Shown in pieces: positions 1-64,000 of a stretch of DNA of 64,000 bases (positions within the stretch are counted from its first letter, which is position 1; each line of letters starts with the position of its first letter). Made by a program: the position numbers and the translations under genes. Under the pieces are notes generated by a model, which was not told the DNA's origin, did not search any database, and saw only the letters and a program-made list of their open reading frames with translations. Source of the DNA: Phlegmacium glaucopus (lineage: Eukaryota > Basidiomycota > Agaricomycetes > Agaricales > Cortinariaceae); contig MU130539.1 of assembly GCA_015039465.1 (NCBI GenBank), forward strand, positions 224,825 to 288,824, read 5' to 3'.

Positions 1-370
1 AGACGAGAAACACCTCCAATGAGCCAGGTACCAACTTCCTTAGCTGCAGCTGAGAGCATTTTGACACTCTCACTTGCACTTCCTAGTACATCGTATGGTT
101 CTCCAGGTGTAAAACCAATATGTTCCGCATAGACGGGAAAATGGGTGTGTCCATACGGCGAGTTGAAGCATTCCTGACGTACGCAATCATCAAAATCATT
201 CGTTGCATAGACTGTGGCCATACTGGAAGTACGATAACATCAGGTTTCTTATGGTCCCGAGCTGCAGCTCTGATAATCATGGATCGAGCATGGTTCAAAT
301 TATCAGATTTGTTAGAGCCAATTCTTCCCAACTGTATCAAGGCGAGGGTAAAGGATTTGAGCCTGGTCAT
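1..370 (-). CDS. NIT2: Omega-amidase / Nit2-like carbon-nitrogen hydrolase, N-terminal part (runs off the left edge)
   Basis: Cytosolic or mitochondrial nitrilase-superfamily enzyme expected to hydrolyse alpha-ketoglutaramate and related omega-amides. The first exon starts at 370 and encodes a Nit2-type beginning ([18 protein letters not shown]) up to VIVLP. A GT-AG intron of about 50 bp follows, and the next exon reads [20 protein letters not shown], the characteristic Nit2 segment after the first catalytic region. It continues with a PGEPYDVLG and [11 protein letters not shown] stretch to the window edge. Only roughly the first 100 residues are present, so the Lys and Cys of the Glu-Lys-Cys triad lie outside. 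It is transcribed away from COG4, with 119 bp between the starts. The family is clear; Nit2 versus Nit1 is inferred from the FNSPYG context. Confidence 0.85.
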
Positions 371-489
371 CGTTGCTCTTAAAAACTACAAAGTTTATGT
401 AATTACCGATAAATATACCGGCAAAAGGCGGCTTGATTTTGACTGACTGTTACCCTTATTACATAGCTAACTGGTTGCTCAAGTCGATT
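371..489. promoter_or_regulatory. Short divergent promoter between NIT2-like gene and COG4
   Basis: Only 119 bp separate the two start codons, which point away from each other, so both promoters must lie here or overlap the 5' coding ends. The stretch is AT-rich and I see no clear TATA box or known operator. Confidence 0.5.
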
Positions 490-3309
490 ATGTCCTCAGA
501 TCTTCGCCGGGATCCTAGAACGCTCACAAGTCTTCCAGAGATTCTCTCATCCCTCTCATCTTTTCAGTCAGAAGAAGCTCAGCTTTCCAATTCTTTGACA
601 GAGTTACTCAAAGCAAGAGATCCAATTGTTGTGTCGTTAAATCGCCTTCAGTCTCTGGTACCACAGCTTCATGAACTGCATATTGACGCAACACAATTAA
701 CCCGGAAAGTATCGAATACTGCAAAAACTGCAGAGAGAGTGGGCAGTCGGGTACGCTCCTTGGATGAAGAAATGGGACGCGTTCGTGAGGCAGGCGATCG
801 TGTGGCGCAGGTCATGGAACTCAAGGTAGTATTCAAGCGTCCATAACTAGACTCATCACAGCATGTTCATGTTGCTCTTGGCTAGTCATCCCTTTCCGCG
901 CTTCATACATCTATTGATAGCCAAGATTGGGAATCAGCCGCCACGCATTGCGCTCGCGCCATGTCCCTGCCTCAGGATGTTCTCTCTGGCCCTTTCGCGG
1001 GAATAGCTGTGGTCAGTGAATTTAGCCAGCAATTCCTCTAGTTATAAAGGGTAATTCTGACTTATGCAGCCAACTTCAGAAAGTCATTTACCACCTGCGC
1101 AGACCCTGCAGGCTGCGAGAGAGAAACTGCTTCTCATATTTCGTCAGAATTTTGATAAGGCTTCTCAGTCACGAGATTCAAACGCGACTAGCCGATTTTT
1201 CAAGTTGTTCCCTGCTATAGGTTGGGAGGCAGAAGGCCTAGAAGCTTACGCAACATTTGTTGTAGATCTCGTTCGTGCCAGGGCTCCTGCTTCATCTAAA
1301 AGTGACTATGGTTTTATACTCGATTTCTTGTACTAAATATACCGGTTTCACAGCATCTTCACCGATTTATTATATTACTGCTCTAACCTCTTTGTTTGAG
1401 AGTATAGCAATGATCGTGGATCAACACCGACCGGTTGTAGAGAAATACTACGGTCGAGGGAAAATGAAAAGCGTTGTAGATCGACTTCTGGAGGAATGTG
1501 ACAGAGTGACGAAGACTTTGAAAAATGGATGGGAAGAAGATAGATCTATGCAGCGTAAGGTCAGGGTCTTTATCATGGAACCATGATTTATATATTTAAT
1601 CCACCATTGAAGCTCGTAGATATAACAGGTAATCCACCCATGCCGATGTTTCCATCGAATCCACGCAAGCTACAACCTTCTTCCGAAGAGCTTCCCTTAG
1701 ATCCACGCGAGATTGATAAGGTACTGTCCGAGTTGGCAGGCATGGTTGGGCGATGGCACCTGTTCAAGAAATTTCTATCTGAGGATTTGAAGGTTCCAAA
1801 TAATTTTATTGTGGTATTGGATTATCTAACGCTTCTATCAGGAAGATGCAATCAACTCCATCCCACCTTCTTCAATCGATGGCGCTGTTCGTGTTTCATC
1901 CGCAGTTGAACCCCACATTGCCGAGCAAACAGCATCTCAGGCTTTATTCAAAGACTTGATGACTACGTACTACATTCCTCTTGAAACCTGGTATACACGG
2001 GTCATCATAGATAAAGTATGCTTAGTTATATGTCACCCTTCTGTTTTCCGTTGCTCATGCCATCCCATTCCTCCTTTAGGCACATAGATTGTCATCCTCC
2101 GACCTGTTCCAATCTCCTGTAACGACCACGACTCCTGATGATGTTTTTTACATCCTGAAATTTGTTATAACGCGTCTGATTTCCACTGGTTGTTCTTATG
2201 GTTTTCAGCGGACTATGCGGCAACTTAGAGAAATTGTCGATCGTGATTATATAGGTGTCATCAAAGGAAGGCTTGACGAAGTTTATAAGAACGCTGGGGC
2301 AGTAACTTCTAATGCTCGACCTGACAGAGTTGAAAGGGAGAACCGTGTCACATTCATCGTTAGTCCTTGCCAATTTATGAACTTCTTTCGCTATCTGATA
2401 TTGCAATAGACTTATTTGAATGACCTCGACGTATCATCCTCCCATCTGGAGCGATTAACCCGCGACCTTGTGGAAAGCTCTACTATCACTCAATATTTCC
2501 TAGAGGAGGAGCAAACAGTGGTCAAGGATCAGATCTTATCGTTTTCAACATTGACGCTGAGATTTCGGTCATCACTGAGAGTGAGCAATTCTCTCCACCT
2601 TCCATCTACTTTTTTCTCAGACCATAATAATCACAGGTGGGTATAGAACAACTTTTCAACCAGCTCTTACGGCCCAAACTGCGCAATTCTATTCCTGATG
2701 TATTCAGGGACGTCACTTATATGTTGGACGAGGAAGGGTATGCTACTGCTGATTATCAAGACTTAGCTCGCAAACAATTCATCAAAGCATGGGAGGGCTT
2801 GGTAGATGGATACAAGGTAATCCGATCGACATTGATTTATGAATGGCTACCTCACCAAATTTTCACAAGGAAACACTCTCTGAAGGCAACTACCGTCTGT
2901 TTATCGGTTTCGTTTTGGACGTTTTGCTAAGACCATGGGAAAAATTCGTGATGGGTTTAAAATACACGGAGGTTCGTCCACCGTTCAGCAACTGCCTATC
3001 TGTAAGCGTAATCTTTACTTCCTTCCCAGCTCGGTGCTGTGAGGTTTGATCGCGACTTGAGAGCTATAATCGCATATCTGGCATCTCAAACAACATTTGG
3101 GGAGATAAGGGAGAAATTCTTGAGGCTACAACAGATCTCAACTTTACTTAACCTGGATAGCGTATGATTTTGTTTCTCTATCGGTGGTGAACCATACTAA
3201 TACATCTCACTTGAAGGATGAAGATGTAGATGAGTTCTACAATGAGTCTGGTATATCGTGGAAAATCGGACCTCATGAAGCAAGGGCAATCGCAAGCCTG
3301 AAATTATAA
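490..3309 (+). CDS. COG4: Conserved oligomeric Golgi complex subunit 4
   Basis: COG4 is a subunit of the COG tethering complex that guides retrograde vesicles within the Golgi and binds SNAREs and Sly1. The start at 490 gives MSSDLRRDPRTLTSLPEI followed by a long helical, heptad-like N-terminal region to about residue 110 (LVPQLHELHIDATQLTRKV), typical of COG4. The gene is cut into roughly ten exons by introns of about 50-60 bp. Recognisable later blocks include LNLLIDQ-type helical segments around 1590-1800, PEPSQVLQ-like helical repeats and an RQLREIVDRDYIGVIKGRLDE-type block near 2215-2280. The last exon ends ISWKIGPHEARAIASLKL with the stop at 3307-3309, matching the conserved COG4 C-terminus. 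It ends 29 bp from the convergent VPS2 stop. Exact exon borders were not all resolved by eye. Confidence 0.88.
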
Positions 3310-3338
3310 CTCGACACCGAATACCATTCTTCAGGTGT

Positions 3339-4281
3339 CTAACTTCGTCGTAGGGCATCCAGCCTTGCTTGGAGAGCATCCTCATCTGACAAAGCCCCCA
3401 CATTCAAGGCATCGCCACCTGTCGAGTCCCCAAGTCTAGTTGAATGGGGCGCGCCAGTAGATTCTCCTAATGCTATTGGTTGCTTATTTACGAGAAGGGA
3501 TGTGGTTGTAGCGATGCCAATTGGTGCTTCCGTTAACTGATACCGGATAAGTAGCAATAGCAATGATACATGCAAGATCTTACCTGTTGTGATAAATCAA
3601 CGCCGATCTCATCCAGGACTTGCTTTAGAATCTTGTCCCCTTCCTCTTCCTCATCCTCCTCGTCCATGACGTCGTCAACAGCGTCAGACATCATCTCCTC
3701 TTTCATATCCATCATTGAACTCTCTTTCTCAAAATCATTCATAATGCGTTGAATAGAAGGGAGGTTAAGACCACGGTTCATTGAAGCCATGGCCTACTTT
3801 CTTCTAAGCATGAATAGATTACATATTAGGCAGGGAGCACTCACTCGAGTGGCTCCTCGCATTGCATCTGCCATTTGTTGGTTACTCCTCAATGTCTGTA
3901 TCCGAAGGCTAACAGCTTGTAATTGGGTGCGCATTTGATAAAACTTTTGGACATATCGGCGTGTCCGAACTAGGTCCTTCGCCATAACTTTGCAAGCGTT
4001 CTGCAAAAAGTGTGTTTATGTTGACTTAAACGCAAGAGACGAGGGTGAAATGAACCAATTGTCCAGCTTTGGCACTCTTTTTGATATCCATGATGAGTTT
4101 CTTCTCACTCTGCTCGAGCTTTGTGCGTTCACGGTCAAGTTCCCGCTGAGCTTTGGTTAGGGAACGCTGATGTTGACGGAGTCGCTCTGCTGGGGTGACT
4201 GTGCGACCAAAGAGGGTTTCCTGGCTTTAAATTGAGGCCTAGGATATGAAAGATGGGTTGTGAGCTTACGATAATATTCAT
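3339..4281 (-). CDS. VPS2: ESCRT-III subunit Vps2/CHMP2
   Basis: Charged multivesicular body protein that polymerises with Vps20-Snf7-Vps24 on endosomal membranes and recruits Vps4. Exon 1 is only four codons (MNII, start 4281). After an intron the protein continues ETLFGRTVTPAERLRQHQR, then basic helices with a KDLVRTRRYVQKFYQMRTQL block (about residues 65-85) and MASMNRGLNLPSIQRIMNDF. An acidic linker rich in Asp and Glu follows, then GDKILKQVLDEIGVDL. The C-terminus DEDALQARLDALRRS is a MIM1 motif, the helix that binds Vps4 MIT domains. Length and order match yeast Vps2. The gene is convergent with COG4 and its start is about 80 bp from the AN1 gene start. Confidence 0.93.
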
Positions 4282-4361
4282 TGCGTAGATGAAGAAGAGT
4301 AGGTTATTTAAATAGCGTTTGACTGAGTAATACACTTATGCCACTCGAGTCACAAGCAATC
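4282..4361. promoter_or_regulatory. Compact divergent promoter VPS2 / CUZ1-like gene
   Basis: About 80 bp (56 bp if the upstream ATG at 4338 is used) separate the divergent start codons. It contains an AT-rich TATTTAAATAG stretch near 4306 that could serve as a TATA-like element. No other signal is evident. Confidence 0.45.
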
Positions 4362-5292
4362 ATGGATCTTCCGCAAATCGGTGCTCACTGCTCCCTAGAT
4401 ACTTGCAATATTCTCGATTTCCTGCCAATTAAATGTCGGTGCAATAAATTCTATTGCTCTGCACATATTAATCCAGATCACCATGCCTGTCTCGCCAATC
4501 CTACCACTGCACTCAGTCTGAATGTTATCACTGGCACCGATAAATTTCGTGTAGTATGTGCCCTTCACGGATGCGAGAAGGCTAGTTTGGGTAAAGAAGA
4601 GACCTGTTCTGCCTGTCACAGGTCGTTCTGTGTAAAGTGCACATTCCATCTTATTTGAATGTGATAATTTATCTCAATAGTGAGCTTGAATAGTCATCGG
4701 CACCCAGAGACACATTCCTGTTCTCTCGAATCCATCGCTTCTGGGTCTTTGCATCCGAAGGAACCAAAAAAGACGCTACAAGCCACCGGCCTCTCGCTAT
4801 CTAAAAGATCATTTCAAGCTCGCCATAAAAAAATACCGACTGACCCTTTCAAGTTCGCGCAATATCAGAAGATGGAATCTTTGAAAATGCGTCAGCGAGC
4901 GTCTCCGGGCGATTCCAAAGAGAACTCAGCCTTTGTACCACCAGACCAACGATTGCATTTAAGGATCCTCATTGACGATGTCGAAAGAGTTTTCTGGTTT
5001 CGGAAAGTCGGTCTGTTACCAGTTAATCCAATAAATTCAGATCACAACTTCTTCATAGACAATGGTGACAGGAAAGGCACTTGATCTTATTTCTGTATTG
5101 CTCAAGGTGGCGCCCTATGATACTCAAGTACGTTTCATGGCGTACCTCAGGTCAAAGCTCACCTCTCTGCAGGCAAGGCAACTCTGTAAAATATTACCTG
5201 GACAGGACGAGTATTTACATTTGCGCAATGATCTGCCTCTGATTGATCAAGTGGAGGACGGTTCAATTGTCATTGTCCGTCTAATGACATGA
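4362..5292 (+). CDS. CUZ1: AN1-type zinc-finger protein with C-terminal ubiquitin-like region (Cuz1-like)
   Basis: Proteins of this family link Cdc48 to the proteasome. Starting at MDLPQIGAHC there are two AN1 fingers. The first has C and H residues in CSLDTC, KCRCNKFYCSAH and HHAC. The second has CALHGCEKA, CSACHRSFC and, after a 61-bp intron, NHRHPETHSC. A basic linker (residues about 140-190) follows. A second intron near 4985-5070 precedes a C-terminal part (LDLISVLLKVA...EDGSIVIVRLM) that fits the ubiquitin-like fold of Cuz1. An in-frame ATG at 4338 would add eight residues; I chose 4362 because Cuz1 proteins begin a few residues before the first Cys. It diverges from VPS2. Confidence 0.85.
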
Positions 5293-6271
5293 TCTCACGG
5301 CTCTACTTCTGTTTGGTTGACCATTCTCATTTACTGCGCAGTTGCTATGCAGTTCGGATATTTAAAACCAGTAAGAGCTTAGAAGAAATCAATACCGGGT
5401 CTATTAGAGTTTGAAGTGGGCTCTGTTCTTGTACATAGTTTATATTGGTGCCTGGCCCTGAACAAACAAAGCCTTGAATCCATCCTATGTAGTCCTCCCA
5501 TCATTGCCTCTAACGATGTCAAGTGTCTCTTCGATGGTAGCACGCGGCATGCATTGAGCGCTCTGTAAGTTATTCGTCCTACAAGCCTCAACATCGAAGC
5601 TAAGAAACAGCTTCTTGTCTATCGGGTTACAAGTAAATTTAGTTAGGTTCTGTCACCACACCAACCCAAGGCCTTTACAATTTTTTCTAATAGTACTTTA
5701 AATATGCATTTCGGGCAACTGGGTTGCTTCTGACTCTTGGATGACACTGCATGGGGTTAGTAAATTTTTTGAACATTGGCCTCCAATGTTTTCATGGCAT
5801 GGCTGGTCTCCGTGTTTTCTTGACTCTCCATATGTTTTTTTATGTTACATTCTCTATCATCGAAAACACAAATTATTTGGCCTGAGCAGGTAGTATACTG
5901 GGGCACCAATGTAAACATTTTTTTTTTTGTAATAATAAATACTATTTCGACCAATCATTAGAAACACTTTCATGCCGAGGTGGCCACAAATGATTTCTTT
6001 GATTTAAGGCGAATAAAGTGCGTGGTCAGTATACTTATGGATCGTAGGCTGTTGAGACCTTAGTAATTTTAAAATAAGTTGGCATCAAGTGGCATGGGCG
6101 TCGGTCGGTCTGACGCAGGTTCGAAGCCTAGCCGGCAGTCTGCAAATATTTCCGTGAAAAAAAGCTGTAAAAAGAGTAAATAGCAACTTTTAATACAGCG
6201 TTGCGAGTAAGGCTACAACCTAACAATACGAGGTATATTACGTGAAACGAACGGAGTCCGTGAATATTGCA
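5293..6271. other. Convergent intergenic region with one tRNA-like scrap
   Basis: This lies between the stop of the AN1 gene and the stop of myosin V. I found no convincing gene. Around 6088-6140 a GC-rich patch contains GGTTCGAAGCC, close to a Pol III B box (GGTTCGANTCC), but no complete cloverleaf can be drawn. T-rich and A-rich tracts near 5917-5940 look like ordinary 3' flanking sequence. Confidence 0.4.
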
Positions 6272-9200
6272 CTATGAAACGAGGGCAGCCAGGCGCCGTA
6301 GATGAGAAACGTTCAGGTAGGCTGGTACATACGTCTCCAATCCCGAAACTTCTCGTGGTAGAGGTAGTTCATACGGCCCAACTTCTTCTGTCTCTGGTGC
6401 GAGAAGTAGGTGATCGTTTCGGTCGTTCGCTTGAACTCTTGATGCAACAACGCGCAGAATTTCAGGCGATATAGGGTTCTGTATCAGAAGATGTCATTAG
6501 TCTTCTATCAAAGGTAAGCGAGGAATTCAGAAACAAACTTCATAATCGGCAACATAGTAGTTCGTACACATTCTTTGAATTTGCATAGGACTAAGCATCC
6601 AGCAAACATCATAAATAATCTCAATGTCAGCAGGCGTCGCCTAATAAACGGGTAAGCCCACTGAAATTATCAGGTGTCATCATTATTAGCTTGCCTTTTT
6701 CAATTGCAACAGCTTGGTAGCCTGCATCAAGTGCTCTAACTGCAGTGTCCCTTCTGGCATATCATGAGATTTACACCATTCTTCTATCCTCGTGATGTTA
6801 TACTGAATTTGCATTGCTACATGACTCCGATATTAGATTAGATCGACTAGGTCAAAGCAAAAATCACTGACCTCGTTTCCAAGATGAAAAATTGCGTCGC
6901 ATCAGGAGATCATTGAAACTTGCGACACCAATGAGTTTCAGGAGCTCAGTAACCACCTGCTGCACTACGGATTCCTCCATATAATAGCTCTTTAAGCTCT
7001 TCCACACCTTATTAAGCAAATTGAGGATATCATCCATGCTGAAGGCCGGCTGGCTGTTGGAGCTCAAGAGGCGATTGAACAAACGGCCGCCACCGTCACT
7101 TGTAGTAAATCCTGGCAACGATTGACTTTCAATTAGAGCGGGAATGACCATCTTCGAAAGTTTCTTCTTTGTTTCAAGCATCCATGTGTGATAGATGTTG
7201 TACTCCAAACTGTCGAGATCGTGTTTGACAACGGAGACTAGCCTTTCATAGTCGTCCCAGTCGAATCCACGCACAGACCCTTCCTCTCCCGGTCCGATGC
7301 CTTGAAGCATATCGCTTTCAGCAACGCAAATGAAAGAAAGCATTTCGTGGACATTCGATAACCAGAAAATGCCTGGTATGATGGCATCTTCTCCATTAAA
7401 GGACTGGACATACATATTAGCAAAGAAATGATGTTAAGTAAAAGGTAGAACGAACCATGACATGAGTCTGAATAGTTTGCATCACATTTGCAAGGAACCG
7501 TTCACTTTCAGAAATAAGGCCATATTTCCACATCTCGTTGGTTACTAAACTGATCAAATTAGCAGGGAAAAGAATTTCTTTGACTGCCGAAGGGCTCGTC
7601 AAACTTGGACCAGGTATCTTAAGCCCACGGATGAGTCCGTCTAAGACATCTTCATCTAGTCGTTTCATATCCTGCATCAATCGAATTTTTTCCTCAGCAG
7701 GATCATAACCACGAATATCAGAAAGACCGTTGGCACTTCCTCGCCAATAATTAGCATCTTCTCCGTTAAAAGCGAGAGATACGGCACGAGGGTTCAGGGC
7801 ATGGGTTCTCTTCACGTTGATCATAAGTTCGTCAATGGATGTGCGATCATCTGGTGGGTCGTGGGAGAAAACACCAGCTGAACTATGTCTTCGTTGATGT
7901 CCTCGGGATTGGGTAAGGGTGCCGGCACCGTTTGCATGTCCGTAGGGTTCTCCTATTCGCAAAGCGGGAGAAAAAGTCGGCGAAAGGGGTGGATCAGCTC
8001 TTGAACCTCTTGTCAGGGAGTTCAAAGCATTTGATCTGTTTAACTGTTCGCGGAGGCTGCTGACTTCGTTCTTCAGTGTCAAGATGACTGAATTATCGTC
8101 TTGGTTGCGAACAGGAACTACATCGATTATCTTTTGCTGGGCCTCTAACTGAGAAGCCTGGCGAAGAATATCTTCTGTTAATTTCTGAATGCTCACTTCC
8201 TTCTCCGCCGCTTTAGCAGTAGCTTCTTCTAGCCTCTTCTCGACATCCAGTTTCGCCGAAAGTAGGTCTTTGAGCCGTGAAAGTTCGACTTCGGTCGTTT
8301 GTAGTGTGAGCTGGAATTGTTTGGCACGCGTGTCCGCTTCTTCATGACGATTGGTCCATTGAAGCAGCTGTTGCTCCAGCTCTGCGAGCTGTAACTGGAG
8401 ACGTTTCTTCTCTGTAGTGCGTTCTTGTAGGGTTTGCGTGAGCTCGACAACCTTGTTTTCAAGCCGGTACGATATTTCCTTGAACTTGGATACTGAACGT
8501 GCCTCGGCTTTTAGTGCCCTAAGTTCTTTACGCGCAAGCCGACGGCGGATGCAGGATTGAATATAGATGACGTGTTGCACATCGGATTGGAACCGGCGAC
8601 GGGAGTACCTATTCAAGTATCAGTTGAAATTGATGGCCAGATATTCTGTCACGTACACGCCGCGTAGAAGACTTTGAAGAAGGGTAGCTGCATGAGAGGT
8701 CCTCTCCTGAATATACCGTTGACGTGCTTGCTTGCCACGGATGCCTAGAGAATTATGAGATTCAGATAATTATATATATACTTGCTCCACGTACGACTCT
8801 GTAATAATATAAATCCATGGCGAGTGTCCAAGAAGTGATTTCGCTGAATGAAGCACCTGACGGCAGTTTGCAAACGAATAGCTGATGCTTCTCGCCGAAT
8901 CTTTTCGACGAATCTTTGTGCAAGGATGCCCCGCCACCAGGTTTGAACTTTGATAGTAGCTTGCCGAAGTTGACTGTATTTCTTCATAGCGAGCCTTCGC
9001 CGCACATTCTTCTGCACCACCGTGACCATTGCATTGAGACGATCGGCGCGGAAGGACTCTAAAGCTGCAAGCATGCCTGCTCGGAAGAAAATCTTAGTGA
9101 GACCATTTTGATACATGTCGGGATCTGCTATAGTCTTCGCAAGAATAGTTGAACAAAGCCGTCGTAGATCCATGGATTGGATCATGGGTTGCCAGTCTGA

Positions 9201-11902
9201 GGAAGGAATGAGCATATAGTAGCTAGGAGTTGTGAATCAGCGTGTGGTTTACCAAGAGGAGATCGACATACCGCTCAGCAAATTCTTCATATGTCCAGCG
9301 AGTCGGATATCCAGCACAGCTTATGCGAATGGTTTCCAGTACGCCACACGCTCTCAATTGACCAAGAACTTGCTGTGGCTGGAACTCCCATGGCTTTTTA
9401 AGTTCATTAGGTTTGATACAACGGATGTAGTGCACATTTGTTGTACTAAGCGTCTCCATCAACGTGATCAGGGAAGCCTTGAAAATGGAACCTTGGGTTG
9501 GTTTCTTGTTCACAGTTCCCGGCCGCTTAGCAAGGGAACTAGTATTACTCTGAGCGACAAAAGACTGGCGGCCGGGATCGGGAATTACAGATGATCGTCG
9601 AGAACCGCCACTCCCCGAATCAGAGAATGCTGGAGAACTAGGTTGAGGGCCATCGACATGCTTAGTAGAATTAAGTGCAGCGTCGAGGACCTCTTTCAGG
9701 AAAGGATTTTTTGTAGCCGCAAGCAGGGACATGTGTTCGTCTGGTACTGTGTCTCGATTTTTTTCCAAGAACCCTTCAACCTCGTAGGTTACATCCAAAG
9801 CATAATGTGCTATGGTAAAAGCCGAGTTGCCAAATCGTGGCTTTTTGTAAACTGCTTTGTATTCAGGCTTTCCAAGAATTTGAGTGTTCAGTTTTTGTAA
9901 GAATGAGGTATCATTCCCTGCTGGTAGGCGAGATTCTTCATCCAGAAGCGCAAGGACTCCAAGCTTCCCTTCAATGACATCTATGCAAGGTTGATTATCC
10001 GAAAAATCTATGAATTTCCACTTGATTTCTTCTTTCACATATTCTTCTTGTTCGAGTTTGAAAACGTGAGAGTTGAACTGAAAGTGATGGATATTAAAAG
10101 GGATCGATCCAGCTAGATTGAAATAGATACCTCTTGCTGTAGCTTCTCGTTTGCATAATTGATACTGAATTGTTCGAAAGAATTCTACACATTATAATCA
10201 GCCAATCCTCAGAGAAAGCGAACACGAATGCAGACCTTCTGGAAATGCTCGAAACCATATATATCAAGTACCCCAATGAACATTTCCGCTCGTTCGGCTG
10301 CATCACCATTCTCTCCAGCAAGGCTTTCATTCACAATTGCGACTAACCATTCAAACATACATGCATAGACAAACTTGGCCACGCTATCTTTGACAACATT
10401 TGCCTGCGCAGCATTAAGCGATGTGACTATCTTCTCAGATCGAGTCTGAATTTGTTTCTTGATTGTCCATTTCTTGAATTCGGCAAGGTTAACGCCTAGG
10501 AATCGGGTTGCCAGAAGAAGCGCCGGATCATTATCGTCAATTGAGGCATCGGTTCGCAGTTGGGTAATTTTTACGTTGCCGAGGTGAAGAAGTGAAGCCA
10601 GGAGACGGAAAACAGCCCATTGCTTTTCAACGCTGATGCCGACAGTAGACAGAGCTTGCTGTGTTGCGCGAAATTCTTCAGCATCGTCTACGCCATTGAT
10701 AGGCGTGGACGAAGGGCCTCCTTGTTTCAAGAAATGAAATTTGGTGATATCTGAGTCCAAACCGAGGTCCTTGCGCTCTTTTGACGGCGCTCCTGCACAA
10801 AGTTGATAAAAGATGTGGTAATTTCGTTCAGTGAGCGGTTGGAAGACAATCCTTGAACGCTCCAGCAGATATGTGCGAATGCGGGCCCCCACAATCTCTT
10901 GTCTACCGTCAAATAGAATCTAGGAAATTTTTGAGAAAGAAACCCGATGAAGGAGATAAGATACTCACCTGGATATATTTTCCGAAGCGAGATGAATTAT
11001 CGTTTCGAGTAGTTTTTGCATTTCCAAAGGCCTCGAGGATGGGATTCGTTGCCAGGATCTGACGTTCAATTTCGCTTGAATCGTCCAAAGAGAATTTGGT
11101 CTTTGACTTGGCATTCGAATCGGGCGGATTGACGGAGGCAAGGTAACGCATGATAAACTTGGCCTGGAAATGGGAAGGTAAGCACATTATGCCGGCGATA
11201 GAGCAGAAAGAAATTGACCGATTCCGTTTTACCTGCACCGCTGGGCCGGTGTGAGTGACTTTAAAACGAGATTTGGTGAAGGGGTACCTCTCGCCTGACA
11301 CAATAATGGTCTGTCCCATGCCTTCTTTTTGCATCGCTGTATAGGCATCTTCGGCGATTGCGAATAAGTGTGGTTCAAGCTCTCCTCGTTTTCTGCCGCT
11401 GTAAGCCTGGATGATTTCAGGGCCATATAATGTGACACGTTGGAAAGGATTGACGGCAATCAATACAATGCCGCTGTAAGTATAGATGCTATGCTGTGCA
11501 TATCGATTCCGGATGGTGTGGAGCACTGTTTTAAGCGTTAGCAAAGGAGTGTAGAATGGCGCGTGAGATACATGCCTGACGGTTCATTTAGATGGGAAAG
11601 GGTTGCAAGGTCATCGGCGGTTTCCAGAAGAGGAGGATTACGAAGTGGTGGTAGACCTTCCTTTCCCTCCTTGATTTCCTTTCCTGTTGTATTAATGGTA
11701 ATCTCCTGAAACAGTTCCAAGAGATGAGAATTAAAGAGTGGAGAAGAGAAAGGAGATGCACCTTCCCGCGTTCGTCAATAAATAGGAGCTTGATGATATC
11801 GTCAGTACCCTTGGTGGCTGAAAGGACCTCGGCGGATATCCAAGCATGGTCTTTATCCTCGAACCATACTCTAGTTCCCTTGCTATATATGTTCTCTGCC
11901 AT
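6272..11902 (-). CDS. MYO2: Class V myosin heavy chain
   Basis: Processive actin motor that carries secretory vesicles and organelles to growth sites. The start at 11902 gives MAENIYSKGTRVWFEDKDH, the N-terminal SH3-like segment. The motor has a P-loop GESGAGKT split by introns in the 11.2-kb region, switch I as NDNSSRFGKYI, switch II as LDIYGFEHF, and an actin-binding/converter block with NVHYIRCIKPNELKKPW and GVLETIRISCAGYPTRWTY near 9.3 kb. At least five IQ-type repeats follow (for example VQTWWRGILAQRF, IQSCIRRRLARKEL), then a coiled coil from about 8.5 to 8.05 kb. The C-terminus is a cargo-binding dilute (DIL) domain at 7.55-6.27 kb, with WMLETKKKLSKMVIPALI, SWKRAMQIQYNITRIEEW and IIYDVCWMLSPMQIQRM across three small exons, stop at 6272-6274. 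It is complete, with many introns of about 50-60 bp. Confidence 0.95.
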
Positions 11903-12162
11903 GCTAGTGAGCAACGAGCGATAACTAGTCCTGTCTTTGACACTAAGCACTTGCGGGTCACTAAATCGCTATAAAAGTGGAAGAGGAACAGAGTGGTGTC
12001 ACGTGAGCACACATCAACAGCCTCAAATAATGAATCTCTAGGTTACTGACCGTAAATCAGTCACCAATTTACCATTTATTTAATACTGTCAACCCATCCT
12101 CATTTATAACCGGCGTCCTCGAACCCTCAGCATAGAAAGCTTTCTTTGTTGGAGGCACCGAT
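11903..12162. promoter_or_regulatory. Shared 260-bp divergent promoter of myosin V and formin
   Basis: The two start codons face away from each other. In the middle lies a perfect palindrome TCACGTGA (11999-12006), a CACGTG E-box of the kind bound by bHLH factors. A TATAAAAG (11970-11977) is oriented toward the formin. Other AT-rich patches at 12068-12085 and 12106-12112 could serve either gene. That both genes use this region is inferred from spacing. Confidence 0.6.
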
Positions 12163-15100
12163 ATGGACAGTTTATTTGGTCGCAAGAAGTCCCGACCTCG
12201 GCAATCCTCGGTCTCTCTTCAGGATCTCAATGAACGATCGGTTCCCTATGATAAACTCTCAGCCCCTTCCCGCTCGCCAATAGCTGTGGGTACTATCAAC
12301 CAAGGATTAAAAGGAATATCTGCTCCAAGCACAAACCCGGCGCTCACAACTTCTGGGACTGAGCTAAACAGGTTTACTATGCAGCGAAGCAAGCTGGAAA
12401 GGGACACTCTATACGAACGGCATTTGCGGCAAGACTCCCCCAGCGAATCTATTTCAACGGGGGACTCCTTGACACTATACTCTGATCCTAATGAAGCCTC
12501 ATCAAGTAGAGTTCTTTCGCCGCATTCACAGTCGACGCAATTACACCGGAGTGAAGCATCAACTTCGTCCTCGCGAAGCGAAAATATGCCAGACTTTGGC
12601 CAGTACTCCGTGTCACCGCTATATAACAGCTTCGCAACTGTACGGCCCATGTCAGCAGTATCATCACGATCCGACATAAACCGAAACTCGAAATATACCC
12701 CCTCACTTGCTTCGCCCGATGGAGGTCCACACCATTCACATCTATCACAATTCTACCATCGGAATCACCTTAGCGAAAGTTTTCAATTTCCTCGACCCGA
12801 AACGGATGAAGAAATTGAACTTCTCTTCGAGAACGTTAAGCGCACCCGTGATCTGGCTGTACTTCCGAATCTTTCAGTGGATCAAAAATGGCACATGGTC
12901 TACAACGACATGCAGATCCGATGGAGAGAAGAGAAACAGCGGGAAGAACAATCGCGAAAACAGAATGAAGCAGGGCAACCTGGAGCCATAATGACAGAAT
13001 CTCCCGAGTGGTACATCAAGAGATTCCTTGACAAGACTATTACAGCAAAGCAGGCAGGAGGCTTACTCGTGTCCCTTCGCAGCAGAGAGGTTAGGTACGA
13101 GTCGTCTTTAGCGGGTTTTGCGCCTTTTGTTTATGAATTATAGCTGGTTTCAGCACTTTATCTCAATTCAAGGAACGTCGGTTCTAGCTCAAACCCTCCA
13201 ACATATTAGCCGTAAAGGATCGTCAAGGTAGTTGACCCCTTCCTTTTTAGCCTTCACGTCTGAGCTATATACGTTGTTCTACCCTCAAAGACAGGAAACT
13301 GATATTAACCTGGAGTATGAAATTGTGAAATGCCTCAGGACAATCCTCAATAATAAGGTGCCTTACAATTTTTTGCAATTTTACTAGGTCTTTAAGCGGC
13401 ACACTTTCTTCTATGTTTAGGATGCAGCGAATGAGGCTTTGACTCACCCGTCCATTGTCACCCAAATAACTTCGTCGCTCACGTCGCCTCACCTTCCCAC
13501 TCGTAAATCGCTCCTCGATCTTCTCTGTTTTTTGACATACTGGAACGACGGGGAGGCTCATGGTCTTGTCTTAGCAGCTCTTGAGGCCCTAAGTACTTCA
13601 CACAATGAAGGCGGGGGTTGCTACGATTCCTGGTTCAAATCTTTGGAGCATAGCCTTTCAGGGAGGGGAATGATGGGTAGTCTGGTAGGGGCTAGCGAAG
13701 AAATCAAGCGAACAGGCGGCATTGATAGTTCCTTAAATGAATATGCGGTTTGTTCTTTTGCCTGAATTCTCGCATAGCTGCTAACTTTATGCCTTCTGAT
13801 GTCTGCCTAGTTCACTAATCTGCTTCTTATCAATGGTATTCTCTCCATAATGGATGATTTTGACCTCAGATTCCACCATCGCTCACAAATGGAATCGGCG
13901 GGTTTACAAAAAATCATCGAGCTATGCATGCATTTTGGGGTACCCAGTATCGACATACAGATCAAAAGGATTCAATCGCTGTTCGCGGAGGACGAGGAAA
14001 TACTACGTCAACGTTTGGATCAGGGTATTCTTCAAGACCTAACCAACCCTCAAGATGTCTTCAATGCCATCTATGCGAAAACGGATGGTACGAGAGCCCG
14101 CAATTATTTCTTGTCGATGATGCAACACTTGCTCTTGATTCGAGAAGACGGTCAATCATTGGTTCATTACTACCGACTTCTGGATTCAATTGTTACCGAT
14201 GTCGTCCTGGATAATAAACTTGGTGGCGCGGAACAACGTATGGGGCGCTCAGTAGACAGAATTATAGCTCAGTTCAACGATGCAGATCGGTACCAGGCAA
14301 TGGAAGATGAAGCTAACAAAGCTCGAGCATTGGCTGTACAGTTAAAATTGGAAAAGGAGGCATTAGAAGACGAAATATCACAAGGGCACGATGGGTTGGT
14401 GGGAAACCTCAAGGTTCACATAGCAAGTTTGGAGGAGAAACTATCCGTGTCCAGGGAGACTACTTCCAGGCTACATAGTCAAATAGCAGACCAAAGGACT
14501 TCCTACGAGCAGAAGATTGCCCAGCTTGAGGCACAAATCATGGAGTTGTTTAGGATGTTGAAGGAAGTAGGAAAAGATGTTGAGACAATCTTGGATGGAG
14601 GAGGAATGGATCGCAAATCCCTTGTTCAAACCTTGGAGCGCAAATTTCAACGACATAGAACAATCAGTATACTCGAAGGAAAGGAGTTTCCCAACGGGCG
14701 GCAACAACAAAAGGATGTCGATGCGGTTAATGCCTTGGATGACGATGATGAAGATACTGAGGCGACGCCTAGAAAATTCAGCCTTAGAAAATCCAAGATT
14801 ACAGGTAGTGTTGGCAAAAGAGGCCATAAAGGCCATTCAGACAGCAAAATTGTAATCGTAGATGACAGTGGACGGGTTTCACAGTTTATGGATGCAGATG
14901 AAGCGGATGCTCTAGAACAAGTACAGCAGCAACTTGCTGCTGGTGCGAAGCTCGTAAGTCCTAACGTTTAGGTTTCAGGGGAAGCTGTGTTTTATTAAAT
15001 ACTTTAGACAGTACTCTCCTCATATTGGCTCAATTTCTGGTTCTAGGAGCATTCGTGGTTCCCCACGCCGCACGGAACGAGCTCAATTCAACGATACGTT

Positions 15101-17788
15101 TAAACCTGGCTACCTGCTGGCGCCTAAACCTGATGATACTATATCCAACGATTCAGCTGACTTGAGCCGTTCATCATCTCCTGGGAATGATCTTGAAAAC
15201 GAATATCATCGGTCGACCCGCGGCGTCCTTGTTGATCGCAGTATGTCTACATCTCTTAGTTCTCGTGTTCCAGTATCTGGGTCCCTAGCCGAACAGCTCA
15301 ATAAACAGATCTTGTTGAGAAGGAAATCTTTATCAAATCGCGACGGTAGTACCCTCGAAACCTCATCACTGCCTGTGACATTTGAAGACACCTCGAGAGC
15401 CCTACCTCCGCCTCCACCTCCGCCTCCACCTCCACCTCCACCGCCACCGCCACCGCCACCACCCCATACAAAGGGGACAATCTTTCGACNNNNNNNNNNN
15501 NNNNNNNNNNNNNNNNNNNNNNNNNNNNNNNNNNNNNNNNNNNNNNNNNNNNNNNNNNNNNNNNNNNNNNNNNNNNNNNNNNNNNNNNNACCGCCGCCAC
15601 CCCTCCCAGGTTCCAGAGGTATGCTATTATCAATACCAAGTCCTCCGCCGCCACCACTTCCACCACCTTCAAATTCAACTCTCAGCTCTGTTGACGGCTC
15701 GGCCCGTACAGCTATGCTAGGCTTACATCTGAGTGCTTTCATTGGGGCTCGCAAAGAGATGCCCATAACTCCTGGTACCAAGATGAAGCAACTACAGTGG
15801 GACAAACTTCCACAGCAACAAGTCAGCAAAACTTTATGGCAAGACGACGAGTCACAAAAAGAGCAAGAGATGCTGCAAAAGTTACAAGTAGATGGTGTTT
15901 GGATGGAAATGGAAGAAAACTTCAAGGCGAAGCAACTTGTTATCAAGCTTATGGGCAAGCTTTCGTGGAACTTCATCTAGCCCTGTCCTAGCTAATCCAT
16001 GCAATTAGATCGTCGGAAATGCGCGGAGTTGAGGAGCGTCCTAGACATGGAAACAAAGAAAAAAGTTGGTGAGTATGAATTCTTTCAGATACCGTACGAG
16101 AGGCTCAAGTTTAACGGGCAGAAATACTCATCCAGCTGGTCAAAAGACTGGAACCTGAAGAAATCGCTCACAAGCTCCAACAATTTGATCCAGGAATGTG
16201 TACACAGGCATTCCTCAGCGAATTGAAGCGCGTTCTTCCGTCTCCAGAAGAAGTCAGTTTTTTTTTCCTTGGTGTAAATATTCTATTTTACGCCGAGAAC
16301 CATAGGTTGGCAAGCTGAATGTATACCGGAATGCAGAACCCTCAGAGCTTGCAGAACTCCATCCCTCTGATCGATTAATGGTTCAACTTATCAAGATAGA
16401 CAGGCTTGGCCCTCGCATTGAAGGCATGCTATATAAACTTTCTTTCGATGATAGTTGGGCTTTATTAGATGAGGTTATTTTTCTAGTTCCCTATTCCCGA
16501 CCGTTTACTGAGATTTATTTCTTCAGGGGGCCAGAAAACTTTCCGAAGCTGGACGCAGCCTTCTCGGCGCTAAGCGTTTCAAGCAACTGCTTTCAGTGCG
16601 TTGATTCCCTTTCCTAAAATATGTCACCGACCAGTCTCACGTCTTCCAATCAGCTTATACTACTCATTGGCAATTATATGAACGGTACCGGTATTAAAGG
16701 CGGTGCTTTTGGCTTTCGCGTAAGCAGTATCAATAAGGTAAGCCTATTTAGAGGTAAGTTCTTCTTGAGGCTCAAAAGTTGTTCAGTTGGTAGACACCAA
16801 GTCCGTTAACAACACCACACTTCTCAACTTTCTGGAACGCACAGTGGCTAAGCATTTCCCGGAGATGGAGGAATTTATGGAAGAGTTGGAGAAGCCAGCT
16901 GAGGCATACCGAGGTCTGTCTCAGAAAGTTTGTGGTCATCTGTAATACTTATAGTGTCCAAAGTGAATCTTCAAGATATCCGGAAAGATCTTTCAGACTT
17001 GCAACATGGTCTTGTTCGCATCCGACAAGAGTTGGTTGAACATTTCACCGATCTTGACGACAAGGACCGTTACGGCAAACAAATGTGGGCCTTTTACAAC
17101 AAGGCTAACGTTCAGCTAGAAGATTTGGTTGATGATGTGAGACACGCTGACACAACTTTAGTCGATGCCATCAAATACTATGGGGAAGAGGATAAGAACA
17201 TGTCATCCTCGGAATTTTATGGCATATTCAAGACCTTTGTCACATCATATAAGGTTCGCTCGATTCAGTGGCTTTATTGGCATTAATTCTGAGCGAACAG
17301 CATAGAAATGCAAATTGCAAAATCAAACGATCGCCGAAGAGAAGTCGGCCCTAGAGAGACGCAGACAAGCCCATGAGGAAAGCCGATCCAACCGTCAAAA
17401 AGAACGAGAGGCTGCAGATGAGGATGGGGGTGCACTTGAAAAGCTGCTTACAGATCTCCGCAATGGCGATACAATCTCTCGCAAAGCTCGCAGGCGTCGG
17501 CCTGCTCCCAATGGTCACTTATTGTCGGCGCTTCCGTTAAATCTAGACAGTCCAACTTCAAGTAATGATACATCGCATATTGCGCGAGATATGCTGGCAA
17601 GACTTCAATCCGACGGATTTGTGGCGACTCCTCCATCAGTAGCGGTGCAGCATCGGCGTCGAAGACGACGGACAGAACAAAATTTTGATAGCGAAGAAAT
17701 GTCTGGTTCCCCACTTGCGATTGAAATCCAAGGAAGCAATGAAGGTTCTGCGTCCGAAACACAAGATCTGCCACCAGGTACACCCTGA
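12163..17788 (+). CDS. BNI1: Diaphanous-related formin, Bni1/SepA type (contains assembly gap)
   Basis: Rho-regulated actin nucleator that builds actin cables for polarized growth, septation and myosin V transport. A long Ser-rich N-terminus (MDSLFGRKKSRPRQ) leads into the GTPase-binding/FH3 region (TDEEIELLFENVKRTRDLA...EWYIKRFLDK, about residues 215-300) and continues over several exons. A coiled coil at about 14.3-14.6 kb follows. The FH1 region at 15400-15680 is a run of prolines interrupted by 100 N. FH2 starts at PITPGTKMKQLQWDKLP and runs to about 17.3 kb (MNGTGIKGGAFGFR, KSVNNTTLLNFLERTV). The tail carries a diaphanous autoregulatory motif GALEKLLTDLRNGD followed by RKARRRR. The stop is at 17786-17788. 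Intron borders near 13.1-13.8 kb were not fully resolved. Confidence 0.93.
15490..15589. other. Assembly gap of 100 N
   Basis: Exactly 100 unknown bases lie within the CCA/CCG/CCT repeats that encode the formin FH1 polyproline tract. The round length suggests a placeholder, so the true FH1 length and the reading frame through it are unknown. Confidence 0.99.
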
Positions 17789-18358
17789 CTTCCGTCTTAT
17801 TTTATTTCGTATTGCCACCATATTGGTACCATTTACGTATATCCATAATTTATGAGTTCACATGGAGAGCCGAGCAACAACACTTGCAGTTGTAATCTAG
17901 TCCCTGTTATAGTGAGGAGCCCAGTTTGGTAGGCCAAATATTACAGGCTCCTGCCCATCTGTCGTTTTCGGGGTTTACAAAAGAAAACAAGCTTCATCGC
18001 AGGAACTTTGACTTGTATACAATTTATGACGATGATACAATCATTGATCTGATCATTATTTCATTCGGTTTTCATAGTACTAGGTATCCAAGAATTGAAA
18101 AAGAGGGAGAAGAGAGGAAAAAATGGAAAAGCATGCCTAATTGCTGGTGAATAACCTTGTGCATTTTGCATGCATGTCATTGACATCAGCAATTTGTCAA
18201 TTTAGTTTCCGGTTTCCAGTGGTTTTTTTGGGGTTTTTGGGTTTTGAGAAACCTGGAAACCAGAAATGGAAAAAGTAGTTACTATATTTAATCTACTAGA
18301 ATAATAACTATTAAGTCTAGGACTAGCAAACACTAGTGGGGAATTAAGTGCACAGAGA
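17789..18358. other. Intergenic sequence downstream of formin
   Basis: No gene seen. AT-rich, with a T/G-rich patch at 18195-18270 (repeated GGTTT and GGGTTTT motifs) that has a related, inverted partner at 18600-18690 on the other side of the hairpin element at 18359-18505. The two may be ends of a degenerate repeat. Confidence 0.4.
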
Positions 18359-18505
18359 GGTGGCCTTTATATAATCAACTGGCCTCAGGGTTAGTTTGTT
18401 AGAAGCTCCCAGAATATTCCATTGTTCCGATTTGTTCCGATTGTCAACATTGATGGAATGTTCTAGCAAACTAACCCTGAGGCCTTTTTGTTATATAAGG
18501 CCACC
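18359..18505. mobile_element. MITE-like inverted-repeat element, 147 bp
   Basis: The left arm GGTGGCCTTTATATAATC...GGCCTCAGGGTTAGTTTG and the right arm CAAACTAACCCTGAGGCC...TTATATAAGGCCACC are reverse complements over about 45-50 bp with a few mismatches, leaving a short loop. This is a fold-back typical of small miniature transposons. I could not define a target duplication, so it may also be a decayed hairpin. Confidence 0.6.
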
Positions 18506-19537
18506 ACTTTTTGTTCAATTGACCCACTGGCATCTGCTGCCAGCTGGTTGTATATACTCTTATTATGTAATACATATATATAACATGTGAGATTTCCAGG
18601 AAATGGGACCTAGGTCTCCAAGTTTCTGAGTTTCCTGGTTTTTGTTGGTTTTTGTTGGTTTTTTGGGTTCAGAAACCAGTAAAAACTAAAATGCAGGATT
18701 ACTGATGACTTGTGTGTACACCATATTTTTATACTTCTTTTGTAGTGTGTATGATGCTGAATAACTCCTGTATTATAGTTGCATGGCTATTAATTAGATT
18801 AAGGTCTAGTATTTGGTAGCCTGACAGTCTCAATGTATGAATCTGTAGGCATGGCAGATCACATGTGGCTGTGCAGGCAAGAAATTTACATTCAGAACAA
18901 TTTCTTGTCCAGTAGACTAGTAAAGGTTGATTTGTTTGCAAGACCCCAGGTATATTTTTTCATTTCACACACCCCCTTGTAACTTGTTTGTTTGTAAATT
19001 AAAAATTTGGGAGCATAATAATTTAAGCTGAAGTAATGGGCAAGTAATGGGAGTAAAATGTTCCAGTTGGCAGATAATGGAGGCCTCTGATTGGCTGTGG
19101 TAGATAACAGTAGTAGTACATCAGTTAGTAGTTACAAGTACATTACAGTCAGATACTAGGCTGGCCATAGTCTTAGGCAGATGTGCTGCATTGTGTCATG
19201 TTTGAATAACAGAGTGATGGTTGAGATGAAAGTGTGTCTGGTAAACACAGTCAACTTTAACATCCTCCCAGAATGAACAGTGAGACTCACAAATGCCTTT
19301 ATTGTCCTGCTTGATTAGGGTTGCTGATGTCCAGTTCAGAACCAAAGTTTGAACCAGACTTTTGAGAACTGGACCAAAAGTTCGGTCCAAAGTTTGGAAT
19401 TTGGCTGAACTGGACCTCAAGTCCAGTTCAAGGTTCAGCAGGAGGGTAAAGTGCTGAACATGTCTGAACTTGGTCTGAACTGGGCCTTACATAACCGTCA
19501 ACAATTGATGATTTAATGCCGTCTCAGGCCTCAGGAG
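18506..19537. other. AT-rich intergenic sequence, no gene seen
   Basis: Contains T/G-rich repeats near 18640-18690 and repeats of a CAGTTC/GAACTG kind near 19330-19500, which resemble the neighbouring hAT-type ends. The last eight bases (19530-19537, CTCAGGAG) directly abut the element that starts at 19538. Confidence 0.4.
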
Positions 19538-21143
19538 TAGTGATGCCAAAGTTCAGTTCTGAACTGATGCAAGAACTGAGAACCGAAAGAACCGAACCAT
19601 TGGTGCAGGTTCAGTTCAGTTCGGTCCAGGGATTTTGGGCTGTCGGTCTGGTTCTTGGTTCTGATATTTTCAAAATTTTGAGAACTGTGTTTGAACTGGT
19701 TTGAACCGAACTTTCTATCAATATTTTTTTCTAATTTTTCTGCACAGAATTAAATTTATAATTGATAAAATATGGTTAGGCACCAGACAAGCGCCAGACC
19801 CAATGTTTTGGGAGTCAGAGTTTGAAAAATATCAAGGCAGCGACACCAGTGACAACATCAACAACATCAACAACATCCACTGGTGAGTCATTTTTTGGTA
19901 AGTTTCTTAGTTTAATTAATGTACTACATACACTACAACAACATACAGTGATGATAATGATGGACATGGACGACAACCACCACAAACAATAACAATACAC
20001 ACAACAACAACAATCACAACAATCACAACTTGAAGCACAGGCACTACCCCTTGTAAGGTATGCTCTAAATTTAAATTTAATTATGATGTAAACTACAGCA
20101 GACAGATAATCATGAACAAAAATGGCAACAAACAAATATCAACCAACAAACAAATGTCAACAATAAATGATGAAGATGGACAAATGAAACAATGACTGAA
20201 ATGATGAAGATGGATGAATGAATCAATGAGAGATGATGAGTGAATGAATGAATGCATGACAAACAAGCAAACAAGCAAACAACCAAATGAACGATAGCAA
20301 CAAATGAATGAATAACAACGGTGACGAACAAACCATTGCATTTTCATTTTTTCAAATTCAAATTTAATTCTAATGAAAACTAAAGCAGACAAATTATGAT
20401 GAACACATTGAATGAATGGTGATGAAAGAATGTCGACAACAAACAAATGTCAATGAAATGACAATGCCGCCTTCTATTTTCTTCAAGTTTCTTGTCTATG
20501 TCCACTCTCTCCTTTGTATTGTCACAAAATACCAGCACCCCAACTTATCCACCATCTCACCACATCACGATGATGAGCACTACCCCCCTGTAAGTATGTT
20601 TGCTAATCCTTACTTAATTCTAATGTAAACTACAACAGATGAACTGGTTGGCCAGAAGAAGAGTTCCAATGCAGACCTCTTCTTCACTAACAGGCTCTCC
20701 GACTCATCTTCCACCTCCAACTCCTCCAACACTTCCACCCACCAACAATACCATTCCCATACCCCTGGCACCATTGACACAGATCAATCATGACTAATCA
20801 AACTTTGAATGGACTTGTAAGTAATGCCAGGCATAAAACCACAGCCCTCAACTGATACTGCTACAATGACTTGTATTCTGTGCAAAGGGTACATGATCCA
20901 CTTAGTAGTTTACTTTATTAGGCTACCAGTACTGTCATAATGAATAAATACATATGAATTTGGGGTTTTTTTTCATTGGTTCGACGGTTCAAACCAGTTC
21001 TAAAACTGAACAGAACTGACAGAACTGGTTCTTTTGGTTCCAGTTCCAGTTCTGGTTCAGTTCAGCCAGGAACCTTCCAGTTTGGTCCTCAGTTCTCCAA
21101 AAATAGTTGAAGAACCAAACTGAACCAAACTTTGGTAATACTA
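19538..21143. mobile_element. Non-autonomous hAT-type element (1.6 kb)
   Basis: The left tip TAGTGATGCCAAAGTTCAG and the right tip (reverse complement) TAGTATTACCAAAGTTTGG fit the TAGNG start of hAT transposons. Both ends are followed by many copies of GGTTC/GAACC-type motifs. The interior has ACAACA/ACAACAACC microsatellites and no transposase. The right 640 bp (20503-21143) is nearly repeated at 57802-58446. The 8-bp flanks of this copy do not match each other (CTCAGGAG on the left, AGTAATAC on the right), which is unusual and discussed in the findings. Confidence 0.75.
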
Positions 21144-21497
21144 AGTAATACTGACTCCTAGTAACCAATTAATAGGTCCTAAGTTGGAGATTTCAAAGTG
21201 TTCTGTGAGTTGCTTCTGGATTAAAGTGTTTGCAGTGTCTGAGGAATTTGTGATGACAGTAAAATTGTCAGTTGCAGCAGCAACAATTGTGAATAAGATA
21301 ACTGTTGCATTTGTTTCCCCAATAAGTATCATGGGAAATTGATAGTTGGAGCGAATATATGGGCACTATATTTCTAGGTGACAAGATAACCCAAATAAGG
21401 TTTTCTTGTTTGTGAGAAGGGCTTTTGCAGGTGGTGCAATTTGCATGAAAATCAGCACTTTGGGACTGAGCTGGTTGGCTGACCAATGGGACACATT
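21144..21497. other. Transposon remnant with a short RT-like frame
   Basis: The reverse strand at 21141-21332 encodes TLIQKQLTEHFEISNLGPINWLLGVSIT, which resembles the end of a Copia-type reverse transcriptase (segment near GPINWLLGV). It is too short and broken to classify further. Confidence 0.45.
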
Positions 21498-22901
21498 ATC
21501 ATGCACCAATACTGATTGGTAGCATGAGAAGAAAGCTTAAAAGTTGCCATCATGAAAATAAGTGGACTTTGAATTCACTTACCTATTTTGGAAGCGGCCC
21601 TGAATTGCGTTCCTGGTCAATAAAATCATTTGTTCAACATTATCATCCTCATTGCTCATCATATCCTCAATGTCTGTCATCATGCTCTCCATCATTTACA
21701 CTATTGACATGCTCCTAAACATCTACCATCCATTTGTTCCTTGGCTAGCAATACAACAAAGCAATCAATCTACTATTCACATCGGTCATCAGCTCACATT
21801 TGATCATATCTTTGGTCCATCATTTCAAGAACAGCCCCTTTATGGATGCATCAGCTACATCTCCCATTATGTCAGAGGCTTTGTCATTGTTGTTGTGGCT
21901 ATGGACCCACAAGTTTTCACTTCAGCCATCTATCTTGCCATCCCCTTGCTCTTGGATCGCACTCAGTCCCCTATCCTCGATTATCTACCTCTTATCTTAT
22001 CATTCACTGCCAAAACCATCATTCACACAGTACATGAAGCCTTCCCACCCTCTTTATGACAACTTAGGAAGTCCAGGAGGATCATGACTAAGCAGGAATT
22101 GCAGATGAATCAGCAGCAGAGGATTATTCTTGCAGTGTGTCAAGTGTTATCAAGGCTGCGCAACATGGGACCATGGGCAAGTAGTGTTTTCTCGGGAACA
22201 AGGCTGTGCCTTTCAAGTGTTGACTCAGGACCTTTCACATTTTTGACATGACCACACGCCTATGGAGTTGATATATTTTTGCTATTGGACTATGTACACT
22301 GCCTTCTTTTCTTTTCTCTTGCACTTTGACACTTTACAGAGTTTTTTTATTGTTCCTTCTTCTTTTCCATTGTTCTTTTCTTCTCGCAGCTGTCCTCTCT
22401 TTATCTTTCTTCCTTTGACAGCACATACTTCTTTCTTTTTATTGTTCTACATAGCCTCATCCTTAGGGTATAAATACTGCTCTTTTGTACCAGGATAAGT
22501 AGTTGCCTTCAATTCATTCTTAGTCCCCAACAGTCATCATCTCAGTGGAATTCCAGTGAATTCCTCCCTCAAGTTTGCTTTTTTATCCTTTTACTGTCAA
22601 TCTATCCCTCTACTGCTATAGTCTTGCTGAAGTCTCTACCATCCACATCCACATCCTCTACTCTCTTCGCTTTTTTTAGCCTTTTATCTGTCACTGTCCC
22701 CTACTGTCAACAGCTATAGTCTTGCTGAAGACTTTCTCATTCATCCTCATCCTCCTCATCTCTATTCTTTCTCCCTACCTCTGTGTGTTACAAGTCTAAG
22801 GCTAAGCCTTCCCTAAACAAATAACAGGGAGACTCTTGACCTAAAGACTGGTCCGCTGCTCCCTGGTTGGTGTTTTATAACAACACAAACAATGATTTAT
22901 A
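21498..22901 (+). repeat. 1.4-kb LTR-like unit, copy 1
   Basis: Begins ATCATGCACCAATACTGATT and ends CAACACAAACAATGATTTATA. It includes a promoter-like GGGTATAAATACTGCTC at about 22465, as in the U3-R part of an LTR. A 130-160 residue reading frame in the first half is broken here by a frameshift. Similar copies lie at 23648-25001, 39086-40254, 41913-43385, 47880-49632, 58655-58790 and 63111-64000. Its ends lack the usual TG...CA. Confidence 0.75.
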
Positions 22902-23231
22902 TTGTGATGCAAAGGTGTTCAGCTTTCAAATCCAAAATCTGAAGCTGAAGGGCCTGAGAAAGTCCTGAGCATCTGGACAACTCAATTTTTTTGGCAGATG
23001 AATGCTGAAATTCAAACCAGCTGTACCAGCCAGAGTGAAACTCCCAACTGGCAGGTTGGAATAAGGCAAAGGAGGCCAAGCTGTCAACCTGAATCAAGTT
23101 CACTCTGGGTCCAGAATCTCTCATTTGAGTGTTTCATCAGTCCAAACACAATGGTACATTTATTTTAACAAGCAATGTAGAGTCAAGAAAACATGAAAGT
23201 GGTTAAGCTACAGAGACACAGGTATGAAATT
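22902..23231. other. Spacer between inverted LTR-like units, no gene seen
   Basis: Noncoding flank downstream (on the minus strand) of the tyrosine recombinase fragment. No motif recognised. Confidence 0.35.
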
Positions 23232-23647
23232 TTAACCATCGGCAGGAGTAATGAGGCTCAATGAAATGTTATGATCAGTGCAAAAGCGTTCAAAAATGGA
23301 TTCCAGTTCGGTGATGTGGCTCTTCTTGTAAGCTTTTGAGGTACTCATAGGCAATATCTCTTCAATCTGACACCAATATATGAGAAAGGCAAGGAACATC
23401 CAACCTCCAATAGCAGCCACAATTTTGGGTGGAACACCAGCCAACAAGAGTTCAACTGCGCCCCCTATCTGGAAGCTATGCCCCAAAATGTGAGCGAGGT
23501 GCGCAGACTTCCAAATTGATGTGACAAAAGTGAGAAAATCCTGCTTGAACATGTTCTTGGCACCACCTGATGATGAATGGTATGCAAATAAGGAGAAAGT
23601 TGGTGGAACATTACAATTGACTGCCAAGTGGTTCTGCAGTGCTGCGC
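23232..23647 (-). pseudogene. Tyrosine recombinase fragment (basidiomycete retroelement type)
   Basis: The C-terminal part of a tyrosine recombinase. The block HILGHSFQIGGAVELLLAGV followed by PPKIVAAIGGW and FLIYWCQIEEILP matches the box II region of recombinases common in basidiomycete DIRS/Crypton-like elements. The usual catalytic HSFR is HSFQ here, a change that a CpG transition (CGA to CAA) explains, so it is probably inactive. The 5' part is cut by the LTR-like unit starting at 23648. Confidence 0.7.
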
Positions 23648-25001
23648 TATAAATCATTGTTGTTGTTGTATATAAACACCAACCAGAGAGCAGTGGGCCA
23701 GACCTTAGGTCAAGAGACTCCCTGTTGTTTGTTTAGGGAAGGTATAACCTTGACTTTTAACACACAGAGGTAAGGGGAAAGAATAGAGAAGAGAAGGAGG
23801 AGGATGAAGGTCTTGGAAGATGAATGAGGTATAAGACGAGGATGAGGATGAGCAAGAGAGAGTCTTCAGTAAGACTATAGCGGTTGAGGGATAGGGGATA
23901 GATTGACAGTAAGGGGCAAGAAAAGCGAACTTAAGGGAGGAATTCACTGGAATTCCACTGAGATGATGAAAGTGGGGGGTAAGAATGAATTGAACTGAAC
24001 TACCTATCCTGGTACAAAAGAGCAGTATTTATACCCTAAGGATGAGGCTATGTAAAACAATAAAAAAGAAAGAAGTACATGCTGTCAAAGGAAGAATGAT
24101 GAAGAGAGGACAGCTGTGAGAAGAAAAGAACAATGGAAAAGAAAAGGAACAGTAAAATAATCTGTAAAGTGTCAAAGTGCGAGAGAAAAGAAAAGAAGGC
24201 AGTGTACATAGTCCAATAGCAAAAATATATTGACTCCATAGGCGTGTGGTCATGTCAAAATATGAAAGGTCCTGAGTCAACACTTGAAAGGCGCAGCCTT
24301 GTTCCTGAGAAAACACTACTTGCCCATGGTCCCATGTCGCGCAGCCTTGATAACACTTGACACACTGCAAGAATAATCCTCTGCTGCTGATTCATCTGCA
24401 ATTCCTGCTTAGTCGTGATCCTCCTGGACTTCCTAAATTGTCATAAAGAGGGTGGGAAGGCTTCAGATACCGCGTGAATGATGGTTTTGGCAGTGAATGA
24501 TAAGATAAGAGGTAGATGAGTGAGGATAGGGGACTGAGTGAGATCCAGGAGTGAGGGATGGCAAGATAGATGGCTGAAGTGAAAACTTGTGGGTCCATAG
24601 CCACAACAACAATGACAAAGCCTTTGACATAATGGGAGATGTGGCTGATGTGTCCATAAACGGGCCGTTCTTGAAATGATGGACCAAAGATACGATCAAA
24701 CGCGAGCCGATGACCGATGCGAATAGTAGATTGATCGCTTTGTTGTATCACTAGCCAAGGGACAAACAGATGGTAGATGTTAAGGAGCATGTCGATAGTG
24801 TAAATGATAGACAACATAGTGGAAGACATTGAGGATATGATGAGTGATGAGGATGTTATCGTTGAATGAATGATTTTGTTGACCAGGAACACGATTCAGG
24901 GCTGCTTCCAAAATAGGTAAGTGAATTCAAAGTCCGCTTATTTTCATGATGGCAACTTTTAAGCTTTGTTCTCACGCTACCAATCAGTATTGGTGCGCGA
25001 T
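23648..25001 (-). repeat. 1.4-kb LTR-like unit, copy 2 (inverted relative to copy 1)
   Basis: Minus-strand copy running from GCGCGAT-end at 25001 to TATAAATC at 23648. It has kept CpG sites that copy 1 has lost (for example in the 24690-24720 stretch) and keeps a 166-residue frame (24392-24892). It interrupts a tyrosine recombinase remnant on the left and a DIRS RNase H region on the right. No target duplication is visible. Confidence 0.75.
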
Positions 25002-26711
25002 AACGCGAGGTCCAGGAGTTGGCCGGTTTTCTGCAATTTGTGTCACAGGTTGTCCCATGCTCCCGATCATTCCTGCGCTGCATCATTGATTTCTCCATGA
25101 AGTTCCATTCCCCCTTTCAGAAATTGCATATTCGGAATGGCGTTAAAGCTGATATACATTGGTGGCGGACTTTTTGCATTCCCTGGAATGGAGTTCGCCT
25201 TCTAAAGCCATCGCTTCCATCAGTCGTCATCTACACAGATGCAAGTGGTAGGAAAGGCATTGGTGGGGTCTGTCAGTCAGAATGGTTCTCTTCTCGGGTA
25301 CCTCGCAGATATTGGGGCAGGGACATCCAGTTTAAGGAAGTATTCGCCATTCTTCATGCAATCCTTTGCTGGGTGATACTTGGGCTGGTCATCACTTGAC
25401 CTTTTATTGCGACAATCAAGAGGTAGTTGCCTGGCTTACCTTGGGTACATGCCGCTCAACTCACTCGATGCCTATCGTCTGTATGATCTCCATGATGGCT
25501 GCCTGCCTTCAATTTTTGTACTCATGTGTTTGGATTCCGACCGAAGAGAATGTGCTTGCTGATGCCACTTCTCGTTTTCAGTTCAGCAAGCTTCTCCAAC
25601 CCGCCCCATACCTGTGCCTGAAGTCCTCAGCAACAAAATCCCAGCTTACTGGTTTGAAGCGCATTCTCACTTCTCTTGACATGCTGCCTTCTACCTCTGG
25701 CATGGGTTGGCATCCAGCACTCGGAAATCCTACTCGTCAGGTCAGCGGTCATATATCAATTTTGTTAGAGTCCGCCCTTCCCTCCTCCATGAGCCAGGTC
25801 AGTATCTCCCAGCCACAAGCTATGGGATCCTGGAATGGGTCACATCACTTGGCGATCGTGCCCTCATGCCCAAGACGATTAAGTCCTACCTCTCAAGCGT
25901 TTGTTCCTTGCACGTTGACGCCGGACTACCTTTCGAGGCTTGCGAGTCCCCCACAGTTCAGCGCCTCATCAGAGGTATTAAACATTTCTATGGGGAGAAA
26001 GTTCGTACTCCCAAATTACCCATCACGATCATTGTCCTCCAAAAACTTGCTTCAAGGTCCGGGGATCTCAGCCTCAAGGACAACCTTAATTTCAATGCAG
26101 CCATCAAGCTCGCTTGGGCAGGATTCCTACATTGCGGTGAATTTACAGTTGCCAATGGACAGCGTTTTGACCCAACAATCCACCTCACTCGCTCTTCAGT
26201 CGAGTTCTCCCCCAGTATTGAGGAACCCACACACATCCGTCTCACCTTACCCTGCTCGAAAACGGACCCATTTTGAAAGGGTGTCTCAATCCTGGTAGCT
26301 AAAGCACCAAGCGGTGGGGAGCTGACATGCACGGTTCTTGCCTTACAACACTTGTTTCTCAGTGATCCTCAGCCCACTGCCGGCTCTCCTCTATTTGTGG
26401 ATGGAACTGGTTCTCCTCTCTCTCGGAATTCATTCATTTCACTCCTCAAACATCAGTTGGCGGCTGTTGGTCTTGATCAGGCCCTGTACTCAGGTCATAG
26501 TTTTCGACGGGGCGCAGCATCTTCTGCCACTGTTGGCTATTCAGACTACGAGATTCAGCTGCTCGGACGTTGGCATAGTGACACTTACAAGCTGTATATT
26601 GATGTCCCGGACATTCACATTCTCCATCTCTCCTCCCATCTCCACTTGGCTGTTGCTCCTGCTCCAGTTCCCGACCCTCCGGTTCTCCCTTTCGCTCCTG
26701 TTTTGGCTTGA
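25002..26711 (+). pseudogene. DIRS-type retroelement fragment: RT tail, RNase H and tyrosine recombinase
   Basis: Starts in the end of a reverse transcriptase (LAGFLQFVSQVVPCSRSFLR) and passes through RNase H. The acidic residues appear in order: IYTDASG, FKEVFAIL, FYCDNQEVV and LADATSRF. A frameshift lies near 25370. The tyrosine recombinase follows in a second frame from about 25700 (RKSYSSGQRSYINFV) and ends at 26711 with GHSFRRGAASSA and GRWHSDTYKLYI, holding the HxxR, Trp and Tyr positions. The first catalytic Arg is His in GFLHCGEFTV (CAT at 26130), and an in-frame TGA interrupts at 26274-26276. Both fit CpG decay. The 5' portion is missing, cut at the LTR-like unit. Confidence 0.8.
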
Positions 26712-27191
26712 GCTTGGCCTTTCTCACTTTTGTGAGGAAGTTCATGCGAGAGAGCTTTGGTGATAAAAAATATAGAATTTTTTGATCCCAATTAACGCGA
26801 ACTCATGCGCAATTCTTACATTCAATAACATCATTCTGACACCTTTAGCAACCAGTCAAATATCTCCGACAACCAATCGTACATCATCATTCCAGAGCCA
26901 AGCATAGAAGAAGCGGTCAAACAAATTGGCCGAGGTCTATGCGAAGCATCAAATTTCTCACCTCCCTTTTTTGTCACCTTATTAAGTGGCCATCAACCGC
27001 TTTGACTTGGGCCTCAAGGCCCCTCTGGTTGCTTTGATTCTTCATGTACTGTGGCTTTTTCATTGTCTCTACTATTATATATACCATACATGTTTCCCTT
27101 CAATTTTCCTCATGTTCTCATTCTACATTGATTCTCACATTGCTCGATAGGCTCGTTGCCTCAAGCATTTTTTCTTCACACCCACCCCTGG
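26712..27191. other. 3' flank of the DIRS fragment, no gene seen
   Basis: Noncoding sequence with a short palindrome-like GGGCCTCAAGGCCC near 27012-27025. No recognisable gene or terminal repeat. Confidence 0.35.
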
Positions 27192-28407
27192 AGGTCTTTA
27201 CACTCCCCCACGTCTTCCTGGAGGATTCCTGCCATTCCTGGTAGGAATACCAGGATTCCAGGAGGAATTTGCTACCAGCCAATTTCCTCTGATTTCCCCT
27301 GAAATTGACAATTCCTTGCTCTTCCTAATCCGGGTATAAATTTCCTTGAGTGCCAGGAATCCACTAGGAATCCGGGAATTCCTAGGAACTAATCTACCAG
27401 GAATCCACCAGGAATCCTTGGAATTCCTGGTACTACCATTAAATGGTATTTATTATTAATATTTAAAGGTATAATATAAATACATAAGTTAGTTGTAATT
27501 CATACATATATAGGTTAACATATATTAAAGGTGGCAATGCCTTGCTGCCATTTGAGTTTTGAATTTTGTTCAGGCTGCGAGGTTTGATCATGTGACCACA
27601 TGTGACCACATGTGACACATCAGAATCCTGGAGGAATCCAGGAGGAATCCAGGAATTCCTGACAAATGAGATTATTCCTGGTGGATTTCTAGTAAATTCT
27701 GGCTGGATTCCTAGTGTTCCTGGTGATTCCTGGTGGATTCCTGGTTGGTGACAGTTGTGATTGTAAAGAAAGTGCTGTTGAGATGTGTCACACCTCACAG
27801 CTTGAACAAAGTTCAACATTCAAATGGCAGTAAGGCATTGCCACCTTTAATAGATGTTAACCTATATATGTATGGATCACAATTAACTTATGTATTGCTA
27901 TTTTACCTTTAAATAATATTTAATGGTAGTACAGGAATACTAGGAATCCACCAAGAATTTACTAGGAATCCACCAGGAATAATCTCATTTATCAGGAATT
28001 CCTGGATTCCTGCAGGAAGATATGGGGGAGTGTAAAGTTCAGGATTAAACAATGTATAAGTAATTATAAATGATAATAGCTACCCCTCACTAAGGGGTAG
28101 AGTTGTTAGTTGTTAGTATTAAATTAAAGAAATTAATATGTGTATGACAAAAAAAACTAAGAAAATTTGATTGAAATGATGGTGTAGAAATAATAGTCAT
28201 GGGAATTCACCTGGAATTCATCTGGAATCCACCAGGAATTAACCAGGAATTAACCAGGAATCCCAGGAATTTACTAGGAATTTACCAGGAATCCTCCAGG
28301 AATATTCTCATTAACCAGGAATTCCTGGATTCCTCCTGGATTCCTGGAGGAATCCCGGCAGTCCATGTGGATTCCTGGAGGAAGACGTGGGGGAGTGTAA
28401 AGTTCAG
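27192..28407. mobile_element. AGGTCTTTAC-type MITE, CCAGGAATCC subfamily, copy 1
   Basis: The left tip is AGGTCTTTACACTCCCCCAC, and the right tip, read inward, is CTGAACTTTACACTCCCCCA. Subterminal arrays of 11-bp units (GGAATCCACCA / GGATTCCTGG) flank an interior that is itself inverted: GGTGGCAATGCCTTGCTGCC plus a TGATCATGTGACCACATGTG core at 27523-27615, and the mirrored version at 27775-27850. An internal right end with the same tip sits at 28026-28047, so the unit looks like a nested or extended version of an 856-bp fold-back. A TACCCCTCACTAAGGGGTAG hairpin lies at about 28081-28100. No target duplication at this copy. Confidence 0.85.
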
Positions 28408-28577
28408 GATTGAGTAGAGATTTTATATCTCCAAAAGTCCTATTTTCTCTATCACCCCTGAGTATTCATTTCAATGTGTGATGAATGTGTGTGAACACAA
28501 TGCCGAGATGCCAAAAATAGATTTTAAATTTTATTATATATTTAAAAAAAAATTTGGACTATACATTAAATATAACT
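28408..28577. other. AT-rich spacer, no gene seen
   Basis: Sequence between the MITE and the first repeat of the Ngaro-type element; no motif recognised. Confidence 0.3.
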
Positions 28578-28690
28578 CCAATGACGACTGGGCATGGGAG
28601 ACACAAGTGGAGTAGTGGGTCAGAACCAGTCAGCAGCTCTCTGGCTAGCCAACTGGTCAATAAAAATTATATCTCTCTACTAGGTACAGC
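28578..28690. repeat. Ngaro split direct repeat B2
   Basis: 113 bp beginning CCAATGACGACTGGGCATGG and ending CTACTAGGTACAGC; nearly identical to 29111-29223. Confidence 0.85.
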
Positions 28691-28730
28691 AGATGTAAAT
28701 AAAAAGATAATAGGTAGTGGGAGGGGTGGG

Positions 28731-29111
28731 TGACTGAAATATGGCTCTGGTACTATTGGCCACCCTGGAAGATATAGTGAGCTAGGGACTGACACGAGTG
28801 ACATGAAACATAAGACTCATACCTGGGAGAGACAGTGAGCAAGGGATGGGTATCGAGCTTGGGTTTGCTCCTTTTATCCCATATGCTGTGTCTCTCCTTG
28901 GGATGTCATAGCTAGACTTTTTGTCCTCAGAGCGTCAGTGTTAAACACGTTGCGATCATAGAAGTGTCAGCCTTCTGGTGGTCATACACTGTTACTCATT
29001 CGGATGTCATGGATTTAGTGAGCATGTGATGGTGATGGATTTGTGTACCAAGAGGCCCTTGATGGTTGCTCATTGAACTTATGTAAAGATACAAATATCT
29101 TTAAACTCAAC
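28731..29111. repeat. Ngaro split direct repeat A2
   Basis: About 381 bp from TGACTGAAATATGGCTCTGG to TTTAAACTCAAC, matching 33977-34356 with few differences, several of them C/T at CpG sites. Confidence 0.85.
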
Positions 29112-29223
29112 CAATGATGACTGGGCGTGGGAGACACAAGTGGAGTAGCGGGTCAGAACCAGTTGGCAGCTCTCTGGCTAGCCAACCAGTCAATAAAAAC
29201 TATATCTCTCTACTAGGTACAGC
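29111..29223. repeat. Ngaro split direct repeat B1
   Basis: Abuts A2 directly and matches the 28578-28690 repeat over its whole 113 bp. Confidence 0.85.
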
Positions 29224-29381
29224 TATGAAAGGATTTTTTTTTTTTTTGTTTTAAGTGAGGATGAGTGAAATGATGGGAGGAGAGAAAGAGAGATAAAGTC
29301 AAGAGGACAAGAAATAGTGAAAATAATGAAGAAAAAGAGAAAGAAGTGAATACAAATACATAGATGTCCGGTCCCACCTGA

Positions 29382-30368
29382 TTAAGAGGGTTTTTTTGAG
29401 TACAGTAAGGCTTGAACGAGGACAGGGTTCTTTCTGATATAAATCAGGAAAGTGTCGGATGACCAACGACCCATGGGTTGAATGATTGAGGGGGGAACAC
29501 CATGCTCTGCGAGGGAGGTGGCGCTGCCTGCTCACATGGAGTGGCCTCCGATGTTGTCATTGAAAAAAGATTTGATGCGAGTCATGAAAAACCGGCGGTT
29601 TGGAATAGTCCCAGCGGATGTGAGCCATAAGGGGGAGGCGAGTGGGAAGAGAGAATCCTGGCTGTCAAGGTAGCGCTGAAAGAAGAAAAGGGGGTTGATG
29701 GATGGGAATTGCTTGCTCCTGATAAGTATATGGTTCCCTTCAAAAAAACGGTCCACCTTGTGTGAGGGGAGTTGGAATTTGTAGTGGTTAGTGGTGATGA
29801 TAATGGAGGATCACTTGGAAATCTTGTGCCAGTTTTGGAGGGCTTTGTCATTCAGGAAAACCATTTCACCTAACCGAAGGAGGGCAAAGAAGCCCGTAAG
29901 GAGGATGGAGAGGAAAAGGGAGTTGTCGTGGTGAGATGAAGATTGAAGAGCAGAGATCACACAATCAAGATCAGGGATTGTTAGCGCACATTTGTGGTGG
30001 ATACTCCCTTGAGGCACATACATCCTTTAAGGGTCCGCTCGACAAGGGGTGAACAGCGGGCTTCTCAAATGGAAGGGAAGTAAGGTTCGAGTTGTTGAGA
30101 AATTCCTGAAAGGTATGATGCGACCAAGCGTGGATTGATATGATGGGACATGTAGACTGTAAAAAATGATAACGTTTCAGGAGAGGGATCGATGGGGAAA
30201 TTGTGAAGCCAAATGAAGGAGAGGTAGGAGTTTAGAGCAGAATTGTAAGATTTTTAAAGTTGTGGTGTCAATTGCTTGACCGATAGCAAGCGCGCATTCT
30301 CGGATCAGCCAGTCTCTAGACCAAGCCTCATGGAGAGGTTGTCTAGATGGTAGGGATGTGGGGATCAT
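29382..30368 (-). pseudogene. Tyrosine recombinase of the Ngaro-type element
   Basis: Catalyses circular-intermediate integration instead of a DDE integrase. On the minus strand it shows an N-terminal helical core-binding part (SLPSRQPLHEAWSRDWLI...), a box I region with LLTGFFALLRLGEMVF holding the first Arg, and box II with GGHSMRAGSATSLAEHGV (HxxR), GRWSSDTFLIYI (Trp and the Tyr nucleophile). An in-frame TGA at 29811-29813 (SK*SS, probably from CGA) breaks it, so this copy is not functional as read. Confidence 0.8.
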
Positions 30369-31993
30369 TTTTGCAGCCCCACCATGCTGGGGGGGTTGAA
30401 AGTGAATAACTTTAAAAGTGGTTCATGGTGAAGAGCAACGGAAAACTTAACATGAGAGAGAGCGTCCGTGACTACGTTATCAGAACCAGGAATGTGGAGG
30501 ATGCAGAGGTTGTAGTCATTGAGAATGATGATGTCTACAGCTTGTTTAAGCAAATGGTTATATGCTGGGAGGGCCTGGTATGATTGAAAGATATTGACGG
30601 TGTTGGAATTGTCTGAATAGATCACAATTTGTGATCCTCTGTGTGCGCACGTTTGGATGTGGTCAAGGGCAGACAAGACACAGAGTGCTTCAAAGTAAAA
30701 AATGAATTCTGTAGGAACATTGATGGGTGTAGGCACATAAAAACTGGATTTATTATCAGGGTACCAAAAGCTGAGGCCTTCTGGACACGCGTCACAGTAT
30801 ATAACAAAATTAGCTTTGGAAGGGGTCCACAGCATGGATTTTAATAGATGTACGCCGTCCGATTTCTCGATGTGGTGGAGAGCCCACATGAAGTCATCTC
30901 AAACAGCATTATTGATATAGATGCATTGGTCCCTGTTGTGTTTCCCTGACATCTTTGAGTAGACATTGTTTAGTGCTGGTCAAAGATGCGGGTACACATT
31001 TAGGGCCCAGTTAAACCATCCCGCCATCCTTTCCCAATGCTTAAGCTTGAAGCTGCCAGATGACGTCTTTGGGGGTTTTGACGCCCAAAAAGAGAGTTTG
31101 TTAAGGAGACGGGCTTTTGACGAGGGAGGAAGGGATAAAGTCATAGAGTTAGGATCGACGTCGATCCCGATGATAGTAAGAGGACTGCCGGAAAGTTGTT
31201 TATGAGGTTTGTGAGGAATTCCTAACTTGTCCCATAGGTCGAGTAGTTGTTTCTGATGTGAGGGCAAGTACCGGTTGTAAGGTGCGTAAAATAAAGTATC
31301 TCCTTCAACATCACAGCTGGAGGAGTCGTCTACATAGTTAGCAAGATAATCGAAAAGTTTAACATACTTTGCAATCCAAGCAACAAGACTGTTGAATGAG
31401 ATAAAGATGCCTGGTGAACCGCTACTGCCAAAGGCGAGGTTGTGGTCGACACAGTGAACTCCACCTATCGTGTTGATCTGCTTGATCTGCCAAAACGGAT
31501 GGACAGGTAAGAGTCGGTAGGCTTCTGCGATGTCGGATTTCCACATGGTGATGGGAACATTTCTGATCGACTTTCTGACATCGAGGAGAATTTCACCCAA
31601 CTGGCAGAGGTTGTCCAAAGGAAAACCCATAACTTGGGAACAATTGATCATACTGTTAAGTGAGAAGGGGCCGGCACTGTGATCTGTGACAAGTCGTAGG
31701 TCGGTAGAGTTGGGTTTGTTGATGGCGTATAGTGGCATGGAATACATGCCAGGAAGTAAGTTGGGGCTGAAAGGGGGTGAGAACCGGTCCTTTTGGAATT
31801 CGATCTCACCTTGGTTGACAATGAAAGCTGCTTTCATAGGGGTCAAGAGGAAGCGGTCAAGATTCATCATGAGTGTATGGGTAGCCGTCATGAAGGGTGT
31901 CGGCCCACGGCCAGAAACCCTCACGCAGCCCCGTACACACTGATTGGACAAATGGTTGATTGGGGTGGTTGGATAGTAGAGACTCAAACACAT
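30369..31993 (-). pseudogene. Reverse transcriptase-RNase H of the Ngaro-type element
   Basis: The reverse transcriptase palm shows MWKSDIAEAYRLLPVHP, LAFGSSGSPGIF and the catalytic LANYVDDSSS (YVDD). It ends LKHWERMAGWFNWALNVYP. RNase H follows in frame with IYCDACPEG, FYFEALCVL, IYSDNSNTVNIF and NVVTDALS. A TGA at 30899-30901 (NAV*DDFMWAL, likely from CGA) separates the two parts. Order and signature match DIRS pol rather than Gypsy. Confidence 0.85.
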
Positions 31994-33939
31994 CTACTTT
32001 GATAGGGGTCACTATTTTGAATAAATTAAGGTTGTCAGCAATAGTTTTTTGAACAACAGGGTTCGAAAGTTCTGAAAGCAGAGGACGAGGAAGAGGAGGA
32101 GTGTACAAGGACCACTCTGCAGTGATAGGAGAAAAAACAGAGGACTGGTCCCAAAGATTGAGGACTTTACACTCCCCCACATTGTCCGGCTGGAATTCCG
32201 CCGGACTCCAGAAAAGTCCGGTCAGAGTCCGGTCAGAGTCCGGTGGAAGTCCAGTGGAAGTACAAAACATGCCTGTATCCCCTCCTAACCTAAGAACGCG
32301 CTACCGCGTGGACAGAAAATATCCCCCTCCCTAAATATTAATCCTAAGCCCTAAATCTAAATATAACCCTAAGCCTAACCTCTAAATCTAAATATAACCC
32401 TCAATTCTATCAAAAGTCCAGCGGACTGTGACCAGACATACAGTCCAGGCATTTTTCTACTTTCACCAGACTCTGACCAGACTCTGACCGGACTCTGACC
32501 GGACTCTCACCAGACTTTTACCGGAATTTTAGTGGAGTCCACCGGACTTCCGCCAGACTTTTGGCAGTCTGCTAGACTCTGGCTGGACAACGTGGGGGAC
32601 TGTAAAGTACACCAAAGATTGTGTCTTAAGTATTTTGGCTGAACTCCATAAATTTCTTCTGCCCCTTCACGGACAATCTTTACTGGCATGTCCTGGTTTT
32701 TTGCAGTTTTTGCAGAGGTGTCGGTATCTACAGTCTGATTTGGAGAACTTGCAGGTTCTGGAGTTGAATTTATTGCAAATTTCTGGTTTTTTGTGAGTAG
32801 GCAAGTTGACTGTTTTTTGGGTGAAGGAAAAGGACGAATGGGATTCAATGCCGTCTGGCATGACGATGGCAGAATATAATCAGGAGAAGTGATGAGTTTC
32901 TGTGAGGAGGATGTGCTGACCCACACCAACTTCATTCCTGAGGGCGATATCATATAGGATGATTCGATGATGGGATGAAGGGATTTTTGCCGCGAATTCT
33001 TCTTCGATGTAGTCTGAATAGTCAAGAAGCTCGTCTTATCGGTGGGGGAACATGAAAGATATTGCTTTGGAAGCCCATCTCCAGGCGGTCTTGACATGTT
33101 TCTTGGCTTCTGTGAAACCGAAAGATACCTCTGCGTCTCCCAAGTGACCCTTTCTCATCAACGACAGTATGGTGGAGAGAGGTGAGGATTTGGTTGAGGT
33201 CAATGGAGTTGCCTCTGAAAATGTGTTCCCATTGAGAAGAGGGGATCCCAGTGGGTGAGCTTGGTGTGATTTTAGCATAGAATTTGGCTTTAGCAATGTC
33301 TCCGTGGTAGATTCATAGTAACCGACAGGTTTCTTGGCTACTGGGGTGAATAATATCTGCTGCTGATTCTTTGTTTGGATTGAACCAGGGCATGTCAGAT
33401 TTGATGAGTTTCTGTTGTTTGAGCCATTTGTCATCTTTGTCTCCTGAGTCATCGTCTTCCTGGTGTTGAGAGGGTCTTTTCTCACTCTTGTTGAGGATGA
33501 GATCCAGCTGAGAAGGTTGGGTTTGGAGTGAGTCGGATGTAGTGAAGGGAATTGATGGTTGTTGGAATGAAGTGATTTTGGCGAGGTAGGAGTCGAAAGT
33601 CAACTCCTTTTGGGATTGAGAACCCACGACATGAGTGTTCTCTCCAAGGATTCAAAGGATGGAGGAGATCACTTCTGTTTTGGTGGAAGATCCTTTCCTA
33701 AATGATTTGACTGAGGATTCAAGATCAGTGAGGAGTTTGAGGCGTTCATCCTCTGAAGGAGAGTCCGATGGTCTCATTGAGGAGGTGGAATGGACATAAT
33801 GTTCTCCTGTGTCGTCAGGTCTGGACTGGTCAATCATTGAAGGAGAGACAGCATGTCCGGATCCTGAAGTATTGAATCAATCACAACTTGATCAGCAGTG
33901 AACAATGATTCGGGTCTTGGGTTGGAGCCATATGTCATG
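31994..33939 (-). pseudogene. Gag-like protein of the Ngaro-type element
   Basis: Begins around 33939 (MTYGSNPRPESLFTADQVVI) and runs through several frames with frameshifts. A Cys/His cluster, CNKFNSRTCKFSKSDCRYRH then CKNCKKPGHASKDC (32670-32790), is typical of DIRS gag proteins. The frame at RHNLWDQSSVFSPITAEW becomes continuous once the MITE at 32161-32611 and one target duplicate are ignored, which shows where the MITE landed. Confidence 0.7.
32161..32611. mobile_element. AGGTCTTTAC-type MITE, GTCCGG subfamily, 451 bp
   Basis: Tips AGGACTTTACACTCCCCCAC and, inward from the right, TGTACTTTACAGTCCCCCAC. Flanked by a perfect 10-bp direct repeat CCAAAGATTG (32151-32160 and 32612-32621). Subterminal arrays of 11-bp units (GTCCGGTCAGA; ACTCTGACCGG). 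The centre (32341-32405) is telomere-like (CCTAAGCCCTAAATC, ATAACCCTAAGCCTAACC). It interrupts the Ngaro gag frame. Confidence 0.9.
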
Positions 33940-33976
33940 ATTTGAGTGTGCCTTGAACACAATAGTAAAAAGGTAG

Positions 33977-34356
33977 TGACTGAAATACGGCTCTGGTACT
34001 ATCGGCCACCCTGGAAGACATAGTGAGCTAGGGACTGACACAAGTGACATGAAACATAAGACTCATACCTGGGAGAGACAGTGAGCAAGGGATGGGTATC
34101 GAGCTTGGGTTTGCTCCTTTTATCCCGTATGCTGTGTCTCTCCTTGGGACGTTATAGCTAGACTTTTTGTCCTCAGAGCATCAGTGTTAAACATGTTGCG
34201 ATCATAGAAGTGTCAGCCTTCTGGTGGTCATACACTGTTACTCGTTTGGATGTCACGGCTTTAGTGAGCATGTGATGGTGATGGATTTGTGTACCAGAGG
34301 CCCTTGATGGTCGCTCATTGAACTTGTGTAAAGATACAAATATCTTTAAACTCAAC
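33977..34356. repeat. Ngaro split direct repeat A1
   Basis: 380 bp, the 5' repeat of the element (minus-strand sense), matching A2 at 28731-29111. Confidence 0.85.
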
Positions 34357-34369
34357 ATATTACATATTT

Positions 34370-34452
34370 TAACAAGGTCATCTAGCCTAGTTGGTTACAG
34401 TGCTCTGTTGTTGACCTGTAAGTGGTGGTGCACAATCTCCCGTACATGTGAC
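34370..34452 (+). repeat. tRNA-derived SINE head (candidate)
   Basis: GGTCATCTAGCCTAGTTGGTTACAG carries a perfect Pol III A box (TAGCCTAGTTGG) with D-loop spacing, followed by an anticodon-arm-like CTCTGTTGTTGACCTG. The B-box position holds only a degenerate GGTGGTGCACAATCTCCCG. This reads as a decayed tRNA-derived SINE or tRNA pseudogene, not a working tRNA. Confidence 0.5.
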
Positions 34453-35256
34453 AAATAGTCACACTAAGTATAAAATATTGTGTTGTATTTATGAATAAGA
34501 AGTGGTTTGATATCCCTTGGATATTAATTACTGGATAAATGTGTTATTTAACCCAAAAATACAAAAGGAGTCTCAATTGCCTGCCAAATGTGAGCCTCCA
34601 GAGAGATTGGACTACAGCTCTTCAACTACAACAGCTATGAACATGATTAGCAGATGTATTTTGATTATAATTTAAATTCCAATTGATCTACAAGTCCATA
34701 TTTTTAATTAGTGGCCCCAGTGTAAAGATAACCTCCTAGAATAGGCACCTTAACATGGTTAGAGGACAGGAATTAAAATTTTAACTTGTAGAAGTAAAGC
34801 CACATAAAAATAGATTATTTCGTCTTTGCAAACCTAGTCTCAAATCCCATCTGTTGTAAAGTTAGAGCCTTAGCAGTGCTGAGTGGGCCCACAGGAGCTG
34901 CACAGCCACTGATCACATTCCAAAATAGGCTGTGCGCACCTTGTGAGGTGCACATGGCAGCCTCATGCATGCAGAAACATTGCTGGCTCACTTGTAGAGA
35001 GCCTTTCTTCTCTTTACCTCTATTTTACTCCCTCTTCTTTCTTTTTTGCTCAAAAAGCATCCAAATTGCATCCAAATCTATACTGTAAGTGAGGAACTGC
35101 CTCTGAATTGTACTTGAACTCAATATAATATATAGGCCTTGCATTTAGGACCAAAGTGGAGATAAAAAGTGAACTTCTCTAGGTATGAATCCTAGGCAAA
35201 TCAACTAACCTGTGTTTTCATATATCCTGGCAGGGATTCTCCCATTATTCTTTCAT
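34453..35256. other. AT-rich repeat-derived sequence, no gene seen
   Basis: No coding signature or terminal repeat recognised. Probably the body of the SINE-like repeat and old transposon debris. Confidence 0.3.
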
Positions 35257-35516
35257 GCCTACAACATCACAAAAGCAGCAGATAGCTGCTGCTCATGCAA
35301 AAGAACAAGAAGCTCTGGCTGAAAAGTGGGCTATCTTGGCTTCAGAGACTGCAACAAATGATCTCTTGAGTAGTTTATAGGCTGCAAACTCACAAATTGA
35401 AGTGCTGGAGCAGCTGCTTTCTCATAAAGAGATAGAATGTGGTAGACTGCAGTCTGAGCTTGAGAAGTCCAATGAGAACCTCCAAAAGCACAAGGATAAT
35501 TCTGCTCTTTGGCCAT
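35257..35516 (+). pseudogene. Coiled-coil N-terminal fragment of a transposon protein (tentative)
   Basis: Reads MPTTSQKQQIAAAHAKEQEA and continues with heptad-rich QIEVLEQLLSHKEIECGRLQ and SELEKSNENLQKHKD, broken by a stop at 35378. Such coiled-coil leaders occur on several fungal transposon proteins, but no catalytic domain is present, so the family is a guess. Confidence 0.35.
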
Positions 35517-35542
35517 AGGAATCCATCATCATGGATTTTCAT

Positions 35543-35908
35543 TCATTCAACTGTAAGCTTTGTGGTCGGCACAAAGTCTAGAGGATTAACTGATAGCAAT
35601 GGCAGTGATAGGAGAGGGTCTTCTGGAATCTTCTGGTGCACCTTGATATTTTCTGGAAATACCCCAGGGACTGGCCTGATTTTCTGATCTACATGTTTGT
35701 AGGCAGTTAAGACTGGTTGTGATCCATTGATTGGCTCTGAAACTTGTTGTGGTCCATTGATTGGCTCTGAGATATCATCATAGGGAGAAACAGGTTCAAC
35801 AGTGTTATATTCGGTAGTGTTAACAACATCAGGTGGTGTTACAATCAATTCCAGTGATCCAAAGGAAAAGACAGGGGAGGTTGGTAGAGGAGCAGGCAGG
35901 GAGACCAT
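35543..35908 (-). pseudogene. Gypsy polyprotein fragment (pre-RT region)
   Basis: The minus strand reads HVDQKIRPVPGVFPENIKV then EDPLLSLPLLSVNPLDFVPT, a segment that in basidiomycete Gypsy elements lies between protease and reverse transcriptase. Nothing of the RT core follows. The fragment ends near 35543. Confidence 0.65.
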
Positions 35909-36111
35909 AGAGAAGGAGAAGAAGTAGAGGAAGAGGAGAAATTGAAGATAATAGAGGTTGGCATAGGAGGAGAAAGCAATTCATAAGTGAATAAATAAAG
36001 GGAGGAGGTATTTTACAACTTGCTGGTCAGAACAACTGTGATGAGAAAGATGAAATAGAAGAGTGGAAGGAAGAAAAGAATGCAGTTTAACGACTTGCCA
36101 GTCATAAGAAG

Positions 36112-36398
36112 AGGTCTTTACTCTCCCCCACACATTCCAAGCAGGTCCAAGCAGGTCCAAGCAAATTCCAAGCAGAATCTGAGCAGAATCTGACCATATT
36201 CCGACCAATTTTACATCAAATTCATTATAACCACCTAGGATTAAAATACTGTGCTAACCTCTTAAATAAACCTTAATCCTAACCCTAAATAGACTCTAAC
36301 CAAACCTTAACCTAACCCTAGATGAGGTCAGAAGTTGGTTGGAATTTGGTTGGATTGGTTGGACCTGCTTGGAATGTATGGGGAAGGGTAAAGTACTG
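36112..36398. mobile_element. AGGTCTTTAC-type MITE, AGGTCCAAGC subfamily, 287 bp
   Basis: Tips AGGTCTTTACTCTCCCCCAC and, inward from the right, CAGTACTTTACCCTTCCCCA. Flanked by CATAAGAAG (36103-36111) and CATAAAAAG (36399-36407), a 9-bp duplication with one change. Subterminal 10-bp units AGGTCCAAGC. The centre (36254-36326) is telomere-like (AATCCTAACCCTAAATAG, TTAACCTAACCCTAG). Its left arm is closely repeated, inverted, at 59765-59898. Confidence 0.88.
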
Positions 36399-36473
36399 CA
36401 TAAAAAGGAAGAAGCATAGAGTCTGTAGATAAAGAAAAATAGAATCACTACTTTACAGATTTGATCAAAACAT

Positions 36474-36904
36474 TTAGACAGTACCAGTATTTATCTGCTC
36501 TTTGCCAGTATCATCATCTCCATCCAAGTTTTCTGGATCCTGACCATCTTGCCCATAGCACCAAGGTGTGACATCTTCTAAGGGAGCAGGAGAAAAATCC
36601 TTGACTGCCGCATCCCATTTGTCTTTGGAACTATACCAGTCTTCATTATAAAGATTGTCGTCAAAGTTGTCAGTGAATCCTTCGCCCCAGGTGACTCCTG
36701 GTGAAGTGGAAGTGGGTGAGTCAAGAGGGTCTGGGTTGGGTGCTGAGGCATCTGACAAGAGACCAGTGGCATTCATGAAAGAAGGGGAATCTGGAGCATT
36801 GTCTTCATCTGCAATCCAGTACGTCTTATGGGGTTTGATAGAAAGAGCACGGGGTAGGGACAGAGGGAACAACAGATCTGTTAAGTTTAAAACAAGGGGA
36901 GTCA
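36474..36904 (-). pseudogene. Gypsy gag-region fragment
   Basis: Acidic, Pro/Ser-rich frame (LSIKPHKTYWIADEDNAPDS) with no zinc knuckle. It begins directly after the LTR ending at 36905, preceded by a leader resembling the one after the other LTR (45215 leftwards), so it is probably the 5' coding part of a tandem or second Gypsy copy. A plain hypothetical reading is also possible. Confidence 0.45.
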
Positions 36905-37463
36905 CATCGGAGTTACTCCGGAACAGACGGAACCGGAACCGGAACAGTAACCCGGAAAGGACGTTGGCCTCAGCGTATGTGCTGTGCCGCCCAGCTTCTA
37001 AGGTGTCCTGATTTTGGAACGGAAGAAGAAAGTAACAAGTCGGAAGACCTCAGTGACTTAGAGGAAAAACAAGAGGAGGAAACTAAGTTGATATTTGAAC
37101 TGAGGGAAAACATACAAGTTTCGAGTACTTAAATAAATAAAGGAATAGCAACCAAAATATAAAAGATAAATATAAGTGCTGCGTTCTGCTCCCGGAAAGG
37201 TCCTGCATTCTTGGGTGAATAATCCATGGCAGGTATGCTGACTGATGATGGGAAGGATGATGACAAAGAATAGTGGTAGTGGCGAAGAAGTGATAACGGG
37301 TTTGGAGTATAGATGGAAAAACCAGAATGACACGGAGAAGTCTCGGAGTTGAACATAGGAAGAGTAGTTTGGGATATAAGGGAAGGCACTGTACGGAGTA
37401 CGGACTACCGGAGACAGCTCCGATGGAGCTGGACCAGAGTAACATAAGACGGAATGTAACAGT
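36905..37463 (-). repeat. Gypsy LTR, left copy
   Basis: On the minus strand starts TGTTACATTCCGTCTTATG and ends GGAGTAACTCCGATG. About 559 bp, closely similar to 45216-45769. The minus-strand upstream side reads CTTGACAGGGAGGTAC, a polypurine tract next to the LTR start, so this is the 3' LTR of the 37.5-45.8 kb element. The terminal CA has mutated. Confidence 0.85.
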
Positions 37464-37601
37464 ACCTCCCTGTCAAGGCCGAGACCCTTGAGGCCACGTG
37501 ATGGTCCGAGGTTTCTGTGGTATAAAGACTGTCGGCGACTGGGGATGATTCTTCACTTCGGTTACCTTTCACCAAAACCCCATCCTCTAATACAAAACAC
37601 C

Positions 37602-38678
37602 ATGAACACCAATAACAATGCCGGCCCCTCCCGCCCTCCTGCTTCCCAATGAGCAAGGCTTGAGGAAGCACGAGAGCGTCGGCGGAAAGAGTGGGAGGAG
37701 GAGAGGTGGGAAGAAGCGGAGATTGAGGAAGTGCGGAGGCTAGAGGAGGAGGAGGAGAGACGGAGGGTGGAAGCAGAGAGACAGAGGGTAGAGGCAGAGA
37801 AACGGAGGGAAGAGGTGGAACAGAGAAAAAGAGAGGAGTTGCAACGGAGGCAGCAGGAGGAGCAGAGGAAGAGGAAAGTGGAAGCGATTGCGGTTGACGA
37901 CGACAACGATGAAGAAGAAGAAGAGGAAATAAATGCAATGGAGCCGGGGCCAAGTGCCCCGAAGAAAAGGAAAACGAATGAGAAAGTAAGTGTTTAAAAA
38001 ATACGAATGGAACAGGACTAACAAAAAAAAACATAGGAGGTCTATCAGACCAAAACAAAGAAAAACCCGGTGTGCAGCCAGTGTGACGATGCACACGAGG
38101 TGTGCTACAAAAAGAGCAGCGGGCCAGGGTGCTGGCGCTGCTACCAACGGAAGATCGCGTGCAGCTTGGTTGGAGGGAAACGGAAGATGAAGGAACGGAC
38201 GGAGGAGTGGAGCAGAAAAAAGGACAAGGGAAAAGCGAAGGAGATAGAGCCAGAGGTAGACGGGATGGAGTTGCTGTTAGAGGGGTTGGAGATGATCGGA
38301 GGGTTGTTGAGGAAGATGGTGGAGACGCAGGAGGGGATCAAGTATGCGATGGAAGTACGGATGAGGCGGGAGATAGAGAGGGAGAAACAGGAAATAGAGA
38401 AGGATAGACGGGATGAAGCAAGGAGAGAAGAGGAAATAAAATGGAGGGATGCGACAAAAGCGGAGAAGGGGGTGGAAACGGAGATCCAAGAGGAGACGGA
38501 AGAAGAGGAGTGGGATGACGGGGACGAGTCGGAGGTGGAAGGAGGACTGGAAGCGGAGACGGAGAGGGCAGAAGGAGTGGAGGAAGAGAGGATAGAAGAA
38601 GTAAAAAAACAAAAGAGTAGAGATAGAATTGTATATATTTTTTCTTGTTATTTTTTTGTTTTGTTTATGTTTTCTTGA
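37602..38678 (+). pseudogene. Antisense coiled-coil/Cys-cluster ORF inside the Gypsy element
   Basis: Encoded opposite to gag-pol. Start ATG at 37602 (MNTNNAGPSRPPASQ); an in-frame TGA at 37650-37652 (probably from CGA) is followed in the same frame by a highly charged Glu/Arg coiled coil to KKRKTNEK. A GT-AG intron of about 65 bp (37986-38050) joins exon 2, with the Cys cluster VCSQCDDAHEVCYK then CWRCYQRKIACS (CxxC...C...CxxC...C), and a second acidic coiled coil to 38678. The intron and clean frames suggest it once was a real gene. Zinc-binding is inferred from Cys spacing; function unknown. Confidence 0.6.
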
Positions 38679-38777
38679 CTTTGTTTTGTGAAACAGAAGA
38701 GTAAGATAACGGAAAGGAATAGAACGGAAAAGATATGGAAAGGAACGGAAAAAACAGGGAAAGAGACGGAAAAGGAA

Positions 38778-39085
38778 TCAAGAGAGCGGAAGAGGTCCGG
38801 GTTTAGCTGGATAACTCTGGTGGAAATCAGCAACAAGTTCAGACACGTGTCCTAGTTCATTAGCTGGTAACCAGGAAGTTTCTTCATCGGTACCTTCATA
38901 GCCAGACCACTTGACTAGGTACAGAAGTTTGCATACACACCGCCTGTTGTCCAATTTAGAGTCCAAAATTTGGGAGACCTCGAATTCCTGTTCTCCGTCA
39001 ATGACGACTGGAGGAGGCGGAGGTTGAGTGCGTTCCGGAATAGTGTTCGGAACAGAGGGCTCTAGCATGGAAACATGGAAGACGG
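38778..39085 (-). pseudogene. Integrase C-terminus with chromodomain (Gypsy)
   Basis: The frame VFHVSMLEPSVPNTIP is the usual end of a Gypsy integrase. It leads into the chromodomain EFEVSQILDSKLDN, LYLVKWSGYEGTDEETSW and LVADFHQSYP. The upstream part is replaced by the LTR-like unit at 39086. Chromodomains direct such elements to marked chromatin. Confidence 0.88.
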
Positions 39086-40254
39086 TATAAATTGTTGTTT
39101 GTGTTGTTATAAAACACCAACCAGAGGGAACTGGACCAGACTTTAGGTCAGAATATCCCCCTGTGTTCATTTAGGGAAGGTATAACCAGAGACTAGTAAG
39201 CACACTTGGTTAAGAGAGAGTAGAGGAGGATGAGGATGAATATGAAAGGTGACTGAGGGTGGACAGTTAAGGACTGAAAAAGCGAACTCAGAGGGGTTAA
39301 GGAAGAGGATGAGGAAGAATAAGAGGGAGTCCTCAGCAAGACTATAGTAATTGACAGTGGGGATAGATTGACAGTTAAAGGCAGAAAAAGCGAACTTGAG
39401 GAAGGAATTCACTGGAGGGAAGTAAGAATGGATTGAACTGAACTACCTATCCTGGTACAAAAGAGCAGTATTTATACCCTAAGGATGAGGCTATGTAAAA
39501 CAATAAAAGAAACAAAGTACGCGCTGTCAAAGGAAGAAAGATAAAGAGAGGACAGCTGCGAGAAGAAAAGAACAATAGAAAAGAAAAAGGAACAGTAAAA
39601 GAATCTGCAAAGTGTCAAAGTGCGAGAGAAAAGAAGAGAAGGCAGTGTACATAGTCCAATAGCAAAAATATATCGACTCCATAGGCGTGTGGTCATGTCA
39701 AAAATGTGAAAGGTCCTGAGTCAACACTTGAAAGGCACAGCCTTGTTCCCGAGAAAACACTACTTGCCCATGGTCCCATGTCGCGCAGCCTTGATAACAC
39801 TTGACACACTGCGAGAATAATCCTCTGCTGCTGATTCATCTGCAATTCTTGCTTAGTCATGATCCTCCTGGACTTCCTAAATTGTCATAAAGAGGGTGGG
39901 AAGGCTTCAGGTACCGCGTGAAGGATGGTTTTGGCAGTGAATGATAAGATAAGAGGTAGATGAGTGAGGATAGGGGACTGAGTGAGATCCAGGAGCGAGG
40001 GATGGCAAGATAGATGGCTGAGGGGAAGACTTGTGGGTCCATAGCCACAACAACAATGACAAAGCCTTGTACATAATGGGAGATGTAGTTGATGCGTCCA
40101 TAAAGGGGCCGTTCTTGAAATGATGGACCAAAGATACGATCAAACGGGAGCCAATGACCGATGTGAATAGTAGATTGATTGCTTTGCTGGATCACTAGCC
40201 AAGGAACGAATGGATGGTATATGCTTAGGAGCATGTCAATAGTGAAAATAATGG
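39086..40254 (-). repeat. 1.4-kb LTR-like unit, copy 3 (truncated)
   Basis: Minus-strand copy whose TATAAATTGTTG end lies at 39086 inside the Gypsy integrase frame. The other end (first about 200 bp of the unit) is missing, and the sequence passes directly into Gypsy RNase H at about 40254. This implies a deletion that also removed the integrase core. Confidence 0.75.
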
Positions 40255-41912
40255 AGTACTGTAGGAAGTAATGAAGTAGCTTGGAGTGAAGTGGAAAGTT
40301 GTTCAGAAGAAAAGATAGGTTTAAAATTGTGTGGATTGACTTCACCATAATCTTTCCCTCCTTCCTTTAGATAGAGGTCAGGACGACGAGTCAGCGCATC
40401 CGGTTTTGTTCCGAGACGGCCTGGGCAAAATCTGATAACCATGTTGAATGCGGAAAGGTACTCGGACCACCGGGCTTGATGCCGGGATAAGATTTTGGTG
40501 GTTGAGAAATACTCTAGATTCTTATGGTCAGTAACCACATCAACCGGGAAACTAGCACCTTCAAGGTAGTGATGCCAAGCTTTAAAAGCTTCAAAAATGG
40601 CGAGCAACTCCTCCTTGTCGTGAACATTGTAATTCAATTCCGCACCGGAAAAGGTACGAGAACGATACGCGACAGGATGGATTTCTCCATCGGAATCACG
40701 GATGGAAAGGATAGCTGCTAAAGCGTAGTCTGAAGCATCAGTTTCCACAATGATAGGACAGTTTGGCTTCCAGTGTGTTAACACCGGAGCGGAAATAAAA
40801 GCCTCCTTGAGAGTCTTGAAAGCAAGGCAACAACTGTCATCAAAAACCCACAGAATATTTTTCCGGGTGAGACGGGTCAACGGAACCACAATATCGGAAT
40901 AGTTGTGGATGAAACGTCTGTAAAAATTAGCAAAACCAAGGAAGGATTGGACATCTTTGACTTTCCGAGGTTCCGGCCAGTCTTGAATGACTTGGACTTT
41001 CGCTGGATCCATAGAAAGGCCATCAGGACCGATCATGTGACCCAGGTACTCGATGGAATCGGATTGGAAAACACATTTCTTACTATTAGCGAAGAGATTA
41101 TTATCTTGGAGCTGTTGGAGGACTTCCGAGACATGTTTGATGTGATCTTTTTCGTTGATGGAGAAAATGAGGATGTCGTCCAGATAGATGATTACGAACA
41201 CATCTAAAAGGTCAGCAAAAATAGTGTTAAGGAAGCGTTGAAAACCACCAGGGGCATTGGTAAGTCCAAACGGCATGACCAGCCATTCGAAAGAGCCATA
41301 GCGGGTACGAAAAGCAGTCTTCCATTCGTCTCCAGCAGCAATCCAGACGAGATGGTAGGCATGCTTTAAATCGATTTTAGTGAATATTCCGGATTTGCGC
41401 GGAGCATCAAGTAAGTCGGAAACAAGGGGTAAGGGATACTTGTCTTTCCGAGTGATGGCATTGAGTTTTCGGAAGTCGACGCAAAGCCGGAGTGACCCGT
41501 CCTTCTTCTTGATAAACAGAACAGGTGCTCCGAAAGGAGACTTAGAGGGGCGGATGAAACCCATGTTTAGGTGCTCGTCGATGAACTCTCGGAGCGTTCC
41601 TAACTCGGATTCGGAAAGGGGATAAATCAGACCCAAAGGGGGCTTAGCAGACTCATCGATTTCGATTTTTAGGTCATACTCTCGATGGTCCGCTAGAGTG
41701 TTAGCCTTGCCTTTGGAAAAGATGTCCGAAAATTTGTGGTATATTTCCAGAACACCCTCCAAGTTGGAATTGGAAGATGTGGAGGAGGCTGCCGCAGAAT
41801 GGCTGGCAGCGTTGACCGGATCATGAATGGAGATGGAAAAGCATTGGGCTCCTTCGGAACGAATAGACCTCATGAAAGCTGCAGCAGACACTAAGGCAAT
41901 TTTAGGAGCGGT
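40255..41912 (-). pseudogene. Gypsy reverse transcriptase-RNase H (open but severed)
   Basis: A 550-residue open frame. RT blocks: GFIRPSKSPFGAPVLFIKKK, LRLCVDFRKLNAITRKDKYP, FTKIDLKHAYHLVWI, MPFGLTNAPGGFQRFLN and the catalytic VIIYLDDILIFS, then the thumb/connection LGFANFYRRFI. RNase H: IIVETDASDYALAA, KEELLAIFEAFKAW, VVTDHKNLEYF. The frame is cut upstream by the unit at 41913 and downstream at 40254, so the polyprotein is not functional. Confidence 0.92.
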
Positions 41913-43385
41913 ATCGCGCACCAATACTGATTGGTAGCATGAGAAGAAAGCTTAAAAGTCGCCATCATGAAAATAAGCGGACTTCAAATTCACTTACCTA
42001 TTTTGGAAGCAGCCCTGAATCGTGTTCCTGGTCAACAAAATCATTCGTTCAACGATAACATCCCCATCGCTCATCATACTCTCAATGTCTCAAACTATGC
42101 TCTCCATCGTTTTCACTATTGACATGCTCCTAAGCATATACCATCCATTTGTTCCTTGGCTAGTGATCCAGCAAAGCGATCAATCTACTATTCGCATCGG
42201 TCATTGGCTCCCGTTTGATCGTATCTTTGGTCCATCATTTCAAGAACGGCCCCTTTATGGACGCATCAACTACATCTCCCATTATGTACAAGGCTTTGTC
42301 ATTGTTGTTGTGGCTATGGACCCACAAGTCTTCCCCTCATGTTCCTATCTTAGGTATTTCCACCCCTCTTGGTGGGAACTCAGTCTATTGTGCCTGGAAA
42401 CTATCTTTACTGATTGTTCAGCACTCTCCCTATCCTTAATCATCATGATTGCCACACAATCACATGGTTCCACTCAGTACTTGGTTCCTTCTGCTTCCTC
42501 TTTATGCTAGTTTAGGAAGTTCCGGTGGATCTTTATTAATCAATATTCTGTTGCTGCAAAATCAGACCGCATGAGGATTATTCTAACGCAGTGTGTTTAT
42601 TTAACTTTTCCTGTGCTGCGTCTATATGGGTATTCATGGGCATTTATTGTTTTCTCGGGATCCAGGCATGCGCCTTTGTAGTGTTGACTCATGATAGTCT
42701 ATTGACCACATTTATTGACTATATGCATTTAAGTCACACAGTAATAGGTCTAATCAGCAGTTTTAGGGTAAACAACTCTGATTCCCTTGTTTATTATCAG
42801 TTGTATTAACCAGTTATTGGTGCATTAATTAATATTTATGCTGAAATAATAGATAAAAATTGCAAAAACCATGCTTATGCAGCTTTAAATCATATCAGCG
42901 CTATCTGTCTTTTTGTAATACTCATCTTATGCATTTCTATCATATCAGCGTACTTTTTTCTTTTTTATTGTTTTACATAGCCTCATCCTTAGGGTATAAA
43001 TACTGCTCTTTTGTACCAGGATAGGTAGTTCAGTTCAATCCATTCTTACTTCCCTCCAGTGAATTCCTTCCTCAAGTTCGCTTTTTCTGCCTTTAACTGT
43101 CAATCTATCCCCACTGTCAATTACTATAGTCTTGCTGAGGACTCCCTCTTATTCTTCCTCATCCTCTTCCTTAACCCCTCTGAGTTCGCTTTTTCAGTCC
43201 TTAACTGTCCACCCTCAGTCACCTTTCATATTCATCCTCATCCTCCTCTACTCTCTCTTAACCAAGTGTGCTTACTAGTCTCTGGTTATACCTTCCCTAA
43301 ATGAACACAGGGGGATATTCTGACCTAAAGTCTGGTCCAGTTCCCTCTGGTTGGTGTTTTATAACAACACAAACAACAATTTATA
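41913..43385 (+). repeat. 1.4-kb LTR-like unit, copy 4, with target duplication
   Basis: 1,473 bp from ATCGCGCACCAATACTG to CAACAATTTATA, flanked by a perfect 5-bp direct repeat GCGGT (41908-41912 and 43386-43390) in the Gypsy polyprotein between protease and reverse transcriptase. This is the best-bounded copy, and 5 bp is what an LTR integrase makes. It also carries a diverged block at about 42345-42960 not shared with other copies. Confidence 0.85.
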
Positions 43386-43984
43386 GCGGTCAGTGGTTTC
43401 AGAACAAATGGGATATCAGGAAGAGGTTCTGGAATAGAAGGTATTTCAACCTTTGTCTTTGCGGAAACTGTATCGGACATAGTAATGTCAGATACCGGAA
43501 CGGGTGCCTCGGTGGAAACGGAAACGGGAACTGGAAGGATAACTATACGGTCTCAGAAAGTTACACTGCTATCGACCCAGTCAATCAACGGATTATGTTG
43601 GGTGAGCCAGTCAAGCCTGAGTACAGCAGGAAAATCAGAATCCAGCTTGGTTAATAAAAACCGGATTTTGTGGACGGTACCACAAGAGAAATGAACGGAA
43701 ACAACGGTAGCATGTGTGATCATGCCCGGAGAAGAACCATCAATAAGATGGAGAATCATAGGAGTAATCGGAAAAATAGGAAAACCATTGGACTTCACGA
43801 AATGCTCGTCCATGAAACAGTGAGTGGAACCACTGTCAATGAAAGCGGAAAAATCAATATTTGGAAATTGAAGAGAAAGAAGAGAAACAAAAACTGCTTG
43901 GGTATCTGGAGAGATTATTGCATTGAGAACTGCAACAAGTTCAGCACAGGGGCTCTCACAATTCACCGTCTGTGCTGAGTCCAT
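43386..43984 (-). pseudogene. Gypsy aspartic protease region
   Basis: Retropepsin-like: FSAFIDSGSTHCFMDEHFV contains the D-S-G active site, followed by LTKLDSDFPAVLRLDWLTQH. A TGA at 43553-43555 (TF*DR, likely from CGA) stops the frame before the junction with reverse transcriptase. Confidence 0.82.
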
Positions 43985-43992
43985 TGAATTGC

Positions 43993-45161
43993 TTAGTCTT
44001 TTTTCTTCTCCGAACCGGAGTCCTTTGGCTTAGCCGGAGCAGACTCAGAAACAGAATCAGAAATGGTAGAGGCTCGGCCTTTAGCGGAGCTTGCCTTGGC
44101 AAGGTTACAGTCAGGAACGTGGTGTCCCGGCTTGCCACAGAAAAGACAAAGTTTATTGTCCATCCGGCGTTGCCTTTCTTGCTGGGTAAGTCTACCCCGT
44201 GAGTCCAGCTTGCCTTCTAGATTAGGTTTAGGAGGAGTGGAAGATGAAACCTTACCGGAGTCTGCGGGCTTAATGGATTTTTGATCCGAAGGCCGAGACT
44301 GTTTACCGGAACTGGAAGGAGGGTTGAAAGAAGAGGGTACGGAGGAGGATGAAGAAGGGGTAGGACCCTTCGGAGGGTTTTGGCGTTGCTGCGGGGCGGA
44401 TTCCCGAGAACGTTCTTGCATACGTTCCCAGTAGCGAGCATCGGCATTTTGAGCTTTTTGACGCATCGCGGTTAAAGACCGGGGCTTGCCATCAGCTTTA
44501 CTGATTTCATCCTTGATTCGGGAAGGTAAACCTTCGTAAAACCTATACCTCAGAGCAGGCTCACCCCAAGTACAGCGGACTGCCAAGGAGTTGAACCAGA
44601 CTAAGTAATTGGGGATACATTGGCTGTCCTTCATTTGGAGATTGGTGAGTTTGTGTTCTATGTCGGTGGACTCATTGTAAGGACCAAAGTTGGACTGAAG
44701 TTCGCTGACAAAGAGATCCCAATCTTCAAGCCACGACGGAGGCTCGTTGGTGAGACCGGAAATTACAGGTTCGAACCATTCCTGAGCAACGTCCCGGAGA
44801 TAGGAGAAAGCAAATGTAACTTGCTTGGAGTCATCTCAGAATGTGTCGGAAGAGCTCCGGAAATAGAGCTTGCACTGGAAAAGAAAAGCTTTTAGTTTCT
44901 TAGGATCCTTACCCATGAAGGGTTCAGGCTCTCTAAGTCTGCCAGCCGAATCGGACTTGGCTGAAGATTTCCCAAGGGAATTTAAAGCGGAAACGAGTTG
45001 ATTGATATGAATAGTTGGAGACTCAACTTCGTCCATAGTACTCCGAGGTTCATCAATATGACTAGCCTCTTTGACTACATCGGGAATGGGAGTGTTTTCA
45101 TGGGACATATTTTGTTGTATCGGTAATTGTGTTTTGGAAGTTTTAGAACGAGTTTGCATAG
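43993..45161 (-). pseudogene. Gypsy Gag with zinc knuckle
   Basis: Starts around MQTRSKTSKTQLPIQ (45161). It includes the capsid-like block LREPEPFMGKDPKKLKAFLF and WFNSLAVRCTWGEPALRYRF, with a frameshift near 44840. The nucleocapsid knuckle CLFCGKPGHHVPDC lies at about 44120-44160. Confidence 0.82.
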
Positions 45162-45215
45162 GAGTGGGTGAGCAGTTTGAATATACTGTTAAGTTAAAAA
45201 CAAAAGGAGAAGTCA

Positions 45216-45769
45216 TGTCAGAGTTACTCCGGAACGGATGGAACGGAACCGGAACAGTAACCCGGAAAGGACGTTGGCCTCAGCGTGTGTGCTGTGCCGC
45301 CCAGCTCCTAAGGTGTCCTGATTTTGGAACGGAAGAGGAAGTAACAAGTCGGAAGACCTCAGTGACTTAGAGGAAAAACAAGAGGAGGAACTAAGTTGAT
45401 ATTTGAACTGAGGGAAAACATACAAGTTTCAAGTACTTAAATAAATAAAGGAATAGCAACCGAAATACAAAAGATAAATATAAGTGCTGCGTTCTGCTCC
45501 CGGAAAGGTTCTGCATTCTTGGGTGAATAATCCATGACGGGTATGCTGACTGATGATGGGAAAGATGATGACAAAGAATAGTGGTAGTGGCGAAGAAGTG
45601 ATAACGGGTTTGGAGTATAGATGGAGGAACTGGAATGACACGGAGAAGTCTTGGAGTTGAACATAGGAAGAGTAGTTTGGGATATAAGGGTAGGCACTGT
45701 ATGGAGTACGGACTACCGGAGACAGCTCCAATGGAGCTGGTCCAGAGTAACGTAAGACAGAATGTAACA
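45216..45769 (-). repeat. Gypsy LTR, right copy (5' LTR)
   Basis: 554 bp. On the minus strand starts TGTTACATTCTGTCTTACG and ends GTAACTCTGACA, with the proper TG...CA termini. Closely similar to 36905-37463. Confidence 0.88.
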
Positions 45770-46160
45770 GGGGGGGACTTTGGCCAATATAGGGGTTGGA
45801 AGGATTGGCTTCATCAGGTGATCTGGGGCTGGTGTCGCTGTAGATGGTGTTTGAAGAGGCCTTGAGCATCATAAAATCCCTATTAGGATCATCAGCATCA
45901 GGTTTGGCATCAGGTCCAGCATCTGGTTTGTCTTCCTCTTGATCTAGCAAGAATGGGGTCTCTTGAAGGGAAGGAATGTCTGGAGCGAGGGAACCTAATG
46001 GAGTAGTAATGGGGTGGTAGGCTAGAAGGAGGAGTGGAGAACCATTTGGGGTCAACAGAAGGGATGATTGAATTGGAGACGACTAGAAAGCACTGTCAGC
46101 TAGATCTTCCTTGACTAAAGGCAGGTGACTAAGTTAGGTTAGGCATGGTCTTGTTCTCTG
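45770..46160 (-). pseudogene. Fragment of a second Gypsy gag-like frame
   Basis: Acidic Pro-rich frame (SLAPDIPSLQETPFLL, KPDAGPDAKPDADDPN) abutting the 5' LTR at 45769. It resembles in composition the fragment at 36474-36904, so both may be halves of one older element into which the chromodomain Gypsy inserted. No zinc knuckle. Confidence 0.4.
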
Positions 46161-46360
46161 GGATTACAGGAGAGGTAGATGAAGAGGAGGGAGAACCATG
46201 ATGCTTGTTTGTTGCGGTTGGCTTAGTATTTAAGTTAGTTCAGGGGCCTTGTTGTGGGAACTATCTGACAAATGCAGCTCCAGAAGGGGGTGGGTCTTGA
46301 GAAGAAGAAGATCATCAAGTAGCTTGAAAAAGGAAGTAATCTTCATAGTTATGACCGGCT

Positions 46361-46876
46361 TCAGTCTTTACTCCACCAAGGAACACACAATATTCTTATT
46401 GGAAGAAGTCTTGTGCCCATGGGAAACCATGTCCCCATAGGAATCGAGTTGTAAATCTGGAATAAATAAGATTGTGCATTGTTTCCATATGCTGTTCCAC
46501 TTCTGGTTGTTCTTGAATTAGAAGTTGTACAAGAGGGATTGTCCAGATCATGGAAAGATATGTAAGTGCCTTCTTTGTGCTCAGTCAAGTCAACAAGGTT
46601 GTCATGGAACCAAGGCCAGCCTAAGAGCAGGTCAAAGTTAACTTGATCAGATACATAAATGTTGGCCCAAGTGGTAACTCTTCCAAAGTTAATTGGAACA
46701 TTCTTGACCAATCCTTTCATCTGGGACGTGTTGCCATGAACATCACACATCCTGATCATTGCGTTGTTGTCCATAGGAAGATTGATCTGTTCTCGCCAGA
46801 CTCGAGTACTGCAAACATTCTGGGTGGCTCCAGTGTCAATAATAGCCATGATAGACTTTCTGTTACAGGTGGCCAA
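46361..46876 (-). pseudogene. Retropepsin fragment of another Gypsy element
   Basis: SIMAIIDTGATQNVCSTRVW holds the D-T-G-A active site, followed by NIYVSDQVNFDLLLGWPWF, a typical aspartic-protease second half. It stops near 46361 without reverse transcriptase. Confidence 0.72.
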
Positions 46877-46949
46877 GACTTGAATAAGTGGAGATTGTGC
46901 ATGCAGCAGAAGAACTGGAGGGGCTGGGGTTTCACCTTAACTATTTATA

Positions 46950-47879
46950 CTAAGATACATGTCTGTGCACTCAATTCCAATCAGTGAAAGAGAGTCTTGC
47001 TACAGTCAACCTAAGCTAGAGTTATTTGGCTTATTCAGAGCTCTTCGACATTATCGCCTCTACCTTATTGGAATCAAGAACCTTCATGTTGAAGTTGATG
47101 CTAAATACATCAAAGGAATGCTCAATGAATCCAATCTCCAGCCATTGGCAATGCCTCCATGAACCGATGGATCCAAGGCATTCTCTTATTTGATTTCAAA
47201 CTTGTTCATGTTAAAGCAGAAAATCATAAGGGCCCTGATGCGCTGTCTCAATGGATCCCTACTGCAGAAGAGCTTCAAGAAGAACAAGAATCAGATGACT
47301 GGCTATGACATTGCCCTTTTCCATTCAACATCCTACCTCTCAGTATTTACGCCCATACTCCCTTTAATTATTTTCTTTCTACATTTTCCAAAGCAAGATC
47401 AGATTCTCCATCAAATATTCCAATTCCTTCACAATCACAAAGTCTCTGAATTCCCTTCAGCCCAAGCTCGCTTATGATTTCTCAGACAAATCACAGATTA
47501 TTACCTCAAGGATGGAGAGATGTTTTGAAGACGAACCGAACAGACTCCACTCTTAGTCATCTTAGACCCTCAGAAATGACTGCAATTACTCACCCAAGCC
47601 CATGAAGAACTTGGACATTGAGGAGCTTATGGAGTATTTGGCGCATTACAACTTTGTTTCTTCTGGCCTCATTTATTTGTGGACGTCAAGCATCATGTCA
47701 GAAGCTGTCACCTCTGCCAACTTTGCAGTACCAAGAAGATTGAAGTTTCCATTACCATATCTTCCCCCTCCATGATATTCACCAAGATCTATGTTAATGT
47801 CATGTACATGCCAAAAGCAGGAAAGTACCAATAAATTGTCCTTGCAAAAGATGACCTATCACGAGCCCCTGAAGGACAC
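46950..47879 (+). pseudogene. Gypsy RNase H tail and integrase zinc-binding fragment
   Basis: Plus strand, opposite to the neighbouring protease. ERESCYSQPKLELFGLFRAL and LHVEVDAKYIKGMLNESN are RNase H blocks, followed in other frames by NHKGPDALSQW. The integrase H2C2 region is recognisable as QAHEELGHRGAYGVFGALQL and RSCHLCQLC. Several frameshifts and stops (for example near 47160, 47580, 47832). The LTR-like unit at 47880 ends it. Confidence 0.7.
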
Positions 47880-49632
47880 TATAAATCATTGTTTGTGTTG
47901 TTATATAACACCAACCAGAGAGCAGTGGACCAGTCTTTAGGTCAAGAGACTCCCTCCCTGTTGTTCATTTAGGGAAGGTGTAACCTTGACTCATAACACA
48001 CTTGAAAGGTGATTGAGGCACAAGAGTAAGGAGGGGGATGAGGATGAAAGAGAAAGAGTCTTTGGTGAGACTATAGCAGTTGACAGTAGAGGACAGTGAC
48101 AGTAAGGGACTGAAAAAGCGAACTTAGGGAGAGGTCTTTACACTCCCCCACGTCTTCCTGGAGGATTCCAGGAGGAATTTGCTACCAGCCAATTTCCTCT
48201 GATTTCCCCTGAAATTGACAATTCCTTGCTCTTCCTAATCCAGGTATAAATTTCCTTGAGTCCCAGGAATCCACCAGGAATCCGGGAATTCCTAGGAACT
48301 AATCCACCAGGAATCCACCAGGAATCCTTGGAATTCCTGGTACTACCATTAAATAGTATTTATTATTAATATTTAAAGGTATAATATAAATACATAAGTT
48401 AGTTGTAATTCATACATATATAAGTTAACATATATTAAAGGTGGCAATGCCTTGCTGCCATTTGAGTTTTGAATTTTGTTCAGGCTGCGAGGTTTGATCA
48501 TGTGACCACATGTGACACATCAGAATCCTGGAGGAATCCAGGAGGAATCCAGGAATTCCTGACAAATGAGATTATTCCTGGTGGATTTCTAGTAAATTCT
48601 GGCTGGATTCCTAGTATTCCTGGTGATTACTGGTGGATTCCTGGTTGGTGACAGTTGTGGTTGTAAAGAAAGTGCTGTTGAGATGTGTCACACCTCACAG
48701 CTTGAACAAAGTTCAACATTCAGATGGCAGTAAGGCATTGCCACCTTTAATAGATGTTAACCTATATATGTATGGATCACAATTAACTTATGTATTGCTA
48801 TTTTACCTTTAAATAATATTTAATGGTAGTACAGGAATACTAGGAATCCACCAAGAATTTACTAGGAATCCACCAGGAATAATCTCATTTATCAGGAATT
48901 CCTGGATTCCTGCAGGAAGATATGGGGGAGTGTAAAGTTCAGGATTAAACAATGTATACATAAGTAATTATAAATGATAATAGCTACCCCTCACTAAGGG
49001 GTAGAGTTGTTAGTTGTTAGTATTAAATTAAAGAAATTAATATGTGTATGACAAAAAAAACTAAGAAAATTTGATTGAAATGATGGTGTAGAAATAATAG
49101 TCATGGGAATTCACCTGGAATTCATCTGGAATCCACCAGGAATTAACCAGGAATTAACCAGGAATCCCAGGAATTTACTAGGAATTTACCAGGAATCCTC
49201 CAGGAATATTCTCATTAACCAGGAATTCCTGGATTCCTCCTGGATTCCTGGAGGAATCCCGGCAGTCCGTGCGGATTCCTGGAGGAAGATGTGGGGGAGT
49301 GTAAAGTTCAGCTTAGGGAGTAGGGGATGTGGATGTGGATGATAGAGTCTTCAGCAAGACTATAGCAGTAGAGGGATAGATTGACAGTAAAAGGATAAAA
49401 AAGTGAACTTGAGGGAGGAATTCACTGGAATTCCACTGAGATGATGACTGTTGGGGACTAAGAATGAATTGGGGGAAACTACTTATCCTGGTACAAAAGA
49501 GCAGTATTTATACCCTAAAGATGAGGCTATGTAGAACAATAAAAAGACAGAAGTATGCGCTGTCAAAGGGAGAATGATGAAGAGAGGACAGCTGCGAGAA
49601 GATAAGAACAATGAAAAAGAAGAAGGAACATC
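47880..49632 (-). repeat. 1.4-kb LTR-like unit, copy 5, split by a MITE
   Basis: Minus-strand copy. Its TATAAATC end lies at 47880. The copy is interrupted by the 1,180-bp MITE at 48132-49311 and is truncated at about 49632, where it meets a hAT transposase exon. Confidence 0.75.
48132..49311. mobile_element. AGGTCTTTAC-type MITE, CCAGGAATCC subfamily, copy 2
   Basis: Nearly identical to 27192-28407 over its length. Flanked by a perfect 9-bp direct repeat CTTAGGGAG (48123-48131 and 49312-49320) in the LTR-like unit. High similarity and a perfect duplication indicate recent mobility. Confidence 0.93.
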
Positions 49633-49688
49633 TGTATTTTTTGTCATAGTGAGTTATAGCAAAATATAGTAAGGTATAGCATGGGTCG
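49633..49688 (-). pseudogene. hAT transposase exon fragment (C-terminal side)
   Basis: Minus strand reads DPCYTLLYFAITHYDKKY, resembling the LDPxxKxxYFxxxW block of hAT transposases. It is continuous with 51552-51566 if the MITE 49689-51551 is skipped, and then across a 62-nt intron (51567-51628) with the fragment at 57466-57801. Confidence 0.65.
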
Positions 49689-50283
49689 AGGTCTTTACTC
49701 TCCCCCACACATTCCGAGCGACTCCGAGTGACTCCGAGCGGTTCCGAGCAGAATCTGCTAGGAACCTGCTCGGAGTCACTCGGAACTGCTCAGAACTGCT
49801 CAGAATGAATTTTTGGTGAGAGTCCAGCCAATTTTCCATTTAACTCGGACTCATTCCAACCAGATTCCGAGCCGTTCCGAGCGGAATGGCTCGGAATGGC
49901 TCGGCTCCCGGTCCTAGCAGTACCAAGCAGTACCAAGCAGTTCCCAGTCCGAGCTGAATATTATATATTATTTAAAATTAAAGTAGTCATATCTAAGGTA
50001 ATTATAATTCATATATTTAAGGTGGCAATGGCTTGCTGCCATTTGACTTTTGTATTTCGTTTAGGCCGCGGGGTGTGATCACGTGACCTTATGTTACACA
50101 AATCAACAAACACTTCGTCATCTCGCAACTACCACCACCATGTCACCACCACACCAACCACCACCACCGTCACATCAGAACCACAACAACGAAGACACAA
50201 CAGCAAACGATGACAACAACGGATGACGACAAGGACGACGACAAGGACGACCAACAACAACGGCTACAACAACAACAACAACA

Positions 50284-50291
50284 ACGATGAC

Positions 50292-50335
<44 letters not shown>

Positions 50336-50352
50336 TGATGATGATGACGACA
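50284..50352. repeat. GATGAC/GATGATG microsatellite
   Basis: Runs of GACGAT and GATGAC hexamers passing into GATGATG. It gives spurious long open frames on both strands. Confidence 0.9.
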
Positions 50353-50368
50353 ACGACAGGGACAATAG

Positions 50369-51150
50369 CCACCCCCCTTTTTAGGGGGGTTTTGGTTTTT
50401 TTATTTTATTTTATTTATTTTACTTCACTATTAACTACAACCCGCAGCGTACGACGACCACCACCACCATTTCACCACCACCACCATCCACTCCGACATG
50501 CCACCACCACCACCCACCCCGATGCACCACCACCATCATCCACCTCGACACACTACCACCACCGACGGCTACCCCCCCCTGTCCGGGGGGGTGTATATCT
50601 TGTTTCGACACAACGACGCCGCCGGCTACCCCCCCTGTTCAGGGGGGCTTTTATTTTGACAGACGACGATGGCTACCCCCCTTATTTAGGGGGTTTTTTT
50701 TATTTCGACGGACGACGACGACTGCTACCCCCCTTTCGAGGGGGGTTTCTTTTATTTCGACAGACGACGACTGCTACCCCCCTATTTAGGGGGGTTTTTT
50801 TTTTTATTTCGAAGGACGACGACGACCGCTACCCCCCTTTCGAGGGGGGTTTCTTTTATTTCGACAGACAACGACCGCTACCCCCCTTTCGAGGGGGGTT
50901 TCTTTTATTTCAACAGACGACGACCGCTACCCCCCTTTCGAGGGGGGTTTCTTTTATTTCAACAGACGACGACCGCTACCCCCCTATTTAGGGGGGTTTT
51001 TTGATAGATGACCGCTACCCCCCTATTTTGGGGGGTTTTTTAAAAATTTCAACAGACGATGACGACCGCTACCCCCCTCCCAGAGGGGGGTTTGTTTTAT
51101 TTCGACAGACGACGACCGCTACCCTTGTTTAGGGGTTTTTTTATTTTATT
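50369..51150. repeat. Tandem array of about 13 C6/G6 hairpins
   Basis: Units of about 39-57 bp, each GCTACCCCCC + 4-6 nt loop + GGGGGG + T-rich tract + TTTCRACAGACGACGACC. Loops vary (TTTCGA, TATTTA, TCCCAGA, TTATTTA) while the stems stay. Period is not a multiple of three, so no protein is encoded. Confidence 0.9.
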
Positions 51151-51566
51151 TCAACAGATGGGATATTTTTTATTTAGTTTATTTAGATTAAAAAATGTAT
51201 AATTATTAATTAACTGTGAATGATGATAGCTACCCTCAGGGTAGAGTTGTTAGTATTGAATTAAAGAAATTAAATAATAAATAAAACAAAACTTTAGCAC
51301 AAATATACTTATTTAATTAAAATTAATTTACAATGTGCTCGAAATGTGCTCGGAATGGCTCAGAATATGGTTGGAATATGGTTGGAATGTGGTCGGAATA
51401 TGACTTATACATAATTTATTATTTTTGCTCAGACTGAGCTCGGATTCCACTCGGAACTGCTCGGATTCCACTCGGAACTGCTCGGAACTGCTCGGAACTG
51501 CTCGGAACTACTTGGAGTCGCTCGGATTGTGTGGGGGAGGGTAAAGTACTGCATGGGTCCCTATCT

Positions 51567-51628
51567 CTGTAGTGATGGAAATACTGGTCAAACTGTGTAT
51601 TGACATTTTAACCAAAACATCTACATAC
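51567..51628 (-). other. Intron of the disrupted hAT transposase
   Basis: GTATGT...CTACAG, 62 nt on the minus strand, joining ICLTQ to DRDPCYTLLYF when nested insertions are ignored. It supports a formerly expressed gene. Confidence 0.5.
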
Positions 51629-51638
51629 TGAGTGAGGC

Positions 51639-51798
51639 TAGGGCGGTGACCGACCTGTCACGAGACACGAGTAGGTAAACTGTCGCCAGACAGGTCGGTA
51701 CATCTGGGTTTAAATCCCCGTAGTGTGCGGATTACCATATTAGGTTCGATAAGTTTTAGCACACCCTAAACTAAAGTCAGTAAACTTTTGTAATGAAA
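51639..51798 (+). repeat. Left terminal inverted repeat with subterminal hairpin
   Basis: 160 bp. Contains an 11-bp inverted repeat ACCGACCTGTC (51649-51659) / GACAGGTCGGT (51689-51699) with a 29-nt spacer, then GGGTTTAAATCCC (51707-51719) and TTAGGTTCGATAAG. Confidence 0.93.
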
Positions 51799-51879
51799 AA
51801 TTGATCTCTGATGTATTTTTAAACGTGCCCTCGATCGCGACGCGTCTGTAATACATATCTGCCTCTCTTTTCTCTTACC

Positions 51880-54083
51880 ATGAACTCCCAAATTGAAGCC
51901 CAACGAAGCATGATGCAAGAAATTAGAGACCTATCTCCCCATTTACTGAAGGCGGCTGTAACCACGTTTATTCCTGATGGTCTGATGGTTCCTGGGGCTT
52001 TCTGGGCTGGGCTTACCGAATCTCAGGTTGCCATCGGATACCGAGCTTGCCTGCTTCTCTGGGTGGTCAGTGACCGTAGGCTTGTTCCAAGGCAATTCCA
52101 ACTTGAGGCTACTATTGCTATCATGGAAGGACGAGATTCTGTCATTGATGTCGGTACTGGCTCTGGGAAAACTATCTGTTCGATCCTCCCATGTCTGCTT
52201 GATCCGAAAGGCCTGTCAATCGTCATAACACCTCTTAAGTGCCTTCAAGCTGTTCAAGTCATAGAGGTTGCTCGCTATGGAATTGAAGCTCTTGCCATCA
52301 ACGAAGACACGCCACACTGCCCTGAACTTTGGAAGGTATGATGGAATGTCTCCCTCACATGAAATATATCTGAACTCTGGGCTCATCAAAAGCACATACA
52401 GGAAGGTCGATACAAGCTACTTCTTGTGCAGCCGGAGCAATTGTCGACAATTGATGGACACATACCTCGAATGGCTCGGCTCATAGGTGGTCGTCGATTT
52501 GTGACTATGATCAAGCGTGTTCACATCGACGAAGCACATACAATTTATAGCGCTGGCATTGAGCGCTATGGTCTGCCTGCATTTCGTCCAGCATGGGGTC
52601 GCCTTGGAGAGTTTCGACTCAAGCTGGCCAAAAATACTGCATTTCAAGCCCTCTCTGGCACGCAACCGGCACATATCAAAGCAACCATCATTGAAAAACT
52701 GTTGATTGATCAAAGAACTGCACTTTTCATCAAACTAACAAGCAATCGTCCTAACACTGTCTACGCTACACATGCCATTGTTGGTGAACTTAAAGACTTC
52801 CGTAATCTGGACTTTCTCGTACCTGATGGGTTCTGTCCTCCCATGCGCCTGGCGAAGACGCTTATTTTTCATGACAACATTGAGGAAGCCGCTGACGCAG
52901 CTCTTCATGTCGACCATCGGCTGCCTCTCTTGTTCCAAAACCGGGGGATTGTTCAACATTACCATGGCGGAATGTCGCCTGAGTATTTGACCCAAGTGTA
53001 TGAAGATTTTTGTGACCCAAATGGGAAGTGCTTGATTCTTCATGCAACTGAGGGAGCTTCAACGGTATTTTTTATGAAGTACTTGCAAGTTGAATTACTG
53101 AATTGATAAATAGGGATTGGATATACGAGATATTGACATTGTGGTGCAATATGGACTTAACCGTGAAATGCCTACCGCATTACAACGAGCAGGACGAGGT
53201 GGCCGGAGCCCAGATCGCGATGCTGTTTTTCTCATCATGTATGAACCCTGGACCCTCCAAGTTGATATCACATCACTACTAGCAACTGCCAACTACTTAA
53301 GAGATCCAGATCAGCCAATAGCTTTGTTGACAAGGTTTTCGACAAAGATCGCTCGAGCAGGTGTTGCAATGCTCCACCTTGTTCATTCATCAGAATGTAT
53401 TTGCAAGATATAGGCAATATACCTCTCAGACAATACTCCGGAAGGTGCGTAGTAATCTTTATTCCTCAACTGTTGTTTTGGTTAACATTGTTGAATCATT
53501 TGTTGCAGCGTGTAAGTTCACGACGCCGTGGTGTTGTAGTCGACACCCAGAAAGCGGCTTCCGGCTTGAGCGCTACTTCAATGGAAAGTTTCTCTATCAA
53601 GATGAAATCGGAAAATTATATTATGGTGATGTCGATGACCCTAAACGTATTCCGATTGTTCCTAAGACCAAGGATACAAAACGAGCAAGAGGTGGTAACA
53701 ATCGCGCTATGTCTGAACATGATCCTCTCAAGTACCTCCTGCAAGTATGGCGTGCCGAAGCCCATCTCCATGACCCTCTGCGCCAGGTTCGACCCGCTAC
53801 TTATATTCTCGATGACGATTCAATCACAACAGTAGCAAAAATACTCCCTGCAAGGCTCAAAAATCTATGTACAGCACCTTCGGTTGTTGCTGAAGTTTTG
53901 GGTGAGACAGAGGAATGGCGATCTGAATGGGCAGATAAAATCCTTGCAGTCATTTGGAAGTACGACATGGATGAGACTCGGTTGGAAAAGGTACGGTTAG
54001 AGAACATAGAGGCACGGGCAGCAAAGAAGGCAAGGTTGGAGAATGCAGAGAAGGAAAATCATTGCATAGCAAAATCGAAATAA
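51880..54083 (+). CDS. RecQ-like ATP-dependent DNA helicase of the transposon (one internal stop)
   Basis: Superfamily 2 helicase expected to unwind 3'-5'. Start MNSQIEAQRSMMQEI at 51880. A Q-motif-like RQFQLEA precedes Walker A GTGSGKT (residues 92-98). Then come motif Ia VITPLKCLQ, the DEAH box in RVHIDEAHTIYSAGI after a 66-nt intron (52336-52401), motif III SGTQP, motif IV/V HATEGAST-GLDIRDIDIVVQYG across another intron near 53067-53114, and motif VI QRAGRGGRSPD. After that a TAG at 53411-53413 interrupts, yet the same frame continues (AIYLSDNTPE) and, across a 64-nt intron (53445-53508), into a Cys/His segment WCCSRHPESGF and a charged C-terminus ending 54083. The helicase core is intact; whether the stop is a true mutation or read through is unknown. 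It lacks a clear complete RQC/HRDC. Confidence 0.88.
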
Positions 54084-54113
54084 CAACTGTACTTTAGCAC
54101 CGACATAAAATTT

Positions 54114-57100
54114 TTATTGTTCTTCTTTATCTACATCTGGTATGGCCCTGCTCAGACTCATTACAGGAAGCTCGTCAACATCATCTTCAAGCTCAATGCC
54201 TTCTTCTGGATCCTCATCAATATCAAACCGTCTCCCATTGACCATTGCTTTAACCTTCTTGTTGAATGTTGCCAATGATGATGATTTTAGTTTTGCTTCA
54301 CCTTCCGCAAGAATATCAGTGACCAGCTTTCCTCGGTGATTACCCTCTCGGTTTTGCGTGAAAACTTGAAGTCCACAGTCGCGAGCCTTGTTAGCGGTGC
54401 GCCAAACAAGATGGGAGGTGTCTGGAGTGGTGTGTGTAGTGTTCTGATAAGCTGTACTCATCTCCTGAGCAACTATCTTCTTGGCCTTCTGTAGATAGTC
54501 GATGGCAGCTGATATATTCCCGAGGCGGTCCCAGGTAGACTGTAAACCCTTAGCCGCAAGAAGAATCTCCATGGGATGTTGAGATAAATGCCAGAAACAT
54601 GGACATCAACTCATAGACTCACCTTTAGGTATCCAATCAAGTGTTCAATGTTCAAATCTATTGGCATGGCATGTCCATCATGTCCCGAGGGATTCACAAG
54701 CATGTTATCTCGCATGATGTTCCTGATAAACAGAGTTGGAGAATATAGCTAAGAGAAAATAGGTAAATACGCACGCAAACTCGGGGGTCCAAATATGCTT
54801 TAGATTGAGGATGAAGTGAAGGATCTCTGTGCAATAATTTTTACCTCCAGCACCACGAAACATCATGGCAAGTTGAGGCAAGAAGTCCTCAATTCGTCCA
54901 ATATCTCCATCAGAGATAGCTCGAATCAATTCAGCAACATACAATAGATCTCGAGTGAGCAGCCGAAGATTGTGAAATGCTATGTCGTCCTTTGGGTTAT
55001 CCACTTGGGGTGGCGGTTGAGAACTAGTTTGTGTGGTTCCAGCATGTGTGGTTTGAGGCCCAAAGGTCGAAGCTCTTGTTTTGGTACCCCTAGCTTTGGA
55101 GCTCTTGGCGGCCTTTTCCAAACCGGGCATTTCTATAGGGTGGTTCATAGGTGTTGCATATTTTTCGATAATAATGTGAGCGATGGCAAGCAGTTTGGCT
55201 GGAGTTGGCTTTGATTTCGCAAAATCATCGAGGTCATCATGGCCACATTCAGTTCGCCAAGCATTGAGGAGCAGACCATGCAGGATTTGAGTGAGCGCGG
55301 CAAGAAGGGTGTGATAGTCAGGGTGTTCGCCCCCAAGACGTGCCTTTTCAATGAGAGCAAAGAAATATGTCAGGCTACCAATCTGGTTGATGGTGCCTCG
55401 ATGTATATGGAGCAGGCCCCAGCAGAGATTGAGACACAGATGGAAGAGACCAAATCCGAGCTGAAAGACCTCACGCCGAGTCCATGAATTAATGTCTCGA
55501 GCACGAAGTGTTTGAGCCGAGCGTATACGCGAGTTTGTGAGCTGGTCATTGTAGCTTGGGACTGCATATTTTGAAAGGGTTTCTGAGTTGCGCTTGAGCT
55601 GTTCTTTGTATACATCATCATGGAAAAGCAAATTTCCTCGAACACTAGCCTCTTCAATTGTTGTCGCACGAAGAGGGTACTGTTCTGTAACATAACCAGG
55701 AGGCATTGGTCGACATGGCTTGTGCTGAATTTGTTTGGCATAGGCTTCAAAAGGTAGGAAATAAGTTGTCAGAACTCGAACGACAACAACAGAGAGTTGG
55801 TGCCTGAATGACATAAGTTGCTCTTTGGTTGGTCGAATATCATGATTGAAGTCCAAACCCATAGACTGTTTAAACCGCTTCATGATGGGTGCAAGTTCCA
55901 TGTGGTGTGGGTTTCCATTCCGAACTGGGTAGAGGACTGCAAATGTTCCCGAAGTTACCTTTGCTGGTCCTGCTGATCCACGCTGCTCGACAAAGATGGA
56001 GGTACTGATGTTCACATTGTCGTAGCAAAAGACGTGCATGCCTGATCCAACCTTGATGGCCAGTTGAATACATTCATCGGCAAGAGAGGTAATGATATGG
56101 AGGACAGAGTTATATGACACACAGATTCCACATCGATGGAGGGCTTCGATAGTTTGTTTTGCACACCCTGTACTCCACAGAAAGAGACCAAACTGTGCAG
56201 GGAACCCAGACGACCGATTAGATCGCTGATACATGAGTTGGTTGACAATAACAGTGCAGGTCTAAAGATCAAAAATTTAAGCACGGTGCAATAAAACGAC
56301 ACATCATAACTCACCATTTCTGGTCGTTTCTTTTTGTTGCCAGCTTTTGCTTTCTCGGTTTGAGCTGCTGTCTCCAGAATCCGGGTGAGGGTAGGAGAAA
56401 GCTTCCTATCTTGTGATGCATCCCAGTTCTTGATAAATTCAGGTGTAATGGCTGCCATCCCAGGTAGACGCGACGAGACATTCAAGGCATCCATCTCATC
56501 ATAAACAGTTGAACACACAAGATCTAGCGCATGTGGAAGCATCCATTTGTTCAGCTTTTGTGCGCCCTTCTTGTCGTCCATAATAGTGTCAAGTAGTCGT
56601 CCAAGATTTGACGAGCTGTTCTTGTAAAGCTCAGTGCGGTAGCCTTGATACTCTGGAGAAGATTGATTGAGAACCTCAAGTAGGACATCTATAGGGGAAG
56701 CACAGATCATGCGCAGATGCTCGAGAATTGGTTGGAATCTATAGAAGTCTGGCGAATGGTTGTTTGAGCTGGGAGATGGCGTTACAGGGTCGCAGTATGC
56801 CATGACGGTCTCTCTATCCTGAAAGAAATCAAGCTCAGAGGCTTCCAGTTCAGAATGAGCAAGTATTTCCTCCTCAAGGTTGAATGGAGATGTAAGAGTG
56901 GGATTCTGAACCTGATGAGTCAAAGTGCGGCGGCTCCGTGGCAATGAGGGCGAAATTGATGTCTGAGTTGGATTCATGGATGCAGGAGTGATAGGCATAC
57001 GAAAGGTGAATGTAGTATTTAGCAAAGGACTTGTATCAGAGACCTGTGGAAAAGATGTATTTAAAGCTATATGATCCTTCAAGCCATTGGGAGCGCTCTC

Positions 57101-57241
57101 TTGTACTACTGTTGGCAATGCTTGCCAATTAAGTGAGGCTTCTCCAGGTACTGCCATACGGCGTTGAGGAGGTCGACGCTTGGGTTTTGCAGGAATCTTG
57201 GAGGCATTCGCAAGTATTTCAGCAGAGGTAGGGACATTCAT
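54114..57241 (-). CDS. DUF6589 protein, candidate transposase of the element
   Basis: Four exons (57241-56315, 56261-54775, 54722-54623, 54566-54114) with GT-AG introns of 53, 52 and 56 nt give 988 residues without a stop. The first 310 residues are Pro/Ser-rich with a basic start (PAKPKRRPPQRR). The conserved part begins near residue 325 and matches basidiomycete DUF6589 proteins: HVFCYDNVNIS (Asp390), TTIEEASVRGNLLFHDDVY, SYNDQLTNSRIRSAQ (Asp548), FGLFHLCLNLCWGLLHIHRG, GEHPDYHTLLAALTQILHGL, LRLLTRDLLYVAELIRAISD and NPSGHDGHAMPIDLNIEHLI (Asp827, Glu831). I infer a possible RNase H-like DDE arrangement from the spacing; the family has no established function that I know of. Confidence 0.85.
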
Positions 57242-57296
57242 GATCGTTCTGTATATATTGAGGACCGCAATCGTGATCGAGTGTAAGGATTTCTTA

Positions 57297-57456
57297 TTTC
57301 ATTACAAAAGTTTACTGACTTTAGTTTAGGGTGTGCTAAAACTTATCGAACCTAATGCAGTAATCCGCGCGTTACAGGGATTTAAACCCAGATGGACAGG
57401 CCTGTCTGACGACAGTTTACCTACTTGTGTCTCGTGACAGGCCTGTGTTAGGCCTA
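57297..57456 (-). repeat. Right terminal inverted repeat with subterminal hairpin
   Basis: 160 bp, inverse of 51639-51798. Its hairpin arms are ACAGGCCTGTC (57396-57406) and GACAGGCCTGT (57436-57446), 29-nt spacer, and GGGATTTAAACCC lies next to it. Confidence 0.93.
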
Positions 57457-57465
57457 GAGTGAGGC

Positions 57466-57801
57466 ATATAAAGTATGTGTCTGTGTTGTTGACTTTGTGG
57501 TACCATTTTTCCAAATTTTCAATACCCTTCCACAGTGGTTCTTCAACCTCTGCAAATTTCAGATGATTTGCCATATTACCCCATGATTCTTGTAAATACT
57601 CTAATACTGGAATGGTGCGAAATACACTGGGCTCATTTGAGCTCAAGAACATCTGCTTGGCACTGGCTGGCTCCCAATTTATTTCATGAAGATAAGCAAG
57701 AGGTGATAAAAATGAAGTAATATAGACCTTGAGCACCTCATGCATGAGGGTAATTTTCTCCCAGTCACTTTTTTGAATGTGGAAATCTGAATATGTTTCC
57801 T
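57466..57801 (-). pseudogene. hAT transposase fragment (middle part)
   Basis: Minus strand: QKSDWEKITLMHEVLKVYI, then VFRTIPVLEYLQESWGNMAN, LKFAEVEEPLWKGIENLEKW and NNTDTYFICL. These are recognisable blocks just before the LDP motif of hAT transposases. The frame continues into 51552-51638 and 49633-49688 when the two nested elements are skipped. No N-terminal BED or catalytic first Asp region present. Confidence 0.78.
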
Positions 57802-58446
57802 ATGTCCTCTCTCTCCTTTGTATCGTCACAAAATACCAGCACCCCAACTTATCCACCATCTCACCACATCATGATGACAAGCACTACCCCCCTGTAAGTA
57901 TGTTTGCTAATCCTTACTTAATTCTAATGTAAACTACAACAGATGAACTGGTTGGTCAGAAGAAGAGTTCCAATGCAGACCTCTTCTTTGCTAACAGGCT
58001 CTCCAACTCATCTTCCACCTCCAACTCCACCACTTCCACCCATTAATGATGTCATTCCCATACCCCTGGCACCATTGATACAGATCAATCATGACTAATC
58101 AAACTTCAAATGGACTTGTAAGTAATGCCAGGCATAAACCACAGCCCTCAACTGATACTGCTACAATGACTTGTATTCTGTGCAAAGGGTATGTGATCCA
58201 CTTAGTAGTTTACTTTATTAGGCTACCAGTACTGTCATAATGAATAAATATGTATGAATTTGGGGTTTTTTTCATCGGTTCAATGGTTTGAACCAGTTCT
58301 AGAACTGAACAGAACCGACAGAACTGGTTCTTTTGGTTCCAGTTCCAGTTCCGGTTCAGTTCAGCCAGGAACCTTCCAGTTTGGTTCTTGGTTCTCCAAA
58401 AATAGTTGAAGAACCAAACAAACTGAACCAAACTTTGATAACACTA
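57802..58446. mobile_element. hAT-type right end (second copy)
   Basis: Nearly repeats 20503-21143, ending with AACTTTGATAACACTA (inward tip TAGTGTTATCAAAGTTTGG). It directly follows the transposase fragment, so it is the right end of the hAT element that was disrupted. Immediately outside lies CTCAGGAG (58447-58454), the same eight bases that precede the left hAT tip at 19538. Confidence 0.8.
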
Positions 58447-58654
58447 CTCAGGAGTCAGCTGCACTTCATTGTGGGCCATAGCATACATTCTTATCACTGC
58501 TTACCGAAATTGGCCTGTAGAATTAGTTTCAGTTAGCTCCCAATAAGTATAGATAAGTATTCAGTGTTTTGTTTCTGCAAGTGCTAGACTCAGATTTGCA
58601 TTTTAGATTAACTCTAGATGCATTTGGGCAGCATTTTTCTGTGAGTGATTTACC
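58447..58654. other. Flank outside the hAT end, no gene seen
   Basis: Unclassified sequence between the hAT end and an LTR-like fragment; if the 8-bp match is a target duplication, this is the right host flank of the nest. Confidence 0.3.
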
Positions 58655-58790
58655 ATGAGACTTGTAACACACAGAGGTAGGGAGAACGAATAGAGATGAG
58701 AAGGATGAGGATGAAAGAAGAAGTCTTCAGCAAGACTATAGCAATTGACAGTAGGGACAGTAACAGATAAAAGGTTGAAAAAGCAAACTT
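58655..58790 (-). repeat. LTR-like unit fragment (copy 7)
   Basis: Matches the part of the 1.4-kb unit with GTGTGTTACAAGTCT and GTCTTCAGCAAGACTATAGC, then stops where a MITE end begins. Confidence 0.6.
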
Positions 58791-59022
58791 ACTCTCCCCC
58801 CTTATTCCACATGGATTCCACATGGATTCCATCATTCCATATGGAATATGTTTTGGCTCAGATCCCACCCATTTTAGGCTCTTCATTCCATGTGGAATGA
58901 CAAGGGAACAAACAGCCAAATTCCATATGGAATGATGGAATGTCCACATGAATTCCACATGAATTCCAGGTGGAATAAAGCCACAGATTCCATGTATATT
59001 CCATATGGATTCCACTATTTTG
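58791..59022. mobile_element. AGGTCTTTAC-type MITE remnant, ATTCCACATGG subfamily
   Basis: Left edge ACTCTCCCCCC lacks the outermost bases. Inside are 11-bp units ATTCCACATGG in both orientations. No intact right tip before the next element starts at 59023, so it is truncated. Confidence 0.65.
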
Positions 59023-59480
59023 AGGTCTTTACTGTCCCCCACAAGATCTGATCAGATGCTCAGACTTCTGACCACTCATTTTTCCAAGTGAAATCCAATG
59101 AGTTCTGATCAGAATTGAAATTTTAAGAAAATAAAATTTATAATATACCAGTATTTGATAGCAATATGGTGTTGCTATCAAAATCATTCATTTTGTTCAG
59201 TCTGCAGGGTGCGATCATGTGACCACATGTGATGCAGTCGCCACTGTTTGTTGAGTTCACCCTCTGTTTCTCACACCATCACACAGCAGCAACAATGCAT
59301 TGTCTGTGGTCATAAAAGGTAAGTTGATTTGTATTGACTTTTATTATATACTAATGCCCCACTACACAACAACAGCAACAATAGCAACAATGAACAATGG
59401 CTGCAGCACAACAACTATGGCAGCACAATGACAATGACGATGATAGGACCCAGGAGACGTCTAGGGATGTAAACACACCA
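59023..59480. mobile_element. AGGTCTTTAC-type element, left part, ATCTGATCAGA subfamily
   Basis: Tip AGGTCTTTACTGTCCCCCAC followed by ATCTGATCAGATGC repeats. At 59155-59180 a perfect hairpin TTTGATAGCAA / TTGCTATCAAA precedes TTTTGTTCAGTCTGCAGG and TGATCATGTGACC-like core (59195-59235), the same arrangement as in two other subfamilies. CAACAA microsatellites follow. The right end is not identified. Confidence 0.65.
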
Positions 59481-59542
59481 TTTTTGCGGTTTCACAACCT
59501 TTGCAGTATACTCGCGGATGCTCACATATCGTTGCGGATACT

Positions 59543-59682
59543 TGCAGATCATCGCAGGTCATCGCAGGTCATCGCAGATCATCGCAGATCATCGCAGGTC
59601 ATCGCAGGTCATCGCAGATCATCGCACATACTCGCAGATCATCGCAGAATACTCGCAGATCATCGCAGATACTTGCAGTCAT
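59543..59682. repeat. 10-bp tandem repeat array GCAGRTCATC
   Basis: About 13 units of GCAGATCATC/GCAGGTCATC with a few degenerate members. It gives open frames in all three plus-strand frames, which are artefacts of the repeat. Confidence 0.92.
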
Positions 59683-59764
59683 CACCAACATTCGCATTAT
59701 CATTCGCAGTTGCCAGCTGTTCTTGCAATCTTTTATTTAAGAGGTTTGTGCAGTATGTTGATCC

Positions 59765-59898
59765 TAGGTGGTTATAATGAATTTGATGTAAAATTGGTCG
59801 GAATATGGTCAGATTCTGCTCAGATTCTGCTCGGATTCTGCTCGGATTCTGCTCGGAGTTCGCTCGGACCCGCTCGGACCCGCTCGGAATGTGTGGGG
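59765..59898. mobile_element. Isolated right end of the AGGTCTTTAC-type family
   Basis: Reverse complement of the left arm of the 36112-36398 MITE (shared GGTGGTTATAATGAATTTGA), with 10-bp TTCTGCTCGG units and ending GGGGGAGAGTAAAGACCT. No partner end nearby. Confidence 0.7.
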
Positions 59899-60037
59899 GA
59901 GAGTAAAGACCTCGGTTTGTCGTACATGTGGGTGTTGTCGTACGCATTGTGCATTGTTCATCATCCATTATGGTTGTTATTCATTGTATACAACCTATTA
60001 TAGCATGTCAGTAACTGATTAGAATAGAATAAAAAAA

Positions 60038-60063
60038 TACCCCCCAGTGAGGGGGGGTTACTG
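60038..60063. repeat. C/G hairpin module, single copy
   Basis: TACCCCCCAGTGAGGGGGGG, the same hairpin type as at 28081, 48988, 51226 and the array 50369-51150. Confidence 0.6.
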
Positions 60064-60260
60064 TTGCTATGTGTTGTTGTTGTCGGCATTGTACTGCAGT
60101 CATTGTTGTTTCATTGTACATGTTGTACGGGGTCGTTGTGTCGTTGTACACATCATGACACCGTCTCCCAGGTCTCCTTTCTTCAAGAAGTATCAGTGCA
60201 ACATTAAATAAGTCGCTGAACTCCTAATGCTCACCAAAATGCGTTTAAGAAGGATGTAAT

Positions 60261-60500
60261 TCAGTCAAGAATATGCTGGAGAGCAATGTTGTTTCTGTCT
60301 AGCTTCTCCTTCTTTGAACATGTATTTTTGACATGAATTGAGATATCAGGGTCTTCTTTGTTGTCAGTGGACAAAAATCCATTCACATCATCATTCTCTG
60401 CTTCAGAATCTTCTTCAGAGGCTTGAAGACTTGGGTCTTCTTCATTTGGAAATGTGAGCATTTCATCAAGGAATGAATTATCAAGGGATATGGTGTCCAT
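60261..60500 (-). CDS. Short acidic hypothetical ORF (probably transposon-derived)
   Basis: 79 residues, MDTISLDNSFLDEMLTFPN followed by an Asp/Glu-rich stretch and a basic end. I do not recognise it. It lies in transposon debris and may be the N-terminus of a broken protein. Confidence 0.25.
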   Translation of the reverse strand: MDTISLDNSFLDEMLTFPNEEDPSLQASEEDSEAENDDVNGFLSTDNKEDPDISIHVKNTCSKKEKLDRNNIALQHILD

Positions 60501-60608
60501 CACCAAGATGAACAATGGGAAAGAGATCAAGAGATAGTGATTATTATTGACACAATGTGTGACTACTGTGACTGATTGAGCATCTGTACCCTTTGTGATC
60601 AAAATGCA

Positions 60609-60699
60609 CCAGATGTTAGGGAGAGAAGTCTTGCAGACATTTTGTTCAGGTTTTTTGACTCCAATTTCATTTTCCGCCAGATCTCTCCCTAACATCTGG
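60609..60699. repeat. 18-bp perfect inverted repeat with 55-nt loop
   Basis: CCAGATGTTAGGGAGAGA (60609-60626) and its exact reverse complement (60682-60699). Could be a tiny MITE or TIR pair, or cruciform scar. Confidence 0.7.
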
Positions 60700-60957
60700 A
60701 GCCGAGATTATGATTTATCAAGCCCTCACTGCAACAGACATTATCCAGTCTCCTGTTGTGGTTCATTACCATATGCGTTAACATTGACAACCCTTTTGGC
60801 AGGGCCCATCACCATGCTTTTGTCAGTGACCAGACAGATCAATACCTCTGAGTCTCTCAGAGCCTGGGGAGTGAACAGCCAGTCATTTTCATTATTATCC
60901 CAAAGCAGGTGATGTCAGTTGAAGTCTCCTCCCCATAGAAGCATGTCACTGTCATTG
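60700..60957 (-). pseudogene. LINE endonuclease (EEP) fragment
   Basis: Minus strand: GGDFN*HHLLWD then NDWLFTPQALRDSEVLICLV, matching the GDFNxHHxxWD block of LINE apurinic-like endonucleases. The TGA at 60915-60917 stands where Arg is usual (CGA to TGA). Confidence 0.65.
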
Positions 60958-61190
60958 AGGTCTTTACACTAAGCCACTAATTCCAATCAAACTCACTCAG
61001 ACTCAAGTTTGGCTGGAACACCAGCCATTTTTGATTTTTGAGTCCAAGTCCAGTCCAAGTAAATTGCTTGGACTGCTTGGAATCTGATCTGATTGTTATC
61101 TCATCAGATTCCAATGGATTCCGAGCAGCCCGAGCAGTCTGAGCAGTCTGAGCAAGTCTAAGCAAGTCCAAGTATTATTAGTTCACTTTA
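60958..61190. mobile_element. Diverged AGGTCTTTAC-type MITE
   Basis: Left tip AGGTCTTTACACTAAGCCAC; right side ends CACTTTACT before an A7 run. Inside are AGCAAGTCCAAG and GCAGTCTGAGC repeats. No target duplication. Confidence 0.55.
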
Positions 61191-61266
61191 CTTAAAAAAA
61201 GTCAACTGCGGGAATTGAACCCTAGGCCTTACAGTGGAGATGAACAATCACCAGTAACAGCCAGGT
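61191..61266 (-). repeat. tRNA-like / SINE head with Pol III terminator (candidate)
   Basis: Minus strand contains a perfect B box GGTTCAATTCC in CCTAGGGTTCAATTCCCGC, and GTTGAC is followed at once by T7, a Pol III stop. The A-box side (GGCTGTTACTGGTGATTG) is weak. Confidence 0.45.
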
Positions 61267-61802
61267 CCAGTCACATTACATGACACAGCCACAAGCATCA
61301 TGAATATTGAGACAGTGCAATTGTGACCATTGTTTGAACCAGTTTGAACCAGTTTTTATTGGTCTGGTTCAGTGTGGTTTCCCATTACCTCCCTCATCCC
61401 CTGGCTCTACCATTCCTGATCAGAAATTTACCCTTCAGAACATTGTTCACTGTTCACCTCTTTGACCTGCAATTCCCTACTCATTCCCACTATCAAACTT
61501 ATGTTCATGACAACCTTTGTGACTAGACATGACTTGGACTTCAAGGCCTTTGATACTGCCTACTGCCACCATTGTCTTGTACTTCTTCAAGCCAACACTC
61601 TTGAACAGATGGCCAATGGTCTTCTTAAAATGGCTCACAACTTATGATGATCCAACGAGATACAGGAAAACAATATCATGAACCTTATCCCCTGACTCAG
61701 AAGTAACAGCATAGGAAAAAGGATCAAACAAACCCTTGCTATGGAAGTCCTCACTGTCAATGCTTGGGCCCCCACTGTCAACACCTCTGAAGAGACTGAC
61801 AC

Positions 61803-62255
61803 ATGAGTTCATCCCCAGACTCTCAAACAACAACCTTCCATAGCCAACATCCCCATCATTTCAACCACTTCATATTCCCCTATGAACTCACTGCAATCAA
61901 ATGCTTTCAATGTAATAAAACCAGACACTACAAACAAAACTGTACTGGTTACTGCTGCATCTACTGCAAGAAAGTTGCCCCTGGACACTGGCCTAGCAAC
62001 TGTCCCGAATCTCATAAAGAAGACAAAGCACCTCCAGCCAAACAACAACAACAAGAACCAGAAACTTGCACTACTTGTCACCTCCCCCCTGTCTATGATC
62101 ACATTGCCTTGCACCAAGGAGAAAGTGATGGACACACATGCCACTGCAAAAACAAGTCAAAGGTCAAGAAAGAAGACTCAGAGCCTGACCTCCATGGAAC
62201 CAGATTCTATGATGTCAATGGAGAAGATGACAATAACCTTACCAGAGAACATTAA
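61803..62255 (+). CDS. CCHC zinc-knuckle protein, retroelement Gag/ORF1-like
   Basis: 151 codons, MSSSPDSQTTTFHSQHPHHF start. Two adjacent knuckles, CFQCNKTRHYKQNC and CIYCKKVAPGHWPSNC, then CTTCHLPP and a Lys/Glu-rich end. Such double knuckles are typical of fungal LINE ORF1 or gag proteins. Upstream frames (61500-61640, DLDFKAFDTAYCHHCLVLLQ) may be the rest of the same broken ORF. Confidence 0.5.
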   Translation: MSSSPDSQTTTFHSQHPHHFNHFIFPYELTAIKCFQCNKTRHYKQNCTGYCCIYCKKVAPGHWPSNCPESHKEDKAPPAKQQQQEPETCTTCHLPPVYDHIALHQGESDGHTCHCKNKSKVKKEDSEPDLHGTRFYDVNGEDDNNLTREH

Positions 62256-63110
62256 GTCATTTCCTAATAATATCCATCCCTATATCAATGATTCCAATTT
62301 ATTTCTGACTCACTGTCTCCCTATATAGATCCTCGACCTCTCCCTCCCCTTTCCTTATCACCTCTTCTACACCATGGCCCTCCTACAAGCTGCATGTATC
62401 ACTACCACTATGCTTGACTTTAGCAAGTCCATAGCTTCCTATCACGACATAACTGCCAAAGACAGTGTCCCTGTATTTAACCATTCCCAACTTCCTCCCT
62501 TTCTTGTCATCCCTGGAGGACATTTCTTTATCCAAACTGAAAACATTTACTTCAAAGTCCATTGCTACTTCTTTGATTGAGAATCCTAATGGTGGATCAA
62601 CAAACCAAGTTATGGGCTGATGGACAACACTCAAAACCAAAAGAACAGGACCAATATTCTCAACGCCATCCAACTCCCCAGAGTCACTGCAGAACAATTC
62701 GCCTCCATGCTTTGGGTCATCTATAATCCCTTCTACAGCTTTTATTCACCTCTCTCCATGAATGGAAAACCATTGCTACCACTGCCAACCATCTCCAATT
62801 TCTTCTACACATCCTCAAACTTGCTACTCACAAGATTGCCATCTTGGAAGGCATCAACCAAAACAAGGTAGATGAAGAACAAGATAAAGTAAGGACAACT
62901 CTTAGGCTAGTGACAGGGTAATGTTATGAACATCCAGAATATTCACCAAGCAGCCCCCTTATTCCTTTTCTTTCTCCTTTACTTTACTGCCTCATTCCCT
63001 GCCTCGTGTCCCACCTCTCCATTCTACCATTGTATTATACTTAGACTACCCTTGACCCTACAACTCTCATGACTCAATACTGCTTCTTATTGTGCCATTA
63101 CTAGCACAGT
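62256..63110. other. Downstream part of the zinc-knuckle element, unrecognised
   Basis: Short broken frames (62374-62580, 62620-62871) without recognisable motifs. Probably the remains of the same retroelement. Confidence 0.3.
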
Positions 63111-64000
63111 ATCACACACCTATACTGCTTGGTAGTGTGGGTAAAAGCTTAAAAGTTGCCGTCATGAAAAGAAGTGGACTTTGAATTCACTTGCCTATTT
63201 TGGAAGCAACCCTGAATTTCCTGGTCAATAAAATCATTCATTCAACATTATCATCCTCATCACTCATCATATTCTCAATGTCTCTCACTATGCTCTCCAT
63301 CATTTACACTATCAACATGCTCCTAAACATCTACCATTCATTTGTTCCTTGGCAAGTGATACAACAAAGCAATCAATCTACTATTCACATTGGTCGTCGG
63401 CTCACATTTGATCGTATATTTGGCCCATCATTTCAAGAATGGCCTGTTTATGGACACATCAACTACATCTCTCATTATGTAAAAGGCTTTGTCATTGTTG
63501 TTGTGGCTATGGACCCACAAGTCTTCCCCTCAGCTATCTACCTTGCCATACCTCACTCCTGGATCTCACTCAGTCCCCTATCCTCAATTATCTACCTCTT
63601 ATCTTATCATTCACTGCCAAAACCATCATTCATGTGGTACCTCCTCTTTATGACACTTTAGGAAGTCCAGGAGGATCACAACTAAGCAGGAGTTGCAGAT
63701 GAATTAGCAGCAGAGGATTATTCTCACAGTGTGTCACGTGTTATCAAGGCTGCACAACATGGGATCATGGGCAAGTAGTATTTTCTTGGGAACAAGGCTG
63801 CACCTTTCAAGTGTTGACTCAAGACCTTTCATATTTTTGACATGACTGAGTTGATATATTTTTGCTATTGGACTGTGTACACTGCCTTCTCTTCTTTTCT
63901 CTCATACTTTGACACTTTACAGATTTTTTTATTGTTCCTTCTTCTTTTCCATTGTTCTTTTCTTCTTGCAGCTGTCCTCTCTTTATCTTTCTTCCTTTGA
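63111..64000 (+). repeat. 1.4-kb LTR-like unit, copy 6 (cut by window edge)
   Basis: Starts ATCACACACCTATACTGCTT and follows the unit through the conserved reading frame (63191-63661) to CTCTCTTTATCTTTCTTCC at the edge. Many CpG positions of copy 2 are TG or CA here. Confidence 0.75.

What the first reader, a model, noticed from the sequence alone, without database searches (positions are those of the whole stretch)
51639..57456. A complete, well-bounded DNA transposon pairing a DUF6589 protein with a RecQ-like helicase
Sequence shows: a 9-bp perfect duplication GAGTGAGGC at both edges, TIRs of exactly 160 bp on each side, and only two genes between them (helicase + strand, DUF6589 - strand, stops 30 bp apart). 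The host frame is a hAT transposase that resumes on the other side (NTDTYFICLT / Q-intron-DRDPCY), giving an independent proof of the insertion boundaries. Known: DUF6589 is a widespread uncharacterised basidiomycete family and RecQ-like helicases are multi-copy in these genomes. Inference: the two are a transposition module and many DUF6589/RecQ gene pairs elsewhere are copies of such elements.
Basis: partly seen in the sequence, partly recalled or inferred. Interest (0 to 1): 0.95.

Follow-up and report, generated by a model that had tools for sequence, protein, structure and literature searches.

The report
Mushroom transposon with its own helicase
This is a complete, probably still intact jumping gene of a mushroom that pairs a likely cut-and-paste enzyme, filed in databases only as "unknown function" (DUF6589), with a RecQ-like DNA-unwinding enzyme; it closely resembles a published transposon group (AcademH) and suggests that many unexplained mushroom genes belong to such elements.

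The parts
51630..51638 (.). left copy of 9-bp target-site duplication GAGTGAGGC
51639..51798 (+). left terminal inverted repeat, 160 bp, begins TAGGGCGG
   Evidence: 141/160 identical to the right one
51880..54083 (+). RecQ-like SF2 helicase gene, 661 aa; exons 51880-52335, 52393-53064, 53114-53396, 53509-54083 (start of exon 2 follows a public protein of the same genome, P0121; the other junctions are my own)
54114..57241 (-). DUF6589 gene, 988 aa, proposed DDE transposase; introns (my model) 56314-56262, 54774-54723, 54622-54567; candidate triad D (FCYDNVN), D (YNDQLT), E (NYCTEIL)
57297..57456 (-). right terminal inverted repeat, 160 bp, begins (on the - strand) TAGGCCTA
   Evidence: right end also fixed by a 99.4% partial copy at C126 that stops exactly there
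57457..57465 (.). right copy of 9-bp target-site duplication GAGTGAGGC
57466..57745 (-). part of the interrupted host repeat/ORF; an uninterrupted paralogue is at C116:76935-77257

Best explanation
The feature is a complete, probably autonomous class II (cut-and-paste) DNA transposon of the AcademH type. The DUF6589 protein is its DDE transposase. It binds the long terminal repeats, cuts the element out with an RNase-H-like active site (D, D, E), and inserts it into a 9-bp staggered cut, which gap repair turns into the 9-bp duplication. The RecQ-like helicase is a co-mobilised partner that most likely unwinds or takes apart the transposon-end or strand-transfer complex so that ends or gaps can be processed. 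Shown: element boundaries, duplications, past mobility of helicase+DUF6589 units, recurrent pairing, conserved triad; predicted: the fold. Inferred: catalysis by DUF6589, the role of the helicase, and homology to the Academ transposase.
Confidence: 0.85

Rival explanations
1. The elements belong to a separate, undescribed superfamily that evolved a helicase and 9-bp duplications independently of Academ, with a hAT-like DDE fold.
For: Nearest solved folds are hAT (Hermes) and P element; no AcademH sequence could be compared; no paper in the held library mentions DUF6589.
Against: The two traits given for AcademH, helicase and 9-10 bp TSDs, and its reported presence in Basidiomycota as low-copy elements all fit.
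Confidence: 0.1
2. The element is a divergent Mutator-like (MULE) transposon: long TIRs and 9-bp duplications are common there (recalled).
For: 160-215-bp TIRs and 9-bp TSDs; IS256/MuDR elements make 4-10-bp TSDs (passage in PMC10045372).
Against: No MULE or other transposase family was reported by Pfam for the window ORFs (E up to 0.1) or for five homologues (E up to 10, though HMMER filters drop most matches above about 0.1).
Confidence: 0.03
3. DUF6589 and the helicase are cargo or host genes carried by non-autonomous elements mobilised by some other transposase.
For: Catalytic activity has not been shown; a 512-bp gene-less copy with its own TSD exists, which may have been moved in trans or deleted in place.
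Against: No further gene-sized frame is present in the window element; DUF6589 has a transposase-like predicted fold and a near-invariant DDE triad; the pair recurs in elements with differing TIRs.
Confidence: 0.02

Closest known systems
AcademH (Academ superfamily; Kojima 2020, Mobile DNA 11:15; paper not held, known here only from citing papers)
   Same: encodes a helicase; 9 or 10 bp TSDs (PMC10045372, passage); reported as low-copy in Basidiomycota, Ascomycota and Mucoromycota (PMC10799480, passage)
   Different: not established: its transposase sequence and termini could not be compared; no held paper mentions DUF6589 at all
AcademX
   Same: same superfamily label
   Different: encodes a nuclease and makes 3-4 bp TSDs (PMC10045372, passage); here a helicase and 9 bp
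hAT (Hermes)
   Same: closest solved fold; a long all-helical stretch lies before the proposed catalytic E, as in Hermes (recalled)
   Different: usually 8-bp TSDs (PMC12730594, passage) against 9 here; no hAT family reported by Pfam; carries a helicase
Helitron
   Same: transposon that carries a helicase
   Different: TIRs and TSDs are present here and no Helitron family was reported by Pfam; PMC12730594 describes Helitrons as HUH/Y1 single-stranded transposers (passage)

Membership tests
AcademH | TSDs of 9 or 10 bp | tested here: met
   9 bp exact at the window element, a deleted copy at C187 and 8 further pair loci; C24 with one mismatch; none convincing at 3 of 13 pairs
AcademH | encodes a helicase | tested here: met
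   DEAD hit and weak Helicase_C hits; solved relatives include RecQ1 and RecQ
AcademH | encodes a DDE transposase | tested here: met
   by predicted fold and conserved triad only; activity not tested
AcademH | transposase homologous to other Academ transposases | not testable with these tools
   the defining paper is not held and no reference sequence was at hand
AcademH | no nuclease of the AcademX kind | tested here: met
   no nuclease family reported by Pfam in the element's ORFs at E up to 0.1; that the AcademX nuclease is XPG is recalled
hAT | 8-bp TSD (5-7 in subgroups) | tested here: not met
   9 bp at the exact cases; hAT TSD lengths from a passage of PMC12730594
hAT | hAT transposase sequence | tested here: inconclusive
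   no hAT Pfam family reported for DUF6589 proteins; fold nearest to Hermes
MULE | MULE transposase domain | tested here: inconclusive
   not among Pfam families reported for the window ORFs or five homologues; a very weak match could be lost to filters
Helitron | no TIR/TSD, HUH nuclease with helicase (absence of TIR/TSD recalled) | tested here: not met
   TIR and TSD present; no Helitron family reported
RecQ family (TIGR00614) | score above the curated cut-off | tested here: not met
   99.8 bits against 219.8 for a 467-aa helicase core; hence 'RecQ-like'

The most novel reading that the evidence does not exclude
DUF6589 elements form their own DDE superfamily, not homologous to Academ, in which a RecQ-type helicase is an obligate partner of a hAT/P-like transposase; a large share of the 'RecQ-like helicase' and 'DUF6589' genes of mushrooms would then be parts of an undescribed transposon superfamily.
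Probability: 0.12. Interest if true: 0.75.

Novelty: new member of a known kind. Interest (0 to 1): 0.5.

Why it matters
DUF6589 is a widespread gene family of mushroom-forming fungi named only as 'unknown function', and this genome alone holds 30 DUF6589 loci, most of them beside RecQ-like helicases. Showing that the two travel together as one transposon, with a DDE-like fold for DUF6589, gives the family a testable function. It would let genome annotators remove these genes from host gene counts (including apparent DNA-repair expansions). It also supplies recently mobile elements in which the role of a RecQ-like helicase in cut-and-paste transposition can be studied.

Tried and rejected
Pfam scan of the host frame to confirm 'hAT': nothing. 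Profile of DUF6589 against PDB sequences: nothing up to E 10. Foldseek alone: Hermes among the top rows but no E<=0.001. Family search with the generic DEAD model in the host genome: of the pair loci only C7 appeared, probably because just 35 of 151 candidates were scored; TIGR00614 and two helicase proteins were used instead. C181: 215-bp, 94% TIRs but no duplication within 400 bp. C171 (1.32 Mb) and C186: no convincing ends. The 9-bp scan also gave hits that I did not accept (C171 and C181 one each, C71 and C183 a second one each), because the ends do not begin TAG/CAG; this rule was set after seeing the first elements. C71: its TSD is exact, but the left flank holds a direct copy of the right end, so I do not count it as clean. 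An inverted-repeat scan of the loci that I held without extra flanks gave no further long repeats for the unexamined pairs. Literature: DUF6589 in 0 papers; PF20231 only in an unrelated optics paper; 'recq + basidiomycet + transposon + terminal inverted repeat' in 3 papers, listings only in that search; searches for Academ. Papers seen as passages only: PMC10799480, PMC10045372, PMC8290104, PMC12210899, PMC9970103, PMC12730594, PMC10294476; PMC9674265 held none of the terms. My first merging script assumed wrong orientations for fetched loci and was redone. My first helicase model had an in-frame stop from a wrong intron-3 donor, corrected; exon 2 was corrected after the public protein P0121. 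My first cross-species table held 71 of the 97 named helicase rows, three of its four rows below P0190 picked because I had seen them pair; the remaining 26 named rows were added and gave no further pair.

Full report
1. The feature. The window lies in contig C183 (224825-288824) of a 60.5-Mb, 259-contig assembly. Two public proteins named Phlegmacium glaucopus fit it: P0121, 99% identical over the 57% of the query that it covers, on a contig of 422,129 bp, the length of C183; and P0131 on a contig of 1,024,080 bp, the length of C105. At 51639-57456 a 5,818-bp segment is bounded by 160-bp inverted repeats (141/160 identical) and a perfect 9-bp direct repeat GAGTGAGGC. Inside are two convergent genes with 30 bp between their stops: a helicase (661 aa, four exons) and a DUF6589 protein (988 aa, four exons), both without internal stops in my splice models. 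The outer 20 bp of the two repeats match at only 13 of 20 positions, and the deleted copy at C187 keeps the same asymmetric ends.

2. It moved. Searching the assembly with the left repeat gave six places: the two window repeats, both ends of one copy at C187, one at C126, and one 58-bp fragment at C84. C187:274872-275383 is a 512-bp internally deleted copy with its own 9-bp duplication GCGACAATG. C126:466784-468340 is 99.4% identical to the right 1,557 bp of the window element and ends exactly at its right terminus. Joining the window flanks finds C116:76935-77257, 94% identical and continuous over the junction; this paralogue lacks 4 bp at the target, so it supports the breakpoints without being an exact empty allele.

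3. Other helicase-DUF6589 pairs are elements too. The Pfam DUF6589 model gave 72 matches in 30 loci of this genome. With helicase matches, 19 of 30 loci have one within 5 kb, against about 0.65% expected per locus by length alone for the 34 helicase loci used. A second helicase query adds C238, C240 and C88, giving 22 of 30 (gaps), or 24 of 30 within 10 kb counting C54 and C184. Two of the 22 rest on short or weak matches (C171 at 1.285 Mb; C88). Of the 22, 20 are convergent and 2 divergent. I examined the ends of 13 of the 22 with flanks. Exact 9-bp duplications directly outside matching termini occur at C183 (window), C105 (590744-598138, GATGTTGTC), C30 (271146-277139, CTCACGAAT), C147 (405031-411607, GGATTTATT), C7 (425696-431724, GAACGAGGT), C9 (167209-174086, ACCCTTTCT), C41 (179086-185963, CTGGTAGCG), C241 (558759-564933, CCCAGCTCC) and C71 (7110-13444, GACGCTGGG). 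C24 (52820-59310) has 8 of 9 matching. C181, C171 (1.32 Mb) and C186 gave none that convinced: the scan showed one hit each at C171 and C181, with 10 of 20 matching end bases and no TAG/CAG start, which I took as chance. C71 is tangled, because its left flank holds a copy of its right end. Left-flank shuffles gave 0.025-0.165 hits per locus. C30/C147 and C9/C41 are copies of one family each, so the nine exact cases represent seven families. Nine pair loci were not examined with flanks.

4. Recent activity. The C30 and C147 elements are about 99.4% identical apart from one length difference of roughly 580 bp, with different flanks and duplications. The C9 and C41 elements are 100% identical over 6,878 bp with different flanks and duplications. 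The C147 element sits in a high-copy repeat: its joined flanks with a single 9-bp copy align over all 193 bp with each of the 40 places scored (of 196 candidates), 9 of them 100% identical.

5. The pair is widespread. DUF6589 relatives of the window protein number 201 at E<=0.001 among the candidates scored (120 listed); helicase relatives number 108. 29 of the 107 DUF6589 proteins share species and contig length with a helicase relative (30 pairs, one contig twice), in 22 of the 31 species that had both in the tables. For these 29, pairwise distances of the two proteins correlate at r 0.87 (0 of 5,000 permutations as high); within Mycena alone r is 0.67 with n 11 (0 of 5,000). Relatedness of the species contributes to the first figure. 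Four pairs have consecutive locus tags (CVT24_009899/009900, NMY22_g2073/g2074, EST38_g3858/g3859, ONZ45_g629/g630). Sharing a contig is weaker than adjacency for the longest contigs, and no element ends were examined outside this genome. The named hits listed appear to be Agaricomycetes (my reading of the names).

7. What the helicase is. Its closest solved relatives by sequence are an 'ATP-dependent DNA helicase' (E 5e-19), RecQ1 (8e-18) and RecQ (1e-16) (a 467-aa core). That core scores 99.8 bits with TIGR00614 against a cut-off of 219.8. GTGSGKT, DEAH and QRAGRGGRS motifs are readable in the sequence (motif meaning recalled). I propose that it helps to disassemble or process the transposon-end complex; nothing here tests this.

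8. Known kind. A passage of PMC10045372 says that AcademH generates 9 or 10 bp TSDs and AcademX 3 or 4, and relates this to the helicase and the nuclease that they encode, citing Kojima 2020. [quoted passage not shown] The Kojima paper itself is not held, so I saw nothing of it. The window element meets every AcademH trait that I could test, but transposase homology could not be tested. No held paper mentions DUF6589 and the one PF20231 hit is unrelated; the link between DUF6589 and AcademH may still be in print elsewhere or in Repbase. I therefore rate it a new member of a known kind, with the DUF6589 identification as the useful part.

Noticed in passing
window 50560-51160: Array of imperfect units with short palindromes of C and G runs (CTACCCCCCT...AGGGGGG) some 50-60 bp apart, read by eye; looks like a minisatellite of hairpins near the insertion site.
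   Followed up: no
C41:177989-185978 of the host genome (loci L018, L029, L070, L071): The 6,878-bp element lies within a larger segment bounded by TAGGCTCGTGACC/TAGACTCGCTACC ends with its own 9-bp repeat GGCGTAATC, ends like those of the C71 element: probably one such transposon nested in another.
   Followed up: partly
C71 and C181 of the host genome: Two pairs are divergent instead of convergent; both also differ at their ends (C181 no TSD found, C71 tangled), which may mark a separate lineage.
   Followed up: partly
Pfam PF20231 (DUF6589) model: In P0001 the match starts at residue 306, after the proposed first catalytic aspartate (250), so the model covers only part of the transposase domain.
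   Followed up: yes
C48:134599-135959 and C159:55340-55947 of the host genome: Helicase relatives on contigs without a DUF6589 match; C48 has 77% inverted repeats about 1.4 kb apart whose letters resemble those of the C105 element, perhaps a deleted copy.
   Followed up: no
window 47000-47770: By eye the sequence reads like a degraded Ty3-type retrotransposon fragment; not tested.
   Followed up: no
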